Shown: one piece after another, positions 1 through 64,000 of the stretch
How positions within the stretch are numbered: the stretch's first letter is position 1
How the letters are laid out: every line of letters starts with the position of its first letter
From: Acidobacteriota bacterium
GTDB taxonomy: Bacteria > Acidobacteriota > Vicinamibacteria > Vicinamibacterales > CAVVIG01
Direction of reading: 5' to 3'
Assembly (NCBI GenBank): GCA_003222395.1
Contig: QHWB01000035.1
Coordinates: 124,001 to 188,000 of the forward strand
Length of the DNA stretch: 64,000 nucleotides
Made by a program: the position numbers and the translations under genes
Notes under the pieces: model-generated
The model's input: only the letters and a program-made list of their open reading frames with translations
Told to the model about the DNA's origin: nothing
Databases searched by the model: none

Positions 1-1422
1 AGCGCGGAGGCGCTCGACGCGTACCTCGCGCTGCTCTACGTGCCGGCGCCGCGCACCATCTATCAAAACATCTGGAAGCTGCCGGCCGGACATCTGCTCG
101 TCGCCGAGAACGGATCCGTGACGATCCGCCGGTATTGGGATCTCACGTTTACCGGCGACGGCGATCCGTCGCGCGAAGCGGCGTATCTCGATCGCCTGGA
201 GGCGCTCGTCGACGAATCGGTGCGGCTCCGTCTGCTGAGCGACGTGCCGCTCGGCGCGTTCCTCTCGGGCGGCATCGATTCGAGCCTCGTCGTCGCGTCG
301 ATGGTGAGGAGCTGTCCGACCCGCGTGGTGACGACATCGGTCGGCTTCGATGAGCAGGCGTTCAACGAGCTCGAATACGCGCGCACCGTCGCAACCCATC
401 TTGGGACCGAATCGCACGAGAAGATCGTCCGCCCCGACATCGTCGATCTGCTTCCGAAGCTCGCCTGGCACCTCGACGAGCCGTTCGCCGACTCGTCGGC
501 GGTGCCGACGTACTACGTCTCGAAGGCGGCGCGCGAACACGTCATCGTCGCGCTGTCGGGCGACGGCGGCGACGAGCTGTGGGCCGGTTACGCGCGGCAT
601 CGTGTCGAGCGGTGGGAAGTCGCCGCGCGTCAGTGGCTGGGCATCAAGGGAAGCCGCCTCGCGGGGCGGCTCGCCGCACGTCTGCCGCTGTCGGTGAAAG
701 GCGCCCGGTCGCTTCGGCACCTCGCGCTCGCGCCCGCCGACGCGTACGCGCAGAAGCACGCATACGGGATGTTCGAGAACGGTCTCCGCGCGGCGCTGTA
801 CTCGCCTGATTTTGCGCGAGAGGTGCGCGATGCCGATCCGTTCGTAGGATTCCGCAGCGCATATCAGGCATGTCCGTCGTCCGATCCGGTCGACCGCGCG
901 CTCTATGTCGACGTCAAGACCTATCTCGTCGACGACATCATGACCAAAGTCGACAAGATGAGCATGGCGGTGTCGCTCGAGTCGCGTGAGCCGTTGCTCG
1001 ATCACGAGCTGCTCGCCTTCGCGGCGTCCATTCCGTCGACGCTCAAAATCAGGAACGGCCGCGGCAAGTATCTCCTCCGACGCCTGCTTGCGCGACGGAT
1101 TCCGCAGTCGATCGTCCATCGGCCGAAGCAGGGATTCGCGGCGCCGATCGGTCAATGGCTGCGCGGGCCGCTCGTCCCGATGGTGCAGGAGCTGCTGCTC
1201 GACGGCCGTCTCAAGGCTCGCGGCGTGTTCGACGACCGCGAGGTCGCGCGCATCTGGCGCGAGCACCGCGACGGCGTCCACGACCACCCCCACCGGCTCT
1301 GGACGCTGGTGATGCTAGAGCTCTGGTTCCGTCGGTTCATCGACGGCGTCCAACGTGTGCAGCCGACCGGCGCTGCGTCGGACGGCGTGCGGGCGTTCAC
1401 GGCAAGCGTCGAGGCGGCATAG
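1..1422 (+). CDS. asnB: Asparagine synthetase-like amidotransferase, 5' truncated by window edge
   Basis: The reading frame is open from the first base, so the gene starts outside the window; the glutaminase domain with Cys1 is not visible. The visible 473 residues start at the end of the glutaminase domain (YVPAPRTIYQNIWKLPAGH) and continue into the ATP-pyrophosphatase domain. That domain has the PP-loop signature LSGGIDSS, the SGDGGDELWAGY segment and the KVDKMSMAVSLESREPLLD segment. The family transfers glutamine-derived ammonia to an adenylated carboxylate. In polysaccharide loci such proteins are thought to amidate sugars or lipid-linked intermediates rather than free aspartate. A glycosyltransferase follows after 13 nt, and a second paralogue lies at 2930. 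Confidence 0.9.
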   Translation, partial: SAEALDAYLALLYVPAPRTIYQNIWKLPAGHLLVAENGSVTIRRYWDLTFTGDGDPSREAAYLDRLEALVDESVRLRLLSDVPLGAFLSGGIDSSLVVASMVRSCPTRVVTTSVGFDEQAFNELEYARTVATHLGTESHEKIVRPDIVDLLPKLAWHLDEPFADSSAVPTYYVSKAAREHVIVALSGDGGDELWAGYARHRVERWEVAARQWLGIKGSRLAGRLAARLPLSVKGARSLRHLALAPADAYAQKHAYGMFENGLRAALYSPDFAREVRDADPFVGFRSAYQACPSSDPVDRALYVDVKTYLVDDIMTKVDKMSMAVSLESREPLLDHELLAFAASIPSTLKIRNGRGKYLLRRLLARRIPQSIVHRPKQGFAAPIGQWLRGPLVPMVQELLLDGRLKARGVFDDREVARIWREHRDGVHDHPHRLWTLVMLELWFRRFIDGVQRVQPTGAASDGVRAFTASVEAA

Positions 1423-1435
1423 TGGAATCGTGTCG

Positions 1436-2548
1436 ATGCGCAAGCTTCACGTCGCGATCGTCGCCCCGTCGCTGCAGACCCTCGGTGGCCAGGCGGTACA
1501 GGCAGACCGTCTCGTGCGTGCCTGGTGTTCGGATCTGGACGTGAATGCCTGGTTCGTGGCCTCGAATCCGGCGCCGCCGCGGTGGATGGCGCCCGCGGTG
1601 CGTTTCAAGTGGGCGCGCAACGCGGTGATGCTGGCGCAGTACGTCCCTCGTCTGCCATCGGCGCTTGCGGGTGCCGATTTGGTACACGTCTTTGCCGCGC
1701 CGTACGCACGCTTTTGGCTCGCGCCGTTGCCGGCCGTGGCCGCCTCGCGGACGTTTGCGCGTCCGGTCGTGCTGAACTATCGCAACGGCGAGGCTGCGGA
1801 TCATCTGCAGCGTTCGCCGATCGCCCGGGCGGTAATGGCGAGCGCCGATCGTATCGTGGTGCCGTCTCAGTACCTGGTCGACGTGCTGATGGGATTCGGC
1901 CTGCACGCGACGGCGATTGCCAACGTCATCGACCTCGATCGGTTCCGCTTTCGCGACCGCGAGCCGTTACGACCGCGCGTGCTGTCGACGAGGAATTTCC
2001 ACGAGCTCTATAACGTCGAGTGCACGATTCGCGCGTTTCGCATCGTGCAGACGTGTCGTCCGGACGCCAGCCTGACGCTCGTCGGCGGCGGTCCGCTCGA
2101 GCGTCATCTGCGATCGCTCGTCGAGAAACTCCGGCTCGCGCAGGTCGAATTTCTCGGCTACGTCGACCAGCACGAGATCCACCGCGTCTACGCGGATCAC
2201 GACATCTACATTCAGAGTCCCAACGTCGACAACATGCCGAACTCGGTCATCGAGGCGTTCGCGAGCGGGTTGCCCGTCGTCTCGACCAACGCAGGCGGCG
2301 TTCCGGTGCTCGTCGCCCACGAACGCGACGGCCTGCTCGCCGACGTCCACGATCACCGCGCCCTCGCGGCAGGCGTGCTTCGCCTGCTCGCCCAGCCGGA
2401 TTTCGCGCGGCGGCTCGCGCAGGCCGCCCGCGTGAAGTGCGAGGCGTTCACCTGGGCGGCGGTGCGCGAGCGTTGGCTGAAGCTGTACGACGAAGTCGTC
2501 ACCGCCCCGGTAGCAAGGACAGCGAGCGTCCCCACGCATGTGGCCTGA
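1436..2548 (+). CDS. GT4-family glycosyltransferase
   Basis: The protein has 370 residues and a GT-B fold layout. The N-terminal half begins MRKLHVAIVAPSLQTLGGQAVQ, with the glycine-rich acceptor loop. The C-terminal half carries the donor-site signature NSVIEAFASGLPVVSTNAGG (about residues 260-285). The ATG at 1436 was chosen because it opens directly into the first beta strand; a GTG two codons upstream is an alternative. It probably adds a sugar to a lipid-linked exopolysaccharide unit at the cytoplasmic membrane face. It lies between two asparagine-synthetase-like genes, and its 3' end overlaps the next reading frame by 11 nt. The sugar substrate cannot be read from the sequence. Confidence 0.85.
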   Translation: MRKLHVAIVAPSLQTLGGQAVQADRLVRAWCSDLDVNAWFVASNPAPPRWMAPAVRFKWARNAVMLAQYVPRLPSALAGADLVHVFAAPYARFWLAPLPAVAASRTFARPVVLNYRNGEAADHLQRSPIARAVMASADRIVVPSQYLVDVLMGFGLHATAIANVIDLDRFRFRDREPLRPRVLSTRNFHELYNVECTIRAFRIVQTCRPDASLTLVGGGPLERHLRSLVEKLRLAQVEFLGYVDQHEIHRVYADHDIYIQSPNVDNMPNSVIEAFASGLPVVSTNAGGVPVLVAHERDGLLADVHDHRALAAGVLRLLAQPDFARRLAQAARVKCEAFTWAAVRERWLKLYDEVVTAPVARTASVPTHVA

Positions 2549-2930
2549 AAGTCGCATTCCACTCGCCGTCGTGATGGCGAGCTTCGATCCCGGCGGCACC
2601 GAGCACCAGATGATCGAGCTGATTCGGCGTCTCGATCGGCGGCGCTGGGAAGTGCACGTCGCCTGCCTTCGTAAAGGAGGTGCGTGGCTGCAGCGTGCAG
2701 TGGATACCGCTTCGTCGGTTGCGCAGTTCGACGTGAGAAGCTTCCGACGCCCTGCCGCCGGGCGCCGGATGGTCTCCTTCGCTCGATGGTGCCGCGAGCG
2801 GCGTATCGCCATCGTTCACACGGCTGAACTCGACGCGCATCGGCGCGCGGCGTCCCGTTCCAAACACACGCGATCCGAACCGCGCGAGCGAATCACCGAT
2901 GGGGCATGGCGCCCCGCGAGCATCGAATAA
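2538..2930 (+). pseudogene. Truncated N-terminal fragment of a GT4 glycosyltransferase
   Basis: The 130-codon frame begins like the N-terminal domain of a GT4 enzyme (VVMASFDPGGTEHQMIEL, later RRIAIVHTAEL). After about 100 residues it loses all resemblance and runs through an arginine/serine-rich tail to a TAA. The TAA overlaps the ATG of the next gene (TAATG). The whole nucleotide-sugar-binding domain, normally another 250 residues, is missing, so no catalytic activity is expected. The overlaps on both sides suggest a deletion that fused the operon rather than a designed small protein. It could still be translated and coupled to the downstream asnB. Confidence 0.6.
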
Positions 2931-4993
2931 TGTGTGGGATCGCAGGTTTCGTTGGTTGTGATCGACTCGATCGCGAGGCGCCGCGGCGTGCGCTGCGCAT
3001 GCGCGACGTCATGCAGTACCGCGGACCGGATGAGGCCGGACTCCACTGCGACGATTTCGCGGCACTCGCGCATCGCCGGCTCAGCATCGTCGATTTGAGC
3101 ACCGGTCAGCAGCCGCTGTCGAACGAGGACGGCACCATCTGGGTGATCTACAACGGCGAGATCTACAACCACGGGGATGTCCGGCCCGAGCTCGAGTCGC
3201 ACGGTCACCGCTATCGCACCAAGTCGGACACTGAAATGATCGTCCACGCGTACGAGCAGTGGGGCGACGACTGCGTCCACCGATTCCGCGGGATGTTTGC
3301 GTTCGCAATCTGGGATGCCCCGAAGCGGCGCCTGCTGCTGTCGCGCGATCGCCTCGGGATCAAACCGCTGTACTGGTGCCGCGCCGGCAACACGCTGCTG
3401 TTCGGATCGGAGATCAAGGCGATTCTGGCGAGCGGGCTCGTGCCGGCCGATCCGAATTACGCCGTCCTGCCCGAAGTCCTCAGCACGCGCTACACGTCGG
3501 GCGAAGAAACGCTGTTCAAGGGGATTTACAAGCTGCTGCCGGGCCACCAGCTCGTGTTCGAGCTCGGCGAGATTCGCGTGCGACAGTACTGGGACGTGCC
3601 GGTTGGCGAGCGTTCGGAGCGCTCCCGCTCGGCTGAAAGCCTCGCGCCACACTCGGGAGGTCGCGCGAGCCTTTCAGGCGAGAGTGGCCGTGACGTCGTC
3701 GATCAATTCCGATCGCTGTTGACCGAATCGGTTCGTCTCCGCCTGATGAGCGACGTGCCGCTCGGCATGTTCCTCTCGGGCGGCATCGACAGCAGCGCCG
3801 TCGCCGCGCTGATGGCGGGGCTCATCGATCGGCCGCTGCAGACGTTCTCGATTGCGTTCAAGGAACGCGCGTTCAACGAGCTCGAGTACGCGCGCGAGGT
3901 CGCGCGAACGATTGGCGCCGAGTCGCACGAGGTCGTGATCGACGACGCCGATTTCTTTGGCGCGCTGCCGAAGCTGGTGTGGCATGAAGACGAGCCCATC
4001 GCGCATCCCTCCAGCGTGCCGCTCTACTACGTCTCCGCGCTGGCACGCCAGCACGTGACCGTCGTGCTGACGGGCGAAGGCAGTGACGAGCTCATGGCCG
4101 GCTACGGCAAATACCTGCGCCTGGCGTGGAACTGGCGCGCCGGAACTGTGTACGAACGCGCGGTGCCGCGCGGCGTGCGCAACCTGGTGGCCTCTCGCAT
4201 CGTCCCGCACGTGCCAGGACTGGTCGGACGGTACGCACGCCGTTCGTTTCTCGCCATGGACCGCACGCCGGAGGCGATGTTCCTCGACAACTTCGCGGCA
4301 ATCCGCCTGTCCGATCAGCAGCGGCTGCTCGCGCCCGCGTTCCGCGATGGCGCGACGAAGTCGAACGCGTACGGGCCGTCTCTCGATTACTTCGAGCGGC
4401 CAAACGGGTCGAGCACGCTGCTCGATCGCCTGCTCTACGCCGACATCAAGACCTACCTCGTCGAGCTGCTGATGAAGCAGGACCAGATGAGCATGGCGGC
4501 CTCGATCGAGAGCCGGGTCCCCTTCCTCGATCACGTGCTCGTCGAGTTCGTCGCTCGACTCCCCGACGAGTGGAAGCTCTCGGGCGTGACGACCAAGCGC
4601 ATCCTGCGCGAGGCAATGAAGGGGGTTCTGCCGGAATCGATCCTCAATCGCCCGAAGATGGGATTCCCGGTGCCGTTCGCATCGTGGACAAGAGACGCGT
4701 GGAACGGAATGGTACGAGAGGTGCTGCTGGACCGTCGCGCGCGCGAGCGCGGCATCATCGATGCGCCAGCCGTCGATCGCCTGCTGCGCGATCACGCAGA
4801 CGGACGCACCGACGGCGGCGATCGTCTGTGGAGCCTGTTGAACCTGGAGCTGTGGCACCGCACGTTCATCGATAACGAAGGAGTTCAGGCGTTGCCCGGT
4901 GTGGCAGCGTCGCCGCGACGCTCTGTTCTGGATGTACCCGAGCGCTACGGCACCACAGCTTCGAGCGCGGGGGTGGGGCCCCGCGCGGCGTAG
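2930..4993 (+). CDS. asnB: Asparagine synthetase-like amidotransferase (exopolysaccharide type) with two repeat-derived segments
   Basis: The protein has 687 residues. The start MCGIAGFVG exposes the catalytic Cys2 of class II glutaminases. The N-terminal domain (1-210) contains the GRGPD-type segment YRGPDEAG and YNGEIYNH. The synthetase domain has LSGGIDSS (about 280-288), TGEGSDELMAGY and KQDQMSMAASIESRVPFLD. It resembles the asparagine-synthetase-like proteins of exosortase/PEP-CTERM polysaccharide loci. About 20 residues from base 3624 are encoded by a REP-like palindrome inserted between the two domains. The last 25 residues (from base 4917) come from the junction repeat, so the protein is longer than usual. 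The next gene starts 6 nt after the stop. Confidence 0.92.
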   Translation: MCGIAGFVGCDRLDREAPRRALRMRDVMQYRGPDEAGLHCDDFAALAHRRLSIVDLSTGQQPLSNEDGTIWVIYNGEIYNHGDVRPELESHGHRYRTKSDTEMIVHAYEQWGDDCVHRFRGMFAFAIWDAPKRRLLLSRDRLGIKPLYWCRAGNTLLFGSEIKAILASGLVPADPNYAVLPEVLSTRYTSGEETLFKGIYKLLPGHQLVFELGEIRVRQYWDVPVGERSERSRSAESLAPHSGGRASLSGESGRDVVDQFRSLLTESVRLRLMSDVPLGMFLSGGIDSSAVAALMAGLIDRPLQTFSIAFKERAFNELEYAREVARTIGAESHEVVIDDADFFGALPKLVWHEDEPIAHPSSVPLYYVSALARQHVTVVLTGEGSDELMAGYGKYLRLAWNWRAGTVYERAVPRGVRNLVASRIVPHVPGLVGRYARRSFLAMDRTPEAMFLDNFAAIRLSDQQRLLAPAFRDGATKSNAYGPSLDYFERPNGSSTLLDRLLYADIKTYLVELLMKQDQMSMAASIESRVPFLDHVLVEFVARLPDEWKLSGVTTKRILREAMKGVLPESILNRPKMGFPVPFASWTRDAWNGMVREVLLDRRARERGIIDAPAVDRLLRDHADGRTDGGDRLWSLLNLELWHRTFIDNEGVQALPGVAASPRRSVLDVPERYGTTASSAGVGPRAA
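3624..3682. repeat. REP-like palindromic repeat inside asnB
   Basis: The segment contains GCTCGGCTGAAAGCCTCGCG followed by GCGCGAGCCTTTCAGGCGAG, two facing hairpin units of the same family seen at 8333, 16187, 19905, 54543 and 60768. Its insertion keeps the reading frame and adds about 20 residues rich in S, R and E between the glutaminase and synthetase domains of AsnB. Confidence 0.75.
4917..4991 (+). repeat. Junction repeat (family A) forming the C-terminus of AsnB and the asnB/GT boundary
   Basis: It begins CGACGCTCTGTTCTGGATG and ends in the GC hairpin GCGGGGGTGGGGCCCCGCGC just before the next start codon. It is translated in frame as RRSVLDVPERYG and so supplies the AsnB C-terminus. 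The orientation is the same as transcription, as in nearly all other copies. Confidence 0.75.
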
Positions 4994-4999
4994 AGCACG

Positions 5000-6286
5000 A
5001 TGCGTATTCTGTGGCTCAAATCGGACCTTCTGTTGCCGCTCGACAAAGGCGGCAAGCTGCGGACGTGGCACCTGATGCGCCATCTGGCGCGGCGTCACGA
5101 GATCACCTATCTCGCGTTTGCCGAGCCGGGGACGGCGCGATCCGATGTCGAGGGGATGAAGGAAGTCGCGGCACGCGTGGAGACGATCGAGCGCAGCGAT
5201 CCGGCAAAGGGATCGGTGCGCTTTTACGCCGACGCGGCGCTGCATGTCGTCGATCCACTGCCGTATGCCGTCGGGAAATATCGGTCGGCCGCGTTTCGGC
5301 GAAAGCTGGATCGTTTGTTCGCAGAAGAGTCGTTCGATCTGCTGGTTTGCGATTTCCTGTTCCCGGCGGTGAACCTGCCCGAGCATCTGCCGTGCCCGTC
5401 CGTCATCTTCACGCACAACGTCGAGTCGGAGATCTGGCGCAGGCATGCGGAAACGAAGCGGAGCGTCCTTTCGAAGCTGCTATACGGCGCACAGCATCGG
5501 CGGATGCTGCGATATGAGCGGCAGACACTCCGTCGTTTCGACGGCGTGCTCGCGGTATCCGATGCCGATCGCGAAACGCTCGCGCATCTGTATCCGGACG
5601 CGATTCGCCAGCCGGTGCACGTCGTGCCGACGGGTGTGGACACGGCGTATTTCAGCCCAGTCCCAAGAGACCAGCAACCTGTCACCCGCAACCGGCAACC
5701 GGTCCCCAGTCTGATCTTCACCGGTTCGATGGACTGGCTGCCGAACGAAGATGCGATGCTCTATTTCTGCCGCGAGATCCTGCCGTTCATCCGCTCCGAG
5801 GAACCGCTCGCGCGATTGACGATCGTCGGCCGCGCGCCGACCCCGGCGGTGAAGAAACTCGCCGACGCAGCCGGCATCGTCGTCACCGGACGCGTGGACG
5901 ATGTGCGGCCGTACATGCGGGAGGCATCGGTGTACGTCGTGCCGCTACGCATCGGCGGCGGTACGCGGCTCAAGATTTTCGAAGCGATGGCGATGGGCAA
6001 GGCGGTGGTGTCGACGACCATCGGCGCCGAAGGTCTGCCGGTCACCAACGGAACACACGTGATGGTCGCCGACGATCCGGCATCGTTCGCCCGCGCGGTC
6101 GTCGTCCTGATCCGCGACGCAGACCGACGCCAGCAACTCGAAGTCGCCGCCCGCGCGCTCGTCGTCGAGAAGTACGACTGGTCGGCTGTCGCGGGTGAAC
6201 TGGAAATCGCGCTGGCCCGCTTTGCCGGCCGGCGCGCTGGAGAAATCAATCCATGCAAGTCTCCGTCTTTGGTCTTGGATACGTAG
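5000..6286 (+). CDS. GT4 glycosyltransferase of exosortase-type polysaccharide loci
   Basis: The protein has 428 residues. Its N-terminus (LLPLDKGGKLRTWHLMRHLA) closely resembles the sugar transferases associated with PEP-CTERM/exosortase polysaccharide clusters. The nucleotide-sugar-binding half has FTGSMDWLPNEDA, VVPLRIGGGTRLKIFEAMAMG and VVSTTIGAEGL. It should act at the inner membrane in building a repeat unit. At about residues 221-237 a proline/glutamine/arginine stretch is encoded by 7-bp units (CAGCAAC-like) inserted in frame at the linker between the two Rossmann domains. The 3' end overlaps the next gene by 34 nt, indicating translational coupling. Confidence 0.87.
   Translation: MRILWLKSDLLLPLDKGGKLRTWHLMRHLARRHEITYLAFAEPGTARSDVEGMKEVAARVETIERSDPAKGSVRFYADAALHVVDPLPYAVGKYRSAAFRRKLDRLFAEESFDLLVCDFLFPAVNLPEHLPCPSVIFTHNVESEIWRRHAETKRSVLSKLLYGAQHRRMLRYERQTLRRFDGVLAVSDADRETLAHLYPDAIRQPVHVVPTGVDTAYFSPVPRDQQPVTRNRQPVPSLIFTGSMDWLPNEDAMLYFCREILPFIRSEEPLARLTIVGRAPTPAVKKLADAAGIVVTGRVDDVRPYMREASVYVVPLRIGGGTRLKIFEAMAMGKAVVSTTIGAEGLPVTNGTHVMVADDPASFARAVVVLIRDADRRQQLEVAARALVVEKYDWSAVAGELEIALARFAGRRAGEINPCKSPSLVLDT
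5662..5708 (+). repeat. Heptamer tandem array in a glycosyltransferase gene
   Basis: Degenerate 7-bp units (CAGCAAC, CTGTCAC, CCGCAAC, CGGCAAC, CGGTCCC) occur in a row inside the coding sequence. They match the CAGCAAC units at 57908. They encode a linker between the two GT-B domains. Confidence 0.6.
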
Positions 6287-7569
6287 GGAGCGTCTCGGCG
6301 GCATCGTTTGCCGCGGACGGACATCACGTAATCGGGGTCGACGTGAACCCCGACAAGGTGGCGGCGATCAACGCGGGACGGAGCCCGATCGTCGAGCCGG
6401 GGCTCGAGGACGTCCTCGCGCGGACCGTCGCCGAGGGGCGGCTGCGCGCGACGACCGACACGGCGGACGCCGTTCGCGAAACCGAGGTGTCGCTGCTCTG
6501 CGTGGGTACGCCGAGCCGCCGAAACGGCAGCCTCGATTTGACGTATCTCGAGCGCGTCAGCGAGCAGATCGGCGCCTCGCTTCGGGACAAGTCGAGTTAC
6601 CACGTCGTCGTCGTCCGCAGCACGGTGCTGCCCGGCACCACGCATGGCGTCGTCATTCCTGCGCTCGAGCGCGAGTCGGGTAAGACCTACGGCGATGGGT
6701 TCGGCGTCTCGGTCAATCCGGAGTTTCTGCGCGAGGGGACGGCGTTGAAAGACTTCCGCAAGCCGCCGCTGACGCTCGTCGGCCACAACCACGCCGCTGA
6801 CGCGAGCGGAACGATTGCCCTCTACCAATCGATTGACGCGCCGCTGGTCAGCACGAGCATCAGCGTCGCCGAGATGATGAAGTACACGAGCAACGCGTGG
6901 CACGCGCTGAAGATCTGCTTCGCGAACGAGATCGGCAACCTGTGTAAGCGCGTCGGCGTCGACAGCCACGACGTTATGGACATCTTCTGCCGCGACGAGA
7001 AGTTGAATCTGTCCTCATGCTACCTGAAGCCGGGATTCGCGTTCGGCGGTTCGTGTCTACCGAAGGATGTGCGCGCGCTGCAATACCGTGCGAAGGAGCT
7101 CGACGTCGAGCTTCCCGTCATCTCACAGATCCTGCCGAGCAACAGGCTGCAGATTCAGCAGGCGTTCGATCAAGTGATGGACACGGGCAGGAAGAAGATC
7201 GGTCTGCTCGGCTTCAGCTTCAAGGCGGGTACTGATGATCTTCGCGAGAGCCCCATCGTGATTCTCGCCGAGCAGCTCCTCGGCAAGGGTCTGTCGGTCT
7301 GCATCTACGACAAAAACGTCTCGCTGGCGAAGCTGGTCGGCTCGAACAAGGAGTACATCGAAAAGCAGATACCGCACCTGTCCTCGCTGCTGTGCAACGC
7401 CGTCGATGAAGTCATCGAGAAGTCGGAAGTGATTGTCGTGGGCAACCAGTCGCCGGAGTTCGCCGACGCGCTGAGGAAATGCCGGGCGGATCAGATCATC
7501 ATCGATCTCGTGCGGCTCCCGATCTATGGATCGCTGCTGCAGGCGGACTATCGGGGAATCTGCTGGTGA
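6253..7569 (+). CDS. algD: GDP-mannose 6-dehydrogenase (AlgD-like) of the UDP-glucose/GDP-mannose dehydrogenase family
   Basis: This NAD-dependent enzyme oxidises the C6 hydroxyl of a nucleotide sugar twice to give a uronic acid, providing the acidic sugar of an exopolysaccharide. The N-terminal Rossmann motif is VFGLGYVGS (residues 5-13). NPEFLREGTALKDF follows, and the catalytic Cys sits in FGGSCLPKDV at residue 268, the same number as the catalytic cysteine of Pseudomonas AlgD. The C-terminal domain has FKAGTDDLRESP, and the protein ends GICW, as AlgD does; this favours GDP-mannose over UDP-glucose. Length is normal (438 residues). It overlaps the glycosyltransferase before it by 34 nt and the formyltransferase after it by 4 nt. 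Confidence 0.88.
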   Translation: MQVSVFGLGYVGSVSAASFAADGHHVIGVDVNPDKVAAINAGRSPIVEPGLEDVLARTVAEGRLRATTDTADAVRETEVSLLCVGTPSRRNGSLDLTYLERVSEQIGASLRDKSSYHVVVVRSTVLPGTTHGVVIPALERESGKTYGDGFGVSVNPEFLREGTALKDFRKPPLTLVGHNHAADASGTIALYQSIDAPLVSTSISVAEMMKYTSNAWHALKICFANEIGNLCKRVGVDSHDVMDIFCRDEKLNLSSCYLKPGFAFGGSCLPKDVRALQYRAKELDVELPVISQILPSNRLQIQQAFDQVMDTGRKKIGLLGFSFKAGTDDLRESPIVILAEQLLGKGLSVCIYDKNVSLAKLVGSNKEYIEKQIPHLSSLLCNAVDEVIEKSEVIVVGNQSPEFADALRKCRADQIIIDLVRLPIYGSLLQADYRGICW

Positions 7570-8414
7570 AAACCGCTCTCATCTGTCACGAAAGCGCCTC
7601 CCTTGATCGAGAGGGACTCGTTCGCTGGCTAGGATCGTTTTCGACCTTCGCGGGCACCGTCGTCATCCGCGAACCCGGTCGACAGTTGCGGAAGCGCGTC
7701 ACACGCGAGATCAGGCGCGTCGGGTGGCGACGCTTCCTCGACGTGCTCGCCTTCCGCGCCTATTACCGCCTTGCCCACGCCCGAGCTGACGTCGCGTGGG
7801 AGCGGCAGGAGCTCGAACGTCTGCGCGGCTTGTTTCCGATTCGGCCGCGGGCGCCGGAGCTCGTTGTGTCGTCACCGAATTCGCCAGAGGCGGAAACGTT
7901 CCTGCGCGAGCGGCAACCGGATCTCGTCATCGCGCGCTGCAAGACGCTGCTGAAGGAACAGGTATTCACGATCCCGCATCTCGGGACGTATGTCATGCAT
8001 CCGGGGATCTGTCCGGAGTATCGCAATGCGCATGGCTGCTTCTGGGCGCGCGCCAACGGCGACCACAACAACGTCGGAATGACGCTGCTGCGTATCGATC
8101 GCGGCGTCGACACCGGTCCCGTGTTCGGATTCTTCCGCGTCGATGCCGATGTGTCGGAGTCGCACGTGGTGACGCAGCATCGCGTCGTTCTCGAGCATCT
8201 CGACGCGATCCGTGACGCATTGATCGCGATCGAAGCCGGCACGGCGCAACCCATCGACACCACCGGCCGCTCGTCCGCGACCTGGGGCCAGCCGTGGCTC
8301 AGCGCACATATACGAATGCGGCGACGACGCGGCGCGCGAGCCTTCAAAGCGAGCGGACCCTCCAACGTCGCCCTCGATGGCTCGGCCAAAAGCCTCGCGC
8401 TACCGAACGAATGA
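7566..8414 (+). CDS. Formyltransferase-fold protein (sugar or amino-acid N-formyltransferase type)
   Basis: The GTG start at 7566 overlaps the previous stop (GTGA). Residues 100-235 show the formyltransferase signature: HPGICPEYRNAHGCFWARANG with the catalytic His, then MTLLRIDRGVDTGPVFG with the conserved Asp. Methionyl-tRNA formyltransferase is unlikely because the usual N-terminal and C-terminal domains differ. In a polysaccharide locus the protein may formylate an amino sugar. The last 25 residues (from base 8333) are encoded by a REP-like repeat and are probably not part of the fold. The stop overlaps the next ATG (ATGA). Confidence 0.78.
   Translation: MKTALICHESASLDREGLVRWLGSFSTFAGTVVIREPGRQLRKRVTREIRRVGWRRFLDVLAFRAYYRLAHARADVAWERQELERLRGLFPIRPRAPELVVSSPNSPEAETFLRERQPDLVIARCKTLLKEQVFTIPHLGTYVMHPGICPEYRNAHGCFWARANGDHNNVGMTLLRIDRGVDTGPVFGFFRVDADVSESHVVTQHRVVLEHLDAIRDALIAIEAGTAQPIDTTGRSSATWGQPWLSAHIRMRRRRGARAFKASGPSNVALDGSAKSLALPNE
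8333..8404. repeat. REP-like palindromic repeat at the 3' end of the formyltransferase gene
   Basis: GCGCGAGCCTTCAAAGCGAGCGG and, 45 bp on, CGGCCAAAAGCCTCGCGCTAC are degenerate copies of the GTAG-headed hairpin family in facing orientation. They encode the C-terminal tail of the formyltransferase, and the following gene starts 7 bp later. Confidence 0.65.
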
Positions 8415-9175
8415 TGACCGCCCTCATGTACCACGACGTCGTGGAGGCCGGCGCAGAAGACTCGAGCGGATTTCCCGGCCGCGATGCGGCTTTATATAAG
8501 GTGACGCCGCAGACGTTCGACGCGCATCTCGCGACGCTGAAACGATCGTCTTCTGCCCCGTTGATCACCTTCGACGACGGCGGCATCAGCGCGTCCGCAG
8601 CGGCCGACGCGCTCGAACGATGCGGGCTCGTCGGACATTTTCTGATCACCACGAACTACATCGGCACGCGCGGCTTCGTCGACGGGCGCGCCATCCGGGA
8701 ACTCCATCGGCGCGGTCACGTGATTGGGAGCCATTCGTGCTCGCACCCGCTGCGCATGGGCCACTGCTCCTGGCCGCAGCTGCTCGACGAGTGGACACGC
8801 AGCTGCAGGACGCTCGAAGACATCATCGGCGGCGAGGTGCGGATCGCGTCGGTACCAGGCGGCGACTTCGCCCCGGCGGTCGCCGAAGCCGCCGCGCGCG
8901 CCGGCATCAGACAGTTGTTCACGTCCGAGCCGACGCGGACGCCGCGCCAGGCGTCCGGTCTCACGCTCGTCGGCCGCTTCACGATCCAGTGCTGGACGAC
9001 AACCGACGTCATCGCCGGCCTCGTATCTGGAGCGTGGCTGCCGTTCGTGCGCCAGGCGGTCGTGTGGAACGCGAAGAAGCTGTCGAAGCGTCTCGGCGGC
9101 GAGCAGTACTTGAGAATTCGCAAGCTGCTGCTTCGTCATGGCGATGAAGTTCGATGGGGCGACATACACACCTGA
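8411..9175 (+). CDS. Polysaccharide deacetylase (NodB-type) family protein
   Basis: The protein has 254 residues and starts at the ATG of the ATGA overlap. The fold starts with MYHDVVE and has the metal-binding TFDDGG motif, followed by GSHSCSHPLRMG with the His-x3-His-like zinc ligands. Members remove N- or O-acetyl groups from polysaccharides or act on lipid-linked sugars; many exosortase-type polysaccharide loci carry one. No signal peptide is evident, so it may be cytoplasmic or act on lipid-linked precursors. It is the last gene of the co-directional cluster. Confidence 0.82.
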   Translation: MMTALMYHDVVEAGAEDSSGFPGRDAALYKVTPQTFDAHLATLKRSSSAPLITFDDGGISASAAADALERCGLVGHFLITTNYIGTRGFVDGRAIRELHRRGHVIGSHSCSHPLRMGHCSWPQLLDEWTRSCRTLEDIIGGEVRIASVPGGDFAPAVAEAAARAGIRQLFTSEPTRTPRQASGLTLVGRFTIQCWTTTDVIAGLVSGAWLPFVRQAVVWNAKKLSKRLGGEQYLRIRKLLLRHGDEVRWGDIHT

Positions 9176-9199
9176 CAGCGATAGCCGGAAGCCGCTGAC

Positions 9200-9211
9200 T
9201 ATAATGCCCGG
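9200..9211 (+). promoter_or_regulatory. -10 box directly upstream of a leaderless start
   Basis: TATAAT at 9200-9205 is followed by six bases and then the ATG at 9212. There is no Shine-Dalgarno, so transcription should begin at or next to the start codon. Confidence 0.6.
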
Positions 9212-10648
9212 ATGAATCGATTCATCCGCCTTGCCGTCCTTATCGCCGTCTGCGCCCCGCCCACCGCCCGCGCACAGGAAACCGACACGGAGCGCGCCGC
9301 CGCGCGCGACGTGCTCAAAAAGATGGCGGCCCTCGAGGAGTCGCTCGACGTTCCCGGCATGGTGGCGAAGCTGACGGCCGCGAGCGCCGAACGCGACGCG
9401 GTCGTCGCGCGGGCGAAGGAGCTGATGGAGAAAGAGCTGCTGGGGATGGCCGACGACATCGCGACGCATCCCGAGATTGGCTTCCAGGAAACGCGGTCGA
9501 TCGGCAAGCTCACCGACTATCTGCGTCAGCACAACTTCAGCATCGAAACCGGCACTGCCGGTCTGTCGACCGCGTTCGTCGCGAGATACCGCGGCAACAA
9601 CGGCAGGCCGAATCTCGGCGTCATCCTGGAATACGACGCGCTGCGCGGCACGAAGGGCGCATTTCACGGCGATCAGCACAGCGCGCAGGGGCCGGCAGGG
9701 ATCGCGGTCGCCGTCGCGATGTCCGAGTACCTGTCGCGCACGCGGACGCCCGGCAGCGTCACAGTCTTCGGGACACCTGGCGAGGAGATGATGCCGCCCA
9801 ACGCGAAGACCGAGATGCACCTCGCGCACGCCTTCGACGGCATGGACGTCATCGTCCGCAGCCACGCGTCGACGGTCACGTCGCGTCCGCGGTACGGCTT
9901 CGGCACGTGTTGTCTGAACATCGACGGCGTCAAGTACACGTTCAGCGGCGCGCCGGCGCACCAGATGACGTCGTGGAACGGGCGCAACGCGCTCGAGGGC
10001 GTCATCCATCTGTTCAATAACATCGACAGCGTGCGGAGCAGCATCCGTCCCGAGGCGAGAATTCAGGGAATCATCACCGAGGGCGGCGCGGCCCCGAACG
10101 TGACGCCCGATCGGACTGCGGCCGACTTCTACATCCGTTACCCCGATGAGGTGTATCTCGCGCAGGTGACCGAGTTCGTCGACAACGCGGCGAAAGCCGC
10201 GGCGCTGTCGACGGGCACGAAAGTGAAGATCGATCACTACGGACAGAACCGCGACGGGATCGGCACGGCAACGCTCGGCGAGCTCGGCTTCGCATATATG
10301 AAGATCTTCGGCGCGACGAACGTACAGCCGGAGCCGGGCAAGCCGCAGGGATTCGAAGAGACCGGCAGCGTGTCGCGCGACATCCCCGGCATCGGCATCA
10401 CGGCGCAGTCGTCGACCGCGCCGAATCATACGTACGAAATGGACGCCGACAACCTCAAGCCGATCGGTCACAAAGGGTTCACGATCGACGCGCAGACGAT
10501 GACCGCGATTCTCTACGACTTCGCGACGCATGCGGACTATCGATCGGCTGTGAAGAAGGAGTTCGACGGGATCAAAGCGCTGTTCGCGGAGTACCAGGCA
10601 GCGCTGAAGAAGGTGTACGAGCGACCGGTCGTGCCCGATCCGAAGTGA
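9212..10648 (+). CDS. Secreted M20-family amidohydrolase (AbgB-like peptidase)
   Basis: The protein has 478 residues with a signal peptide (MNRFIRLAVLIAVCAPPTARAQ). The M20 metal-site region contains HPEIGFQE, VILEYDAL and GDQHSAQGPAG, and the lid/dimerisation domain with SGAPAHQMTSWNGRNA follows. The closest characterised type is the p-aminobenzoyl-glutamate/indole-acetyl-amino-acid hydrolase group, which cleaves an amide bond using one or two divalent metals. The export signal suggests a periplasmic role in amino-acid or peptide scavenging. The gene faces the SpoIID gene convergently and is probably monocistronic from its own leaderless promoter. Confidence 0.87.
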   Translation: MNRFIRLAVLIAVCAPPTARAQETDTERAAARDVLKKMAALEESLDVPGMVAKLTAASAERDAVVARAKELMEKELLGMADDIATHPEIGFQETRSIGKLTDYLRQHNFSIETGTAGLSTAFVARYRGNNGRPNLGVILEYDALRGTKGAFHGDQHSAQGPAGIAVAVAMSEYLSRTRTPGSVTVFGTPGEEMMPPNAKTEMHLAHAFDGMDVIVRSHASTVTSRPRYGFGTCCLNIDGVKYTFSGAPAHQMTSWNGRNALEGVIHLFNNIDSVRSSIRPEARIQGIITEGGAAPNVTPDRTAADFYIRYPDEVYLAQVTEFVDNAAKAAALSTGTKVKIDHYGQNRDGIGTATLGELGFAYMKIFGATNVQPEPGKPQGFEETGSVSRDIPGIGITAQSSTAPNHTYEMDADNLKPIGHKGFTIDAQTMTAILYDFATHADYRSAVKKEFDGIKALFAEYQAALKKVYERPVVPDPK

Positions 10649-10656
10649 AGCGCAAC

Positions 10657-12147
10657 CTAGCGCACGTTCCTCCAGTCTCTCCCCTGCTCGATCTGCCGCG
10701 CAAAGCAGGCGCGGGCGCGCGCGTACGCGCTGGTCAGCGCGCCGGCCGAGACGGGGCGCCGCAGCTCGTTGTCGCCGGGGCACGGCGCGCGGACTGCGGC
10801 CGGCGGCGCGGCGTCGCGATTCGAGAAGTACAAAGCGGCGCCTTCGCGGACCCAGAGCGGCCGGGTCGCAAGCAGACCATCGGTCATCAGATGCACGAGC
10901 TCGTGCCGCATCGCGCGATCGAGGACGCCGCGATCGCGGAGCTCGGCGAGAGGCGGCAGGTGCAGCTCGCCGTCGACGATCGCTCCGGAGGTGAACCACG
11001 GCTGCGTGGTCGCGCGCGCGTAGTCATCGACAGTCGGATGGAACCGCAGCGTGATGGTCGGCGGCGGCGCCACGCCGAGGACCTTGGCGATTTCGTCGCG
11101 CGCGCCAAGCGCCCGGCGCTCGATCGCGGTCCGCTCCCCCTCGTCCTCGTCGGGGAGCGTCAAAGAAATGACCGGGTCCGGCAGGTGTCGGACGCCGGAG
11201 ATCCCGGAGAGCCCCGAGACCCCGGAGATTGGCAGGCCGGGGAAATAGTGAGCGAGGATGGCTTCGGGCGTTTGTCCTCGTTCGGCCAGCCGCGCCGATC
11301 CGATCACGCACAGGCCGACACCGTGGCCCGACCCGTGACCCGTGAAGCGGAACCGGTCGCCCGCGCGCCGCACATCGAAGGCGGTGCTCTTGATGTGCTG
11401 CCACCCGAGCGTGCGCCCGACGGCGACGCGCAGATCCTGACCGCTGATCTCATCGGGCCGCAGACCGTCGAGCCGGATCCACGCGACGCGGCCGGACCCC
11501 GAGCGCGCGACTACGCGCGCGTCGCGCAAACGCTCGCCCCGGAAGCCGGCCGCGCGCAGCGCGCGCACGAGATCGGCGTCGCGCAATTCCGCCGACCACT
11601 CTGGCACGCCCCGACATGCCTCGTCTTCATGAGACGGCAGGAACGGTGGATCTTCGGCGCCCGGCCACACCGCAGAGGGAATTTCGGTGCGGCCGCCGCA
11701 CGACGCCGTGTAGAAGATCGATGCGGGCGCGCCGTCGCGCAGCAGCAGACGGCCCGCGGTCGCCTGGGCCGCGCGCTCGGTTGCCGCCGTCGCGGCACGA
11801 ACGACCTGACAGTGCGTCTGATCGCACAAGTCGAAGTTGTCGGCGCGATGGCGTCCGCGGTTCGCGAGCGCGAAGGTGCGAACCGTAATCGCGAGCGCCT
11901 CGAGCGCCGCCGGCTGACTGTTGCGTAGCGCCTCGCCCGCCACGACGCGCGCAACGTAAGCTTCGAGCGGCATCGTCTCGGTTACATATCCGCCGCCCGG
12001 TCTCGCAAATCCCACTCGCAACACGGGTTCGGGGTTCCGGGTTCCTGGTTCGAGGTTCTTGGTTCTCCGTTCCTGGTTCGGGGTTCGGGGTTCGGGGTTC
12101 TGCACGCCGAACGCAAGAATCAGGGCGATGACCAACGAACGCGTCAT
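10657..12147 (-). CDS. SpoIID/LytB-domain protein with C-terminal HExxH metalloprotease-like domain
   Basis: The protein has 496 residues. After a short hydrophobic start (MTRSLVIALILAFG), a 30-residue P/E/R/N stretch is encoded by GGTTCNN heptamers. The SpoIID amidase-enhancer-like domain follows (about 45-305, with PLEAYVARVVAGE, ALEALAITVRTFAL and GHGSGHGVGLCV). This domain cleaves glycan strands in peptidoglycan. The C-terminal region (about 330-496) has HELVHLMTDG and a WVREGAALYFS segment, as in gluzincin peptidases. The fusion suggests a cell-wall enzyme with two activities. The ATG overlaps the stop of the upstream esterase gene (ATGA), and the gene ends the SET-esterase-SpoIID operon. 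Confidence 0.8.
   Translation of the reverse strand: MTRSLVIALILAFGVQNPEPRTPNQERRTKNLEPGTRNPEPVLRVGFARPGGGYVTETMPLEAYVARVVAGEALRNSQPAALEALAITVRTFALANRGRHRADNFDLCDQTHCQVVRAATAATERAAQATAGRLLLRDGAPASIFYTASCGGRTEIPSAVWPGAEDPPFLPSHEDEACRGVPEWSAELRDADLVRALRAAGFRGERLRDARVVARSGSGRVAWIRLDGLRPDEISGQDLRVAVGRTLGWQHIKSTAFDVRRAGDRFRFTGHGSGHGVGLCVIGSARLAERGQTPEAILAHYFPGLPISGVSGLSGISGVRHLPDPVISLTLPDEDEGERTAIERRALGARDEIAKVLGVAPPPTITLRFHPTVDDYARATTQPWFTSGAIVDGELHLPPLAELRDRGVLDRAMRHELVHLMTDGLLATRPLWVREGAALYFSNRDAAPPAAVRAPCPGDNELRRPVSAGALTSAYARARACFARQIEQGRDWRNVR
12024..12105 (-). repeat. GGTTCNN heptamer tandem array at the 5' end of the SpoIID gene
   Basis: On the plus strand about eleven consecutive 7-bp units of the form GGTTCNN are visible (for example GGTTCGG, GGTTCCT, GGTTCTT). 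They are translated on the minus strand as a P/E/R/N-rich linker between the signal sequence and the SpoIID domain. Confidence 0.75.
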
Positions 12148-12788
12148 TCGTGCAGCTCGAGGAAATCAGCGACGCCGTCCCAGATGCGCGGCAGGCTCGC
12201 GATCAGCTGATGATCGTCATCGAGCAGCGACAAGGTGACGTTCGGGCGAGTGCGCGCGAACTGCTCCACCGTCCCGTGATCCACCGACGCGTCGCGCAAT
12301 CCCTGAAACACGAGCGCCGGCTGATTGAACGCCGCATCGAAGGCGTCGTGCCGCAGGCTGTCTTCGTAGAAGGCGTAGTTCAGCGGCCGCTCCTCGCCGT
12401 ACGCGTAATGGAAGAACGGCAGCGCGCCGCGACGCCGCCAGTCATCGACGCGCTCGGGCGGCAGCAGGTGATGACCTGGCTTCGCAAACATCACCGCCGG
12501 CGCGAGCAGCACCAGCTTCTTCACCTGCCGCGGGAACTTCGCAGCAGCGAGAACGGCGAGCGTGCCGCCGAGGCTCGATCCGATCAGCACGGCGCCCTCG
12601 CGCGTCGAGCGAGAGAGCTCCGATTCGAGTCGATCGAGCATTCGCGTCAGCGTCAGCGTCGCGAAGTCGGGCTCGTTGAAATCGGGACAGCGCAGCGCGA
12701 TGCCGCGCTCGAGGAGCCGATCGCCGAAATATCCGCCCTTGGTCGACTTCGCGCCCGACGCGAACCCATGAAGGTAGTAGACGGTCAT
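12144..12788 (-). CDS. YqiA-like (UPF0227) alpha/beta-hydrolase esterase
   Basis: The ATG at 12788 (MTVYYLHGFASGAKSTKG) was chosen because it opens at the first strand and overlaps the SET gene stop by one base (TGATG). The 214 residues contain the nucleophile elbow GSSLGG, a late Asp in the segment GLRDASVDHG, and the catalytic His in LLDDDHQL. These small esterases hydrolyse short acyl esters in vitro; the natural substrate is unknown. The protein is cytoplasmic, as no signal is seen. The tight overlaps with both neighbours mean one transcript. Confidence 0.83.
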   Translation of the reverse strand: MTVYYLHGFASGAKSTKGGYFGDRLLERGIALRCPDFNEPDFATLTLTRMLDRLESELSRSTREGAVLIGSSLGGTLAVLAAAKFPRQVKKLVLLAPAVMFAKPGHHLLPPERVDDWRRRGALPFFHYAYGEERPLNYAFYEDSLRHDAFDAAFNQPALVFQGLRDASVDHGTVEQFARTRPNVTLSLLDDDHQLIASLPRIWDGVADFLELHE

Positions 12789-13180
12789 CAGAGGAGCACC
12801 TGACATCCCGGACGGCAGCGGCACTTGATCAACCCTTCACCGTCGGTGTTGTAGTTGTAGGTCAGCTCCTCGCCCTTGCGGATCTTCCGCGCCGCACGGA
12901 TCCAGATCGTTCCGTCGACGATGTGGATGTAGCAGTTGGGACGGCAGGCGTGGTTGATGAAGCGCGCGACGTTGCCGCCGACGCCGGCGTCGATGACGGT
13001 GCGGTTCGTCAGCTTGAAGCACCAGATGTGGCCGCGCCCGATATAGCGCCGCTCGCGCCTGAGGCTCTCCTGGTTCGAGATCTTTTCTCCCGCGTAATCG
13101 ATGATCCGTTTGTTCTTCGGAATGGTCTCGGTCGCATAAACGCCCCACCCGTGAATCTTCGACCGCCGTTTCTCGATCAT
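12788..13180 (-). CDS. SET-domain protein (putative protein lysine methyltransferase)
   Basis: The protein has 130 residues, almost all SET domain. It has SKIHGWGVYATE (substrate/SAM pocket), the pseudoknot motif NVARFINHACRPNCYI, and EELTYNYNTD, then a post-SET-like CRCRPGC near the C-terminus that can bind zinc with the NHxCxPN cysteine. These are the hallmark motifs of SAM-dependent lysine methylation. Bacterial homologues are known, but their targets are mostly undefined. The ATG at 13180 starts directly in the domain; the codons further upstream belong to a junction repeat. It is the first gene of the minus-strand operon with the esterase and SpoIID protein. Confidence 0.85.
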   Translation of the reverse strand: MIEKRRSKIHGWGVYATETIPKNKRIIDYAGEKISNQESLRRERRYIGRGHIWCFKLTNRTVIDAGVGGNVARFINHACRPNCYIHIVDGTIWIRAARKIRKGEELTYNYNTDGEGLIKCRCRPGCQVLL

Positions 13181-13316
13181 GTTCTTATGCTCGCGGGGAA
13201 CTTTCTCATTCGCGTGGGGCCCCACCCCCACGCGGGCTCAGGGCTGCCCCCGCTTGCTCTCACTCGCGCATGCGCGCTCGCTCGGGCCGCAGGCGCTTTC
13301 TGCTGTTCTTAAGATA
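13181..13316 (-). repeat. Junction repeat (family A) upstream of the SET gene
   Basis: Read on the minus strand, it ends with the hairpin GCGTGGGGGTGGGGCCCCACGC, then an A-rich stretch GCATAAGAAC immediately before the ATG of the SET gene. The same orientation relative to transcription is seen at pstC, DUF190 and imuB. Confidence 0.75.
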
Positions 13317-13330
13317 CAATGCCGCGCACT

Positions 13331-14521
13331 ATGCGCCTATTCACAGCTCTCTCATTCGTTGCCGCGCTGGTGTCTATGACCTTCGCACAATCGGGACGTC
13401 AGATCTTCGGCGCCGACGCCACGCGCCCGTTCAGCGCCGCCGCGAAGGCGGGCGGACTGGTCTACGTCGCCGGCACGATTGGCGCCGATGCCAACAACAA
13501 GGGCGACATCAAGTCGCAGACGAAGCAGACGCTCGAGAACATCGACAAGACGCTGAAGGCGGCGGGCTCGAGCCTCGCCAACGCGGCGAGCACGATGGTG
13601 TATCTGCGGAGTCCGGCCGATTTCGCCGCGATGAACGACGTCTACGCGACCTTCTGGCCGAAGGATCCGCCGGCGCGTACGACCGTCATCGTCACGCAGC
13701 CGCTCGCCAATCCCGACGGCCTCGTCGAGATCTCGATGGTCGCCGTCGCGAACGGCGGCGAGCGTGTCGTCGTCCATCCGACCGACTGGATGCGATCGCC
13801 GGCGCCGTACAACTACGGAATCAAGAGCGGCAACACGCTGTTCCTCTCGGGACTCGTGAGCCGCAACGGCAAGGACAACACGACGGTCAAAGGCGACGTC
13901 ACGACGCAGACCAAAACGATCCTCGACAACGGCGCCGCGATCCTCAAGCAGGCCGGCATGGGCTTCGGCGACGTCGTCAGCTCGCGCGTCTTCATCACCG
14001 ACGATGCCAACTTCCAGGCGATGAATGCGGCGTACCGTCCATACTTCACCGCGGGGTCGATGCCGGCACGCGCCACGGCGAGGACGGGCCTCGCGAGCCC
14101 GGATTATCTCGTCGAGATCACGATGGTCGCGGTCAGGGATTCGAGTCGCAAGGCGATCACCACGCCGAATGCCGACGGCACCGCCGGCACCGCGAACCCC
14201 AACCTGAGCTCAGCGATCCAGGTTGGAAACCGCCTCTACGTCGCGGGCATCACGGGAAACACCGCCTCGAACAAGGGCGACGCGAAAGCCCAGACGGCCG
14301 AAACGCTCGCGCGCATCGAGCGCACCATGAAAACCGCCGGCTTCGAGTGGCCGAACGTCGTCGACAGCATGGTGTACCTGCCGGACATGGCGAACTACCA
14401 GAGCATGAACGCCGCGTACCGGGAGGCGCTGAAGAAGGATTTCCCCGCGCGCGCCACCGTCGGCACGGGGCTCATGGGCGCAGACGCCGCCGTCGAGATC
14501 ATGATGACTGCGGTGAAGTGA
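13331..14521 (+). CDS. Secreted protein with three tandem RidA/YjgF domains
   Basis: The 396-residue protein starts with a signal peptide (MRLFTALSFVAALVSMTFAQ). Three consecutive RidA-type domains follow (about 25-140, 150-268 and 280-396). Each has the pattern LVYVAGTIG/LFLSGLVSR/LYVAGITGN, a middle QT..TL.NI segment and an MN..Y..xF...PARxTV strand. Classical RidA trimers deaminate reactive enamines in the cytoplasm. Here one chain could form a pseudo-trimer, and the signal implies a periplasmic location, so the usual function is doubtful. I do not see a clear catalytic Arg in every domain. A TACAAT box at 13315 lies 10 nt upstream of the ATG at 13331; an ATG at 13319 overlaps that box and is less likely. 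Confidence 0.8.
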   Translation: MRLFTALSFVAALVSMTFAQSGRQIFGADATRPFSAAAKAGGLVYVAGTIGADANNKGDIKSQTKQTLENIDKTLKAAGSSLANAASTMVYLRSPADFAAMNDVYATFWPKDPPARTTVIVTQPLANPDGLVEISMVAVANGGERVVVHPTDWMRSPAPYNYGIKSGNTLFLSGLVSRNGKDNTTVKGDVTTQTKTILDNGAAILKQAGMGFGDVVSSRVFITDDANFQAMNAAYRPYFTAGSMPARATARTGLASPDYLVEITMVAVRDSSRKAITTPNADGTAGTANPNLSSAIQVGNRLYVAGITGNTASNKGDAKAQTAETLARIERTMKTAGFEWPNVVDSMVYLPDMANYQSMNAAYREALKKDFPARATVGTGLMGADAAVEIMMTAVK

Positions 14522-14526
14522 CACTC

Positions 14527-14600
14527 CTCGGGATTCGGGATTTGGGATTCGGGATTTGGGATTTGACGAATCCCCAATCCCGAATCCCGAATCACGACGA
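14527..14600. repeat. Inverted GGGATTC heptamer array
   Basis: Five GGGATTC/GGGATTT units are followed by four GAATCCC-type units, so the array can fold into one long hairpin. It lies between convergent genes and reaches the last codons of the GMC oxidoreductase. It could serve as a bidirectional terminator, but no T-tract is present. Confidence 0.75.
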
Positions 14601-16181
14601 AAATCCCCGCGCGATCTCGTCGGCTGACCTCAGCGTCAGCGCCACGAACGTGAGCGTCCCGTTCGTGCAGCCGCCGGTCGGCGTCGTCGGCGCGCCGACG
14701 ACGAACAGGTTCTCGTGATCGTGCGTGCGGCCGAAGCTGTCGCACACGCTCGTCGCCGGATCGGCGCCCATGCGGCAGCCGCCACCGGGATGATCCAGGT
14801 AGTCGCCCTCGCCGGTGCTCACGATGCGGCCGTTGCTCGCCCTGGCGAGCGTGTTGAAGACGCCGAGCACGTGCGTCTTCGCCGCCGCCTCGCGCGCGAG
14901 CGTCGCCTCGTCGAAGCGATGCTCGATCTTCGGCATCGGATCTCCATAGCGGTTCTTCTTCGATCGATCCAGCGTCAGCCGGCTGTCGGCTGACGGGTGG
15001 ACGTCGACGTACGCACGCAGCCGCACCGAGCTGCCCTTGGTCCGCGACCGCCAGTCGGCCATCAGTTCGTCGCCGAGCAGCAGTCTGCCGTCCGGCGTCC
15101 GCAGCCGCGGATCGCGGCCGGCCGAGCTCTCCCACACGCGCGTGTCGTGACGCACGAACGGTTTGTCGGCGCCGCAGCGGAAGTACTCGCGCGAGATCAG
15201 GCTGTGCGTCATGTTCTGTCCGGGAAACGTCTGATCGTCGATGTTCGCCGTCGCCGAGACGAACTTGTGGCCGTTCATGTAGCGGCCGACGAGGCCGGAC
15301 CGGTTCGCGAGCCCGTTCGGGAAGCGCGCGTTCGCCGAGAGCAGCAGCAGATGCGAGCTCCAGCAATAACCGGACGCGATGACGAAGGTCTTCGCGCGGT
15401 ACTCGACCGTATCGGCGCGGCGATCCTGATGAAATCCTTGCGCGGCGGCGACGGTCGACCGGCGATCGTCGAGGACGAGACGGCGGACGAGCGTACGATC
15501 GTGGAGGACGATCTTCTCTAGTTCCATCAGCTGGCGGAACGTGAAGTCTGGTGAGTAGCGCGCCCCGGACGGGCACACTTCACCGCACGTGTCGTACACA
15601 CAACAGGCGCCGCGGCCGCCGGACGGCGTCAGGTTCCGCGCCATCGGCAGCGAATCGAATTTCAGGCCGCTCTGCTCCGCCCATCGCTTCAACAGCTGCA
15701 GGTTGAACGAGAGCGGAATCGGCGGCTGCGGGTAGGGTTCGGTCCGTTTGTCCTGCGGATACGCGCTCGGCTCTCCCGCGACGTTGAGACGGCGCTCGGC
15801 CTCGCAGTAATAGCGCTCCAGCTCGCGCCACTCGATCGGCCAGTCGACCGCCAGCCCGTACATCGATTTCAGCCGCAGGTCTTCTTCGGAAAACCGGTTG
15901 CAGGCACCGCCCCAATGCAGCGCCAACCCGCCAACCGCCATCGTCATCGAGATGATGCCCTCGGCCTGCTGATCCTCGACGTAATCATCCGGCCACGGAT
16001 GCTCCCCGTAGGCGATCGCGCGCTCGCGGTAACGCCCGCGGTTCTCCACGTCGAAGATGGATCGTCCTGCCTCGACGACGGTGATGTGCAGAGACGGACG
16101 GAGCTCCGAGAGCTTCTGCGCGAGCATCGCAGAGGTGATGCCGCCGCCGATGATGCAGACGTCGGATTCGTGGGTAGGCAT
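14592..16181 (-). CDS. GMC-family FAD-dependent oxidoreductase
   Basis: The protein has 529 residues. The FAD-binding motif is VCIIGGGITSAMLAQ at the N-terminus, then MAVGGLALHWGGACNRF, and a C-terminal DHPGGGCRMGADP segment plus NLFVVGAPTTPTGGCTNGTLT, typical of glucose-methanol-choline oxidoreductases. Together with the subunit-3-like gene upstream (16367-16936), it resembles the membrane-bound sugar/gluconate dehydrogenase large subunit, which oxidises a sugar or polyol and passes electrons to a cytochrome. No signal peptide is seen; such large subunits are carried by the Tat-exported small subunit. No cytochrome subunit is next to it. Confidence 0.87.
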   Translation of the reverse strand: MPTHESDVCIIGGGITSAMLAQKLSELRPSLHITVVEAGRSIFDVENRGRYRERAIAYGEHPWPDDYVEDQQAEGIISMTMAVGGLALHWGGACNRFSEEDLRLKSMYGLAVDWPIEWRELERYYCEAERRLNVAGEPSAYPQDKRTEPYPQPPIPLSFNLQLLKRWAEQSGLKFDSLPMARNLTPSGGRGACCVYDTCGEVCPSGARYSPDFTFRQLMELEKIVLHDRTLVRRLVLDDRRSTVAAAQGFHQDRRADTVEYRAKTFVIASGYCWSSHLLLLSANARFPNGLANRSGLVGRYMNGHKFVSATANIDDQTFPGQNMTHSLISREYFRCGADKPFVRHDTRVWESSAGRDPRLRTPDGRLLLGDELMADWRSRTKGSSVRLRAYVDVHPSADSRLTLDRSKKNRYGDPMPKIEHRFDEATLAREAAAKTHVLGVFNTLARASNGRIVSTGEGDYLDHPGGGCRMGADPATSVCDSFGRTHDHENLFVVGAPTTPTGGCTNGTLTFVALTLRSADEIARGFSS

Positions 16182-16186
16182 ACGTG

Positions 16187-16240
16187 TCTCCGCGCTCGGC
16201 TGAAAGCCTCGCGCACCCGCTCGCCTGAAAGGCTCGCGCT
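16187..16240. repeat. REP-like hairpin pair
   Basis: CGCTCGGCTGAAAGCCTCGCGC and CGCTCGCCTGAAAGGCTCGCGCTAC are two hairpin units of the GTAG-headed family, reading GTAGCGCGAG on the opposite strand. They separate the GMC gene from the 25-bp array. Confidence 0.8.
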
Positions 16241-16365
16241 ACAGCGACCGTTGTAGCGCGAGGCGACAGCGACCGTTGTAGCGCGGGGCGACAGCGACCG
16301 TTGTAGCGCGAGGCGACAGCGACCGTTGTCGCGCGAGGCGACTGCGACCGTTGTAGCGCGAGGCT
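16241..16365. repeat. 25-bp tandem repeat array, five units
   Basis: Five head-to-tail copies of ACAGCGACCGTTGTAGCGCG plus AGGCG, with one to three mismatches each, start at 16241, 16266, 16291, 16316 and 16341. The array is flanked by REP half-hairpins and appears to be an amplified piece of one. It is not a CRISPR, since there are no spacers. Confidence 0.9.
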
Positions 16366-16366
16366 T

Positions 16367-16936
16367 TCAGCCGAGCGGTGCGGGCTTCCTCGTCGTGATC
16401 GCGATCGGTCTGCACACCTCTCGATTGATCATCGCGTTGTAGCAGTCGTCGTTCGCCTCGCTGCTCCGGAAATAGAACGCCATCAGGTCGGCCACGACGT
16501 GCTGGCCGAGTGGGCGGGGCGGCAGGCCGCGGACGCCGGCTTTCGCGAACGCGGCGTCGAGGATCGCGCGGCGCGACTCGACGTCGAGCGCCGACCACGC
16601 GCCGCCCTTTGCGCGGGCCTCCTTGTCGAGCGCGGTGAGCTGCGCGTTGTATACCGGCACCGGCGTCCGATCGGATTTCTGCAGGCGCGGGTGCCCGTAG
16701 CCATGGGCCAGCGCCACGCCCTCCCGGTACCCGCGCGTCCACGCGACGAACCGCTCTACGATCGCCCGAACGCGTGCCGTTCCCAGAGACGAGGGCAGCA
16801 CCGTCGTTGCGATCTCGCGCAACGTCGCGACTGCGTCCGGCGTCAGCTCGCTCGGTTGAGCGAGAAGCCGCACGCGGTGCAGCGGCCACGACGCCGTCAC
16901 CGACGCGATCCATTGAAGTAGTGTTCGGCGTTTCAT
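16367..16936 (-). CDS. Gluconate 2-dehydrogenase subunit 3-like protein with Tat signal
   Basis: The ATG at 16936 gives MKRRTLLQWIASVTA, a twin-arginine type leader; a longer start at 16960 would hide it. The 189-residue protein has the helical subunit-3 layout, with LTPDAVATLREIATTVLPSSLG near the mature start and an AFYFRSSEANDDCYNA segment near the end. Subunit 3 escorts and stabilises the FAD subunit, here the GMC protein encoded downstream. The last residues (APLG) and stop lie in a REP-like repeat, so the original C-terminus may have been altered. The start region shares a symmetrical -10 box with the divergent radical SAM gene. Confidence 0.75.
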   Translation of the reverse strand: MKRRTLLQWIASVTASWPLHRVRLLAQPSELTPDAVATLREIATTVLPSSLGTARVRAIVERFVAWTRGYREGVALAHGYGHPRLQKSDRTPVPVYNAQLTALDKEARAKGGAWSALDVESRRAILDAAFAKAGVRGLPPRPLGQHVVADLMAFYFRSSEANDDCYNAMINREVCRPIAITTRKPAPLG

Positions 16937-16962
16937 ACGATGCCGGATTATAGTGGACAACC
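16937..16962. promoter_or_regulatory. Divergent promoter with one shared -10 box
   Basis: Only 26 bp separate the two start codons. ATTATAGT at 16947-16954 reads TATAAT on the minus strand (10 nt from the minus ATG) and TATAGT on the plus strand (8 nt from the plus ATG). There is no room for a Shine-Dalgarno on the plus side. Confidence 0.6.
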
Positions 16963-17946
16963 ATGGAAGCCATCTTCTCGGCGTGGGGACGGATCCTGAG
17001 CGGATACACGCCCGCTCTTTCGATTGAAATCACTCGTGAATGCCCGCTTCGCTGCCCCGGATGCTATGCGTACGGCGACGGCCACCTCGGCGGTGAGGTG
17101 ACGCTTCGGGAAGTGCGCGACTTCAAGGGCCAGGAGCTCGTCGACAAGTTCATGGAAGTCGTCGATCGGCACAAACCACTGCACGTCTCGATCGTCGGCG
17201 GCGAGCCGCTCGTGCGCTACCGCGAGCTCGATGTGATCCTGCCGATGCTGTCGAAGCGAGGCATCCACGCGCAGCTCGTCACCAGCGCGGTCCGCGAAAT
17301 CCCCAAACACTGGCGCGGTATCTTCCGGCTGTCGATCGTCGTCTCGATCGACGGCCTGCAGCCGGAGCACGACGCACGGCGGACGCCGGCGACGTACGAA
17401 CGAATTCTCAAACACATTCAGGGGCACACGATCACGGTCCACTGCACGATTACGCGCCAGCAGGTTCATCGTCCGGGCTACATCGACGAGTTCCTTCGCA
17501 TCTGGTCGGCGCGGCCCGAGGTCGAGAAAATCTGGATCAGCCTTTACACGCCGCAGATCGGCGAGGTGTCCGATGAGCGCCTTCGTCCCGCCGATCGCGA
17601 GATGGTCGTGAACGATCTGCACGCGCTCCGACTCAGATATCCGAAGCTGGCGCTTCCGAAAGGCTTGATCGACGTTTACGCGGAGCCACCCGAGTCGCCG
17701 GACGAATGCGTCTTCGCGCGGACGACGACGGTATTTTCAGCGGATCTCAAGACGAGGGTCACGCCGTGCCAGTACGGCGGCGCTCCAGACTGCAGCCAGT
17801 GTGGCTGCATCGCGTCGGCGGGCCTCGCAGCCGTCGCGCGGCATCAGCTCTTCGGCTTCATTCCGGTCGGAACGATCTTCAACGGCTCGCTGAAGGTCGG
17901 CCAGCGCGTGAAGCGTCTGCGTCCGGCAGAACCCTCTATCGCGTAA
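16963..17946 (+). CDS. Radical SAM protein with C-terminal cysteine cluster
   Basis: The protein has 327 residues. The radical SAM cluster motif CPLRCPGCYAYG is at about residues 28-39, the SAM-contacting VGGEPL follows, and VSIDGLQPEHDA is the middle strand typical of the heme-biosynthesis/SPASM branch. Near the C-terminus CVFAR, TPCQYG and CSQCGC provide six cysteines for an auxiliary cluster or zinc site. The enzyme should cleave SAM to a 5'-deoxyadenosyl radical. The substrate is unknown and no short precursor peptide is visible nearby. The next radical SAM gene begins 3 nt after the stop, implying a two-enzyme operon. Confidence 0.82.
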   Translation: MEAIFSAWGRILSGYTPALSIEITRECPLRCPGCYAYGDGHLGGEVTLREVRDFKGQELVDKFMEVVDRHKPLHVSIVGGEPLVRYRELDVILPMLSKRGIHAQLVTSAVREIPKHWRGIFRLSIVVSIDGLQPEHDARRTPATYERILKHIQGHTITVHCTITRQQVHRPGYIDEFLRIWSARPEVEKIWISLYTPQIGEVSDERLRPADREMVVNDLHALRLRYPKLALPKGLIDVYAEPPESPDECVFARTTTVFSADLKTRVTPCQYGGAPDCSQCGCIASAGLAAVARHQLFGFIPVGTIFNGSLKVGQRVKRLRPAEPSIA

Positions 17947-17949
17947 GGT

Positions 17950-18972
17950 ATGATTTTTCGCTTGGCGCTTCTCACGACCGCAAACCGTAAGGCGCGATCC
18001 GCACGGGAGCTCGTGCGCGGGCTCGTGCACACGGCGCATCCACTCCTCGTGCAGATCATCCCGATCCGCCGCTGCAACATCGACTGCGGCTACTGCAACG
18101 AGTACGACAAGGTGTCGCCGCCGGTGCCGGGCGACGTCCTGAAGCGGCGCATCGACAAGCTCGCCACGCTCGGCACGTCGGTCGTCGCGTTCAGCGGCGG
18201 CGAGCCGATGCTGCATCCCGATCTCGACGATCTCATCCGCCACATTCGCGCGCGCGGCATGATGGCCGGCCTCATCACCAACGGCTACTTCCTGGTTCCG
18301 AAGCGAATTCAGGAGCTGAACGACGCGGGGCTCGATTTCCTGCAGATCAGCATCGACAACGTCGAACCGGACGACGTGTCGAAAAAAAGCCTGCGGGTAC
18401 TCGACCGGAAGCTGCAGGACCTGAAGACGTTCGCGGCGTTCGACGTCAACATCAACTCGGTGCTCGGCGGCGGGATCAGAAATCCGGAAGATGCGCGGAC
18501 GATCAACACGCGCGCGCGTCAGCTCGGCTTCTCGACCTCAATCGGCATCATTCACGACGGATCGGGACGACTGAAGCCGCTCCGCGCCGTCGAGCGCAAG
18601 GTGTACGACGACGTGTCGGCCGCAATCAACGGCGCCAGCCAGGTGCTGAAAAATCTCTATTCAGGAATCCGCAGCTTCCAGGACAACCTCGCGGACGGCA
18701 AGCCGAACGACTGGCGCTGCCGCGCGGGCGCGCGTTACCTGTACGTGTGCGAAGACGGCCTGGTGCATTACTGCTCGCAGCAACGCGGCTACCCCGCCGT
18801 CCCGCTCGAGACCTACACGATCGACGACATCCGCCGCGAGTTCGCGACGCCAAAACCGTGCGCGCCGTACTGCACGGTCGGCTGCGTGCATCGCGTGTCG
18901 ACGATGGACTTTTGGAGAAGCCCGCAGGAAGTTGGAAGTTTGAAGTCAGAAGTCAGAAGTCAGAAAGTTTGA
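17950..18972 (+). CDS. Radical SAM protein with SPASM-like C-terminus
   Basis: The protein has 340 residues. The cluster motif CNIDCGYCNEYD is at about residues 39-50, FSGGEPMLHPDLD follows and LQISIDNVEPDD lies in the barrel. C-terminal cysteines in WRCRAGARYLYVCEDG, VHYCSQ and APYCTVGC resemble a SPASM/twitch auxiliary cluster. The protein may act in the same pathway as the radical SAM protein just upstream. The last 14 residues (EVGSLKSEVRSQKV) are encoded by AGAAGTC heptamers and are probably an added tail. The stop is 2 nt before the convergent PLD gene's stop. Confidence 0.82.
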   Translation: MIFRLALLTTANRKARSARELVRGLVHTAHPLLVQIIPIRRCNIDCGYCNEYDKVSPPVPGDVLKRRIDKLATLGTSVVAFSGGEPMLHPDLDDLIRHIRARGMMAGLITNGYFLVPKRIQELNDAGLDFLQISIDNVEPDDVSKKSLRVLDRKLQDLKTFAAFDVNINSVLGGGIRNPEDARTINTRARQLGFSTSIGIIHDGSGRLKPLRAVERKVYDDVSAAINGASQVLKNLYSGIRSFQDNLADGKPNDWRCRAGARYLYVCEDGLVHYCSQQRGYPAVPLETYTIDDIRREFATPKPCAPYCTVGCVHRVSTMDFWRSPQEVGSLKSEVRSQKV

Positions 18973-18974
18973 AG
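18938..18974. repeat. AGAAGTC heptamer array
   Basis: Units GAAGTTT, GAAGTCA, GAAGTCA, GAAGTCA and GAAAGTTT-like remnants form a short tandem array that encodes the C-terminal tail of the radical SAM protein. Confidence 0.65.
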
Positions 18975-19853
18975 TCACGCCGCCTGTTTCTTCCCTTTCT
19001 TCTGCTCCTTCTTTCCGCTGTCGGTCTGCGCCCAGTCGCGCTCGAACACTTCTTTCATCTCGCGCACCATGGCTCGGTCGGTGACGATGATGCCCACCTC
19101 GCGCCGCTTCTCCAGCTCCAGCTTGCGGAGGCTCTGACTGCCGATGAAGGCGCGGCGTCCGTCGCGGATGATGGCGCGGATGTGGAGGTGCTTGCCCGGA
19201 AACTTCTCGTATTTCAGATTCCACTTGTCCTCGACCTTGCCGATGATCTTCAGCTCGACGCCGGCCTTCTGCCGCGCCGTGATGAGGCGGAGCATCGAAT
19301 CGTCGCTCAGCTTCGGGTCGTAGATCAGCAACTGTCGGCGCGCCCCCTTGATGAAGCGCGCGAGCCGCTCGCGCGCATTTTCGGGGCTCACCACGAATCG
19401 ACCGTTGGCGGGCAGATACTGCTGGCGCTCGAAGTCGGCCTCGAACAGCTTCTCCGCTTCGGCCACCAGCTTCTCGTTCTTCGTGATGAGGCCGAAGCTG
19501 CGGCTCTTCGCGATGTCGAGGCCGGTGAAGTTGAAGCCGTACAGGTGCAGGACGCGGCCGTCGATGATCGTCATCTTGCCGTGATACCGCACGAGGTCGT
19601 CGGCGGTACGCGACACGGTCACGCCACCCTCGAGCAGGTGCATTTCGAGCTTGCGAAGGCTCTTCGTTCCGCCGCGATTCTGATGCGCTGTCAGCGCGCG
19701 GACATGGACGCCGCGCTTCACGGCGTTTTCCAGCGCGCGCGCGATCTCCATGCGATCCAGCCGGAAGATCAGGATGTCGATGCTTTTGCGCGCACCCGTG
19801 ATGGCGCTGACGATGGGAGCGATGCCGGCTTCCGGCTGAACGATGAGCTTCAT
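18975..19853 (-). CDS. Phospholipase D-like protein (two PLD motifs, second one degenerate)
   Basis: The protein has 292 residues with a duplicated PLD fold and no signal peptide. The first motif is VRYHGKMTIIDGRVLHLYGFNF (HxK...D) at about residues 88-110. The second is HLHIRAIIRDGRRAFIGSQSL, where the lysine of HxK is replaced by arginine. Families with this layout include cardiolipin synthases, nucleases and uncharacterised cytoplasmic PLD proteins. The altered second motif makes catalysis uncertain. The C-terminal tail is lysine-rich (GKKEQKKGKKQAA). Its 5' side is next to a REP-like pair; no obvious promoter is seen. Confidence 0.78.
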   Translation of the reverse strand: MKLIVQPEAGIAPIVSAITGARKSIDILIFRLDRMEIARALENAVKRGVHVRALTAHQNRGGTKSLRKLEMHLLEGGVTVSRTADDLVRYHGKMTIIDGRVLHLYGFNFTGLDIAKSRSFGLITKNEKLVAEAEKLFEADFERQQYLPANGRFVVSPENARERLARFIKGARRQLLIYDPKLSDDSMLRLITARQKAGVELKIIGKVEDKWNLKYEKFPGKHLHIRAIIRDGRRAFIGSQSLRKLELEKRREVGIIVTDRAMVREMKEVFERDWAQTDSGKKEQKKGKKQAA

Positions 19854-19904
19854 CGCAGCTCAGGAACAGCAAGTTCCTCGCCATCAGCCACGCTTGCGAA
19901 CGCC

Positions 19905-19987
19905 GCCCGCCTGAAAAGGTCGCGCTACAGTCCGCCGCGCCTGCACGCTCGGGCTACGACCTCGTAGCGCGAGGCTTTAGCCGAGCG
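19905..19987. repeat. REP-like hairpin pair
   Basis: CCGCCTGAAAAGGTCGCGCTAC and GTAGCGCGAGGCTTTAGCCGAGCGG face each other across about 30 bp. The second unit starts with GTAG, as in REPs mobilised by RAYT-type transposases. It lies between the PLD gene and the TonB receptor 3' end. Confidence 0.8.
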
Positions 19988-19992
19988 GCGCC

Positions 19993-22386
19993 TTATCGCC
20001 CGGAAAACCGGACGCGGATCCCCCCATTGATGAGCCGCGGCGAGCCGATGGTCGTCGGCAGCGTGCCGACGAAGTACGTCTGATCGAAAACGTTCTCCAC
20101 CCCAAAGAACGCTTCGACGTTTCTCACAATCGTCCGCGTCGCCGAGAAATCAACGATGGTGTAGCCGGGGAGTCCGGGCGCCGCCGACGCCGCATAGCCC
20201 GCGTCGCTCAGCGCAGGCGCCGGAATGACCCGGGAGTTCTGGTCGTCGTCGAACTGCATGCCGAGCACCATGATGCCGAACGCGACGCTGGCGATTTTCG
20301 GGTCGGAATACGTGAGGTGCGCCGAGCCGCGATGCTTCGGAACCTGCGGCAGGAACTTGCCGACGAGCGACGCGTTCGTCAGACCGCCATCGGTGACCGT
20401 CGCCTGATTGTAGAGATAGCCACCCGAAACCTTCCACGACGTGCCGATGCGGTATTCGAGATCGCTCTGCACGCCCCAGATGCGCGTGCCGCCGAGGTTC
20501 TGCCGCTGCTGCGTGACGTTGGCGCCGACCTGCGCGATCGTCACGTTCGACACCGGATTGATGACGCGGTTGTCGTACCACGTCGTGCGGATCGTGAGGT
20601 CGCGCAGCGGCGCGATGCTCACGCCCGCTTCGCCGCCGACCAGGCGCTCGGGACCGAGCTGATCGTTGGCGAGGGTGAGCACCGTGCCGACGCGGAACTG
20701 ACGGTAGAGCTCGTTGAGCGTCGGCGCGCGGAATCCGGCGCCGATGTCTCCCCATGCGCTGATCCACGGCGCGAGCTGATAACGCACGGCCGCGCGCGGG
20801 CTGACAACGGTGTCGTCGCGATCCTGCAGGCACGTCGGCGGAGCGCCGCCGGTCGCCAAGCACGCGGGCTTGTTGTTGACCGCGGTCCCGGCGATCACCG
20901 CCGTCTCCAGGTTGTGCGGGTCGTAGTTCTTCCAGTGATCGACGCGCGCGGCCAGCGTCAAGGTCATTTTCGGCAACGGCGTGACGATGTCCTGCGCGTA
21001 CGCGCCGATGCTGCGCTGCGTGCCGCCCGACACCCGCTGCAGCGCAAGGACGGCGTTCTGCACCGGCGGCGTGACCGGACCGGGTGCGGCGTTGTACGAA
21101 TCCTCCTGGCTGTCGCCGTCGACCCACCGGTAATCGGTGCCGGCCGTGAAGTAGTTCCAGGAGCCGAGCGCCTTGCCCCACTGCACCATCGCGCCGCCGG
21201 CGTTGGTCGGCACGCGCTGGTCGACGGTCAGGCGCACGATGCTGCGCGCCGCCACTGTAGCCGACGGCGCCGTCACCGCGAGAAACGTGCTGTGAAAGTT
21301 CTCGAAATCGCCGAACACGCTCGCCTGCAGATCGCTTTCATCGGGCATCCGGACGCGGACGCCGCCGCTCGCCGACTTCCAGCGCGTGTCGTTCACCTCG
21401 TTGATCTTGCCGTTGCCGCGATCTTCGCTGAAGTAGCCGGTGCGGAAGAATGCCTTCACGCGATCGGTGGCGCTGTAGTCGAACTTGACGTTGAAGTTGC
21501 GGTACGTGACGGTCGCGTTGTTGTCGATGATCCCCTTTTCGCTCGGCGCGACGATCGGGAATCCGTCCGTATCGAACATGCTGCCGTCGACGCCGACGCC
21601 GAGCCTGTCCCAGACGTCGCTGCCGATGAAGTCGAACTTCGGGCTGTTGTGGTTGCCGTACTGCGGTTTGAGCTCGAACGTGCGCCGCGCAGGACGCGCG
21701 CCGACGATGTTGATGACGCCGCCCATCGCGTAGTTGCCGTACAGGCTCGAGCTGCTGCCGTCCACCACCTCGATCCGATCGGTGCTCTCCAGCGGCACGC
21801 GCGTCCAGTACACCCAGCCGCCGAACGGATCGTTGAACGGCGCCCCGTCGACGAGGACGAGCGTCCGGCTCACGCCGCTCGGCCCGATGCCGCGCAGCGA
21901 CACACCCTGCGACGTCGGGTGCGACGACAGGCTGCTCGTCCGGCGGAACAGGCTGAACGTGGGAATCTGCCGCAGGACGTCGTCGGCCACTACCGCCGGC
22001 GACGATTTGATGTCGTCGCTCGTCAGCACGCTGACGCTCGCAGGGATGTCGCCGGCCCGCTGCTCGCTGCGCGCGGGCGTCACCGTCACGGTTTCGAGAA
22101 TCGCAGCGGGCGATACGACGATCTCGAGCTCGCGGGCGCGGTCGCTCGTCGACACGCGCGCGGTCTTTTCGGCGAAGCCGCCCGCGCGAACGACGAGCGT
22201 CACGTCCTCGCCGTCGGGCGTATCGACCGAGAAGCGGCCGTCCGGACCGGTCACGGTCTGCCGCTCGGCGCCGGACGCCGGCTTGATGACGACCGCGGCG
22301 CCGACGACGGCGCCGCCGACTGAGTCGCGGACGACGCCGGTCAGAGGCGTCGCCGCCGCAAGAACGAAGAACAGTGCAGCAATCAC
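19993..22386 (-). CDS. TonB-dependent outer-membrane receptor
   Basis: The protein has 797 residues with a signal peptide (MIAALFFVLAAATPLTG). A carboxypeptidase-regulatory-like domain follows (about 18-95: GVVRDSVGGAVVGAAVVI), then a TonB box/plug region (ETVTVTPAR, DVLRQIPTFSL, SLRGIGPSGVSRTLVLVDGAPFND, GSSSSLYGNYAMGGVINI). The 22-strand barrel ends ...LINGGIRVRFSGR, with a terminal aromatic/charged end. Such receptors import siderophores, cobalamin or glycans using TonB energy; the ligand cannot be read here. The start region has a purine-rich Shine-Dalgarno (GGAGAAAAAGAGG). The downstream neighbour is a REP pair. Confidence 0.9.
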   Translation of the reverse strand: MIAALFFVLAAATPLTGVVRDSVGGAVVGAAVVIKPASGAERQTVTGPDGRFSVDTPDGEDVTLVVRAGGFAEKTARVSTSDRARELEIVVSPAAILETVTVTPARSEQRAGDIPASVSVLTSDDIKSSPAVVADDVLRQIPTFSLFRRTSSLSSHPTSQGVSLRGIGPSGVSRTLVLVDGAPFNDPFGGWVYWTRVPLESTDRIEVVDGSSSSLYGNYAMGGVINIVGARPARRTFELKPQYGNHNSPKFDFIGSDVWDRLGVGVDGSMFDTDGFPIVAPSEKGIIDNNATVTYRNFNVKFDYSATDRVKAFFRTGYFSEDRGNGKINEVNDTRWKSASGGVRVRMPDESDLQASVFGDFENFHSTFLAVTAPSATVAARSIVRLTVDQRVPTNAGGAMVQWGKALGSWNYFTAGTDYRWVDGDSQEDSYNAAPGPVTPPVQNAVLALQRVSGGTQRSIGAYAQDIVTPLPKMTLTLAARVDHWKNYDPHNLETAVIAGTAVNNKPACLATGGAPPTCLQDRDDTVVSPRAAVRYQLAPWISAWGDIGAGFRAPTLNELYRQFRVGTVLTLANDQLGPERLVGGEAGVSIAPLRDLTIRTTWYDNRVINPVSNVTIAQVGANVTQQRQNLGGTRIWGVQSDLEYRIGTSWKVSGGYLYNQATVTDGGLTNASLVGKFLPQVPKHRGSAHLTYSDPKIASVAFGIMVLGMQFDDDQNSRVIPAPALSDAGYAASAAPGLPGYTIVDFSATRTIVRNVEAFFGVENVFDQTYFVGTLPTTIGSPRLINGGIRVRFSGR

Positions 22387-22407
22387 CGTGGTCCTCTTTT
22401 TCTCCGA

Positions 22408-24306
22408 TTATCCGCTCCGCCCGGTGGCGGCGCGTGGATTCAATGAAAACGCGATCAGCGCCGCATCTTCGCCGGCGCCGGTCGCGATGACGACGAACTG
22501 GCGCCCGGCGGCGGACCGATAGGTCATCGGCGTGCCGTTCGCGCGCCGGGCGAGGGCCTGGCGCCACAGCTCGGCGCCGGTCGACGAGTCGAGCGCATGC
22601 AGTGCGGCGTCGCCGCCGCCGGCGAACACGAGTCCGCCGGCCGTCGCCAGCACGCCGGGTGCGCCGGCGACGCCGAGCGACGCCGGCATGGCAACGCCGT
22701 TCAGCGCCGGATGGCGGCGCAGCGACGGCGTGTCACCGAATGGCACGCGCCACGCGATGGCGCCGCGATTGAGATCGATGGCGACGATGTGGCCGTACGG
22801 CGGTTTCAGCAGCGGGATGCCGTTCATGAACTCGGCGTTGGTGTCGCCGACGCGCACCAGATCGGCATCGACTTCGTCGGCGCGCGGGTTCGCGCTCGAT
22901 CGATCGGGCTTGCCGACGCGGCCGATGTTCGCCTGGTTGGTCGTCTTCACGAACAGCAACCCCGACCGTGGATCGAACGCGGCGCCGCCCCAGTTCGCGC
23001 CGCCGATGATGCCCGGACGCTGCACGGTGCCTTGCAAACTTGGCGGCGTGAACAGCGGGCCGATGCGGTACTTCTGCAGTTCTTTCTGCGCCGCCGCCTT
23101 CAGCTCTGGCGTGAGATCGAACGCGTCCTCGAGCGTGACCCCCTGCTCGGTGAAGGGCGGCGGCTTGGTCGGGAACGGCTGCGTCGGCCAGGCCTGCTCA
23201 CCCGGCACGTCGCTCGCCGGTACCGGACGCTCTTCAATCGGCCAGACCGGCTTGCCGGTCACACGATCGAAAACGAAGGCAAGGCCCTGTTTGGTGAGCT
23301 GCACGACGGCGTCGATCGATCGACCGTCGACTTTGATCGATGCGAGACTGGGCGGCGACGGATTGTCGTAATCCCACAGCCCGTGATGGATCAGCTGATA
23401 GTGCCACTTGCGCTGGCCGGTCGCGGCGTCGAGACAAACGATCGATTCGGCGAAGAGGTTTTGGCCCGGACGCCGGCCGCCGAAGAAATCGTTGCTCGGC
23501 GTGCTGACCGGCAGATACAGCAGGCCTCGCTTGTCGTCGAGCGTCATCGGCGCCCACACGTTGGTGTGGCCGGTGTACGCCCACGAGTCGCTCTTCCACG
23601 TGTCGTTGCCGAACTCGCCGGGCTGCGGGACCGTGTGAAAGGTCCAGACCTGCTTCCCCGTACGCGCGCTGAACGCGCGGACGTCGCCCGGCGGATCGTT
23701 CTTATAGGCCAGGCGATCGCCGACGCCGTTGCCGAGGATCACGAGATCCCTGTAGACGATCGGCGGCGACGTGTTCGTGTAATGCTTCTTGTTGATCTCC
23801 CAGACGAGGCCTCGGCTTAGATCGATGCTGCCGCCGTCGCCGAACGCCTGGACGGGTTTGCCGGTTGCCGCATCGAGGCAGATCAGACGATACCGGCTGT
23901 TGAGAAACAGACGCAGCCTGCCCTCGTCTCGCCATGCGGCGATGCCCCGATGCACGTACCCGGTGCCGTTGGGCGGCTGGCCATCGACGTACGCTTTCGG
24001 ATCGTAGGACCAGATCTCTCGACCGCTGTCCGCGTCGAGCGCGACCACGCGGTTGTAGGGCGTGCTGAAATACAGTACGCCGTCGAGCATCAGCGGCGTC
24101 ACCTCGAACGATCCCGGGCGCGTGCCGTATTGCTCGAGGGCTCTTTCGCCGGTCGTCCATTCCCACGCGGGCGCGAGCTGCGACACGTTCGATCGGTTGA
24201 CGTCGGCAAGCGTCGAATACTTGCCGCCGCCCTGATCGCCGCCGTAGTAGGGCCACTCGACGATCGCCGCCGCGACCGCGAGCGCCGCAAGGAACTCTTT
24301 CGACAT
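22408..24306 (-). CDS. PQQ-type beta-propeller dehydrogenase (quinoprotein glucose-dehydrogenase-like)
   Basis: The protein has 632 residues with a hydrophobic N-terminus (about 1-16). The eight-bladed propeller has repeated W-motif blades such as WTTGERALEQYG, GREIWSYDPKAY, GKQVWTFHTVPQ and GAELWRQAL. Signature segments of membrane glucose/quinate quinoproteins are present: YTNTSPPIVYRDLVILGN, LIHHGLWDYDNPSPP, and GGANWGGAAFDPRSGLLFV. It would oxidise an alcohol or sugar in the periplasm with pyrroloquinoline quinone. The five membrane helices of E. coli Gcd are absent. PQQ synthesis genes are not in the window. The stop lies 22 bp before the receptor gene, so the two are probably one transcript. 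Confidence 0.82.
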   Translation of the reverse strand: MSKEFLAALAVAAAIVEWPYYGGDQGGGKYSTLADVNRSNVSQLAPAWEWTTGERALEQYGTRPGSFEVTPLMLDGVLYFSTPYNRVVALDADSGREIWSYDPKAYVDGQPPNGTGYVHRGIAAWRDEGRLRLFLNSRYRLICLDAATGKPVQAFGDGGSIDLSRGLVWEINKKHYTNTSPPIVYRDLVILGNGVGDRLAYKNDPPGDVRAFSARTGKQVWTFHTVPQPGEFGNDTWKSDSWAYTGHTNVWAPMTLDDKRGLLYLPVSTPSNDFFGGRRPGQNLFAESIVCLDAATGQRKWHYQLIHHGLWDYDNPSPPSLASIKVDGRSIDAVVQLTKQGLAFVFDRVTGKPVWPIEERPVPASDVPGEQAWPTQPFPTKPPPFTEQGVTLEDAFDLTPELKAAAQKELQKYRIGPLFTPPSLQGTVQRPGIIGGANWGGAAFDPRSGLLFVKTTNQANIGRVGKPDRSSANPRADEVDADLVRVGDTNAEFMNGIPLLKPPYGHIVAIDLNRGAIAWRVPFGDTPSLRRHPALNGVAMPASLGVAGAPGVLATAGGLVFAGGGDAALHALDSSTGAELWRQALARRANGTPMTYRSAAGRQFVVIATGAGEDAALIAFSLNPRAATGRSG

Positions 24307-24352
24307 TTCAGTAGCGTTTCAGCTAGCGATCGGCGTCGCGTCCAACCGGAGG

Positions 24353-24360
24353 ATTATAAT
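24353..24360. promoter_or_regulatory. Palindromic -10 box ATTATAAT shared by divergent genes
   Basis: ATTATAAT is its own reverse complement and offers TATAAT on both strands. On the plus strand it lies 7 nt from the ATG at 24368. On the minus strand it lies about 46 nt from the ATG of the quinoprotein gene. Confidence 0.55.
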
Positions 24361-24367
24361 GCGCGCC

Positions 24368-25615
24368 ATGCGTGCAAAATCTGCAGTCGTTCTCACCGTG
24401 CTCGGGGCCGTCTTCGCGATCGCGTCGGCGACGGTTTCCTCACAAACGCAGACAATTCGAATTCGCGCCGCCACGGTGCTCGACGGAACGGGCAAGGTGC
24501 TGCGGAACGCGACGATCGTCGTGCAGGGATCCAAAATTACGGCGATCGAGACGAGCGGCTCAGGCGCCGCCACCTACGATCTCGGGCCGCTGACGGTCAT
24601 ACCCGGGATGATCGACGTGCACGCGCACGTCGGCTGGCACTTCGACAAGGACGGACGCTACGCCGCACGGCGCGGCGACCCGGCCGAAGAGATTCTTTAC
24701 AGCGCCGAGAACGCTTACACGACCCTGCTCGCGGGCTTCACGACGATTCAAAGTCCGGGTCAGGCGAACGACGTCCAGCTGCGCGATGCGATCGCGCGCG
24801 GCATCTTTCCAGGTCCGCGCATTCTCACGTCGATCCGGCAGATCACCGAGGACAGCGGCACGCCGGATGAAATTCGCGAGAAGGTGCGCCAGCTGAAAAG
24901 GGACGGCGCGGACGTCGTGAAGATCTTCGCGTCGGCGAGCATCCGCGACGGCGGCAAGCAGACGATGACGGACGCGCAGATCGAGGCGGTGTGCGGCGAG
25001 GCGAAGGCGCAGGGGATGCGCACGATGGTCCACGCGCACAGCCCGGAATCGATCAAGGCGTCGGTCAACGCCGGCTGCGATCAGATCGAGCACGGCGTCT
25101 TCGCAACCGACGAAGTGTTGAAGCTGATGGCCGACAAGGGCGTCTACTTCGATCCGAACGTCGGCGTCGTCCTGCAGAACTACCTGCGGAACAAGGCGAA
25201 GTTCCTCGGCATCGGGAATTACAACGAGGAAGGCTTCGCCTACATGCAGAAGGGGCTGGCGCTGAACGAGGCGATGATCAAGAGGGCGGTCGCGACGCCG
25301 AATCTGAAAATGGTGCTCGGCACCGACGCGGTGGCGGGGGCGCACGGGCGCAACGCGGACGAGATCGTCGAGCGGGTGAAGCAGGGCGGCCAGAAGCCGA
25401 TGGACGGGATCATCTCGGCGACGTCGATGGCAGCGAGGTCGATGCGGCTCGAGAAAACGATCGGCACGCTCGCGTCAGGCTACGAAGCGGACCTCGTCGC
25501 GCTCGACGGCGATCCGCTGCAGGACATCACCGCCGTCCGGCGCGTCGCGTTCGTGATGAGAGGCGGCAAGGTGTACAAGCACGTGTCGGCCGCCTCGCTG
25601 CACACCACTCACTAA
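24368..25615 (+). CDS. Secreted amidohydrolase (imidazolonepropionase/prolidase-like)
   Basis: The protein has about 415 residues with a signal peptide (MRAKSAVVLTVLGAVFAIASA). The metal-dependent hydrolase core has the HxH motif VIPGMIDVHAHVGWH, a lysine in VVKIFAS (possibly carbamylated), HAHSPESIKASVNAGCDQIEHG with two metal His, and the final Asp in LGTDAV. Members of this secreted group hydrolyse dipeptides or related amides. The ATG at 24368 was preferred to that at 24359 because the latter overlaps the TATAAT box. A decayed junction-repeat hairpin follows the stop. Confidence 0.87.
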   Translation: MRAKSAVVLTVLGAVFAIASATVSSQTQTIRIRAATVLDGTGKVLRNATIVVQGSKITAIETSGSGAATYDLGPLTVIPGMIDVHAHVGWHFDKDGRYAARRGDPAEEILYSAENAYTTLLAGFTTIQSPGQANDVQLRDAIARGIFPGPRILTSIRQITEDSGTPDEIREKVRQLKRDGADVVKIFASASIRDGGKQTMTDAQIEAVCGEAKAQGMRTMVHAHSPESIKASVNAGCDQIEHGVFATDEVLKLMADKGVYFDPNVGVVLQNYLRNKAKFLGIGNYNEEGFAYMQKGLALNEAMIKRAVATPNLKMVLGTDAVAGAHGRNADEIVERVKQGGQKPMDGIISATSMAARSMRLEKTIGTLASGYEADLVALDGDPLQDITAVRRVAFVMRGGKVYKHVSAASLHTTH

Positions 25616-25617
25616 TA

Positions 25618-25640
25618 CTCCGCGTGGGTCCACCCCCACA
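25618..25640. repeat. Decayed hairpin of the junction-repeat family
   Basis: CCGCGTGGGTCCACCCCCAC retains only the hairpin of the family A repeat. It is the one copy oriented against the following gene. The rest of the 85-bp gap before the kinase gene shows no further feature beyond a weak TACAAC box at 25688. Confidence 0.5.
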
Positions 25641-25700
25641 TCCCAAAGTGACCGTGATCGCAAATAACTTTGTGATGTAGGACATCTTACAACGTACGAG

Positions 25701-26159
25701 ATGCCTGAGCTCGTCATCCTGATCGGGCTGCCGGGCGCGGGGAAGACGACGTTCTATCGCGAGCGCTTCGCGGCGACGCACGTGCACGTGAGCAAGGATC
25801 TGTGGCCGAATGCGGCGGGACGTGAAGCGCGTCAGCGGCGGGCGATAGACGAGGCGCTCGCCGCCGGAGCGTCGGTCGTGGTGGATAACACGAACCCGAG
25901 CGCCGCGGACCGCGCGGCGCTCATGGAGCTGGCGCGCGCGCGAAACGCGCGGGTGATCGGCTACTTCTTCGACGTCTCGACGCGCGCGGCCGTCGCGCGC
26001 AACGCGGCACGATCGGGCCGGGAGAAAGTGCCGAACGTCGCGATCTTCACGGTCGCGAAGCGGCTGCAGCCGCCGACGATCGCCGAGGGCTACGACGAGC
26101 TGTTCCGCGTCGAGATCGGCGAAGATCGCGCGCTGAAGGTATCTCCGCTCAGTGCTTGA
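25701..26159 (+). CDS. P-loop kinase (polynucleotide-kinase/zeta-toxin-like AAA_33 domain)
   Basis: The protein has 152 residues. Its Walker A motif is GLPGAGKTTFY at residues 9-19. VVVDNTNPSAADRA is the Walker B-like and lid region seen in T4 polynucleotide kinase-type ATPases. RNAARSGREKVP is an arginine-rich lid. Members phosphorylate the 5' end of nucleic acids or small molecules; the substrate here is unknown. A weak TACAAC box ends 7 nt before the ATG. The 3' end overlaps the convergent small gene by 11 bp. No partner antitoxin is next to it, so a toxin role is unlikely. Confidence 0.72.
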   Translation: MPELVILIGLPGAGKTTFYRERFAATHVHVSKDLWPNAAGREARQRRAIDEALAAGASVVVDNTNPSAADRAALMELARARNARVIGYFFDVSTRAAVARNAARSGREKVPNVAIFTVAKRLQPPTIAEGYDELFRVEIGEDRALKVSPLSA

Positions 26160-26418
26160 AGCGCTCGCGGCGCGCGATCATCTCGGTGACGCCGACTTCG
26201 AGGGCGTGGATGAGCGCGATCTCCTGCTTCTCCGGCGCGATCGTCTTCAGATAGTTCACGATCACCTGCGGCTCGATGCTCAGCTCCTCGATGCGCACGG
26301 CCGAGGACAACACCTGCACTGCGCGCACCGGCGCCGGATCGGACGGCGCATCCGCAGCGGCGACCGGTTCCACCGCGTCGATCGGGCCGACGACATCCTG
26401 CGGGCTGCTAGACTCCAC
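26149..26418 (-). CDS. Small protein of unknown function
   Basis: The protein has 89 residues. The GTG at 26418 was chosen because AAGGAGG sits five bases upstream, a strong Shine-Dalgarno. The longer frame upstream has no ribosome site and a low-complexity translation. The first 35 residues are P/A/V-rich and probably disordered. The last 50 (VRIEELSIEPQVIVNYLKTI to RRERFKH) are predicted helical and charged. I do not recognise the family. It lies upstream of the RluA-type gene's 3' end and converges with the kinase gene. Confidence 0.55.
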   Translation of the reverse strand: MESSSPQDVVGPIDAVEPVAAADAPSDPAPVRAVQVLSSAVRIEELSIEPQVIVNYLKTIAPEKQEIALIHALEVGVTEMIARRERFKH

Positions 26419-26544
26419 GGCTGCCTCCTTCGGGCGCTTTCGGTTTTGGGGCTGCCTCCCGTTTGGGGCAATCGCAGTGCCAGCTGATTTCGGAGCAGAT
26501 CGGGGCGCAATCCCGCCCGCGCTGTACCGGAACGAATCACCCAA

Positions 26545-27483
26545 TCACGATCTCCGCAGTTTTGCAATCAGCGTCACAAGATCGTCGGGCAGCGGCGCCT
26601 CAAAGCTCACGCGCCGACCGGTGATCGGATGATCGAGCGCGAGGCGCGCCGCGTGCAGCGCCTGACGCGGAAACGCAATGGTCTGCAGCGAGTCGGGACC
26701 ATAGACGTACCGCTGTTCGCCGACGAGCATGTGTCCGCGAAGCCGCGCCTGCAGGCGGATCTGATTGCGCCGACCGGTGACGAGCGTCACTTCGACGAGC
26801 GACGCGTCCTTCAGCGTCTCGACGACGCGATAGCGGCTGATCGCCTGCTTCGCGCGCGGATCGCGCGGATGGGTCTCCTTCTGGATCAGCGCCTTCTGAT
26901 CCCACACCAGGTGGTCGCGCCACGTGCCCGACGAGGGCTCCGGCTGGCCATACACGACCGCGAGATAGATTCGTTCGGGCAGGTGACGCGCGAACTGCGT
27001 CTTGAGCCGCGCGTGGACGAGCGCATTCTTCGCGAAGAGCACGAGCCCCGAGGTGTCGCGATCGATCCGATGGACGACGAGCGGGCGCGGTCGGCGGCGC
27101 TTGCGCAAGTACTCCTTCAAGTCCTCGAACACCGATCGCGCGTCGCCGCGCCGCTCGAGCGGCACGGCGAGCAGTCCCGCCGGCTTGTTCAACACGATCA
27201 GCGCCTCGTCTTCGTAGACGATCGGCAGATCGCGATCGTCGCCGAGCGACGTCTGGCGCTTCGCGCTGCCCGGCCGATCCATCCACACCCGGACCGTATC
27301 GCCGCGCGCCAGCCGCGCGCCGGCGTCGGCCGTCGTCGTTTCGCGATCGTTGACGAAGATCTTGCCGCGTTGAAGCGCCGCGGCCGCCCTGGCGCGCGAT
27401 CCCAGCCGGGCAGGATCGGCGAGGAACTTGTCGAGCCTCAGGCCGGCATCGGACGGACCCGCCGTCCACGTTCGGTTCGCCAT
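26545..27483 (-). CDS. RluA-family RNA pseudouridine synthase
   Basis: The protein has 312 residues. An N-terminal S4-like RNA-binding domain spans about 12-75 (LRLDKFLADP...GKIFVNDRETT). The catalytic domain has the family motif VHRIDRDTSGLVLFAKN with the catalytic Asp. The later strands VTLVTGRRNQIRLQARLRGHML and DHPITGRRVSFEAPLP match the RluA/RluD group. It isomerises specific uridines in rRNA or tRNA; the exact site cannot be assigned. Its start lies inside the 3' end of the PHP gene (46-bp overlap), so it is probably translationally coupled to it. Confidence 0.88.
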   Translation of the reverse strand: MANRTWTAGPSDAGLRLDKFLADPARLGSRARAAAALQRGKIFVNDRETTTADAGARLARGDTVRVWMDRPGSAKRQTSLGDDRDLPIVYEDEALIVLNKPAGLLAVPLERRGDARSVFEDLKEYLRKRRRPRPLVVHRIDRDTSGLVLFAKNALVHARLKTQFARHLPERIYLAVVYGQPEPSSGTWRDHLVWDQKALIQKETHPRDPRAKQAISRYRVVETLKDASLVEVTLVTGRRNQIRLQARLRGHMLVGEQRYVYGPDSLQTIAFPRQALHAARLALDHPITGRRVSFEAPLPDDLVTLIAKLRRS

Positions 27484-28166
27484 GCGGTGGTCAATCTACC
27501 GCGGACGGCATGCCAGAGGAGCAGCTCGGTCATGATGGCTGCCGCGTCGCCCCACGCCAGCGGCATCGCCTCGACGCGCACGCGGCCGGCGGCGATGGCG
27601 GCGCAGATCGCATCCGCATCGGGCGGCGCATCGATCAGCGAGTATGTCGTCCCGAGCTGCCGCAGACGATGCACGTCGCCGTTGCCGACGACCGGCCTTC
27701 CATGCGCCCTCGCCCACTGAACGGCGCGGTCGTTGAAGTTCAGCGACGAAGTGAACATCGCGTTGTACTCGACGGCGTCGAACAAGTCGGCGTGCCGATC
27801 GAGCTGGCCGCGCAGGCAGCTGGAGGTCGGAAAGAACGGATGCGGGGCGATGACGAGGCCGCGCTCCCGCGCCTTCAGCCGCGCGAGGTCGGCGAACGTG
27901 CGGACGGCCTCGGCGCCGTGGCGAAAGTTGATCAGCAGCACGTGCTTTCGTTCAATCGTGCGCTCGACGCCCGGGATCAGCACGATGCCGCGCTCGCGCG
28001 CGTACGAGTCGAGGGCGGCGAGATCCAGCTGGCGTTCGTGCAGGGTGATGGCCAGCGCCTGATACCCGAGCGCTGCTGCGCGATCGATGACGTCCGTGGT
28101 CGTATGGGGAATGCGGTCGACGGGGTCGTCCGCGGTGTGAATGTGCAGGTCTGCCTTGAGCATCAC
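27438..28166 (-). CDS. PHP-domain metal-dependent phosphoesterase
   Basis: The protein has 242 residues. DLHIHTADDP gives the first HxH metal ligands, EYNAMF and APHPFFP further ligands, and VVGNGDVHRLRQLG the final DxH. This is the layout of stand-alone PHP phosphoesterases that act on nucleotides or phosphorylated sugars. Two consecutive ATGs (28166 and 28163) open the frame. The C-terminal region overlaps the pseudouridine synthase start. A copy of the junction repeat lies about 50 bp upstream in the same orientation. Confidence 0.82.
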   Translation of the reverse strand: MMLKADLHIHTADDPVDRIPHTTTDVIDRAAALGYQALAITLHERQLDLAALDSYARERGIVLIPGVERTIERKHVLLINFRHGAEAVRTFADLARLKARERGLVIAPHPFFPTSSCLRGQLDRHADLFDAVEYNAMFTSSLNFNDRAVQWARAHGRPVVGNGDVHRLRQLGTTYSLIDAPPDADAICAAIAAGRVRVEAMPLAWGDAAAIMTELLLWHAVRGRLTTAWRTERGRRVRPMPA

Positions 28167-28217
28167 GTCATCGCGTATCAGGTTTCATGCCAAATCCGGA
28201 GCGGGGCCGAGGGCGTC

Positions 28218-28293
28218 ATTATTTGCGGCGGGGTCCCACCCCCGCCGCTGTTGCTCGGCGCATATGCGCCTCGCAGCGGCTCAAGGCTGCCCC
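28218..28293 (-). repeat. Junction repeat (family A, second subtype)
   Basis: Contains the hairpin GCGGCGGGGTCCCACCCCCG and the second stem-loop made of GCTCGGCGCATATGCGCCTCGC, followed by AGCGGCTCAAGGCTG. The same subtype recurs at 28519, 34040 and 41460. Confidence 0.7.
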
Positions 28294-28518
28294 CGAACGA
28301 TTCCGACGCTCCTCGCCGTCCATCCGGACGAAGGCACGCCGCGAGCAGACTTTTGTCGGCACCGGACGGAATCGCCCGCATTCGCCGACAGATCGCTCCC
28401 GCCGCTCCTCATCAGACACGTCGAGATACCCGGCCGACGACCGCAAACGCACACCGCCGGGCCGGGTCGAAAACATTTCCGAAAAACCGCAAACGTTTTC
28501 AGTTCCCGCGGAGCCCGG

Positions 28519-28645
28519 CATTCTTTACTCGCGCGGGGCCCCACTTCTATCGCGGCGGGGAGCCGACGCCCGTCGCGGTTGCTCGACGCATGCGCGCCTC
28601 GCAACGGCTCAAGGCTGACGCGCGCGTATCTAGAAGAGAACGGAT
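28519..28645 (-). repeat. Junction repeat (family A), mixed subtype
   Basis: Contains CGCGCGGGGCCCCACTT at one end, GCGCATGCGCGCCTCGCAACG in the middle and the boundary motif GTATCTAGAAGAGAACGG at the other end. It is the most complete copy in non-coding DNA. Confidence 0.7.
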
Positions 28646-28694
28646 GTTTCGACCTCACCGAGCGCCTGCTGGTCTTCAACGGGAACGACTCCCG

Positions 28695-28706
28695 TAGAAT
28701 CACACG
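28695..28706 (+). promoter_or_regulatory. -10 box of a leaderless start
   Basis: TAGAAT at 28695-28700 is followed by six bases and the ATG at 28707. Confidence 0.5.
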
Positions 28707-30017
28707 ATGAGCGTGGAGCTCCGCCGCACCCTGTCGCTGCGCGATCTGATCTTCATCACCGTCGGCACGGTCATCGGATCGGGGATCTTTCTCACGCCGG
28801 GCGGGGTGGTCCGCGACGCCGGTTCGGGCGGCATGGCGCTCGCCGCATGGATCGTCGGCGGCGTGCTGTCGCTGCTCGGCGCGCTCACGTTTGCGGAGCT
28901 CGGGGCGGCGAACCCCGATTCGGGCGGGCTGTATGCGTACTTGAAGGAAGCATTCGGACCGCTGCCGGCGTTTCTGTACGGCTGGACGATGTTCCTCGTC
29001 ATCGGCAGCGGATCGCTCGCGACGCTCGCCGCGGCGTTTCCACGGTACGTCGCGGCGTTCGTTGCGCTGTCGCCGGCAACGTCGGCTGGAAGCTCGGTAG
29101 TCGTGATCGCGGCCGTCACCGCGATCAACGTGCGCGGCACGCGGCAAAGCGCCGACGTGCAGGCGGTCACCACCGCATTGAAAGTCGCCGTCATCGTGCT
29201 CATGGCAGCAATCCTCACCGCGTCCGGCGGCGGCGCAAGCCGACCGGGCGAGTGGTGGCCCGCGCGGGTCTCGCCGACGACGGTCATGAATGCGGTGACC
29301 GCGATGATCGGGGTGCTTTGGGCGTACGAGGGGTGGCAGTACGGGACGTTTTCGGCCGGCGAGACGATCGATCCGCAGCGCATCTTCGCGCGCGGACTGA
29401 TCGCCGGGACGACGCTGCTCGTCGGCATCTACGTGTTCGCGAACGTCGGCTATCTGAGCGCGCTCGGCGTCGGCGGCGTGGCATCGAGCAATCGCGTCGC
29501 GTCGGACGCCGCAGCCGCGGCGCTCGGACCGGCTGCGGGAAAGCTCGTTGCGGTGGTGATCCTCGTCTCGATCTTCAGCGCGGCGAACGGCACGATCCTG
29601 ACGCTGCCGAGGCTGTTCTTCGCGATGGCGCGCGATGGCGTGTTCTTCTCCCGGCTGGCCGTGGTTCATCCCAGACTGGGCACGCCTGTCGCGGCGATTG
29701 TCTCGACGGCGCTCTGGTCCACCGTGCTCGTGCTGTCGGGGACGTTCGAGCAGCTCCTCACGTACGTCGTGTTCATGTCGTGGCTCTGGTTCGCGCTGGC
29801 CGCAGCCGCGATTTTCGTCCGGCGGCGGCGGGCGCCGAACGCGCACCGTCCGTTCCGCACGCCCGGCTATCCGCTGACGCCGATCGTGTTCGTGGCCGCC
29901 GCGCTCCTCATCGTCGTCAACACCATCGTCGTGAAGCCGGCGCAGTCGGCTATCGGCGTCGGCTTCGCGCTGCTCGGCATTCCGGCGTACCGGGTGTGGC
30001 GCGCCCGTTCTCGCTGA
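28707..30017 (+). CDS. APC-superfamily amino-acid permease
   Basis: The protein has 436 residues with about twelve hydrophobic segments and ends in a short arginine-rich tail. The first helix carries the substrate-binding signature VGTVIGSGIFLTPG typical of LAT/cationic amino-acid transporters. The second has SLLGALTFAELGAANPDSGG. FRTPGYPLTPIVF near residue 390 is also characteristic. It imports or exchanges amino acids across the inner membrane. There are no operon partners: a REP-free 60-bp gap separates it from the convergent dnaE2. Confidence 0.88.
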   Translation: MSVELRRTLSLRDLIFITVGTVIGSGIFLTPGGVVRDAGSGGMALAAWIVGGVLSLLGALTFAELGAANPDSGGLYAYLKEAFGPLPAFLYGWTMFLVIGSGSLATLAAAFPRYVAAFVALSPATSAGSSVVVIAAVTAINVRGTRQSADVQAVTTALKVAVIVLMAAILTASGGGASRPGEWWPARVSPTTVMNAVTAMIGVLWAYEGWQYGTFSAGETIDPQRIFARGLIAGTTLLVGIYVFANVGYLSALGVGGVASSNRVASDAAAAALGPAAGKLVAVVILVSIFSAANGTILTLPRLFFAMARDGVFFSRLAVVHPRLGTPVAAIVSTALWSTVLVLSGTFEQLLTYVVFMSWLWFALAAAAIFVRRRRAPNAHRPFRTPGYPLTPIVFVAAALLIVVNTIVVKPAQSAIGVGFALLGIPAYRVWRARSR

Positions 30018-30079
30018 TGGCATGTCCTCGCCATATCGGGACCGTCACCGAGGTTTTTCGGGTTGGGGCAGGTTTCGAA

Positions 30080-33000
30080 TCAATAAAAATCGTGTGCGTC
30101 GAAGTCGACGTCGACGCCGCGCAAGCCGCGCACTTCCTCGGCACGCACCGACGTGACGCCGTCCTGGTTCTGCAGCACGCCGTCGACGATCAGAAACGGC
30201 TCTTCGACGATCGTGAGACGATCGCGCGCGAAGAGGTCCGGGCGGACGATGATGTTGGCGATGCCGGTTTCGTCCTCGAGGGTGAGGAAGACGAATCCCT
30301 TCGCGGTACCGGGACGCTGGCGCGTGATGACCATCCCGGCGACGCGCACGCGGCGTCCCTGCCGCTCGTGCCGCAGATCGATCGCGCGCAGGATGCCGCG
30401 CATCGACAGTTCCTCGCGGCGCAGCGCCATCGGATGGCGACCGATGCTCAGGCCCATGCCGGCGAAATCGGCGACGAGCCGTTCCGATTCGGTCATTGGC
30501 TTCAATGGACAGGTGTCAGTGTCATCATTTTTTAATTCGCGTGGGGCCCCACCCCCACGCGCTGACGCCCTCGCGGCATTTCTTAATGCTCGCGGGGCCC
30601 CACCCCCGCTCACCTCGCTCGCGCATTCGCACTCGCTCGAGCCGCGGGCGCTGCGCTCGGGCATATCTAGAACAGAACGTCGCAGCTCGTCCTCATGCCC
30701 ACGCGCTGACGCCCTCGCGGCATTTCTTAATGCTTGCGGGGCCCCACCCCCGCTCACCTCGCTCGCGCATTCGCACTCGCTCGAGCCGCGGGCGCTGCGC
30801 TCGGGCGTATCTAGAACAGAACGTCGCAGATCATGTTCCGTGTCTTCGGCTCCCGCCCATCCTGCCTCTCCCGCTGCCCATCCCGTGGCTGCTTCGTCAA
30901 ACATCTCACCGCTCGGGCGTACGGCGCGCTCCGCCTGCCACAGCGCGGATCGGCGGTCGTAGCCGAACGAATTGAGCGCGCCGATATCGGCGAGCGTCAC
31001 GACCTCGTCGCGGCGGAGAGCGGTGCGCGCGATGAGATCGTCGAGGGAGCGGAAGCGCTGCGAGACCGACCCGGCGCGCCATTCGTGCGAGCACGTGTTG
31101 CAGAACCAGCGATGCGCATCGACCTGCTCGAGCATGCTTGCATCGTCACATCCACATTTGGGACAGATCTGGGAGCTGGGGGCTGGGGGCCGGGGGCTGG
31201 GGATTCGAAGCTGGGAATTTAGACGTGCGCTCGCCCGCGCAATGGCTTTCCCGACTTCCTGTCGCAGGCCACTCACGTATCTCAGCCCAAGCCTGATGGC
31301 GCCGTCGGGTTCGACGCGGCAATCCCAGTCCGACAGCTGCACGTCGATTGGATGAAAGCGGACGCCGCGGCGCTGCGCGTCCTTGACGAGCGTGGCCGGG
31401 TGATAGAACCCCATCGGCTGATTGTTCAGGAGCGCGGTATAGAACGCCGCCGGGTAATGGACCTTGAGGTACGCGCTCGCGTATGCGAGCAGCGCGAAGC
31501 TCGCGGCGTGCGATTCGGGAAACCCGTAGAGCGCGAACGACGTGATCGATCGGATGATCTCCTCGGCCGCGTCGCCCGTAATCCCCTGGCGCGCCATCCC
31601 CTCGCGCAGCTGCACCTCCACCTGCTTCATCCGCCGCTCGGATCGCTTGAAGCCGAACGCGCGGCGCAGCTCCTCGGCCTGCCCGCCGGTGAAGCCGGCG
31701 GCGATCATCGCCATCCGCAGCAGCTGCTCCTGAAAGAGCGGCACGCCGAGCGTCCGCGCGAGGATCGGTTCGAGCGAAGGATGCGGATACTTCACCGGCT
31801 CGCGTCCCGCGCGGCGATTCAAGTACGGATGGACCATCTGTCCGACGATCGGTCCCGGACGGATGATCGCCACCTGCACGACGATGTCGTAGAAGCGGGC
31901 CGGTTTGAGGCGCGGCAGCGTCGCCATCTGCGCGCGCGATTCGACCTGGAAGACGCCGACCGTGTCGGCGTCGCAGAGCATCTTGTAGACCGCCGGATCT
32001 TCGGGAAGGTGCGCCAGATCGACTCGGGATTCGGGATTCGGGATTCGGGATTCGAGTCTGCAGGATTCGAGTCTGCAGGATTCGAGTCCGTGGGATTCGA
32101 GTCCGTGGGATTCGAATCCCGAATCCCGAATCCCGAATCCCGGTCCGTTCACGAGCGCGAGCGAGTCCTGGATGACGGCCATCATGCCGAGACCGAGGAG
32201 ATCCACTTTGACGATCCCCATGTCGGCGCAGTCGTCCTTGTCCCATTGCACGACGACGCGTCCGGGCATGCTCGCGTTTTCGAGCGGAACGACCGCGTCG
32301 AGCTGACCCTGGCAGATCACCATCCCGCCGGAGTGCTGGCCGAGATGCCGCGGCAGATCGAGCATCTGGTTCCAGATGCGCGCGAACGTGCGGACGCGAT
32401 CGGAATTGAGATCGAGGCCGACCGCGGCGAGCTGCCGCGGCAGCGTGTCGGCCGGGTCGGCGAACTCGAACTGATTCATGATCTTCGCGAGCCGATCGAC
32501 CTGCGCCGCGTCGAAGCCGAGCACCTTCCCCACTTCGCGCGCCGCGCTGCGGCCGCGATACGTGATCACGTTGGCGGTCATCGCCGCGCCGAGCCGCCCG
32601 TACTTCTCGTACACGTGCTGGATGACCTGCTCGCGCCGATCGCCGCTCGGCAGATCGAGATCGATGTCCGGCCACTCGCCGCGCTCTTCCGACAGGAACC
32701 GCTCGAACAGCAGATCCATGCCGACCGGATCGACCGCGGTAATCCCGAGGCTGTAGCAGACGGCGCTGTTGGCGGCGCTGCCGCGTCCCTGCACGAGGAT
32801 GTCGTGCCGGCGGCAGAAATTGACGACGTCCCAGACGATGAGGAAGTAGCCGGCGAGCTCGAGCTTCTCGATGAGATCGAGCTCGCGCGCGATCTGCGCG
32901 CGGGCGCGATCGTGATACGGGCGGTAGCGTTCGCGCGCGCCGACGTCGGTAATCTTCCGCAGGAACGACGCCTGCGTCTCGCCGGGCGGCACCGGATAAT

Positions 33001-33883
33001 CGGGAAAGCGATAGCCGAGATCCGCCATCGTGTACTGCAGGCGGTCGGCGAGCTCGCGCGTCCGCGCCACCGCGTCGCGGCGATCGCGAAACAGCTCCGC
33101 CATCTCGCCGGGCGGCTTCAGATACCGCTCGGCATTCGGCGTCAGCTGGCGGCCGGCCTCGGCGACGGTCGTGTGATGGTGAATGCACGTGAGGACGTCG
33201 AACAGCGGCCGCTCGACACGCGTCGCGAACCGCACGCCGTTGGTCGCGATCGTCGGAACGCCGAATGCCGACGCGAGGCTGACGAGCGCCTCCGTGTCGC
33301 GCTCCTCGTCGCGGCGCAGATGACGCTGCAGCTCGACGTACACGTTGGCGCGGCCGAACACGCCGACGAGGCGATCGAGCAGTCCGCCCACGCCGTGCCG
33401 GCGGACGTCGAGCGCGGCGCGGCCGGCCAGGGCGACGAGCCCGCGCGTGTGCCCGTCGAGATCGTCGAGCGTCAGCGCGCCTTCGCCCTTGCCACCCCAC
33501 CGCGCAGGCGCGCGCGGTGGGGACGCCGGGGCGTGCGCGCGCATCTTCATGCGCGTGATCAGCTTTGAAAGATTTTGGTATCCCTCGGCTGATTCGCACA
33601 GCACGGGCAACATGAAGGGCTGGACGGGCGGGATGGGCTCTCCTGCCCTTCCCGCCTCCCCTGTCCCTGCGATCGTCAGCTCCGCGCCGATGATTGGGCG
33701 GATGCCGGCAGCGGTGGCGGCTTTGTGGAAACGCGGGGCGCCGTAGACGCCGTCGCGATCGAGCAGCGCGATGGCGGGATAGCCGAGCTCAGCGGCGCGA
33801 TCGACGAGCGCTTCGGGAAGCGACGCGCCCTGGAGAAAACTGAACGCCGACGCGGTGTGGAGCTCGATGTACGACGACGACAC
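30080..33883 (-). CDS. dnaE2: Error-prone DNA polymerase DnaE2 with repeat-encoded and zinc-ribbon insertions
   Basis: The protein has 1267 residues, about 200 more than typical DnaE2. It has an N-terminal PHP domain (YIELHTASAFSFLQGAS). The polymerase core has the catalytic aspartates in WPDIDLDLPSGDRR (about 405) and KVDLLGLGMM. The C-terminal OB region includes GMGLSIGRHPMALRREEL. Three repeat-derived insertions are visible: GGGATTC heptamers at about 578-618, GGGGCTG heptamers at about 890-905, and two junction repeats at about 1018-1118. A four-cysteine zinc-ribbon-like segment (CPKCG...CNTC) follows the second heptamer array. DnaE2 performs damage-tolerant synthesis together with ImuB. 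The gene follows imuB by 9 nt. Confidence 0.93.
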   Translation of the reverse strand: MSSSYIELHTASAFSFLQGASLPEALVDRAAELGYPAIALLDRDGVYGAPRFHKAATAAGIRPIIGAELTIAGTGEAGRAGEPIPPVQPFMLPVLCESAEGYQNLSKLITRMKMRAHAPASPPRAPARWGGKGEGALTLDDLDGHTRGLVALAGRAALDVRRHGVGGLLDRLVGVFGRANVYVELQRHLRRDEERDTEALVSLASAFGVPTIATNGVRFATRVERPLFDVLTCIHHHTTVAEAGRQLTPNAERYLKPPGEMAELFRDRRDAVARTRELADRLQYTMADLGYRFPDYPVPPGETQASFLRKITDVGARERYRPYHDRARAQIARELDLIEKLELAGYFLIVWDVVNFCRRHDILVQGRGSAANSAVCYSLGITAVDPVGMDLLFERFLSEERGEWPDIDLDLPSGDRREQVIQHVYEKYGRLGAAMTANVITYRGRSAAREVGKVLGFDAAQVDRLAKIMNQFEFADPADTLPRQLAAVGLDLNSDRVRTFARIWNQMLDLPRHLGQHSGGMVICQGQLDAVVPLENASMPGRVVVQWDKDDCADMGIVKVDLLGLGMMAVIQDSLALVNGPGFGIRDSGFESHGLESHGLESCRLESCRLESRIPNPESRVDLAHLPEDPAVYKMLCDADTVGVFQVESRAQMATLPRLKPARFYDIVVQVAIIRPGPIVGQMVHPYLNRRAGREPVKYPHPSLEPILARTLGVPLFQEQLLRMAMIAAGFTGGQAEELRRAFGFKRSERRMKQVEVQLREGMARQGITGDAAEEIIRSITSFALYGFPESHAASFALLAYASAYLKVHYPAAFYTALLNNQPMGFYHPATLVKDAQRRGVRFHPIDVQLSDWDCRVEPDGAIRLGLRYVSGLRQEVGKAIARASARLNSQLRIPSPRPPAPSSQICPKCGCDDASMLEQVDAHRWFCNTCSHEWRAGSVSQRFRSLDDLIARTALRRDEVVTLADIGALNSFGYDRRSALWQAERAVRPSGEMFDEAATGWAAGEAGWAGAEDTEHDLRRSVLDTPERSARGSSECECASEVSGGGAPQALRNAARASARGHEDELRRSVLDMPERSARGSSECECASEVSGGGAPRALRNAARASARGGGAPRELKNDDTDTCPLKPMTESERLVADFAGMGLSIGRHPMALRREELSMRGILRAIDLRHERQGRRVRVAGMVITRQRPGTAKGFVFLTLEDETGIANIIVRPDLFARDRLTIVEEPFLIVDGVLQNQDGVTSVRAEEVRGLRGVDVDFDAHDFY
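30528..30685 (-). repeat. Junction repeat (family A) inside dnaE2, copy nearer the 3' end
   Basis: Runs from the T-rich edge TTTTTTAATTCGCGTGGGGC to the boundary motif GTCGCAGC/ATATCTAGAACAGAACG. It is translated on the minus strand in frame as RRSVLDMPERSARG and onward. Confidence 0.85.
30698..30830 (-). repeat. Junction repeat (family A) inside dnaE2, second tandem copy
   Basis: Nearly identical to the copy at 30528 and in the same orientation; it encodes RRSVLDTPERSARG. The two copies are separated by only about 13 bp. Confidence 0.85.
31165..31215. repeat. GGGGCTG heptamer array inside dnaE2
   Basis: Units GGGAGCT, GGGGGCT, GGGGGCC, GGGGGCT and GGGGATT follow each other at 7-bp spacing. 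The translation is a P/S-rich linker (RIPSPRPPAPSSQ) just before the zinc ribbon of DnaE2. Confidence 0.65.
32028..32146. repeat. Inverted GGGATTC heptamer array inside dnaE2
   Basis: GGGATTC units on the left and GAATCCC units on the right enclose four TGGGATTCGAGTC/CAGGATTCGAGTC 15-bp repeats. The arms can pair into a long hairpin. The translation on the minus strand contains four LESx repeats (SHGLESHGLESCRLESCRLE). Confidence 0.85.
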
Positions 33884-33892
33884 GACAGCACG

Positions 33893-35551
33893 TCAATCGA
33901 CAATGGCGTCAATGAACCAGGCGTCGGTGTCGCGATCCTGGAAGATGCGATAGACCGCGCCATCGCTGAGCGAGATGTCCCATTCGTCTCGATTAAATGC
34001 GCGGGGCACTCCATTTTTTACTTCGCGTGGGGCCCGACTTTTATTTATCGCGGCGGGGACCCCACCCCCGCCGCTGTTGCTCGGCGCATGCGCGCCTCGC
34101 AACGGCTCAAGGCTGTCACGCGCTGACGCCCTCGCATCATTTCTTAATGCTCGCGGGGCCCCACCCCCGCTCACCTCGCTCGCGCATTCGCACTCGCTCG
34201 AGCCGCGGACGCTGCGCTCGGGCGTCGTCCCTCCCACCTCTCCTGCCGAGCCCGCCCACCAGTCGCCCGACGTCCGCCACGGACCGGCGCAGTGGACGAC
34301 GACGCCGCCTGCGAAGCCGTGGCGATCGGTGGTGACGCGGATCGGCCGGCCATCGGCGATGGCGACGCGGGCGGGAACTGGTGGACGACAGCGGCGTAAG
34401 GCTGACATCAGCAGGGAGTGGGGGCTGGAGGCTGGGAGCTGGGATTGCAGACCAGCGCCCAGCCCCGAGTCTCCAGCCCCCGGACCCTGATCCGTCTTGA
34501 ACGCCGTCATGGCAAACGCGCCGGGACGGTAGGTGTCGACTGTCGCGGGAACGCCGATGCGGTCCTGTCCCATGACGGCGGCGAGCCGCGCGAGGAGCGT
34601 CGAGAGCTGCTCGGGCGTCGGGTGCGCGCGCGTGAAGAGCGTGTGCTGCAGCACGCGGCCGGGCGTCGGATCGATGACGATCGAGACGCGATCGATCCCC
34701 GCAGGGGGCGGATGCGATTCGAGATCGAGCAGCGCAAGCGTGCGCAGCGTGCGCACGTCGCGCATCGGCGACGGCAGCTCGAGACGCCGCGCGTAGAGCT
34801 CGGCTCCTGAGCCGCGCGTGACGAGGCGCAGCAGGATATGCAGCACCGCGGCGCCGCGATCGCGCCGCTCGAGCCGCGTCGAGAGCGGTTCGAGCAGCCG
34901 CGTGAGGACGAACGACAGCGGCTCGAGCTCCCCGATCGGCCAGTCGAGATCCATCGACGATTCGAAGCGCTCTTCGTCGAGCGTCGGGATCAGCGGCCGG
35001 ATGTCGTCGCCGCGCGCGAGCGCCTGCCAGACCAGCGCGTGGCGGCCCAGGCGTGAGGTGAGATCGGCCGGAGGAAGCGCGGCGAGCTCGCCGAGCGTCT
35101 TCAGTCCCCACGCCTTGAACGTGGTCAGAGCAGTACCAACGGGCTCGGACGTATCTAGAACAGAAGGTCGCCGACCGTTGCCAACCAGAACAGAATGTTG
35201 CAGATGACCGACACGTTCGAGAATCCCGATCGCAATCGGCGCGAGCGCGTCGGCTTCTTCGCCGCGCTTGATGATGGTGACGCCCGGGCGCGCGTGCGCG
35301 AGGATGAGCGCGGCGGCGCAGGTGCCGGCGATCGCGACGTGTACGCGTACGCCGCGATCGGCCGCTTCGCGCCGCAGCTCGTCGGCGATGGTGCTCGGCG
35401 GACCGAGCAGCCGATCGAGCCCGGCGACGTCAATCGCGACGACATCGTCGTCGTGCCGTTCATAGCGCGGCGAAAATTCGCGCGCGATCGCGTCGACCGC
35501 CACCGCGGCGTCAGCGTCAGGCGCAGATGGTCGATACAGACACGCGTACAT
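33893..35551 (-). CDS. imuB: ImuB, inactive Y-family polymerase-like mutasome protein, with repeat-encoded insertions
   Basis: The protein has 552 residues. It has the DinB-like fold without the metal-binding DxD/SxE residues: the usual palm motif reads VVAIDVAGLDRLLGPP, as expected for ImuB. GLKTLGELAALPPADLTSRLG is the helix-hairpin-helix region. The C-terminal ImuB domain is split: GPWRTSGDWWAG and then, 70 residues later, DEWDISLSDGAVYRIFQD. The insert is the translated junction repeat. A heptamer array adds about 20 residues near 355, and a third fragment encodes RRPSVLDTSE near 130. ImuB bridges DnaE2 and the beta clamp. The ATG abuts a junction repeat and overlaps the imuA frame by 35 nt. 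Confidence 0.88.
   Translation of the reverse strand: MYACLYRPSAPDADAAVAVDAIAREFSPRYERHDDDVVAIDVAGLDRLLGPPSTIADELRREAADRGVRVHVAIAGTCAAALILAHARPGVTIIKRGEEADALAPIAIGILERVGHLQHSVLVGNGRRPSVLDTSEPVGTALTTFKAWGLKTLGELAALPPADLTSRLGRHALVWQALARGDDIRPLIPTLDEERFESSMDLDWPIGELEPLSFVLTRLLEPLSTRLERRDRGAAVLHILLRLVTRGSGAELYARRLELPSPMRDVRTLRTLALLDLESHPPPAGIDRVSIVIDPTPGRVLQHTLFTRAHPTPEQLSTLLARLAAVMGQDRIGVPATVDTYRPGAFAMTAFKTDQGPGAGDSGLGAGLQSQLPASSPHSLLMSALRRCRPPVPARVAIADGRPIRVTTDRHGFAGGVVVHCAGPWRTSGDWWAGSAGEVGGTTPERSVRGSSECECASEVSGGGAPRALRNDARASARDSLEPLRGAHAPSNSGGGGVPAAINKSRAPREVKNGVPRAFNRDEWDISLSDGAVYRIFQDRDTDAWFIDAIVD
34013..34228 (-). repeat. Junction repeat (both subtypes fused) inside imuB
   Basis: Two hairpin modules in a row: CGGCGGGGACCCCACCCCCG with the GCTCGGCGCATGCGCGCC stem, then GCGGGGCCCCACCCCCGC with CTCGCTCGCGCATTCGCAC. 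All are translated in frame, adding about 70 residues to ImuB. Confidence 0.85.
34416..34490. repeat. Inverted GGGGCTG heptamer array inside imuB
   Basis: GGGGGCT, GGAGGCT, GGGAGCT, GGGATTG units are followed by AGCGCCC, AGCCCCG, AGTCTCC, AGCCCCC units on the opposite strand sense, making a foldable inverted array. It encodes a G/A/S/P-rich linker. Confidence 0.7.
35141..35172 (-). repeat. Fragment of junction repeat inside imuB
   Basis: GCTCGGACGTATCTAGAACAG is the 5' boundary of the junction repeat on the minus strand. It is in the same frame as in other proteins (RRPSVLDTSE). The hairpin part is missing. Confidence 0.6.
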
Positions 35552-36335
35552 TATTTAATTCGCGCGGGGCCCCACCCTCGCACGTATCAAGAACAGAGCG
35601 TCGCTGATCGTTGCTGCCGTCGTGCGCATCCAGGACAAAACGTCGCCAACGCGCGCTGACGATGCTCGCGTCGACGTCGAGGCCGTCGAATAGCCGAACG
35701 CCGAACCGTTGCCCTTTCCCTTCTGACCGTTGACCGACCTTCACCGTCAAACCAGCCGAGCTCCGCGCCATCGGCTCCGATCCAACCAACAGACAGATCG
35801 TCTGACTCCCTTCGACCATTCGCTGCAGCCGCAGCCACGTCGTGAACGGCAGCCGGCGGATCGCGTGCGACGGCGCTTCGGCGACGTCGAAGGCGACGAG
35901 CCCGAAGTTGCCCGCCTGCAGGACGAGCGTGAACGCGCGCAGCGCCTGCTCGAGCGCGCGCTGATTCATGTCGCGGCACATCCCGGGATTGCTGACGACG
36001 TGCCCGCGGATCCAGAGCAGTCGATCGAGATGGATCCCGGCCGCGGACGCCGACTCGACATCGAACATGTCGAGCGCGTCGACGAGCGCGACGAGCTCGC
36101 CGTGCGCCGTCGCGGCGGCGAGCATCCGATGCAGCAGGCTCGTCCGTCCCGACGAGCGCGGACCGACGAGCTCGGAGACCTGTCCGCGCGGAAACCCGCC
36201 TCCGAGATGAACGTCTAACGCCGTAATGCCGCACGCGGCGGCGTCGTATTCGACAGGCGGCAGTGTGGTGGTGAGCGTGCGATCGAGCTGCCGGGCGCGA
36301 AGGAGCGATTCGAGGTCGGCGCGTGCCAGAGCCAT
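35517..36335 (-). CDS. imuA: ImuA, RecA-like mutasome protein
   Basis: The protein has 272 residues. The RecA/SulA-like core has GITALDVHLGGGFPRGQVSELVG, a Walker A-like GPRSSGRTSLL (about 58-68) and a hydrophobic Walker B region (ELVALVDALDMFD). ImuA recruits ImuB and DnaE2 at damaged replication forks. The C-terminal about 25 residues (RRSVLDTCEGG and on) are encoded by the junction repeat, after which the imuB start codon appears in another frame. It is the first gene of the imuA-imuB-dnaE2 operon. An inverted repeat overlapping the -10 box upstream may be a damage-response operator. Confidence 0.85.
   Translation of the reverse strand: MALARADLESLLRARQLDRTLTTTLPPVEYDAAACGITALDVHLGGGFPRGQVSELVGPRSSGRTSLLHRMLAAATAHGELVALVDALDMFDVESASAAGIHLDRLLWIRGHVVSNPGMCRDMNQRALEQALRAFTLVLQAGNFGLVAFDVAEAPSHAIRRLPFTTWLRLQRMVEGSQTICLLVGSEPMARSSAGLTVKVGQRSEGKGQRFGVRLFDGLDVDASIVSARWRRFVLDAHDGSNDQRRSVLDTCEGGAPRELNNVRVSVSTICA
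35551..35604 (-). repeat. Junction repeat (family A, short) at the imuA/imuB boundary
   Basis: Read on the minus strand: CGACGCTCTGTTCTTGATACG, the hairpin GGGTGGGGCCCCGCGCG, then AATTAAATA directly followed by the imuB ATG. It forms the imuA C-terminus and the imuB 5' region at the same time. Confidence 0.8.
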
Positions 36336-36348
36336 GTTTCGCCTTATC

Positions 36349-36366
36349 TTCGCCTACTATAGCGAA
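36349..36366. promoter_or_regulatory. Inverted repeat overlapping the imuA -10 box, candidate operator
   Basis: TTCGC CTACTATA GCGAA is a 5-bp inverted repeat with an 8-bp spacer, placed 14 bp upstream of the imuA ATG. The spacer contains TATAGT on the imuA strand. Mutasome cassettes are usually SOS-controlled, so this is a plausible LexA-type site, but I cannot match it to a known LexA consensus. Confidence 0.35.
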
Positions 36367-36410
36367 AGCTCCCGCCGCAATCAATAAGGTAAGATGACCG
36401 TCACACGTCA

Positions 36411-36433
36411 GCAGGCCTAAAGGCCTGCGCTAC
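36411..36433. repeat. REP-like hairpin with GTAG head
   Basis: GCAGGCCTAAAGGCCTGCGCTAC reads on the minus strand as GTAGCGCAGGCC, TTT, AGGCCTGC: a near-perfect hairpin behind GTAG. The same subtype is at 45374. Confidence 0.8.
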
Positions 36434-36447
36434 AAATCTTTAGCCTC

Positions 36448-37757
36448 TTGGCCGAACCGCTCTCAGCCCAAACCACCACCACCGCCCCCGACACGGCCAC
36501 TGCCGCAACGCCGTCGCTCGGCGCGCGGACGATGCGCCGGATGCTCGCGGCGTTCACCTACCGCGATTTCCGGGTCCAGTGGATTGGCGCCTGCACCTCG
36601 AGCATCGGCACCTGGATGCAGATCGTCGCGCAGAACTGGCTGGTCGTCTCGCTCACGAACTCACCGTTCTTCCTCGGCCTCGACGCGTTCCTGCAGCAGC
36701 TGCCGATCATTCTGTTTTCGCTCATCGGCGGCGTGTTCGCCGACCGCTACGACCGCCGCCGCACGCTGATGATGTCGCAGGTCATTCAGATGAGCACGTC
36801 GGGCGCGCTGGCGCTGCTGATGTACTTCCGCGCCGTGCAGATCTGGCAGATCCTCGCGCTCTCATTCGTCACCGGCTGCGCGCAGTCGTTCGGCGGACCG
36901 GCGTATAACTCGCTCATTCCGTCGCTCGTCGACAAGAAGGATCTGCCGAACGCCGTCGCGCTCAACTCCATCCAGTTCAACGTCGCGCGCGTGCTCGGTC
37001 CTCTGCTCTTCGGCTTGACGCTGTCGGCGTTCCGGCACTGGGGCTACAGCGAGCCGCAGGCGATGAACGCCTGCTTCCTGCTCAACTCGCTGTCGTTCCT
37101 GGTCGTCATCAACACGCTGATGATGCTGCGCGTGAAGCACATTCCGCCGGCCAAATCGGGCCGCATCGGCGAGGAGTTGCGGAGCGGGCTCTCGTACGTC
37201 CGCCATCACGCCAACCTGGCGGCGTTCATCGTGCTCGCGGCGGCGACGACGTTCCTCGGGTTCGCGCTGCTGACGTTCCTGCCGATCTTCGCGCAGAAGA
37301 TCTTTCACGAGGGCGCGGATACGTATAGCCATCTGATGGCGTTCTCCGGCGCCGGCTCGATCGTCGGCGCGCTCATCGTCGCGTGGCTCGGGAAGTTTCC
37401 GAAGATGGGATGGACGGCGCTCGTCGTCCAGGCGGTCTACGGGCTGCTCATCATCGCGTTCGCCGTGTCGCGCGTGCTGTGGGTGAGCGACATCCTCCTG
37501 TTCTTCACCGGCGTCACGCTGATGGTGGTGTTCTCCACGGTGACCTCGCTCGTGCAGCTGATCGCGCCCAACGAGATGCGCGGCCGCGTGATGAGCATCT
37601 ACATGCTCGCGTTCCGCGGCGGCATGCCGCTCGGCAGCCTCGTGAGCGGTTGGCTCGCCACGTATCTCGGGGCGCCCCTCGTGATCGGCATCAACGGCCT
37701 TCTCCTCATCGCCGTCGCCGGCTATTTTCTCGCGCGCAGCCATGGAGTGAGGGAAGC

Positions 37758-37761
<4 letters not shown>
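36448..37761 (+). CDS. MFS exporter (EntS/MFS_3-like)
   Basis: The protein has 437 residues with about twelve membrane helices. Family segments include FRVQWIGACTSSIGTWMQIVAQNWLV in the first helix, GGVFADRYDRRRTLMMSQ in loop 2-3 (the MFS GxxxDRxGRR motif) and APNEMRGRVMSIYMLAFRGGMPLGSL in the C half. Members of this group export siderophores or drugs. The TTG at 36448 gives a 28-residue hydrophilic leader; an ATG at 36532 (MRRMLAAFTYRDF) is a shorter alternative. The stop overlaps the deacetylase ATG (ATGA), so the two genes are coupled. Confidence 0.85.
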
Positions 37762-38732
<971 letters not shown>

Positions 38733-38862
38733 GATTGCGGTTCCGCCACTCAGACCGCCGATCGAGCGGCAGTTTCTGCAACGTTCAATCGTGACAGCCG
38801 CAATATCCTCGAAAACCAATCAGAGTCGCGCCGGCATACATTTCGCTCATGCGTCGATCCGT

Positions 38863-38874
38863 TACAATGGGCGC
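38863..38874 (+). promoter_or_regulatory. -10 box of a leaderless start
   Basis: TACAAT at 38863-38868 is followed by six bases and the ATG at 38875. Confidence 0.5.
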
Positions 38875-39459
38875 ATGTCCGGAAGTGATGCCATGAAACC
38901 CGCCGCATCCGGCGTGAAGCTCACCTACGACGACTTCCTGCTCTTCCCCGACGATGGGATGCGGCACGAGTTGATCGACGGGGAGCACTATGTGACCGCA
39001 TCGCCGAACACGAAGCATCAGGTGGTGTCTGGCAACCTGTACTGGCTGCTGCGAACGTACCTCGAGCAACATCCGATTGGCAGGATCTACTACGCGCCGT
39101 TCGACGTGCTCTTCTCGAAGTTCGACGTCGTCGAACCGGACCTCCTGTACGTATCGAAGGAACGTGCCGCTGACGTGCTCACGACGCAGCATGTGAAGGG
39201 AAGTCCTGATCTGATCATTGAAATCGGCTCGCCGTCGACGCGGCAGCGTGACGAGACGATCAAGCGTCGTCTATACGAGCGAACTGCAGTGACGGAATAC
39301 TGGGTCGTGGATCCGGATCTGGACGTCGTGCGCGTCTATCGGCGGGAGGGTGATCGATTTGGCAGGCCCGTCGAGCTCGCGTGTGAGAGCGGCGACGTGT
39401 TGACGACGCCGCTCTTCTCTGGCCTCAACCTTCAGCTCGCTGACATCTTCAAGGAATAG
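38875..39459 (+). CDS. Uma2-family (DUF820) putative endonuclease
   Basis: The protein has 194 residues. The PD-(D/E)xK-like core is visible as DGMRHELIDGEHYV, VVEPDLLYVSKER (catalytic Asp), SPDLIIEIGSPSTRQRD (ExK-like) and TEYWVVDPD. Such proteins are common as single genes in cyanobacteria and other soil bacteria and are predicted nucleases of unknown role. The ATG at 38875 fits the -10 spacing; codons upstream are out of context. There is no partner toxin or restriction gene beside it. Confidence 0.83.
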   Translation: MSGSDAMKPAASGVKLTYDDFLLFPDDGMRHELIDGEHYVTASPNTKHQVVSGNLYWLLRTYLEQHPIGRIYYAPFDVLFSKFDVVEPDLLYVSKERAADVLTTQHVKGSPDLIIEIGSPSTRQRDETIKRRLYERTAVTEYWVVDPDLDVVRVYRREGDRFGRPVELACESGDVLTTPLFSGLNLQLADIFKE

Positions 39460-39466
39460 CGCGATC

Positions 39467-40534
39467 TCAGCGGCCGCCCGGTGTGCGCGACGGCGGCGGC
39501 GTCAGCTGCAGCGTGCCCGTCGTATTCCGCTTCGGCACGTAGCCGACGGGAATGAGGGCGATTTCCCTCATCGACGCGAGATCGACCACCGACACATCGT
39601 CGGTGACGGGGTTGGCCACGTACGCCTTCTTGCCGTCCGGCGTCAGCGTGACCCACGCGGCGCCTTTGCCGCCGAGGAATACCGTGCCGGTCACTTTCAG
39701 GTCCGGCAGCGAATACGAATAGAGCGCGTTGTTCAGGCGGCTGCAGACGACGAGCGTCTTCTGGTCGGGCGTGACGGCCATGCCGTGGGAAGGATCGGAT
39801 CCTTCGGGCACGGTCGAACGGCCAGGCGGCAGGTCGGGATTCTGGATCCGACGAATTTCCTTGTGCGTCGCGAAATCGACGACTGCGAACCCGTTCAGGC
39901 CGGTCAGCTGCGCGAACAGCCACTTCGTCGATCCGTCGGGATTGGCCGAGAACGTCATCGGGCGGATGCCGAGATCGAGCTCCAGCGTCCACGCCGGCGT
40001 TTCGGTCGCGGCGTCGAAGACGTTGATGGTCTTGCCCGCGATCGATCCAGCGACAACGTATTTGCCATCGGGCGTGACGTACGCGTTGTGAATCGTCCCG
40101 TGCGTCGGCAGCGTCTTGACGCGCTGCAGCGAAGCGGTGTCGATGACGTCGACGCCACCGGGCGCCTGGATGATGCCGACGTAGACGCGCCGTCCGTCGC
40201 GGCCCACCGCCAGATTGTTTGGATGCCCGCTCAGCGGCACCTTCTTGATCACCTTCAACGTCTTGGCGTCGACGACGTCGAGCGTGCTGAGCGCTTCGTC
40301 GCTGACGTAGATGCGGCTGCCGTCGGGCGCAATCGCGGCGCCGTGGTTCACCTCGATCCCCTCGATCTCGCCGATCACTTTGTTCGTCTCGGGGTCGATG
40401 ACGTGGACGTTGTCGCCTGCGCTGTTGGTCTGCACGATCACGACCTTGTTCGCGGCAGCCGCCGGCGACGCGGTCCACACGGCGAACGTGCTCACGGCTG
40501 CGAGGCACCAACGAGACGCGTATCCGGTCATCAT
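39467..40534 (-). CDS. Secreted YVTN-repeat beta-propeller protein
   Basis: The protein has 355 residues with a signal peptide (SRWCLAAVSTFAVWTASPAAAA). About seven 40-residue YncE/YVTN blades follow, such as NVHVIDPETNKVIGEIEG, TLDVVDAKTLKVIKKVPLSG, INVFDAATETPAW and KAYVANPVTDDVSVVD. The last 25 residues are P/T-rich. Such propellers bind partner proteins or ligands in the periplasm. It starts 4 bp inside the cytochrome-like gene, so the two are co-translated. A link to the c-type cytochrome suggests an electron-transfer or sensing role, which is inference. Confidence 0.82.
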   Translation of the reverse strand: MMTGYASRWCLAAVSTFAVWTASPAAAANKVVIVQTNSAGDNVHVIDPETNKVIGEIEGIEVNHGAAIAPDGSRIYVSDEALSTLDVVDAKTLKVIKKVPLSGHPNNLAVGRDGRRVYVGIIQAPGGVDVIDTASLQRVKTLPTHGTIHNAYVTPDGKYVVAGSIAGKTINVFDAATETPAWTLELDLGIRPMTFSANPDGSTKWLFAQLTGLNGFAVVDFATHKEIRRIQNPDLPPGRSTVPEGSDPSHGMAVTPDQKTLVVCSRLNNALYSYSLPDLKVTGTVFLGGKGAAWVTLTPDGKKAYVANPVTDDVSVVDLASMREIALIPVGYVPKRNTTGTLQLTPPPSRTPGGR

Positions 40535-40968
40535 CGTTCACTCCTCTTCGTTTCGCCCATAACCCAGGCTTTCAGGGTCTGCCATTCCGGATCATTCTGG
40601 GATGTCCAATGCTTGCCGCCGTTGTGGAAGAAATCGCCGCCCGCCTTCTCGGCGAGCGGATGCATGAGCAGCTTGCTCTTTGCGTTCCCGGCCGCGACGA
40701 CACGGCGCATCGCCTCGAAGTTCTTTTGCGACGCCTCGTCGCTCCACGTGTTGCTGCCGGGATCGAGCGGCTGCAGACGCAGCGGCGTGCCGGCGATGTG
40801 ACACGAGATGCAGCGCGCGTGGCCGGGGCGCTTGGCGGTGAAGATTGGCTGCACGCGCGTCTTGAAGAAATCGAAGTCGAGCCCCGCCGGCGGCGACTGC
40901 GCGGCGGCCGCCGTGACCGCTGTCAGGACGAGGGATCCGATGGTCGCGTGAACGAAATGCGTATGCAT
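40531..40968 (-). CDS. Periplasmic c-type cytochrome-like protein
   Basis: The 145-residue form starts at the ATG at 40968, which has GGAG seven bases upstream and gives a clean signal peptide (MHTHFVHATIGSLVLTAVTAAAAQ). An ATG four codons upstream is possible. One heme-binding motif is visible (CISCH in PGHARCISCHIAG) within FFKTRVQPIFTAKRPGH, a start typical of the cytochromes in planctomycete/acidobacterial heme proteins. A distal Met is in KLLMHPLAEKAGGDFFHNGGKHW. It shares four bases with the propeller gene. Confidence 0.72.
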   Translation of the reverse strand: MHTHFVHATIGSLVLTAVTAAAAQSPPAGLDFDFFKTRVQPIFTAKRPGHARCISCHIAGTPLRLQPLDPGSNTWSDEASQKNFEAMRRVVAAGNAKSKLLMHPLAEKAGGDFFHNGGKHWTSQNDPEWQTLKAWVMGETKRSER

Positions 40969-41002
40969 CGAGCACTCCATGTGATGGTCGCGTTCGGCGA
41001 TT

Positions 41003-41341
41003 CTACGTCCGCCCCGGCCGATACAAAAGCACTTCCGCGCGTTCGAGGGTGATGAGGCCGTCACCGACCATGTGTTCGAGATCCGGCATGAACGCCTCGA
41101 TCTTCTCCGGGGCGTCGACGATTTCGACCACGATCGGCAGGTCCTGCGACAGCTCGAGCAGCTTGGCCGTGTGAATGCGGCTGTGCGCGCCGAAGCCCAT
41201 GAAGCCCTTGATCACCGTCGCACCGGCCAGGCCGCGCCTGCGCGCTTCGAGGACGATGGCCTCGTACAACGGCTTGCCGTGCCAGTGATCGGCCTCGCCG
41301 ACGAAGATCCGCAGGAGCTTGCCCTCAGTTGGGATTGACAT
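41003..41341 (-). CDS. DUF190-domain protein
   Basis: The protein has 112 residues. LLRIFVGEADHWHGKPLYEAIVLEARRRGLAGATVIKG and HTAKLLELSQDLPIVVEIVDAPEKI are the core of the DUF190 (PII-like) fold, which is often encoded next to CrcB/FluC fluoride channels, as here. It may modulate the channel or bind a nucleotide. The ATG at 41341 was chosen because it comes directly after the AAAAAAA edge of the junction repeat; a longer start would translate the repeat. The crcB gene lies upstream on the same strand, 224 bp away. Confidence 0.83.
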   Translation of the reverse strand: MSIPTEGKLLRIFVGEADHWHGKPLYEAIVLEARRRGLAGATVIKGFMGFGAHSRIHTAKLLELSQDLPIVVEIVDAPEKIEAFMPDLEHMVGDGLITLERAEVLLYRPGRT

Positions 41342-41422
41342 TTTTTTATGGCGCGGGGGCCCCACCCCCCGCGCCTGATGCCCTCGCGCCGTAGCGCTCG
41401 GGCATATCTAGAACAGAACGTC
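41342..41422 (-). repeat. Junction repeat (family A) immediately upstream of DUF190
   Basis: Minus strand: the boundary CGTTCTGTTCTAGATATGCC, the hairpin GGGGGGTGGGGCCCCCGCGCC, then ATAAAAAAA directly before the ATG. Second of two tandem copies between crcB and DUF190. Confidence 0.85.
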
Positions 41423-41436
41423 GACGCGGGGACCGG

Positions 41437-41564
41437 CTTTTTTTAACGGCGCGGGACCCCCCCGCCGCTGTTGCTCGGCGCATACGCGCCTTGCAACGGC
41501 TCAAGGCTATCGCGCCTGACGCTTGGCCGCAGGCGGTGCGCTTGGGCATACTTAGAACAGAACG
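41437..41564 (-). repeat. Junction repeat (second subtype) immediately downstream of crcB
   Basis: Minus strand: it begins CGTTCTGTTCTAAGTATGCC exactly after the crcB stop TAA and continues through the GCAAGGCGCGTATGCGCCGAGC stem-loop to GCGGGGGGGTCCCGCGCCG and a run of A. Confidence 0.85.
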
Positions 41565-41930
41565 TTACCGCATCAGTGCAAAAGCGATCGCCAACCCGAT
41601 CAGGCCCGCAACGACTTGCCCGACCACGTTGATCGACGCCCACACGAACTGGCCGTCGCGGATCAACGAGACGCTTTCGAAGGCGTACGACGAAAAAGTG
41701 GTGAACCCCCCGAGGACGCCGACGAGCAGGAACAGACGGAGGTCCGGGGCGAGCTGGACGCGCTGTTCGGCGGCGCCGGCGATCATGCCGAACACGACGC
41801 AGCCGACGACGTTGACGACGAAGGTGCCGGCGGGAAAAAGGGAGCCGGTCGTTCGGAGCACCGCCATCGACAACAGGTAGCGGCTCACGGAGCCGAGCGC
41901 TCCGCCCGCCGCAATCAGCGCCAGCCGCAT
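41565..41930 (-). CDS. crcB: CrcB/FluC fluoride channel protein
   Basis: The protein has 121 residues with four membrane segments. GGALGSVSRYLLS in the first, GTFVVNVVGCVVFGMI with the pore Asn in the second, and GVLGGFTTFSSYAFES with the conserved TTFSSF-type motif in the third are diagnostic. A dimer forms the fluoride-specific export channel. The ATG at 41930 opens the first helix, and GATAAT lies nine bases upstream. The fluoride riboswitch fold was looked for upstream and not found. Two junction repeats follow, then the DUF190 gene. Confidence 0.92.
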   Translation of the reverse strand: MRLALIAAGGALGSVSRYLLSMAVLRTTGSLFPAGTFVVNVVGCVVFGMIAGAAEQRVQLAPDLRLFLLVGVLGGFTTFSSYAFESVSLIRDGQFVWASINVVGQVVAGLIGLAIAFALMR

Positions 41931-42003
41931 CGCGTGCTTATTATCGGTTGACGGGAGACGCGCGGCCCGGTAAATGTGCATCGCATCACAACACCCGCGT
42001 CCC

Positions 42004-42009
42004 AGGAGG
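42004..42009 (+). promoter_or_regulatory. Shine-Dalgarno of the sortilin-like gene
   Basis: AGGAGG sits six bases upstream of the ATG at 42016 and decides this start over the upstream codons in frame. It is one of the few strong ribosome sites in the window. Confidence 0.7.
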
Positions 42010-42015
42010 ATTCTG

Positions 42016-45000
42016 ATGTCTCGCTGCACGACGATCTTGGCGGCCCTCGTGTGCGTATTCGGCGCCGCTGCCGATCGCCCGCTCGTCGCCCAATCGACGC
42101 TGCGTCTCACGCCCGACGCAGACAAGGCGCTGAAGTTCCGGTACATCGGACCCGTCGGCAATCGCGTGATCGCGGTCGCCGGGATTGCGGGCAATCCGAA
42201 CGTCCTCTACGTCGGCGCGGCCTCGGGCGGCATCTGGAAAACCGGCGACGCCGGCGCCCACTGGGATCCGATCTTCGACGATCAGGACGTCCAGTCGATT
42301 GGCGCGCTGGCGATTGCGCCCGGCGATCCGAACACGATCTGGGCCGGCACCGGCGAGGCATTCATCCGAAGCAACATCTCGATCGGCGATGGCATCTACA
42401 AGTCGACCGACGCCGGCAAATCGTGGACGCGCATGGGCCTCGATCGGACCGGCCGCATCGCGCGCGTGATCGTCGACGCGAAGAACGCCGACGTCGTCTT
42501 CGCCTGCGCGCTCGGCCACGCGTACGGCCCGCAGCCGGAGCGCGGCGTCTTCCGAACGACCGACGGCGGCCGAACGTGGAACCGCGTGCTGTTCGTCGAC
42601 GAGAACACCGGCTGCTCGGACATCGCCATGGATCCGAACAATTCGCGCGTGCTCTTCGCCGGCATGTGGCAACTGGAGATCCACACATGGGGCCGGACGA
42701 GCGGCGGCTCAGGCAGCGGGCTGTTTCGATCGGCAGACGGCGGCACGACGTGGACGCGGCTGACGGAACACGGACTCCCCGGCGCGCCGCTCGGCAAGAT
42801 CTCGGCGCAGGTGGCGCGCACGAATTCGAATCGCGTCTATGCCCTCATCGAAACCGGCGACGGCATGCCGACCGACAACGGTCGAACAACGCAAAGCGGA
42901 TCGCTCTGGCGCAGCGAGGACGGCGGCGAGAACTGGCAGATGGTGAGCGCCGATCGGCGGCTTCGCGGCCGCACGCACTACTACACGCGCTTCGCGGTCG
43001 CGCCCGACAACGAGAACGAGGCGTACTTCCTCGCAGCGGAATTCACGAAGACGCTCGACGGCGGCCAGTCGAGCATCGACCTGACGGGCAAGGTCGCGCC
43101 GAGCGGTGACAACCACGACATGTGGATCGATCCAGCGAACGGCGACCGCATGATCGTCGCGCACGACGACGGCCTGAGCATGTCGGTGAACCGCGGCAAG
43201 AGCTGGCACCACGTGCAGCTGCCGGTCGGGCAGATGTACCACGTCGCCACCGACAACCAGGTTCCGTACAACGTCTACGGAAACCGGCAGGACGGACCGT
43301 CGACGCGCGGGCCGAGCAACAGCCGCATCGGCAAGCAGGCCGAGGACGCCGAGGCCGGTCCGATTCCGCGCGGCACGTGGCATTCGGTCGCGGGTGGCGA
43401 AAGCGGGTGGGCGATTCCCGACCCGGTCGACAACAACATCATCTGGGCGACCGGTACCGGTTTCGGCAGCCTGGGCGGCACCGTCGAACGGTTCGACGAG
43501 CGGACCCGGCAGGCGCGCGAGGTCGAGATCTGGCCCGAAGTGACGGTCGGCGCGCCCGCGGCCGCGGTGAAGTATCGCTTCAACTGGACGTTCCCGCTCG
43601 CGCTGTCGCCGCACGATCACAACACGGTGTATGCCGGCAGCCAGCACGTGCATCGCACGACCAACGGCGGTCAGAGCTGGCAGGTGATCAGCCCCGATCT
43701 GACAAGAGGCGACCGATCGCGCCAGCAGACCTCCGGCGGCCTCACGCCCGACAACGTCGGCGTGGAGTACGCCGGCGTCGTGTTCGCGATCGCCGAATCG
43801 CCGACCGAGCAGGGCGTCGTCTGGGCGGGCACCAACGATGGTCAGGTGCAGGTCACTCGGGATGCCGGCGCGCGCTGGACGAACGTGACGGCAAACATCC
43901 CCAACCTGCCGGCGTGGGGAACGGTGAGCAACATCGAACCGTCCCGCCACGACAAGGGCACGGCTTACATCACCGTCGATCTCCACCAGGTGAACAACCG
44001 CGATCCGTTCGTCTACAAAACCGCTGATTATGGCGCCACGTGGCGATCGATCGCCGGCGACCTGCCGCACACGGTGCACAGCTACGCGCACTGCGTCCGT
44101 GAGGATCCGATCCGCAAAGGGCTGCTGTTCCTCGGCGTCGAGAACGGCCTCTACTTCTCGGTGGATGACGGCGAGCATTGGCTGCCGCTGCAGGCCGGGT
44201 TGCCGCGGGCGCCGCTGCATTGGATCACGATTCAGGAACAGTTCAACGACCTGGTGGTCGCCACCTACGGACGCGGCTTCTTCGTCCTCGACGACATCAC
44301 GCCGCTGCGGGAACTGACGCCGGCGATTGTCTCCGGCAACGCGCACGTCTTCAAACCTCGAGCGACGTTCCGGCTCCGCGCGATTACCGAACCGATGATG
44401 ATGCCGGACGATGCGACCGAAGGTGTCAATCCGCCGGACGGCGCGCCCATCACCTTCTGGCTCAGGGCGGCGCCACCCACTGACACGAAGGATGCAACGG
44501 ATACGAAGGACGCAAAAGACACGAAGGGGACAACGGCCACAAAGCCCGCAGTCAAGATCGTCGTCAAGGATCAGGCCGGACAAGTCGTCCGGACGATCGA
44601 CGTGAAGGAGCCGCGCGCCGGACTGAATCGCGTCTGGTGGGACCTGCGCGGCGAGCCGTCGACCGAGGTGAAGCCGCGAACGCGGCCGTTGTACGCCGTC
44701 GATTTCAAGATGAACCCCGATGGCACGCGGAAGTTTGCGATGGCAGGCGCGAGCCGGTTGTCGCTGCTCGAGCCGCCGGGCACGTACACCGTGACGCTCG
44801 ATGCCGCCGGTCAGACCGCATCGCAGACGCTGACGGTTCGCAAAGATCCAAACAGCGCGGGTAGCGAAGCGGACATCGAGGCGCAGACGAAAACGATTCG
44901 CGAAGTGCGCGAGAACATGAACAGGACCGCCGCGCTCATCAACCGCGCAGAAGCCGTCAGGGCGCAGATCGGGAATCTGAAAACGTTTCTCGGCGATGAC

Positions 45001-45330
45001 GCGGCGGTCAAGGAACTGATCGCCGCCGGCGACGATCTCGACAAGCGCGTCGTGGCGGTCGAGGAACAGCTGTTCAACATCACCGCCACCGGCCGCGGCC
45101 AGGATTTTCTGCGCATGCCGAGCCAGCTGCTCGAGAAGCTGGCGCACCTGGCCGACACGCTGCAGCTCGGCGACTTCGCGCCCACCGATCAGCAGCTCGA
45201 GGTCCACAGGCAATTGAGCGGTCAGGTGTCGTCTGCGGAGAGCGATCTTGGCGCCGTCATCAGCAAGGATCTCGCGACGTTCAACGACATGCTGCGGCGC
45301 CGCAATATCGGAACGCTCTTTGTCAGATGA
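42016..45330 (+). CDS. Large secreted VPS10/sortilin-type beta-propeller protein
   Basis: The protein has 1104 residues with a signal peptide (MSRCTTILAALVCVFGAAADRPLVAQ). Residues 40-800 hold many BNR/Asp-box and sortilin-type repeats, such as SGGIWKTGDAGAHW, GIYKSTDAGKSW, GVFRTTDGGRTW, GLFRSADGGTTW and YKTADYGATW. The C-terminal 250 residues are a different, mixed helical region. An internal T/D/K-rich stretch (KDATDTKDAKDTKG) is a short repeat. Such proteins are abundant in Acidobacteria and are often annotated as glycosyl hydrolases, but no catalytic residues can be assigned. Confidence 0.85.
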   Translation: MSRCTTILAALVCVFGAAADRPLVAQSTLRLTPDADKALKFRYIGPVGNRVIAVAGIAGNPNVLYVGAASGGIWKTGDAGAHWDPIFDDQDVQSIGALAIAPGDPNTIWAGTGEAFIRSNISIGDGIYKSTDAGKSWTRMGLDRTGRIARVIVDAKNADVVFACALGHAYGPQPERGVFRTTDGGRTWNRVLFVDENTGCSDIAMDPNNSRVLFAGMWQLEIHTWGRTSGGSGSGLFRSADGGTTWTRLTEHGLPGAPLGKISAQVARTNSNRVYALIETGDGMPTDNGRTTQSGSLWRSEDGGENWQMVSADRRLRGRTHYYTRFAVAPDNENEAYFLAAEFTKTLDGGQSSIDLTGKVAPSGDNHDMWIDPANGDRMIVAHDDGLSMSVNRGKSWHHVQLPVGQMYHVATDNQVPYNVYGNRQDGPSTRGPSNSRIGKQAEDAEAGPIPRGTWHSVAGGESGWAIPDPVDNNIIWATGTGFGSLGGTVERFDERTRQAREVEIWPEVTVGAPAAAVKYRFNWTFPLALSPHDHNTVYAGSQHVHRTTNGGQSWQVISPDLTRGDRSRQQTSGGLTPDNVGVEYAGVVFAIAESPTEQGVVWAGTNDGQVQVTRDAGARWTNVTANIPNLPAWGTVSNIEPSRHDKGTAYITVDLHQVNNRDPFVYKTADYGATWRSIAGDLPHTVHSYAHCVREDPIRKGLLFLGVENGLYFSVDDGEHWLPLQAGLPRAPLHWITIQEQFNDLVVATYGRGFFVLDDITPLRELTPAIVSGNAHVFKPRATFRLRAITEPMMMPDDATEGVNPPDGAPITFWLRAAPPTDTKDATDTKDAKDTKGTTATKPAVKIVVKDQAGQVVRTIDVKEPRAGLNRVWWDLRGEPSTEVKPRTRPLYAVDFKMNPDGTRKFAMAGASRLSLLEPPGTYTVTLDAAGQTASQTLTVRKDPNSAGSEADIEAQTKTIREVRENMNRTAALINRAEAVRAQIGNLKTFLGDDAAVKELIAAGDDLDKRVVAVEEQLFNITATGRGQDFLRMPSQLLEKLAHLADTLQLGDFAPTDQQLEVHRQLSGQVSSAESDLGAVISKDLATFNDMLRRRNIGTLFVR

Positions 45331-45373
45331 CCACGATCGTCGGTATCGTCGGCGGCATCGCGCTCTCGCTCGT

Positions 45374-45432
45374 GTAGCGCAGGCCTTCAGGCCTGCAACG
45401 CCACGCCTGGCGGCAGCCCTCAAGGGCTGCGC
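45374..45432. repeat. REP-like hairpin pair
   Basis: GTAGCGCAGGCCTTCAGGCC is a near-perfect hairpin starting with GTAG. A second, GCAGCCCTCAAGGGCTGC, lies 15 bp further. It occupies the 146-bp gap before the NiCoT-like gene together with a TACAAT box at 45461. Confidence 0.8.
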
Positions 45433-45476
45433 AACGAGCATCGCGCAATGAACCGTGCGCTACAATAGAAACGCTC

Positions 45477-46178
45477 ATGCCCATTCTCGAACTCGTCACG
45501 AGCTCGAGCCTCGGCTCGTTGCTCGGGATGCGCCACGCCCTCGAGCCGGATCATCTGGCCGCGGTGTCGACGCTCGTCGCCGCGCACGGCGACGAGCGGA
45601 GCGGCTACAGGGCGGCGCTGCTCGGTGTGTGCTGGGGACTCGGACACACGGTGTCGCTCCTCGCCGTCGGCGCGGCGCTCGTCGTGCTGCGCGCGGAAAT
45701 GCCGGCGTACGCGTCGGATCTGTTCGAGTTGTTCGTCGCGCTGATGCTGGTCGGCCTCGGGCTGCGCGCGATGTATCTCGCCGCGCGGCAGGGTCCGGCC
45801 GGTCCCTCGCGCGTGCATCATCACGGGCATCGCGTCCACGTGCATCCGGGCGCGCCGGCACACATCCACATCGGCGCGTGGACGCTCGCCCGCCGTCCGC
45901 TGCTCATCGGCGCCGTGCACGGCCTCGCGGGGAGCGGCGCGCTCACGGCGCTCGTACTCGCGACGCTGCCGACCACGGCCGCGCGGCTCACCTACATGAT
46001 GGTGTTCGGGTTGGGATCCACGCTCGGGATGGCGATGCTGTCCGGCGTCCTCGGCTGGCCGCTCGCGCGCCTCGGCGCCCATCGCCGCGTCGCCCGCGCG
46101 ATGTCGCTCGCCGTCGGGTGCGTGTCGACAGCGCTCGGATTGTTCTGGGGATATCCGTTGGTCGGAAGAATTCTGTAG
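45477..46178 (+). CDS. NiCoT/UreH-like metal permease
   Basis: The protein has 233 residues with six or more hydrophobic segments. The first helix carries RHALEPDHLAAV, a variant of the HAxxADHI nickel/cobalt-binding signature. A loop of about 20 residues is His-rich (VHHHGHRVHVHPGAPAHIHIG) and can bind metal. The second conserved segment is AVHGLAGSGAL. It probably transports Ni2+ or Co2+ across the inner membrane or acts as a metallochaperone-type exporter. No urease or hydrogenase genes are nearby. A TACAAT box lies 10 bp upstream of the ATG. Confidence 0.78.
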   Translation: MPILELVTSSSLGSLLGMRHALEPDHLAAVSTLVAAHGDERSGYRAALLGVCWGLGHTVSLLAVGAALVVLRAEMPAYASDLFELFVALMLVGLGLRAMYLAARQGPAGPSRVHHHGHRVHVHPGAPAHIHIGAWTLARRPLLIGAVHGLAGSGALTALVLATLPTTAARLTYMMVFGLGSTLGMAMLSGVLGWPLARLGAHRRVARAMSLAVGCVSTALGLFWGYPLVGRIL

Positions 46179-46192
46179 CGCAGCCCGCTACT

Positions 46193-46660
46193 TCACTTCA
46201 CGTTCACGGTCCAACTCACCGGCACCGTCTCGGGCGGGAAGCACACCTTGTCGTCGCACGCCTGGATGTGCACGTTGCCGGCGAGCGTGATCGTCGATCC
46301 GGACTTCGCAGACCTGGCGATCGTCACGTCGTTCGTCAGCCGGAACGGCTTCTGAAACACCGGCACCTTCTCGTCCGCGAATTCCATCGTCTCTGATTTC
46401 GGATAGACGACCTTGCCGGCTTTGACGGCCGGCTGCGCATCGAGCTTGAGCTCGATTGGAATGAAATCCTTGGCGCCGGGCGCATAGACGTGAATGCCCG
46501 GCTTCGGCGTGACGTCGAGTCCAATCGTCACCTTGCCGCCTGGCGCCGCCGTCACCGCGGCGGGTGAAGCGGCGATCGTCGCGTGTGCAGATCCGGGTCC
46601 GCGGAATTGCAGGTTGGGAGACGCTTGCGTGAAGGCGAGAAGAAGGATGAAGAAACGCAT
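46193..46660 (-). CDS. Secreted DsbD N-terminal (alpha) domain-like protein
   Basis: The protein has 155 residues with a signal peptide (MRFFILLLAFTQASP). The mature part matches the immunoglobulin-like DsbD alpha domain: PGIHVYAPGAKDFIPIEL, and the redox pair in ACDDKVCFPPETVPVSW. The six-residue spacing between the cysteines and the PPE turn are as in DsbD. The transmembrane and thioredoxin-like domains of DsbD are missing, so it must work with separate partners to pass electrons to periplasmic thiols, or is a stand-alone domain. TACAAT lies 7 nt upstream of the ATG. Confidence 0.78.
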   Translation of the reverse strand: MRFFILLLAFTQASPNLQFRGPGSAHATIAASPAAVTAAPGGKVTIGLDVTPKPGIHVYAPGAKDFIPIELKLDAQPAVKAGKVVYPKSETMEFADEKVPVFQKPFRLTNDVTIARSAKSGSTITLAGNVHIQACDDKVCFPPETVPVSWTVNVK

Positions 46661-46667
46661 CACTGCG

Positions 46668-46673
46668 ATTGTA
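46668..46673 (-). promoter_or_regulatory. -10 box of the DsbD-like gene
   Basis: TACAAT on the minus strand at 46668-46673, with seven bases to the ATG at 46660, suggests a leaderless mRNA. Confidence 0.45.
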
Positions 46674-46742
46674 GCCGGGGCTGGGGGCTGGGGGCTAGGA
46701 GCTGAAGCGAACCAACCCTCAGCCCAGAGCCCCCAGCCCCAG
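46674..46742. repeat. Inverted GGGGCTG heptamer array
   Basis: GGGGCTG, GGGGCTG, GGGGCTA, GGAGCTG units, then about 20 bp on, CAGCCCA, GAGCCCC and CAGCCCC units. The arms can pair. It fills the gap between the DsbD-like and glycine-zipper genes. Confidence 0.8.
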
Positions 46743-46745
46743 CGA

Positions 46746-47243
46746 TTATTTATGAATCGCTTCCCACAGCGTGCTGCCGCCGCCGCCGATTGCGGCGCCG
46801 ATGAGCGCGCCTTTCTTGCCGCCGAAGATACCGCCGAGGCCGGCGCCGGCAGCCGTCGATCCGCCGATGACGAGCGCTGTCTTCTTCCAGTCACGACGCG
46901 GCGCGCCGTCATTGATTACCGGCCGCGTCTGGCGCTGCGGAGCCGCCGGCGCCTGCGACGCGTACACGGGACGCGCCGACGCGGGCGCGTACGCCGGACG
47001 CGCAGAAGCCGGCGCGTACGCCGGATAGGCGCGCGGGTCGCGCGCGTCGACGTACGGATCTGCCGGCACCGCGACGCGCTCGCTCGCGTACACCGGACGC
47101 GCCGTCTGGTACGCCACGCCTCGCGAGTCGAGCGTCACGATGTCGCCGGGCGCCGCAGCGACGCGGGGGCTCAGAAGCCCATAGGCGATCAGCATCACGC
47201 CGACCGCAATCACGCCGAGTACCGCTGCGAAAAACGTCCTCAT
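46746..47243 (-). CDS. Membrane-anchored protein with proline/alanine repeats and a C-terminal glycine-zipper
   Basis: The protein has 165 residues. An N-terminal hydrophobic segment (AAVLGVIAVGVMLIAYGLLS) is a signal or membrane anchor. The central region (70-115) has the repeats YAPASARPAYAPASARPVYAS. The C-terminal 40 residues form a glycine-zipper (GGSTAAGAGLGGIFGGKKGALIGAAIGGGG), a motif for packing of membrane helices. The start is set by GGAGG six bases upstream. Function is unknown; such proteins are common in envelope stress contexts. Confidence 0.7.
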   Translation of the reverse strand: MRTFFAAVLGVIAVGVMLIAYGLLSPRVAAAPGDIVTLDSRGVAYQTARPVYASERVAVPADPYVDARDPRAYPAYAPASARPAYAPASARPVYASQAPAAPQRQTRPVINDGAPRRDWKKTALVIGGSTAAGAGLGGIFGGKKGALIGAAIGGGGSTLWEAIHK

Positions 47244-47249
47244 GATCCA

Positions 47250-47254
47250 CCTCC
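47250..47254 (-). promoter_or_regulatory. Shine-Dalgarno of the glycine-zipper gene
   Basis: GGAGG on the minus strand, six bases before the ATG at 47243. Confidence 0.6.
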
Positions 47255-47370
47255 GCTAGCGGGGTACAGACCAAGGGCGATGCCACCGGCGAGCGTGCCG
47301 ATTTTCGAAGGAATTCGTTTGATTACGGAAACCGTTGACCTCTTTTGGGCTCATCCGCCGTCTTCATCGG

Positions 47371-47376
47371 TAGAAT
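47371..47376 (+). promoter_or_regulatory. -10 box of the response-regulator gene
   Basis: TAGAAT ends 7 bases before the ATG at 47384. The alternative ATG at 47375 overlaps the box and is therefore unlikely. Confidence 0.45.
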
Positions 47377-47383
47377 GACGACG

Positions 47384-48091
47384 ATGGCCGCGCGCATCCT
47401 GATCGTCGAGGACGATCCGGACATCGCGGAGCTCGTGGCGCGCTACCTCGAGAAAGCCGCGTTCGAGACAGATCGCGCCGCATCGGGTCGCGACGCGCTG
47501 CAGATGATCGCGGTGAATCCTCCTGCTCTGGTGGTGCTCGATCTGATGCTGCCGCACGTCGACGGTCTCGAGATCTGCCGGCGTCTGCGCTCGGACCAGA
47601 AGACCGCCGCGATTCCACTCATCATGCTGACCGCGCGCGCCGAGGAGTCGGAGCGGATCGTCGGGCTCGAGCTCGGCGCCGACGATTATCTTGCGAAGCC
47701 ATTCAGTCCGAACGAGCTCGTCGCCCGCGTGCGCGCGCTGCTGCGGCGCGCGCAGCGCCAGGCGAGCGACGCACCTGCGAAGACGCTGACCTATGGCGCG
47801 ATCTCGGTCGATTCGGACCGCCACGTCGTGTCGGCCGGCGGCCGCGACGTCACGCTGACGGCGAAGGAATTCCTGCTGCTCGAGTACCTGCTCCAGCATC
47901 GCGGGCGCGTTCTCTCGCGCGACGTGCTGCTCACCGACGTATGGGGCTACCGCTATACCGGCGGCACACGGACAGTGGACGTGCACGTCCGCCGCCTCCG
48001 CGAGAAGCTGCCGCTGCTCGCCGAAGCGCTGGTGACGGTCAAGCAGTTCGGCTACAAGCTCGTCGACCCGGCGCCGCTGACGCGTGCATGA
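47384..48091 (+). CDS. OmpR/PhoB-family response regulator
   Basis: The protein has 235 residues. The receiver domain (1-120) has the acidic pair EDD, the phosphorylated Asp in [12 protein letters not shown] (about 53), Thr in MLTARAEE and Lys in YLAKPFSP. The winged-helix DNA-binding domain (130-230) has [23 protein letters not shown] and [15 protein letters not shown]. The layout is PhoB-like, but no Pho box was seen in the window. The stop overlaps the kinase ATG (ATGA), so the two proteins are made together. Phosphate regulation is only a guess from nearby pit and pst genes. Confidence 0.88.
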
Positions 48092-49848
48092 GGACGTTTC
48101 AGACGAAGTTCTTCGTCGCCGCCCTGTCGGCCGCGGTACTGGCGCTCACCGTCGCCGGCGCGCTCTTCGCGACGACGATGCGGCGGCAGATCGACAGGCG
48201 CATCGAGAGCACGCTCGTGGCGGAGGCGCGGCTGGCCGCCGAACTCATCGCGCGGGGGACGCCGCTCTCGACGGTGCCGGAGCTCGACGACGAGGCCGAC
48301 CGCATCGGCCAGTTGATCGGCGCGCGGACGACCTTCATTGCGCCCGACGGCACGGTCGTCGGCGATTCGTTCGAGACGCTCCAGGGAATCGCGGCGATGG
48401 AGAACCACGCGCGGCGTCCGGAAGTCCTCGACGCGCGCGCGACCGGCCTCGGCCGCGCCCGCCGCTACAGCGCGACGCTGAAGATGGACATGCTGTACGT
48501 CGCGGTTCCGGTGCAGCACCCGTCGATTGCGTTCGTGCGCGTCGCGCTGCCGCTCACCGACGTGGGGAATCAGCTGCAAGCGGTGCTCAGCGCGACGATG
48601 ACCGCTCTGGGGCTCGCGCTCGTCGGCGCCTCGATCATCGCGTTCGTCATCTCGCAGCGCATCGGCCGGCGCGTGCGTCTCGTCGCCGATGTCGCCCGGC
48701 GGTATCAGTCCGGCGACCTGACGCCGGCGCCGCTCGGCTTCGGCGACGACGAGATCGGCGCCGTGGCGCGCGCGCTCGATCGATCGGTGCAGGAGGTCGG
48801 CCGCCGTCTCGCCGAGCAGGCGCGCGATCGATCGCGGATGGAAGCGATCCTCACCGGCATGGTGGAAGGCGTCATCGTCGTGGATTCACACGCACGGCTG
48901 CAGCTCGTGAACGACGCCGCGCGGCAGATGCTGAAGCTCGACGAAGTCGGCATCGGCCGGCCGTACGTCGAGACGCTTCGCCTCCCGGCGGTCGTCGAGC
49001 TCGTCGCGGCCGTGCTCTTCGGCCGGACGCCCGACGCGCTGCAGTTCTCGCCGCCGCGCGACCCGCAGCGGACGATCATCGCCCGCGCGGCGCCGGCCGC
49101 CGGCGCGGCCGAGCACGGCGTCGTGCTGGTGCTGCACGACATCACCGATTTGCGCCGCGCCGATCAGATCCGCCGCGATTTCGTCGCGAACGTGTCGCAC
49201 GAGCTCCGAACGCCGCTGACCGCGATCCGCGGCTACGTCGAAGCGCTGACGGATGGGAACGCCACTCCGGAGGAGAGCCGCCGGTTCATCGACGTCATTG
49301 GACGACACGCGCTGCGGATGGAGCGGCTGGTCAAAGATCTGCTGCGCTTGGCCCGGCTCGACGCGCGGCAGGAGCCGCTCGAGCTCGTTTCGTGCGACAC
49401 CCGCGGTCTCGCCGACGCGGTCGTCGCAGACGTGACGCCGGCTGCCGTGGAGAGGCATCAGCGGTTCGCCGTGCGCATCGAGCCGGGCGCCGAATCGGTG
49501 CGCGCCGATCCGGCAAAGCTGCACGACGCCCTGAGAAATCTCGTCGCCAACGCCGTCACGTACGCGCCGGCGCAGACGACGATCCTCGTCGACGCGCGCC
49601 GCGTCGACCATCGCGTCGAAATTTCCGTCTCCGATCGGGGGCCGGGCATTCCCGAAGAAGACCTGTCGCGGCTGTTCGAGCGGTTCTATCGCGTCGACGC
49701 GTCGCGCGCGCGCGATCCGGGCGGCACCGGGCTCGGCCTCGCAATCGTGAAGCACCTCGTCGAGCTGCACGGCGGAAACGTGCGCGCGGAGAATCGGCCC
49801 GAAGGCGGTGCGAAGTTCACGATCGCGCTTCCGGCAGCAAGGTCCTGA
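48088..49848 (+). CDS. Sensor histidine kinase (PhoR/VicK-type)
   Basis: The protein has 586 residues. It has membrane helices at about 7-30 and 170-190 around a 140-residue periplasmic sensor region. HAMP (about 190-240) and PAS (about 250-345) domains follow. The DHp domain has the phospho-accepting His in [15 protein letters not shown] (about residue 371). The ATPase domain has [31 protein letters not shown] and [13 protein letters not shown]. It controls the regulator encoded just upstream. The architecture fits PhoR/ResE-type kinases. Its 3' end overlaps the convergent methyltransferase fragment by 32 bp. Confidence 0.9.
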
Positions 49849-50260
49849 TCGCGACCTGCTCGCGCAGCCACAGGCGCGCACCCGGATCGGCGCGCATCAT
49901 CTCCCCTGCGCGGCGATGCGTGACGGCATCGAGGTGCGTGTGCTGCCATTTCGTCGCGATGTAATCGCGCAGCTCGTCCGCGGAATCGGGGTAGCGGTAG
50001 AAGGAGAATTCCTGCTCGCCGGTCACCGACAGGAGTCTGCGTCGAACGACCGTCAACACCGCGAGGTCGGCGGCCAGATGGCGCTGACGCCGCTCGTCGT
50101 CGACGAGGAGACCGCCCACATGCGCGATTGAACCGTCGGGTAATCCGAGCTCGACGTCGGGGACCACATGGGCCGGACGCAGGTCGATGATGCGGCCGGA
50201 GGGCGCCTTCAGCCATCGACGTGCACGATTCAGGGCATCGACCATGCCCTCAGCGGGCAC
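49817..50260 (-). CDS. C-terminal part of a class I SAM methyltransferase (split gene)
   Basis: The 147-codon frame begins at GTG immediately after two stop codons that end the N-terminal part; an internal ATG lies 5 codons later ([11 protein letters not shown]). [22 protein letters not shown] is the alpha-helix and strand after motif post-II of class I methyltransferases. The last 100 residues ([19 protein letters not shown]...[16 protein letters not shown]) are a C-terminal cap I do not recognise. It is in the same frame as the upstream fragment, so it is either a separate polypeptide that reassembles or the remainder of a broken gene. Confidence 0.6.
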
Positions 50261-50263
50261 TCA

Positions 50264-50548
50264 TCACAACGCCCACGAGAACAGCACGGCGTCGACCGAT
50301 TCGTCAGGCAGCGCGAGACGATCGATCGGCATCTCGCGGACCTCCACATTGCCCGGAATGCCGTCCTTTCGGAACGCCGCAAGGGCCGCTTGATCGGGAT
50401 CGACAGCGAGCACCGTGCCGACGTGCCGGCTGTAGCGTCTCGTCAGCCGGCCGTCGCCGCAGCCGACTTCGACGACCACGCAGCGATCAACGGCCGGCAG
50501 CCGCGCCAGCAGCGCATCGACTTCGTGTTCCTCAGGATCGATGATCAT
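50264..50548 (-). CDS. N-terminal part of a class I SAM methyltransferase (split gene)
   Basis: This 94-codon frame has the SAM-binding motif VVEVGCGDGRLTRRYS (about 26-41), the acidic motif VLAVDPDQAAL and the motif II strand SVDAVLFSWAL, where it stops at TGA TGA. In intact relatives the chain continues straight into the segment encoded by the adjacent frame. Both parts are in the same reading frame. TATACT lies 6 bases upstream of the ATG, a leaderless start. Without the C-terminal part no stable fold is expected. Confidence 0.65.
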   Translation of the reverse strand: MIIDPEEHEVDALLARLPAVDRCVVVEVGCGDGRLTRRYSRHVGTVLAVDPDQAALAAFRKDGIPGNVEVREMPIDRLALPDESVDAVLFSWAL

Positions 50549-50554
50549 GCGGGC

Positions 50555-50560
50555 AGTATA
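50555..50560 (-). promoter_or_regulatory. -10 box of the methyltransferase gene
   Basis: TATACT on the minus strand (AGTATA at 50555-50560), six bases before the ATG at 50548. Confidence 0.45.
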
Positions 50561-50603
50561 ACGTTCGACGGATCGCTCGTCGGGTGTTCGTGGACGCCCG
50601 CGG

Positions 50604-51095
50604 CTATCGTCGGCGAGCGCGCCACGACAGGTACGGGTTGAACGCGTCGCCGCTTCCGGGCGCGGCGACTTCGAAGGTACCGGTGAGAGCGCCGTCCGCG
50701 CCGATCGAATACGACAGGCGATAACGCGGCTCCGACGTCTTCGCGTCGCTGAGGAAGACGACGCGGTTGCCGCCGCGTGGCTGCACGGAGTAGCGAATGA
50801 CGTGCCCTTCGTTGTCGAAGTAGTCGGCTTTCAGCGAGCCGCCTTCCGAATAAATCGCCATCAGATCGTCGTGCCGTGACGAAGGACGTCGATTGGTCGC
50901 TTCGTAGATTGCTTCGTTCCTCCTTAGCATCACGTGATCCTGCACCGCCAGTTCGAACGTGAAGCTGCCGCTCTCCCCGGCAGCGGTGTCGATCGCCTGC
51001 CACCGTCCAATCAGAAACTTCAGCTGTGCGAGGTCGTCGGCGCCGAGAGGCCCGGTCAGTACGACGACCATGACGATTGCAGCGAGCGCTTTCAC
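50604..51095 (-). CDS. Secreted DUF1579-like/lipocalin-type small protein
   Basis: The protein has 163 residues from the GTG at 51095, with a signal sequence (VKALAAIVMVVVLTGPLGA). The mature start DDLAQLKFLIGRWQAIDT is typical of DUF1579-like/lipocalin-fold proteins: a short helix followed by GxW in the first strand. The rest is beta-rich (FTFELAVQDHVMLRRNEAIYE, MAIYSEGGSLKADYFDNEG, GDAFNPYLSWRARRR). The GTG was chosen because TATACT is nine bases upstream. A longer start would run through the divergent gene. The ligand is unknown. Confidence 0.65.
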   Translation of the reverse strand: MKALAAIVMVVVLTGPLGADDLAQLKFLIGRWQAIDTAAGESGSFTFELAVQDHVMLRRNEAIYEATNRRPSSRHDDLMAIYSEGGSLKADYFDNEGHVIRYSVQPRGGNRVVFLSDAKTSEPRYRLSYSIGADGALTGTFEVAAPGSGDAFNPYLSWRARRR

Positions 51096-51118
51096 AGGTC
51101 CGTTAGTATAGGCGTCGA
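51096..51118. promoter_or_regulatory. Minimal divergent promoter with a shared symmetrical -10 box
   Basis: Only 23 bp separate the start codons of the DUF1579-like gene (minus) and the PepSY gene (plus). AGTATAGG at 51105-51112 gives TATACT for the minus gene (9 nt from its GTG) and TATAGG or TAGTAT for the plus gene (6-9 nt from its ATG). Each -35 region would lie inside the other gene. Confidence 0.6.
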
Positions 51119-52618
51119 ATGCGCCGCGCGCTGATCTATACGCATCGCTGGCTCGGGATCGGCGGATGTCTGCTGTTCCTCGCCTGGTTCGCGTCCGGCA
51201 TCGTGATGATGTACGCGCGCATGCCGGAACTGCGGCGCTCCGACCGGCTTTCGCGGCTGACGCCGATTCGACCCGAGGCGATCCGCATTTCGCCGGCTGA
51301 TGCCGTTCGCATCGGCGGCGTCGCTCCGTCGGCGATACACCTGTCGACGCTCGAAGGACGACCCGTGTACCGATTGTCGTCGGCACGCGAAGCGGTCACC
51401 GTGTTCGCCGACAGCGGCGACATGCTCGACGGCGTCGAGCGCGGCCGCGCCGTCGCGATCGCCGCCACGTTCGCCGGCGACGCGTCGCCTCGGACACGCT
51501 ATGACGCGCTTCTCGAGCAACCCGATCAATGGACGCTGACCGGTGTGCCGCGCGCCGCGTTTCCTCTGCACCGCCTCGCGGTCGACGATGCGGACCGAAC
51601 CGTTGTCTACGTCTCCGATGCGACGGGCGAGCCGGTCATGCGAACGACCGCTCGCGCCAGGCGATGGGGTTACGCCGGCGCGGTGCTGCACTGGCTGTAT
51701 TTCGCGCCGTTCCGACGGCACGCGACGCTGTGGGCTCAGTCGATCATCTGGCTGTCGATCGCCGGCTGCGCGATGTGCGCGACCGGATTGATCTGGGGCG
51801 TGTGGCGCTACTCGCCGAGCTCGCGGTATCGCTTGAAGCGCAAACACGCGCATTCGCCGTACGCGGGGATGATGCACTGGCATCACTACGCCGGACTGCT
51901 GTTCGGCCTCACGACGTGCAGCTGGATCTTCAGCGGCCTGCTGTCGATGGACCCGTGGGACTGGCATCCGGGCACCGCGCCGACGCGGCATCAGCGCGAG
52001 GCGGTCGCCGGCGGCCGGATCGCGCTCGACGGCGTCACGATTCCGCGCCTGCGTGCGGCGATCGATGCCCTCGCCTCGAAGCCGCGCGACGTCGAGATCG
52101 TGCAGTTCCGCGGCGAGCCTTATCTCGTCGCAGAACCTCGGAACGGAATGATCTCGCTCGCCATGCCGGAGCGGGGGGCGATGACCGAGCTCCCCGAAGC
52201 CGCGCTGCTCGAGTCGGCGCGCGCCGCGATGCTGCCGACGCCGGTCGTCGACACGACGTGGCTGCGCGCGTACGACGCGTATTACTACGATCGGGACGGA
52301 GAATTGCCGCTGCCGATCCTGCGCGTGCGCTATGACGATCCGCAGCAGACGTGGCTCTATTTCGATCCGCACCGCGGCACGATCGCCAGGAAGGAGGAAC
52401 GCTGGAGCCGCGTGAACCGATGGCTGTACCACGGCCTGCACAGTCTTGATTTTCCCTTCCTCTACTATCACCGCCCGCTGTGGGATGTGGTGGTCATTGC
52501 GCTGAGCGCCGGCGGAATCGTCTCGACCGTCACGGCGGCGGCGCCGGCCTTGCGTCGGCTGCGCCGGCACGCACGGCGAATGCGCGCGCGGCGGGCGCGG
52601 CTCAGAATTCCGCTCTGA
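51119..52618 (+). CDS. PepSY-associated membrane protein (siderophore-reductase-like)
   Basis: The protein has 499 residues. It has membrane helices at about 12-33, 195-225, 255-280 and 460-485, with PepSY-type periplasmic segments between them. HRWLGIGGCLLFLAWFASG is the first PepSY_TM helix. MHWHHYAGLLFGLTTCSWIFSGLLSM is the second signature with two His that may bind heme. LYHGLHSLDFPFLYYHRPLW is the third, again with His. These proteins are found beside TonB-dependent siderophore receptors and are thought to reduce ferric complexes. A decayed receptor lies right after it. Confidence 0.8.
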   Translation: MRRALIYTHRWLGIGGCLLFLAWFASGIVMMYARMPELRRSDRLSRLTPIRPEAIRISPADAVRIGGVAPSAIHLSTLEGRPVYRLSSAREAVTVFADSGDMLDGVERGRAVAIAATFAGDASPRTRYDALLEQPDQWTLTGVPRAAFPLHRLAVDDADRTVVYVSDATGEPVMRTTARARRWGYAGAVLHWLYFAPFRRHATLWAQSIIWLSIAGCAMCATGLIWGVWRYSPSSRYRLKRKHAHSPYAGMMHWHHYAGLLFGLTTCSWIFSGLLSMDPWDWHPGTAPTRHQREAVAGGRIALDGVTIPRLRAAIDALASKPRDVEIVQFRGEPYLVAEPRNGMISLAMPERGAMTELPEAALLESARAAMLPTPVVDTTWLRAYDAYYYDRDGELPLPILRVRYDDPQQTWLYFDPHRGTIARKEERWSRVNRWLYHGLHSLDFPFLYYHRPLWDVVVIALSAGGIVSTVTAAAPALRRLRRHARRMRARRARLRIPL

Positions 52619-52832
52619 TCCGGACCGCGACGCTGCGCGGCTGACCGACGGCCGTGCCCGAGAACACGCCCGCGAAATTGATCACGTTTCAGCCGGTTCG
52701 CCAGGTTGCGCACGTCCACGCCGCACTGAGCCGGCATGCCCTGCGCGTCGGCGACGTGATGCGCAGGCCGCCGGTGGCGGTCTGACTGAATTGCGCCATC
52801 ACGATCGCAGCCGCGAGGACAGAGGCGATCAT
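52602..52832 (-). pseudogene. Collapsed TonB-dependent receptor relic
   Basis: Minus strand: it starts with a signal-peptide-like MIASVLAAAIVMAQFSQTATGGLRIT, where ATGGLRIT is a usual opening of the carboxypeptidase-regulatory-like domain of such receptors. It continues, in a shifted frame, through VADAQGMPAQCGVDVRNLANR. After a further one-base shift come VINFAGVFSGTAVGQPR and the terminal RIRAEF of a receptor barrel, followed by TGA. The entire plug and barrel, more than 600 residues, is missing between the first and last parts. It overlaps the PepSY gene's 3' end by 17 bp. Confidence 0.6.
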
Positions 52833-52845
52833 GGCTCAGGGGCGG

Positions 52846-53841
52846 TCATCGAGCGCCGGCGATGCGCAGGATCGTGAACGCTGCCGCCGCGATCAGAAAT
52901 GCGGCGGGGATCGTGAGCAGCCATGCCCACACGATTTGTCCGGCGATCCCCCACCGCACCGCGGAGAGACGCCGCGTGGCGCCGACGCCGACGATCGATC
53001 CGGTGATCGCGTGCGTCGTGCTGACGGGAACGCCCGCTTGCGTCGCGATCAGAATCGACAGCGCCGCGCCGGTCTCTGCAGCGAAGCCGCCTACCGGCTG
53101 GAGCTTGGTGATCTTCGATCCCATCGTATGAATGATGCGCCAGCCGCCGGCGAGCGTGCCGAGGCCGATGGCGGTGTGCGCCGCGAGCACGACCCAGAAC
53201 GGGATGTCGAATTTCTGGATGTAGCCGGCCGCGAACAACACGCCGGCGATGATGCCCATCGTCTTCTGCGCGTCGTTCGCGCCGTGATTGAGACTGAAGA
53301 ACGCCGCCGAGAGGAGCTGCAGGCGTCGGAACCACCGATCGACGCGCGACGGCGGCATGCCCTGGTACAGCCAGAAGATCGAGGTCATCAGCGACAGCCC
53401 GAGCAGCATGCCGATGAGCGGCGACAGCACGATGAAGAGCAGCGTCTTGGTCCATCCCGCCGGAATGATCGCGAGCCACCCTGCCTTGGCGACCGCGGCG
53501 CCGGCGTAGCCGCCGATGAGCGCGTGCGAGGAACTGGTCGGCAGGCCGTAAAACCACGTGATCAGATCCCACGTGATCGCACCGAGAAGACCGGCCAGGA
53601 TGACCGCGAAGCTGACGACGTTGATGTCGATCATGCCCGACCCGACGGTCTTCGCGACGGCGGTGCCGAACGTGAACGCCGCGACGAAATTGAAGAACGC
53701 GGCCCAGATGACCGCCTTGCCCGGCGAGAGCACGCGCGTCGACACCACCGTCGCGATCGAGTTCGCGGCGTCGTGAAATCCGTTGATGTAGTCGAAGAGC
53801 AGCGCGACCAGGATGAGGCCGGTGACAACGGCGAACAGCAT
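52846..53841 (-). CDS. pit: Pit-family low-affinity phosphate transporter
   Basis: The protein has 331 residues with about ten hydrophobic segments. The duplicated family signature appears as LLFDYINGFHDAANSIATVV near the N-terminus and FFSLNHGANDAQKTMGIIAG in the middle. FYGLPTSSSHALIGGYAG and AGVPVSTTHAITGSIVGVG are the matching P-loop-like motifs. It moves metal-phosphate with protons across the inner membrane. The ATG at 53841 was chosen because it precedes the first helix; the DUF47 gene ends 5 bp upstream, indicating an operon. Confidence 0.9.
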   Translation of the reverse strand: MLFAVVTGLILVALLFDYINGFHDAANSIATVVSTRVLSPGKAVIWAAFFNFVAAFTFGTAVAKTVGSGMIDINVVSFAVILAGLLGAITWDLITWFYGLPTSSSHALIGGYAGAAVAKAGWLAIIPAGWTKTLLFIVLSPLIGMLLGLSLMTSIFWLYQGMPPSRVDRWFRRLQLLSAAFFSLNHGANDAQKTMGIIAGVLFAAGYIQKFDIPFWVVLAAHTAIGLGTLAGGWRIIHTMGSKITKLQPVGGFAAETGAALSILIATQAGVPVSTTHAITGSIVGVGATRRLSAVRWGIAGQIVWAWLLTIPAAFLIAAAAFTILRIAGAR

Positions 53842-53846
53842 GGCCG

Positions 53847-54464
53847 TTATCCGTGCTTGACCACGACGCCTTCGAGGACGTTGGCGACGTCTTCGCAGCG
53901 GTCGGTGGCGTCTTCGAGGAAGTCGAGCGTCTCCTTCCATTTCATGACGAGGAGCGGATCGCGCTCGTCGTCGAACAGGCGGCTGACCGCCTGCTGGTGC
54001 GTGCGGTCGGCCTCGTTCTCGAGCCGGTTGATCTCCACCGCGTGCGTGATGATGCCGCTGTGATTCTCCAGCGCGTCGAGCGCCAGCCGCAGCTGATGCG
54101 TCGACACGCTGATGATGTGCGCGAGCTCGCGGGCGCCGTAGCGGACGCTGTCGAGCCGGTACAGACGAATCAGCGCCGCCGACGCGTCGATCGCGTCCAT
54201 CACGTCGTCGAGCGATCGCGCCAGCGCGTGGATGTCTTCGCGATCGATTGGCGTGACGAAGGTGCGGTTGAGGCGCTGGATGACCTCGTGCGTGAGGAAG
54301 TCGCATTTGTGCTCGACTTCCTTGATCTCGTCGGCCTTGTCCCACACCGGCCGCTCCGGCGCGAGCATCGCCTCGAGCAGCGCGGCACCTTTTTTCAACT
54401 CGTCGGCGAGCGCCTGGAAGTCCTTGTAGAACTTCTCCTCACGCGGGATCAATCGGAAGGCCAT
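53847..54464 (-). CDS. DUF47 (PhoU-like) phosphate transport regulator
   Basis: The protein has 205 residues, almost all helical. MAFRLIPREEKFYKDFQALADEL, a KADEIKEVEHKCDFLTHEVIQRLNRTFVTPIDREDIHALARSLDDVMDAI stretch (E-x3-D metal ligands, PhoU-like) and INRLENEADRTHQQAVSRLFDDERDPLLVMKWKE are diagnostic. DUF47 proteins pair with Pit transporters and probably tune phosphate uptake. TACAAT lies 10 bases upstream of the ATG. It is the first gene of the operon with pit. Confidence 0.9.
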   Translation of the reverse strand: MAFRLIPREEKFYKDFQALADELKKGAALLEAMLAPERPVWDKADEIKEVEHKCDFLTHEVIQRLNRTFVTPIDREDIHALARSLDDVMDAIDASAALIRLYRLDSVRYGARELAHIISVSTHQLRLALDALENHSGIITHAVEINRLENEADRTHQQAVSRLFDDERDPLLVMKWKETLDFLEDATDRCEDVANVLEGVVVKHG

Positions 54465-54542
54465 AAACCCGCGGATTGTAGCAGATCCGTTTACGCCGGC
54501 GTCTCGCTCGGTGAGGTCTCGCGCTCCGTCGGCACGTCGCCT

Positions 54543-54645
54543 TCGCTCGGCTGAAAGCCTCGCGCTACGCGTGTAGCGCGAGCCTTTTAGGCATCTGTAG
54601 CGCGAGCCTTTTAGGCATCTGTAGCGCGAGCCTTTTAGGCGAGCG
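54543..54645. repeat. REP-like hairpin with 24-bp tandem amplification
   Basis: CGCTCGGCTGAAAGCCTCGCGCTAC is followed by three 24-bp copies of TGTAGCGCGAGCCTTTTAGG plus CATC at 54572, 54596 and 54620. The last half-hairpin ends GGCGAGCGGG. It lies in the 209-bp gap before glgC, which otherwise shows no clear promoter. Confidence 0.85.
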
Positions 54646-54673
54646 GGTGTACCCTTTGCGTACCGCGATCGCC

Positions 54674-55948
54674 GTGAACAACGAAGTGCTGGCGCTCATC
54701 CTCGGGGGCGGTCAGGGCACTCGCCTCTTTCCGCTCACACACCATCGATCGAAGCCGGCCGTGCCGATCGGCGGGCAGTATCGGTTGATTGACATTCCGA
54801 TCAGCAACTGTCTGCATGCTGACATCCGTCGCATTTTTGTACTCACGCAATTCAACTCCGCGTCACTCAACCGCCATATCGCGCAGACGTACCGCATGGA
54901 CCTCTTCAGCCACGGCTTCGTCGAGATCCTCGCGGCCGAACAGACGCCGGACAATCCGAATTGGTATCAGGGCACGGCGGATGCCGTGCGGCAGGCGATG
55001 CGCCACTTCACCCGCTACGACGCCGACTACTACCTGATTCTCGCCGGCGATCACCTGTACCGGATGAATTACAGCGAGCTGGTCGACGCGCACTGCGATC
55101 GCCGCGCGGACATCACGATCGCGGCGCAGCCGGTCGGCATCGAGGACGCGTCGGCAATGGGCATCTTTCGCTTCGATCGAGGCGGGCAGATCGTCGCGTT
55201 CGAGGAAAAGCCGAAGCGCGACCGCCTCGACGAGATTGGCCGCAGCATTCCGGCCGGTGCCACGTTCGCCGGCCACACGCCGGACCGGCCGTTCATGGCG
55301 TCGATGGGCATCTACGTGTTCTCGCGCGACGTTCTGGTCGATCTCTTGTCGGGCGACGGCGCCACCGATTTCGGCAAGGAGATCATCCCGTGCGCGCTCG
55401 GACGATACCGCGTGAACTCGTATCTCTTCCGCGGGTACTGGGCCGACGTCGGGACGATCGCGTCGTTCTACGACGCGAACGTCATGCTCACGCAGCCGGG
55501 CGCGCCGTTCACGTTCTATGATCCGCGGCGGCCGATCTACACGCACCCCCGGTTTCTTCCGGCCGCGCGCTTCGCCGACTGCGCCATCCGCGGCGCCATC
55601 GTCGCCGAAGGCTGTTACCTCGATCGGTGCACCGTCGAGCAGTCGATTGTGGGCATCCGCACCAACGTCCAGAACGGGTCCACGATCAGGCGGTCCGTCC
55701 TGCTCGGCGCCGACTTCTACGAGGCAGACGACGACGCGACGGTTCGGGGCGAACATCCGCGCCTCGGAATCGGCCGCGAAGTCGTGCTCGACCGCGTCAT
55801 CGTTGACAAGAACGCGCGAATCGGCGACGGTGCGCGGCTCGTGAACGAACGCAGCGTCGACGAGGCCGACGGCGACGGCTACTACATCCGCAACGGCGTC
55901 GTCATCGTACCGAAGGACGGCGTCATCCGGGCGGGCACCCACGTCTGA
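54674..55948 (+). CDS. glgC: Glucose-1-phosphate adenylyltransferase
   Basis: The protein has 424 residues from the GTG at 54674; an in-frame GTG at 54647 would add 9. The nucleotidyltransferase N-terminus VLALILGGGQGTRLFPLT has the GGGxGTRL signature, followed by SKPAVPIGGQYRLIDIPISNC, WYQGTADAVRQ and ILAGDHLYRMNY. The C-terminal left-handed helix (RCTVEQSIVGIRTNVQNGSTIRRSVLLGADFY) is allosteric. It makes ADP-glucose for glycogen. No other glycogen genes are next to it. Length and motifs resemble the cyanobacterial/plant type more than the E. coli type. Confidence 0.92.
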   Translation: MNNEVLALILGGGQGTRLFPLTHHRSKPAVPIGGQYRLIDIPISNCLHADIRRIFVLTQFNSASLNRHIAQTYRMDLFSHGFVEILAAEQTPDNPNWYQGTADAVRQAMRHFTRYDADYYLILAGDHLYRMNYSELVDAHCDRRADITIAAQPVGIEDASAMGIFRFDRGGQIVAFEEKPKRDRLDEIGRSIPAGATFAGHTPDRPFMASMGIYVFSRDVLVDLLSGDGATDFGKEIIPCALGRYRVNSYLFRGYWADVGTIASFYDANVMLTQPGAPFTFYDPRRPIYTHPRFLPAARFADCAIRGAIVAEGCYLDRCTVEQSIVGIRTNVQNGSTIRRSVLLGADFYEADDDATVRGEHPRLGIGREVVLDRVIVDKNARIGDGARLVNERSVDEADGDGYYIRNGVVIVPKDGVIRAGTHV

Positions 55949-56193
55949 TCGACTGAGAACCGAGCTCAGCGATTCGACGGGCCCACCTCGAAAGTCGAAG
56001 CATTCGAGTCGAACGGGCAGGTATTTCCAAACGGTTCAGTAGCCTCCCGCATCACAACCGTCGCCTCGAGCGCTCTCCCACGAGAACAGGCTGCAAATCG
56101 ATCGGACTCTCTCGTGGCGCGCACCTTGCCGTTCCTAGGACACAACCCGTCAGGTTCAACAGGAGCATTCCTTCGAGGCGTACCTCGTCTGTC
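55949..56193. other. Intergenic, no gene seen
   Basis: This 245-bp stretch has no open frame of interest, no repeat of the three families and no strong hairpin. A weak GAGGCG-type ribosome site lies at the right end. Confidence 0.5.
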
Positions 56194-57905
56194 GTGTTGT
56201 GTCTAGCCGCAGCTCTGCTCGCCCCGCGCGCGAGTGGCGCCGCGACGATTATGGTCAACAGTGGAGGCGATCTGCAGGCCGCCATCAGAGCCGCCGTCCC
56301 TGGCGACACGATCGTGCTGCAAGCCGGCGCGACGTTCACCGGGAACTACGAGCTGCCGGCGAAGGGCGGCACCAGCTACATCACGATCCGATCGTCCACA
56401 CCCGACGCATCGCTGCCCCCGGCCGGTACGCGCATGACGCCGAACTATGCGCCGCTGCTCGCCAGGATCCGATCGGATGCGAACGGACCCGCGATTCGGC
56501 AGCTGGAACGGTCCCGGCCCGTTTCTCATCGAGAACAACTACCTCGAAGGGCGCCGGCGAGAACATCATGTTCGGCGGCGCCGATCCGTCGATTCCGAAC
56601 CTCGTCGCGACCGGCATCACGATCCGGCGCAACTACATCACGAAGCCGACGTCGTGGATCATGCAGTCGTGGACCGTGAAGAACCTCGTCGAGTTCAAAA
56701 ACGCGCAGAACGTGGTGGTCGAAGGCAACGTGATCGAGAACAGCTGGGTCGCGGCGCAGCAGGGCTACGCCGTGCTGTTCACCCCGCGCAACCAGGAGGG
56801 CACGGCGCCGTGGACGATCGTGCGCAACGTCGTGTTCAGGAACAACATCATGCGACACGTCGCTGGCGGCTTCAGTATCAGCGGGTACGACGACGGACGG
56901 CCGAGCCAGCAGACGAGCGACATCACGATCAGCAACAACCTGTTCTACGACGTATCGACGGCGTGGTCGATACCGAACGGTGCGGCGGCCGCGCGGTTCG
57001 CGATCATCGGCAGCGGACCGAGGAACGTCACCATCGATCACAACACGGTCGATAACAACGGCAGCGCGACGATCCTGATCTACGGCGGCTACACGCCGAC
57101 GTCCACGGTCCAGATCTACGGATTCCAGCTGACGAACAACCTGCTGCGCGACAACGCGTACGGCGTGTTCGGCGATGCGGTCGGCGAAGGATCGGCGGGC
57201 CTCCGCTTCTACACACCGAACGCGATCGTCGCGCGCAACGCGTTCGGCGGCGCGGCGGCCACGCAGTATCCGACCGGCAACGATTTCCCGACGATGGCGC
57301 AGTGGCAGGCCGATTTCGTCAACATCGGCGCCGCGAACTATCGCCTCGTGGCGACGAGCCTGTCGAAGAACGCGTCCACCGACGCCAAGGACGTCGGCGT
57401 CGACTTCACGGCGCTCGATGCTGCGTTGAACGCGACGCCTGCGTCAACACCCGCGCCGAGGTTCACCGTGCAGTTCGAGAACTACGATACCGGCGGCGAG
57501 GGCGTCGGCTATCACGATACGACGCCCGGCAACAAAGGCGGCTTGTACCGGTCCGACAACGTCGACATCGCCGCCGCGAACGATACTGGCGGCGGCTATT
57601 ACCTCGGGTGGGTCAGAGCGGGTGAGTGGGTGAACTACACCATCAGTGCCGCGACCGCGGGCACGTTCACGATCGACCTCCGCGTGGCGTCGAACGGCGC
57701 CGGCGGCACCTTTCACATCGAGGTGAATGGCGTCGACAAAACCGGTCCGCTCACGATCCCGAACACGGGCGGGTGGCAGGCATGGACGACGATCAGCAAG
57801 CGCGGCGTCGCACTCGGCGCCGGGAGGCAGGTGATCCGCGTCGTGATGGATACGAACGGCGCGACCGGAGGGGTTGGCAACTTCAATTGGTTTGCGGTTC
57901 GATAA
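56194..57905 (+). pseudogene. Broken secreted right-handed beta-helix protein with C-terminal CBM6-like domain
   Basis: Three reading frames join to one ancestral protein. Frame 1 (from the GTG at 56194) has a signal sequence and the helix start (TIMVNSGGDLQAAIRAAVPGDTI). It breaks near 56510. A second frame briefly encodes SWNGPGPFLIENNYLEG. After an extra G near 56550, frame 3 stays open to 57905. That part holds several beta-helix rungs (NVVVEGNVIENSW, FRNNIMRHVAGG, DITISNNLFYDVS) and, from about 57460, a CBM6-like domain (FTVQFENYDTGGEGVGYHDT, WTTISKRGVAL). The first break also appears to delete part of the helix. The ancestral protein would have bound or cut a polysaccharide. Confidence 0.65.
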
Positions 57906-57907
57906 TT

Positions 57908-57955
57908 CTGTTGCTGGTTTGCTGACCAGCAACGAGCAACCAGCAACCGCACGCT
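57908..57955. repeat. CAGCAAC heptamer array
   Basis: TTGCTGGTTTGCTG is followed by CAGCAACGAGCAACCAGCAACC: 7-bp units in head-to-head orientation, able to fold. It separates the beta-helix pseudogene from the phosphatase relic. Confidence 0.65.
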
Positions 57956-57966
57956 TCTATCGCCCC

Positions 57967-58110
57967 TGCCCGATCGTGCCTGGCATGAAACGCGAGGATT
58001 GGCCGGTCGACGATCCCGCCGATCAGCCGCCTGGCCGCGTGCGCGACATCCGTGACGCCGTCCGGCGCGAAGGTCGACGCGTTCATCGCGCGCGAGGGCT
58101 ACGCGTCCCG
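57967..58110 (+). pseudogene. C-terminal relic of an ArsC-type/low-molecular-weight phosphatase
   Basis: CPIVPGMKREDWPVDDPADQ and then GRVRDIRDAVRRE match the end of ArsC-type arsenate reductases/low-molecular-weight phosphatases, which have CPxxPG...WPxxDPxGK...VRxIRDExRRR. After a one-base shift the frame continues as VDAFIAREGYA. No N-terminal P-loop (CxGNxCRS) is present. It is a non-functional fragment of about 45 codons. Confidence 0.5.
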
Positions 58111-58111
58111 T

Positions 58112-58117
58112 TATAAT
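58112..58117 (+). promoter_or_regulatory. -10 box of the GDPD gene
   Basis: TATAAT ends 8 bases before the GTG at 58126 and 11 before the ATG at 58129. A leaderless GTG start fits the spacing. Confidence 0.5.
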
Positions 58118-58125
58118 CCGCGTTC

Positions 58126-59019
58126 GTGATGCTCTCTTTTCGGCTGTCGCCGCTGCTCTTCGCCATCCTCGTCACGATCGTCCTCGCATGGGCCGGCGCT
58201 GCCGCGCAAGCGCGCAAGCAGCTCATCGCGCATCGCGGCGCGTCGGGCTACGCGCCGGAACACACGGCGGCCGCGTACCGGCTCGCCATGGAGCAGCACG
58301 CGGAGTTCGTCGAGCCGGATCTCGCGGTGACGAAAGACGGTGTGCTCATCTGCCTGCACGACGACGCGCTGAAGCGAACGACGAATGCGGCCGAGGTGTT
58401 TCCGCAGCGCGAGCCGTGGCTCGCGAACGACTTCACGCTCGAGGAGATCAAGCGGCTCGACGCCGGCAGCTGGTTCAAGCCGGCCTTCGCCGGGCAGCGG
58501 ATTCAGACGTTTCAGGAAGCAATCGACCTCGTTCGCGGCAAGGCGGGCTTGTACCCGGAGCTGAAGTCGCCGGAGCTGTACCGGTCGCGCCACGTCGATC
58601 AGGTGAAGCTGTTCGTCGACGTGATCAGGAAGAACGGCCTCGACAAGCCGGAGTCGCTGAAGACGACGCCCGTCATCATCCAGTCGTTCGACGAAGAAGC
58701 GGTCCGGCGCGTGGCGAAGGAGCTGCCGTCGATTCCGCGCGTGCTGCTCGTCGAGCGCGACGGCGACGTCTCGGAGCCGCGCCTGCGCGTCATCAAGACG
58801 TTCGCGACCGGCGTCGCGCCCGAGAAGAGCCTGGTCGCTCAGCATCCCGAGATGGTAAAGCAGGCGCACGCGCTGGGCCTCACGGTGACGTGCTGGACCT
58901 TCCGCGCCGACGAGAAGACGACGTTCGCGAGCGTCCGCGACGAGATGGCGCATTTTCTGTACGATCTCGGCATCGACGCGCTGTTCACGAACAATCCCGA
59001 TCAGTTCCCCAGACGCTGA
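58126..59019 (+). CDS. Secreted glycerophosphodiester phosphodiesterase
   Basis: The protein has 297 residues with an N-terminal hydrophobic segment (LSPLLFAILVTIVLAWAGAAAQ). GDPD motifs follow: LIAHRGASGYAPEHTAAAYRLA (catalytic His, Glu), FVEPDLAVTKDGVLICLHDDALKRTT with the second catalytic His and metal Glu/Asp, YPELKSP and GLTVTCWTFR. It cleaves glycerophosphodiesters from phospholipid turnover into glycerol-3-phosphate and alcohol in the periplasm, a phosphate-scavenging reaction. It is close to glpQ/ugpQ types. No transporter for glycerol-3-phosphate is nearby. GTG versus ATG start is undecided; they differ by one codon. Confidence 0.87.
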   Translation: MMLSFRLSPLLFAILVTIVLAWAGAAAQARKQLIAHRGASGYAPEHTAAAYRLAMEQHAEFVEPDLAVTKDGVLICLHDDALKRTTNAAEVFPQREPWLANDFTLEEIKRLDAGSWFKPAFAGQRIQTFQEAIDLVRGKAGLYPELKSPELYRSRHVDQVKLFVDVIRKNGLDKPESLKTTPVIIQSFDEEAVRRVAKELPSIPRVLLVERDGDVSEPRLRVIKTFATGVAPEKSLVAQHPEMVKQAHALGLTVTCWTFRADEKTTFASVRDEMAHFLYDLGIDALFTNNPDQFPRR

Positions 59020-59025
59020 GCATTT

Positions 59026-60315
59026 CTAATGCACCGAGCCGGTCGTGTGGCCAATGGTTGGCTGCGCGGGCGACCACGCCGGCGTGCGGCGCCGCTCGAG
59101 CGGGAGCGTGACTGTGAACGACGCACCGCGCCCGACTCCCTCGCTCGATGCCTGAAGCGTTCCGCCGTGCCGCTCCACGAGATGTCGCGCCAACGCGAGG
59201 CCGAGGCCAAGTCCGTGCTTCGATTGGCGCACCGTCGTTGCGTCCTGCCGGAACGCCTCGAACAGATACGGAAGGAAGTCGGGCGAGATGCCGGCGCCGG
59301 TGTCGGACACGACGACGCGCACCCCGGCGTCTTCGGTAGCGACCTCGATCGTGATCCGCCCCCCCTGCGGCGTGAACTTGACGGCATTCGACAGCAGGTT
59401 CGAAAACACCTGCTGCAGCCGCACCGCATCGGCGCGCACCATCAGGCCCTCGGCGTCCCCCGAGCGTTCGATGTGCAGCTGCTTCGATCGGGCGCTCTCG
59501 GCGATCTGTTCGACCGCGGCGGCGATGACCGTCGACAGCGCGATTGTCTCGGGATCCAGCCGCAGCGTGCCGGTAGCGATGCGGCCATGGTCGAGCACGT
59601 CATCGACCAGCCGGTTCTGCACGCGCGCGTTCCGCTCGATCGCTGCCAGCGCCTGATCGAGCGTCGCCTCGTCCGGTCGGTGCTGTCGAATCGCGCTCGC
59701 CCATCCGAGCACGACGGCGGCCGGGGTACGGAGCTCGTGCGACACGAGCGCGAGGAAATCGTCCTTGGCGCGGTCGGCGGCTTCTGCGACGGCGCGGGCC
59801 TTCATCTCCTGCCACAAAGCCTCCGCCAGCCGGCTGCGGGACATCCTGAGGAGCGCGCTCGACGCGGTGATGAACCCGCCGACGACCAGGAACAGCAACA
59901 CGCGGTCCCAGGTCTCAATCGTCGGAGCGGCGGCGCGCAGAAAAAACTGGCTGCCAACCGCGGCCGCCGACAGCGTCGCGAGAACGCCCGGAAAGATGCC
60001 GCCGTAGAATGCCGCGGCCATGACGGCGGGCGTGAACAGCAGGAAGGGACTCGCGTCGCCAAGCGCCGGTTTGAGCGCCAGCCGCAACAGCAGCGCCACG
60101 CCGACCGAACCAAGCGCGACGCCGGCGCCCGTGAGCATCGACATCCACCGCGTCAGGCCGTTCGGCACGCCGGTCGCCGGCGGCGGCGTGACGCCGGTCC
60201 GGACTGCCGCCTCCTGGCTCCACGTCCTGTGACACTTGCGGCACCCAAGCCAGACGCGGGTTGGCGTGCGCGCCAGCTCCGACAGTCGACCGCCGCACAA
60301 CTCGCATTCAGTCAT
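59026..60315 (-). CDS. Sensor histidine kinase with N-terminal zinc ribbon and DUF4118-type membrane domain
   Basis: The protein has 429 residues. The first 35 hold CELCG and CRKCH, a four-cysteine zinc-ribbon-like pair. Four membrane helices (about 58-165: LTGAGVALGSVGVALLLRLAL, FLLFTPAVMAAAFYGGIFPGVLATLSAAAVG and a third/fourth) are of the KdpD/DUF4118 type. The DHp domain has [16 protein letters not shown] (His near 190) and the ATPase domain has NLLSNAVKFTPQGG, VVSDTGAGI and HGLGLGLALARHL. No response regulator is adjacent, so it is an orphan kinase. The zinc ribbon could sense metal or redox. It is not typical for the family. Confidence 0.85.
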   Translation of the reverse strand: MTECELCGGRLSELARTPTRVWLGCRKCHRTWSQEAAVRTGVTPPPATGVPNGLTRWMSMLTGAGVALGSVGVALLLRLALKPALGDASPFLLFTPAVMAAAFYGGIFPGVLATLSAAAVGSQFFLRAAAPTIETWDRVLLFLVVGGFITASSALLRMSRSRLAEALWQEMKARAVAEAADRAKDDFLALVSHELRTPAAVVLGWASAIRQHRPDEATLDQALAAIERNARVQNRLVDDVLDHGRIATGTLRLDPETIALSTVIAAAVEQIAESARSKQLHIERSGDAEGLMVRADAVRLQQVFSNLLSNAVKFTPQGGRITIEVATEDAGVRVVVSDTGAGISPDFLPYLFEAFRQDATTVRQSKHGLGLGLALARHLVERHGGTLQASSEGVGRGASFTVTLPLERRRTPAWSPAQPTIGHTTGSVH

Positions 60316-60345
60316 AGGCTCCTCGAACTCCGAACCCAGCCATGT

Positions 60346-60714
60346 TCACTTCCCCAGCGTGCCGGTCTGATAACGCAGCGCGGCCGCGCGCGCTGATACT
60401 CGTATCGCGCGGTCGCCTGTTCGATCTCCGCACGCGTCTTGTTCAACTGCGCCTGCGTCAGCTCGACCATCGAGCTCAGCCCGAGGTTGTAGCGCGCCTG
60501 CGCGAGATCGAGCGTGTCGGATGCCTGCGCGAACAGTTGATTCGTCAGGTCGAGGCGCTGGTACGCGGTGCGCGCGTCGAGCCACGCGACGGTGACGTCG
60601 CGCGCGATTTTCGAGATCGCGAACCGCCTGATCCTGCGCCTGCGCGCGGAACGAGGCTTCCGCATGCCGCGCGTTGTACAGGCTGCCGTTCGACAGCGGT
60701 GATGAGCACGACAC
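60346..60714 (-). pseudogene. Relic of a TolC-type outer-membrane efflux protein
   Basis: On the minus strand a frame with LSNGSLYNARHAEASFRAQAQDQAVRDLENR changes by a frameshift to ARDVTVAWLDARTAYQRLDL and TLDLAQARYNLGLSSMVELTQAQLNKTRAEIEQATARYEYQ. It then shifts back to RAAALRYQTGTLGK and a stop. This is the last 120 residues of a TolC/OEP protein (helical hairpin and C-terminal strand). The preceding 300 residues are absent. Two opposing shifts and missing domains exclude function. Confidence 0.7.
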
Positions 60715-60767
60715 GTTTCATCAGCAACCAAGCCGGATCGTCGATCCGGCTGAAAACCACGATCGGT

Positions 60768-60885
60768 TGGAGAGAGGCTTTGGTGCGCTCGCCTGAAAGG
60801 CTCGCGCTACGCTGCATCCGGCTGAAGCCATCGCCGCTACAACGGTCGCTGTCGCGCGAGTCTTTCAGGCGAGCGGTGAGCCGGC
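60768..60885. repeat. REP-like hairpin cluster
   Basis: GCGCTCGCCTGAAAGGCTCGCGCTAC, then CATCCGGCTGAAGCCATCG, ACAACGGTCGCTGTCGCGCG and GTCTTTCAGGCGAGCGG. The middle ACGGTCGCTGT resembles the core unit of the 25-bp array at 16241. The REP cluster fills the gap between the TolC relic and the small secreted protein. Confidence 0.7.
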
Positions 60886-60887
60886 TC

Positions 60888-61199
60888 TCAACCGAGCGTT
60901 ATCGCGAACGGCGGGCCGCGGAGGAAATCGAAGTCGAGCGGATCCGGCAACGCCGGCAGCCGATCGCCGAACACGACGACCGACCGCGCGATCGGGTGGA
61001 GCAGCGCGTCGATGTCAATCGCGGTGCACGACACGTCGCGTACGATGACGACGGGGTCGGGCACGTCGGCCGATTTGCTGAAGCTGGAGGTCGCCGACGC
61101 GTGGCGGCCCGGATCGAGCGCCTGCGCCGCGCGGGCGGCAGCCGGGACGATGAGCAAGGAAGCGATAAGGACGTTTGCCAGGCAGCGAACGCGTGACAT
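60888..61199 (-). CDS. Small secreted protein of unknown function
   Basis: The protein has 103 residues with a good signal peptide (MSRVRCLANVLIASLLIVPAAARA). The mature part (AQALDPGRHASATSSFSKSADVPDPVVIVRD...ALPDPLDFDFLRGPPFAITLG) has one cysteine and a proline-rich end. A TATACT box lies 11 bases upstream. I do not recognise it; it is adjacent to pstA but separately promoted. A REP-like repeat begins directly at its stop, so the C-terminus may be altered. Confidence 0.5.
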   Translation of the reverse strand: MSRVRCLANVLIASLLIVPAAARAAQALDPGRHASATSSFSKSADVPDPVVIVRDVSCTAIDIDALLHPIARSVVVFGDRLPALPDPLDFDFLRGPPFAITLG

Positions 61200-61221
61200 G
61201 CGGAACTCTCAGTATAACCGG

Positions 61222-62073
61222 CTACGCGCGGCCGTGCATGCGCTCGAGCCGACGCGTCGCGAAGCGTGCGGCCAGCGAGCAGGCGAACACTATCGTCACG
61301 AGCACGAGGGCGCCGGCCCACGCCTGGCGATGCCAGTCCTCGTACGGTCCCGTGGCGTAGGTGAACACCTGGACGGTGAGCGACGAGAGTGGCTGCGTGA
61401 GCCTGATGTTGAAGAAACGGTTGTTGAACGCCGTGAACAGCAGCGGCGCCGTCTCGCCCGCGATGCGCGCGAGTGCGAGCACGATGCCGGTCATGATGCC
61501 CGGCAGCGCCGCCGGGAGCACGACGCTGAAGACGGCGCGCGCGCGCGTCGCGCCGAGCGCCAGCGCGCCTTCGCGCATCGAGCCGGGCACGAGCAGGAGC
61601 AGCTCCTCCGTCGTCCTCGCGATGATCGGGATCATCATCGTGCCGAGGGCGAACCCTCCGGCGAGCGCGCTGAACTGCTTGAACGGCACGACGACGACGG
61701 CGTAAGCGAAGAGACCGATGACGATCGAGGGAACGCCGTTCAGCGTATCGGCGGCGAACCGCACGAGGGCTGCGAACCGGGTCCCGGCATATTCGGACAT
61801 ATAGACGCCGCTGATCACGCCGATGGGAACCGCTATCATCGCCGCCAGGCTCGTCAGGATCAGCGTGCCGACGATCGCGTTCGCCATGCCGCCGCCCGCT
61901 TCGCCGACCGGCGTCGGCATGTGCGTGAAGAATTCCAGGTTGACCGCGCGCGCGCCCTGCGAGACGACGAAGAACAGCACGAAGGCGAGCGGAGTCAGCG
62001 CGACGACCACTGCCGATCCGCAGAAGGCGACGAAGAGCGACGACAGCAGCTTGCGGCGACGCGTGCGCGTCAC
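61222..62073 (-). CDS. pstA: Phosphate ABC transporter permease PstA
   Basis: The protein has 283 residues and six membrane segments. The EAA-type cytoplasmic loop is visible as LALGATRARAVFSVVLPAALPGIMTG, and LLFTAFNNRFFNIRLTQPLSSLTVQVF is the typical PstA segment before the last helix. It pairs with PstC to form the inner-membrane channel for high-affinity phosphate uptake. The ATG overlaps the pstC stop by 4 bp (ATGA). PstB and PhoU should lie downstream but the next gene here is the small secreted protein, so they are not seen in this window. Confidence 0.93.
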   Translation of the reverse strand: MTRTRRRKLLSSLFVAFCGSAVVVALTPLAFVLFFVVSQGARAVNLEFFTHMPTPVGEAGGGMANAIVGTLILTSLAAMIAVPIGVISGVYMSEYAGTRFAALVRFAADTLNGVPSIVIGLFAYAVVVVPFKQFSALAGGFALGTMMIPIIARTTEELLLLVPGSMREGALALGATRARAVFSVVLPAALPGIMTGIVLALARIAGETAPLLFTAFNNRFFNIRLTQPLSSLTVQVFTYATGPYEDWHRQAWAGALVLVTIVFACSLAARFATRRLERMHGRA

Positions 62074-63020
62074 GCCGCCGCCCCGCCCGCCGGTGCCGCC
62101 GCCGCCTCCTGCAACGGCGCCAGGCTCCGCGTCATGCTCCAGATGAGGAGCCGCGACAGCGAATTGACCATCAACGTGATGACGAACAGGACGAGACCCG
62201 TCTCGACGAGCGCGGCCAGGTACAGCTGATCGGCCGCTTCCGTGAACTCGTTCGCGATGACCGCAGCCATCGTGTATTGCGGCGCGAACAGCGACGTCGA
62301 GATCCGCGGGTTGTTGCCGATGACCATCGTGACCGCCATCGTCTCGCCGAGCGCGCGCCCGAAGCCGAGCATGATGGCGCCGATGATGCCGGTGCGGGCG
62401 TAGTAGAGCGCGGCGCGGATCGCCTCGAACCGCGTCGCGCCGAGCGCGTAGGCGCCCTCACGCTGCGCGATCGGCACCGATCGGAGCACCTCGCGCGACA
62501 CCGACGAGGTGAATGGAATGACCATCACCGACAGAATCAGCGCGGCCGACAGCATGCCGAGGCCCAGCGGCGGACCCGTGAAGAGCGGCAGCTGCCGCAG
62601 CGAGTCTGGCATCGACGTCTCGATTGCCCGGACGGCTGGAACGAGGACGAAGATCCCCCATAACCCGTACACGATCGACGGAATGGCGGCGAGCAGCTCG
62701 GTCAGGAAGACGAGCGGCTGCCGCAGCACGGCGGGACAGAGCTCGGATATGAACACCGCGATGCCCAGTGCGATCGGCGTCGAGATGAGCAGCGCGAGGA
62801 CCGACGAGTAGAGCGTGCCCCAGATGAACGGGAGCGCGCCGAATTCGCCCGCGACCGGATCCCAGATCTCGGTGCGCCAGAAACTGAAGCCGAACTTCTG
62901 AATCGACGGCAGCGACTGGCGCGTCAGCTCGACGCCGATCGCGAACACGATCAGGACGACGACGAGCGCGACGGCGCCCGTGCCGATTCGGAAGGTCAAA
63001 TCACGCGATCGTTCGGTCAT
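62070..63020 (-). CDS. pstC: Phosphate ABC transporter permease PstC
   Basis: The protein has 316 residues with six membrane segments. FGFSFWRTEIWDPVAGEFGALPFIWGTLYSS and LLAAIPSIVYGLWGIFVLVP are PstC signatures. ALGATRFEAIRAALYYARTGIIGA is the EAA loop, and GRALGETMAVTMVIGNN follows it. The ATG at 63020 was chosen since it lies directly after the repeat's run of A; a start 8 codons earlier would translate repeat DNA. It partners PstA. The gap of 80 bp from pstS holds only a junction repeat, which also supplies the 5' region. Confidence 0.93.
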   Translation of the reverse strand: MTERSRDLTFRIGTGAVALVVVLIVFAIGVELTRQSLPSIQKFGFSFWRTEIWDPVAGEFGALPFIWGTLYSSVLALLISTPIALGIAVFISELCPAVLRQPLVFLTELLAAIPSIVYGLWGIFVLVPAVRAIETSMPDSLRQLPLFTGPPLGLGMLSAALILSVMVIPFTSSVSREVLRSVPIAQREGAYALGATRFEAIRAALYYARTGIIGAIMLGFGRALGETMAVTMVIGNNPRISTSLFAPQYTMAAVIANEFTEAADQLYLAALVETGLVLFVITLMVNSLSRLLIWSMTRSLAPLQEAAAAPAGGAAA

Positions 63021-63103
63021 TTTTTTGGTGCGCCGGGGGCCCACCCCGGCGCCAGACGCGCTCGCGGCGTAAACCGCTCGCGCGTATCAAGAACAGAACG
63101 TCA
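63021..63103 (-). repeat. Junction repeat (family A) between pstS and pstC
   Basis: Minus strand: it begins TGACGTTCTGTTCTTGATACG, whose first three bases are the pstS stop. It has the hairpin GGCGCCGGGGTGGGCCCCCGGCGC and then ACCAAAAAA before the pstC ATG. It fills the intercistronic space exactly. Confidence 0.85.
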
Positions 63104-64000
63104 ACTGGTTTTGACGTTAGCGAGCGCGGCCAGCTCGAGCTTCACGACGTCGGGCGGCAGCGGCGCGTATCCGAGCTCGGCGCAGTACTTCTGGCCGTCG
63201 CCGAGCGCCCACTTGAGGAAGTCCACCATGACGTGGCTCTGCGCCTTGTCCTTGGGATTCTCGTACAGCAGGAGCCACGTGAACGACGAGATGGGGTACA
63301 CACCCTTCCCCGGCGCGTTCGTGATCGACACGCGGAAGTCGGGCGGCATCTGCTTGGCCGCAGCCGCCGCGGCGACCGTCACCGATTCCACGGATGCCTT
63401 GACGAGCTCCCCCGACATGTTCTGCACCGGACCGTAGCTGATCTTGTTCTGCAGCGCGTAAATCAGTTCGACATACCCGAGAGCGCCCGGCGTCTGCTTG
63501 ACGAGCGCGGCGACCTGCTCGTTGCCCCGCCCGCCGACGCCCGTGGGCCAGTTGACCGACGAATTGACGCCGACCCTCTTCTTGAATTCCTCGGACGTCT
63601 TCGACAAGTAGTCGACCCAAATGTACGTCGTACCGGATCCGTCCGCGCGATGGACGACGGTGATGTCGGTGCCGGGCAACGATACGCCGGGATTCAACTT
63701 CGCGATCGCACCGTCATTCCATTTCGTGATCTTGCCGAGGAAGATGTCGGCGAGCATCGGGCCGCTGAACTTGAGCTCGGTGTTCACGTTTGGAATGTTG
63801 TACACGGGAACCACGGCGCCGAGCACCGTCGGAAAGTGCATGATCTTGCCGGGCGCCGACTGCAATTGCTCCGCCGTCATCGGCATATCGCTGGCGCCGA
63901 AGAACACCGTCTGCTTCGTGATTTGCTGGACGCCGCCGCCCGATCCAATCGACTGGTAATTGATCGCCACGTCGGAGTGGAGCTTGTTGTACTCGGCGAA
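63101..64000 (-). CDS. pstS: Phosphate ABC transporter substrate-binding protein PstS, 5' truncated by window edge
   Basis: The visible 299 residues run to the window's last base without a start, so the signal peptide is outside. The PstS core is clear: INYQSIGSGGGVQQITKQTVFFGASDMPM with the phosphate-binding GSGGG, VVHRADGSGTTYIWVDYLSK with the second phosphate loop, and PGALGYVELIYALQNK. It captures phosphate in the periplasm for PstCA. The stop TGA is formed by the first bases of the junction repeat that follows. Regulation by PhoBR is likely, but no Pho box can be seen since the promoter is beyond the edge. Confidence 0.92.
   Translation of the reverse strand, partial: FAEYNKLHSDVAINYQSIGSGGGVQQITKQTVFFGASDMPMTAEQLQSAPGKIMHFPTVLGAVVPVYNIPNVNTELKFSGPMLADIFLGKITKWNDGAIAKLNPGVSLPGTDITVVHRADGSGTTYIWVDYLSKTSEEFKKRVGVNSSVNWPTGVGGRGNEQVAALVKQTPGALGYVELIYALQNKISYGPVQNMSGELVKASVESVTVAAAAAAKQMPPDFRVSITNAPGKGVYPISSFTWLLLYENPKDKAQSHVMVDFLKWALGDGQKYCAELGYAPLPPDVVKLELAALANVKTS

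Follow-up and report, generated by a model that had tools for sequence, protein, structure and literature searches.

IS200/IS605-related mini-elements and REPINs are small non-autonomous elements made of hairpin DNA, which show a strand bias and have no obvious terminal inverted repeats. The classic precedent for palindromes that are also read in-frame as protein is the RPE of Rickettsia (Ogata et al. 2000, 2002), summarised in PMC10969869 and PMC3733652. According to Di Nocera et al. 2013 (PMC3733652), REPs likewise lie in-frame within open reading frames, including many genes of DNA synthesis and repair with DnaE2 among those named, and the intragenic GTAG/CGTC REPs are single stem-loops of 20-40 bp with GTAG or CGTC at one end. 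In the literature searched we found nothing on the element described below or on in-frame palindromes in Acidobacteriota.

The locus considered here lies in the Vicinamibacteria-like genome of a soil acidobacterium, 7.74 Mb in 118 contigs, and the related loci come from acidobacterial MAGs of the Vicinamibacteria (gp6) kind. All coordinates refer to the window, i.e. the whole stretch of 64,000 nucleotides that was analysed.

Translated repeats inside an intact DnaE2

The dnaE2 gene of the window (Table 1) encodes a protein that reaches 1194 bits with the model NF004225 for error-prone polymerases (cut-off 939), possesses the PHP, alpha, finger, HHH and OB domains of Pfam, and has a predicted fold matching Pol III alpha structures. 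Comparison of the core gene with five relatives gave dS of 0.51-0.96 and dN of 0.09-0.14, and the low dN/dS ratios show purifying selection and hence a functional polymerase. There is no second DnaE2 in the genome, the nearest sequence being DnaE1 at 31% identity. A pseudogene with an intact copy elsewhere, which an earlier sequence-only reading had named as grounds for refuting its claims, is ruled out by this single-copy search together with the selection on the core.

Two copies of a repeat unit, each of 142 nt and 96% identical, are arranged in tandem with a start-to-start period of 144 bp (48 codons). The element encodes residues 1020-1122 of DnaE2, i.e. 103 in-frame residues placed directly before CPLKPMTESERLVADFAGMGLSIGRHPMAL, and the ORF is open across the entire repeat region; the predicted translation includes, for example, GSSECECASEVSGGGAPR. 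The sequence-only reading had reported two nearly identical translated copies that add about 100 residues ahead of a conserved segment of a full-length polymerase with no disturbance of the frame, and all of this is borne out. Only its spacing of 13 bp between the copies shifts, to 2 bp by the 142-nt unit, as this figure depends on where the unit ends are set.

Five codons distinguish the tandem copies from each other, and every one of these differences (5/5) changes the amino acid, so that the repeat peptide itself looks unconstrained and not conserved. In an AlphaFold run covering DnaE2 residues 560-1267 (37 sequences), most of the insert had a pLDDT of 31-41, compared with mostly 85-97 for the adjoining folded parts, and the insert is predicted to be a disordered linker. 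Two further translated repeats, a GGGATTC-type and a CTGGGGG-type array, occupy other linkers of the same protein; the GGGATTC heptamers are similar to the G-quadruplex-forming GGGAATC repeats described in Xanthomonas (PMC4692102). A zinc-ribbon-like motif, CPKCGCDDxSMLE...WFCNTCSHEW, was also observed at ~31070-31170 (DnaE2 residues ~905-935). It is found in most DnaE2 of the Vicinamibacteria type and is missing from the Terriglobia and Rokubacteria outgroups.

Table 1. Genes and repeat copies in the window, with positions given from its first nucleotide
Feature	Position	Strand	Remarks
dnaE2 (imuC), error-prone DNA polymerase, intact, 1267 aa	30080..33883	-	family model match; core dN/dS 0.12-0.20 vs five relatives
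Repeat element, copy 1	30547..30688	+ (element strand, ATTTTCTTA...GAACGTC)	read in-frame on minus strand as LRRSVLDTPERSARGSSECECASEVSGGGAPQALRNAARASARG...
Repeat element, copy 2	30691..30832	+	96% identical to copy 1; same reading frame
Partial unit, 50 nt: 5' end and first hairpin CGCGTGGGG-CCCCAC-CCCCACGCG	30526..30575	+	
dnaE2, second translated repeat (linker site 1, residues 582-620): tandem array of GGGATTC type, arms inverted	32025..32142	.	
dnaE2, third translated repeat (linker site 2): array of CTGGGGG type, ahead of the CPKCG zinc motif	31186..31230	.	linker variable in relatives
imuB, Y-family-like mutasome subunit, 552 aa	33893..35551	-	below-cut-off NCBIfam DNA polymerase IV matches; aligns with relatives' imuB-position genes
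Element copies in-frame in imuB C-terminal linker (WWAGSAGEVGGT ... PRAFNRDEWDISLSDG)	34040..34225	+	
imuA homologue	35517..36335	-	degenerate element match 35550-35647 overlaps C-terminal end
Intergenic copies of DnaE2-type element	41341..41570	+	
Intergenic copy of DnaE2-type element	13202..13323	+	
Two diverged intergenic copies, 28219-28296 and 28521-28642	28219..28642	+	
Short-form copy with both hairpins	63020..63103	+	
Diverged element copy	4914..4992	-	ORF there without family support

A dispersed family with two covarying hairpins

The element belongs to a large repeat family. Genome-wide counts are 104 for its core CGBGGGGCCCCACCCCCG at <=1 mismatch and 129 for its tail GCGTATCNAGAACAGAACGTC at <=2 mismatches, and the reversed controls gave 0 in both cases, which places the family far beyond chance. 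A profile HMM search of 0.9 Mb of the genome returned 192 matches in 153 clusters, and the element is thus a dispersed family with at least 150 clusters in this genome. The units range from about 85 to 150 bp and have a T-rich 5' end. The short form (~85 bp) is composed of ATTTTCTTATT, hairpin 1 (CGCGTGGGG-CCCCAC-CCCCACGCG), hairpin 2 (ACGCSCTCGSGC-CGTA-GCSCTCGSGCGT) and the tail ATCNAGAACAGAACGTCRC. In the long form, to which the DnaE2 copies belong, additional modules are present in the loop that separates the two arms of hairpin 2. Both stems covary: 34 short copies gave 41 double-change cells versus 11.9 in shuffles, with 0 of 500 shuffles as high, and the signal was lost when the partners were slid (at most 8 such cells).

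The 5' end ATTTTCTTA and the 3' end GAACGTCRC are not complementary, so the family does not have the terminal inverted repeats of a MITE. At the site in a histone deacetylase (HDAC) gene, a few codons were replaced and no clear target-site duplication was seen. A known RNA family is rejected, as there is no Rfam match within the 64-kb window, and so is a plasmid or phage origin, neither collection containing a DNA match. The window also holds two pairs of 75-82% identical stretches at 213-392 and 3724-3903 (3511 bp apart), apparently paralogous tandem genes.

The open reading frames adjoining dnaE2 align with the imuA and imuB pair of relatives, and imuB itself harbours the element. In a repeat search of the window, its 142-nt copy at 34108-34249 matched the DnaE2 unit at 78%. 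Over their aligned parts the DnaE2 and ImuB copies are 97-98% alike, and other genomic copies of comparable length reach at most ~86-89%. This greater closeness to each other than to copies elsewhere points to local duplication or gene conversion, and the earlier suggestion that the DnaE2 copies are recent or homogenised is to that extent supported locally.

No transposase linked to the element was found in the genome. The single RAYT-type gene has no element copy within 1.5 kb on either side, and RAYT as the mobiliser is not supported: the locus is flanked by a different palindrome of GTAG type, and among relatives the distribution of RAYT genes does not match that of the element. A second palindrome family (CGCTCGCCTGAAAGGCTCGCGCTAC / GTAGCGCGAG...), with a GTAG-like end, was observed in the window at 16213-16364 and 60835-60876 and at L242 795-926. 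It forms a tandem array in the window, adjoins the sole RAYT-type gene, and has the look of a classical GTAG REP accompanied by its own transposase.

Genic copies and recurrence at the same linkers

Most clusters lie between genes (133/153), and 18/153 were called inside a gene. About 90% of the 0.9 Mb searched by the profile is coding according to a home-made codon model, so insertions within genes are strongly depleted. Copies between tandem genes are oriented against transcription in 73 cases and with it in 17 (p = 2e-9), a bias that may stem from insertion into a specific strand or from a function in RNA.

In-frame cases were accepted as clear at profile E < 1e-7 with a family match, and as weaker at profile E 1e-5 to 1e-3. 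The clear cases comprise five repair or helicase genes (DnaE2, ImuB, UvrC, Lhr helicase and MrfA-like helicase) and four others (a histone deacetylase family protein, a BaiN/HI0933-like oxidoreductase, a group-1 glycosyltransferase and a DUF72 protein), ImuB being included on its below-cut-off polymerase IV matches and its alignment to relatives. ATP synthase gamma, a PSD1/DUF1553 protein and an S15 peptidase are the three weaker ones. We left out calls inside ORFs that had no family support (L217, L173, L174, L163, L238, L155, L178 and window 4914-4992), as well as L222 and L169, where an ORF with a Pfam domain has the element at its end or one flank is non-coding-like. None of the clear genic copies interrupts its ORF, and the genes concerned are supported by Pfam or NCBIfam. 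Compared with solved structures or relatives, the extra segment amounts to 22 aa in HDAC, ~50 aa in the RNase H domain of UvrC and ~45 aa in the BaiN-like oxidoreductase. The HDAC site has gained a net 66 nt versus an element of ~80 nt, and this insertion was therefore not simply precise.

Alignment with related DnaE2, proposed by the sequence-only reading as a check, shows that three linkers hold differing translated repeats in each genus. These linkers (after QDxLALVN, before CPKCG and before CPLKPM) are highly variable among 42 relatives, with median lengths of 28, 28 and 29 residues within the family and maxima of 89, 137 and 123; the corresponding medians in six outgroups are 3.5, 5 and 3. 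The repeats of relatives include arrays of the GGGATTC and CTGGGGG types. In G017, of a related genus, the DnaE2-type element resides in linkers 1 and 2 of DnaE2 but not in linker 3, and also in ImuB, ImuA, UvrA, UvrC and MetG. Such repeats are not peculiar to this gene, since DnaE2 linkers across the whole family and other repair genes likewise carry them, and the phenomenon is less unusual than it was taken to be: in-frame repeats, DnaE2 included, are already published for other bacteria (PMC3733652).

A comparable pattern is seen in the UvrC loop after YRK(Y/F)RIRG. G000 and G017 have the element there, and their two copies could go back to one shared insertion; G002, G014, G010 and G011 have different palindromic or tandem repeats, and in G003 and G004 the loop is all but empty. 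In the same loop, the sequences L302, L304, L305 and L306 show repeats that are unrelated from genus to genus, among them the CTTCGACAGGCTCAGGACGAGC type and a long inverted repeat that is nearly perfect (GTCGGGAGCCTTTTGCAGTTTCTGC...). The element itself was detected in 6/162 genomes of the order, with 97, 95 and 24 tail copies (<=1 mismatch) in three genera, and is confined to one family as far as these 162 genomes reach. Two species of one genus, G017 and G047, have 95 and 0 tail copies respectively, a difference that suggests a recent burst or loss.

Origin of the insert and comparison with known systems

The DnaE2 insert is very probably a REP/RPE-like palindrome that permissive linkers tolerate, with selection retaining the copies that leave the frame open. 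A dispersed, non-coding palindrome would spread mainly between genes and at times into them, and frame-breaking insertions would be purged by selection. In DnaE2 it would have entered, in a stop-free frame, the long flexible linker that joins the C-terminal helical region to the OB-fold part; this linker 3 varies too much for an exact empty site to be defined. Duplication as the 144-bp unit may then have followed, giving about 100 disordered residues rich in Ser, Arg, Gly and Ala, which the polymerase presumably tolerates and which would have no function of their own.

Tolerance alone does not account for the concentration in repair genes, which make up, together with helicase genes, 5/9 of the clear targets here and to which G017 adds ImuA, ImuB, DnaE2, UvrA and UvrC; the excess (5/9 here plus ImuA, UvrA and UvrC in G017) is suggestive, being based on raw counts with DnaE2 as the starting point. 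Palindromes in mutasome and excision-repair genes might instead be selected because they tune expression, or act as a switch through hairpin-driven gain and loss of in-frame units, and thereby adjust the mutation rate. The several unrelated palindromic or tandem repeats in one UvrC loop across genera, the duplication unit of exactly 48 codons in DnaE2 and the preference for repair genes noted in other phyla too (PMC3733652) all speak in favour of this. However, the raw counts are small, the loops of repair proteins may just be more permissive, or these proteins less constrained, and the BaiN-like oxidoreductase, glycosyltransferase, DUF72 protein and HDAC are targets outside repair, so we regard such selection as unlikely, though it keeps a real if small chance. 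The same small chance applies to the broader idea that unrelated palindromes repeatedly enter the same mutasome and excision-repair loops since they are useful there, e.g. for reversible in-frame tuning of repair and mutation rate.

The position of the insert between conserved C-terminal parts, open for ~100 codons, could also be that of a functional added domain of DnaE2 such as a protein-interaction segment. This seems very doubtful, as the sequence at the site is unrelated from genus to genus and nearly absent in some, the segment is predicted to be disordered, and the tandem copies differ solely by amino-acid-changing substitutions. We consider an assembly or binning artefact just as improbable: the genome is fragmented into its 118 contigs and probably metagenome-derived, and tandem repeats can be misassembled, but comparable architectures are seen again in independently assembled genomes of other genera, frames are kept and the copies are spread over many contigs. 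The exact number of tandem units in DnaE2 is less certain. Removal of the insert at the protein or RNA level would be suggested by nothing further than an in-frame insertion in a polymerase gene, and there is hardly any likelihood of it: the units are shorter than 150 bp and widespread as intergenic DNA, and no intein, homing-endonuclease or intron matches were obtained in Pfam, NCBIfam or Rfam. An intein is rejected for lack of any such Pfam/NCBIfam domain match in DnaE2, and splicing, which the sequence-only reading had set as another possible refutation, is not indicated for a segment predicted to be a disordered linker.

The REP/RPE-like reading places the locus among systems of a kind already known; new are the element family and the phylum. 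The independent hits of the same DnaE2, ImuB and UvrC linkers across genera support the earlier, unexplained remark on repair-gene preference, and the many natural replicates make it testable whether such repeats are tolerated or selected. Long stretches of translated repeat DNA within conserved enzymes are also something that gene callers and profile models must expect to encounter.

The order imuA, imuB, dnaE2 and the intact polymerase domains are those of the ImuA-ImuB-DnaE2 mutasome cassette, but the linkers here are widened by translated repeats and an extra zinc-ribbon-like CPKCG...FCNTC motif is present. IS200/IS605-related mini-elements and REPINs resemble the element as small non-autonomous hairpin DNA with a strand bias and no obvious terminal inverted repeats, and differ from it in that no matching transposase was found for it. 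As described in PMC3733652, GTAG/CGTC REPs share with it the in-frame copies in repair genes including DnaE2 and uvr, and the compensatory changes in their stems; both are dispersed and mostly extragenic. The CGTC type also lacks a dedicated transposase, and none was found for the present element. However, the element is not a single stem-loop of 20-40 bp with GTAG or CGTC at the stem end: its short form has ~85 bp and two hairpins, and its CGTC lies ~10 nt from the stem, within the tail. Unlike GTAG REPs, which flank a RAYT gene, it has no copy within 1.5 kb on either side of the genome's single one, and the sections of PMC3733652 consulted name no Acidobacteria as REP hosts. A parallel in way of working is the RPE, which comprises dispersed palindromes of ~150 bp that are intergenic as well as in-frame in many unrelated ORFs, where they are translated in an open frame. 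Here too, an in-frame palindrome occurs in several unrelated genuine genes, the nine clear and three weaker ones listed above. We do not claim sequence homology, and the present element belongs to another phylum and has two hairpins, an unpaired tail and nested modules. Protein-coding palindromic elements are now extended to Acidobacteriota, with an element that is structurally distinct.

Follow-up and report, generated by a model that had tools for sequence, protein, structure and literature searches.

The 23 bp between two divergently oriented genes of an Acidobacteriota genome probably constitute a minimal bidirectional promoter, which would act by -10 symmetry and yield two leaderless, or nearly leaderless, mRNAs. 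The gap lies in a window of 64,000 nucleotides (positions 124001 to 188000 of its contig, in a genome of 7.74 Mb) and separates a gene for a 163-aa protein on the minus strand from a gene for a PepSY_TM protein on the plus strand. This reading is based on the sequence and geometry of the gap, on the leaderless signature of the genome, and on the recurrence and conservation of the design in the class; the start sites, the promoter activity, leaderless translation and the order of events are what we infer.

One box between two start codons

The minus gene begins with a GTG at 51095 (CAC at 51093-51095 of the forward strand) and the plus gene with an ATG at 51119-51121. The first-pass annotation had placed two divergent genes 23 bp apart at these starts; its coordinates proved exact, and both starts were chosen again by a dicodon gene caller blind to upstream signals. 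The plus start cannot be moved upstream, since an in-frame stop codon (TAG, 51104-51106, inside the -10 box) is reached with no start codon in between, and the minus gene has no alternative start codon upstream for 291 nt. On either strand, the longest match to a Shine-Dalgarno site was 3 nt. Both genes are real, as homologs exist in 17 of the 149 genomes searched for the 163-aa protein and in 26 of the 60 searched for the PepSY_TM protein (own genome included in each count). The match of the 163-aa protein to the Pfam family THAP4_heme-bd was below the cut-off (E 0.037). The coordinates of these and the neighboring features are collected in Table 1.

Table 1. Features of the 23-bp gap and its surroundings (window coordinates)
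Feature	Position	Strand	Remarks
PhoR-like histidine kinase	48088..49848	+	homolog adjoins the permease in many relatives
163-aa protein, apparent signal peptide	50604..51095	-	weakly THAP4/nitrobindin-like
Intergenic gap, flanked by both start codons	51096..51118		23 bp; sequence AGGTCCGTTAGTATAGGCGTCGA
TAGTATA, 7-bp TANNNTA core	51104..51110	both	from sequence; geometry as in the accessible part of PMC10268837
TAGTAT, candidate -10 of the plus gene	51104..51109	+	4/6 of TATAAT; ends 9 bp before ATG
TATACT, candidate -10 of the minus gene	51105..51110	-	5/6 of TATAAT; ends 9 bp before GTG
PepSY_TM protein, 499 aa	51119..52618	+	Pfam 29.7 bits, cut-off 28.8
Frameshifted, shortened remnant, probably of a TonB-dependent-receptor-like gene	52605..52832	-	convergent with the PepSY gene; inferred from the frames and the tail
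PHO4/PiT-type phosphate permease	52846..53841	-	
DUF47 (PhoU_div) gene	53847..54464	-	ahead of the permease

As TANNNTA is its own reverse complement, a single 7-bp word contains both candidate -10 boxes, with -11A and -7T reciprocally paired. Indeed, A51105 and T51109 stand at -11 and -7 for the plus gene and at -7 and -11 for the minus gene, which is the reciprocal pairing by which -10 symmetry is recognized. The 9-bp spacer on either side falls inside the 6-11 bp range where TANNNT words peak in this genome, and TATACT is the sole TANNNT in the 300 bp upstream of the minus gene. Sequence and context support the single shared box, readable as TAGTAT (plus) or TATACT (minus), and the (near-)leaderless starts of both genes that had been proposed in the first-pass annotation; its additional reading of the box as TATAGG fails because the T at -7 is missing. 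Each -35 box had also been assigned to the coding sequence of the partner gene. None was recognizable there, as nothing scored above 2/6 on either strand at spacers of 15-19, and -35 matches were not enriched at the leaderless-type starts of this genome (best match 2.62 of 6 vs 2.50 in controls). An extended -10 was absent on both strands.

The usual distance from the -10 to +1 would give leaders of 2-4 nt. The candidate purine starts, G51117 (plus) and A51099 (minus), are 18 bp apart and would leave leaders of 2 and 4 nt, respectively; strictly leaderless starts would stand 24 bp apart. Promoters of the -10-symmetry kind are expected to have a T at -18 from each start; with starts assumed at 51117 and 51099, the plus direction has a T there (T51099) and the minus direction a C (51117). 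To call this one of the most compact bidirectional promoters possible, as was done initially, was an overstatement: two 6-bp spacers would permit a gap of 17 bp, and in the same genome one pair, with TATAAT on both strands, is separated by 20 bp and two others by 17 bp.

Leaderless starts and compact divergent pairs

Leaderless genes are normal in the window's genome, since TANNNT is enriched 6-11 bp before its starts. In a sample of 1.03 Mb with 722 called genes, 83 such boxes were observed against 22.9 expected from positions 20-53 upstream of the starts, an excess corresponding to about 8% of the genes. The same held for three other genomes, with 24 observed vs 7.2 expected in G029, 12 vs 4.1 in G007 and 12 vs 4.6 in G030. 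Across 89 such boxes of the window's genome, A occupied the fourth and fifth places in 44% and 45%, respectively, a TATAAT signature that the search itself did not impose. Leaderless genes were reported in all three Acidobacteria genomes covered by the accessible part of PMC3160421, with a mean of 13.3%.

Nine of the 119 divergent pairs of the window's genome had gaps of 15-26 bp, and four of these nine carried a box on both sides at a spacer of 5-12; shuffling the nine gaps 20,000 times never gave as many as the four two-sided cases observed. When the four genomes were pooled, two-sided boxes were found in 6/11 gaps of 15-26 bp vs 3/208 otherwise (Fisher 2.6e-7), G029 and G030 having no divergent gaps of that size and hence contributing nothing to the 11. 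In the window's genome, two-sided pairs outside this range numbered 0/110 with a 17-base upstream window and 1/110 with an 18-base window, the latter being the figure used. A peak of gap length was considered as a signal by itself and rejected, for this genome has nine gaps of 15-26 bp but also seven of 39-50 bp. Divergent gaps were long in the 50 kb listed of Deinococcus deserti plasmid 3, for which E. coli K-12 served as the control; this sample was small and was excluded from the counts.

The exact pattern CAT-N8-TANNNTA-N8-ATG was matched 36 times, spread over 32 of 149 genomes, and the reversed-pattern control about 25 times (both totals counted by hand among the matches listed); the window's genome, where the minus start is a GTG, had no match. 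A scrambled ATNNNAT pattern was matched in 74/149 genomes. Class-wide scans for the exact 9/9 pattern are uninformative because the excess over the reversed pattern is small and ATNNNAT is common in coding DNA. Near-identical sites like CATACCTGCCATATAGTAAGTCGCGCATG, which fit the 9/9 pattern, were seen in six genomes of one genus (L093, L094, L095, L097 and L099).

Two other compact pairs could be followed across relatives. The GH57/LptFG pair of G007 was traced over 60 genomes, with 29 of 30 loci analysed (L226-L253). The pair was present at 27 loci and its gap was 30 bp or less at 16 of them; both boxes were found in 9 of these 16 vs 0.38 expected from shuffles, a comparison that yields no probability because the rows are related. 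TANNNTA occurred in 12 of the 16, chiefly as TAGTCTA or TACTCTA, and this core was conserved in many genera. Where the gap had grown to 40-130 bp, the GH57-side box was mostly still 6-7 bp from the start codon. The second pair, GNAT/chlorite-dismutase-like, comes from the window's own genome. With 12 of 30 loci analysed, it was present at 11, with a gap of 0-30 bp at six of these and both boxes at five of the six; L257 and L264 had negative gaps by the nearest-start rule and were counted as non-compact, L264 alternatively reading as 22 bp. The core was mostly ATTATACT, and its reverse complement AGTATAAT in others (L256-L266), as if two-way competence alone had been retained. Since the shared box was retained across genera in both pairs, it appears to be under selection there. 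Gene pair and shared box were thus kept together in relatives of these two; for the window's pair they were not. Such conserved pairs make the idea testable because the box can be traced across genera while its flanks drift, and GH57/LptFG, with its TAGTCTA/TACTCTA core, is better suited to such a test than the pair of the window.

The box of the GH57/LptFG pair was retained on the GH57 side at 20/27 loci and on the partner side at 10/27. This imbalance is also what would be expected if the window's box were a directional promoter for the minus gene only, the PepSY gene being transcribed from elsewhere, for instance by read-through or from a weak promoter located within the small gene. The better match of TATACT than of TAGTAT to the consensus points the same way, as does the presence on the plus strand of three TANNNT words in the 300 bp upstream, of which two lie at distances of 188 and 208 bp. 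We nevertheless consider this reading unlikely: the distance from TAGTAT to the ATG is the one favored by the genome, and no sigma-70-like site was found in 50600-51600.

Relation to known promoters and proposed mechanism

Bidirectional promoters arising from -10 symmetry were reportedly described by Warman, Grainger and colleagues, the founding paper dating from 2021. In the accessible parts of PMC12825309 and PMC10268837 the divergent starts are spaced by 18 bp, and in the latter the reciprocal pairing of -11A with -7T is the configuration for starts at this distance. As described in those parts, such promoters share with the window's gap a single near-palindromic -10 for both strands, the reciprocal -11A/-7T of the 18-bp configuration, a -35 that is poor or absent and, often, a location between divergent genes. 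The gap differs from them in that its start codons abut the box, leaving almost no leader on either side; the word "leaderless" is absent from the accessible part of PMC12825309. Leaderless genes, in turn, have a TANNNT just before the start and no Shine-Dalgarno site, also in Acidobacteria (PMC3160421, PMC12340547 and PMC3898074, each in its accessible part). There, however, they are described singly, whereas here one box would serve two genes; "divergent" and "bidirectional" do not occur in the accessible part of PMC12340547, nor "divergent" in that of PMC3160421.

In M. tuberculosis closely juxtaposed divergent promoters are common, and prpD and Rv1129c are divergent genes with both mRNAs leaderless (PMC3898074, accessible part and figure legend), but the passage does not state how large the gap is and shows no shared -10. 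The lysG/lysE pair of the same species (PMC5648196, accessible part) is likewise divergent, with overlapping promoters and one leaderless start; it differs in its gap of 108 bp with a regulator site, and its leaderless promoter is a second lysE promoter. A search that reached papers free of subscription, several of them in part, returned no published description of the double-leaderless combination on a shared box. The parts are known, and the combination is a variant not found in print, unusually tight and apparently recurring.

In the mechanism that we propose, the near-palindromic TAGTATA would let the main RNA polymerase bind either way round, and the -10 should carry the recognition because no -35 is evident. 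Transcribing leftward from near 51099-51095, the polymerase would make the mRNA of the secreted-looking protein, which would begin with the GTG or have almost no leader; transcribing rightward from near 51116-51119, it would make that of the PepSY_TM protein, which would begin with the AUG or, again, have almost no leader. On either mRNA, ribosomes would initiate at the 5' end without a Shine-Dalgarno site. The minus direction (TATACT) should outperform the plus direction (TAGTAT), and the box would be usable by one polymerase at a time. The bidirectional promoters of E. coli have low basal activity, and their directions compete only when one of them is strongly activated (PMC12825309, accessible part); we would expect the same here.

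If this promoter is real, little more than a 7-bp box can drive a gene pair, and in poorly cultivated bacteria the sequence of a gap alone would predict that expression is coupled and mutually exclusive. Two published ideas, -10 symmetry and leaderless translation, would be united in nearly the least space that accommodates both. We are more hesitant about a wider proposal, which we put forward as a tentative possibility: this Acidobacteriota group may have a distinct and conserved class of promoters whose entire control region, shared by two divergent leaderless mRNAs, would be a single TANNNTA or ATTATA(A/C)T box with no leader, Shine-Dalgarno site or -35, so that the orientation of the polymerase alone would divide expression. 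The window's pair suggests that, were this class to exist, an inserted gene could readily supply a promoter to a neighbor that it has severed from an operon.

Origin of the window's pair

Conservation of the window's own pair was searched for across relatives and rejected: in sets of 36 and 18 loci, some with short flanks, no homolog of the 163-aa protein stood beside a PepSY homolog other than in the window itself. In G016 and G026 the order is DUF47-permease-small gene, with the 163-aa homolog directly after the PHO4/PiT permease. Among 24 permease loci from 28 genomes, a match to the PhoR-like kinase was present in the flank at 12, and a PepSY match beside the permease only in the window's genome. 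The 228-bp remnant that separates the PepSY gene from the permease has a signal-like head and a tail like an outer-membrane TonB-type barrel; the tail weakly resembles the end of an OMP_b-brl_4 protein that the same genome encodes (E 0.26). Three pieces of it gave no Pfam match, and a plasmid search with the tail gave none either. In G019, the PepSY homolog is preceded by a gene whose start looks TonB-receptor-like by eye.

The window's arrangement is probably young. The simplest reading of these gene orders is that a receptor-PepSY cassette was apparently inserted between permease and small gene: the PepSY gene, together with a TonB-receptor-like gene that has since decayed, would have entered there, and its promoter box would now also face the small gene. 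The reverse order may also apply, with loss in G016 and G026 instead of insertion.

A lineage-specific pair with a decayed neighbor would also fit a gap with no working promoter, that is, an AT-rich leftover of the insertion, both genes being weakly transcribed or silent. Support from the window's gap taken alone is modest. Given one box, the second needs little beyond one more A, so that two-sidedness is cheap, and both boxes at a spacer of 5-12 appeared in 3.0% of 200,000 shuffled versions of the gap. A TANNNTA in the central place, on the other hand, appeared in just 0.28% of the 200,000, and among 6,454 other CAY/RTG pairs spaced 17-25 bp in the sampled genome, 17 (0.26%) had both boxes. 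Because neither reading frame is interrupted, both score clearly as coding, and the design is found again, and conserved, at other sites, we judge a silent gap to be quite improbable. A misplaced start of the small gene, with translation from the in-frame ATG at 51071 (codon 9, by eye a weaker alternative) and a normal leader, is also very doubtful, because the GTG-started VKALAAIV resembles the homolog starts MKTLMALA (G026) and MRTALAVA (G016), the charged start of the signal peptide would be deleted, and inspection by eye showed no Shine-Dalgarno site at that ATG.

Two further observations concern the surroundings of the proposed bidirectional promoter. Between the permease and the PhoR-like kinase (49848-52846) the extra genes differ among relatives, like an insertion hot spot. 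At 49817-50548, two consecutive minus-strand ORFs look like one methyltransferase that a stop has split: the first ORF's Pfam match breaks off early and, by eye, the second ORF carries the methyltransferase on. This looks like decay or an assembly error.
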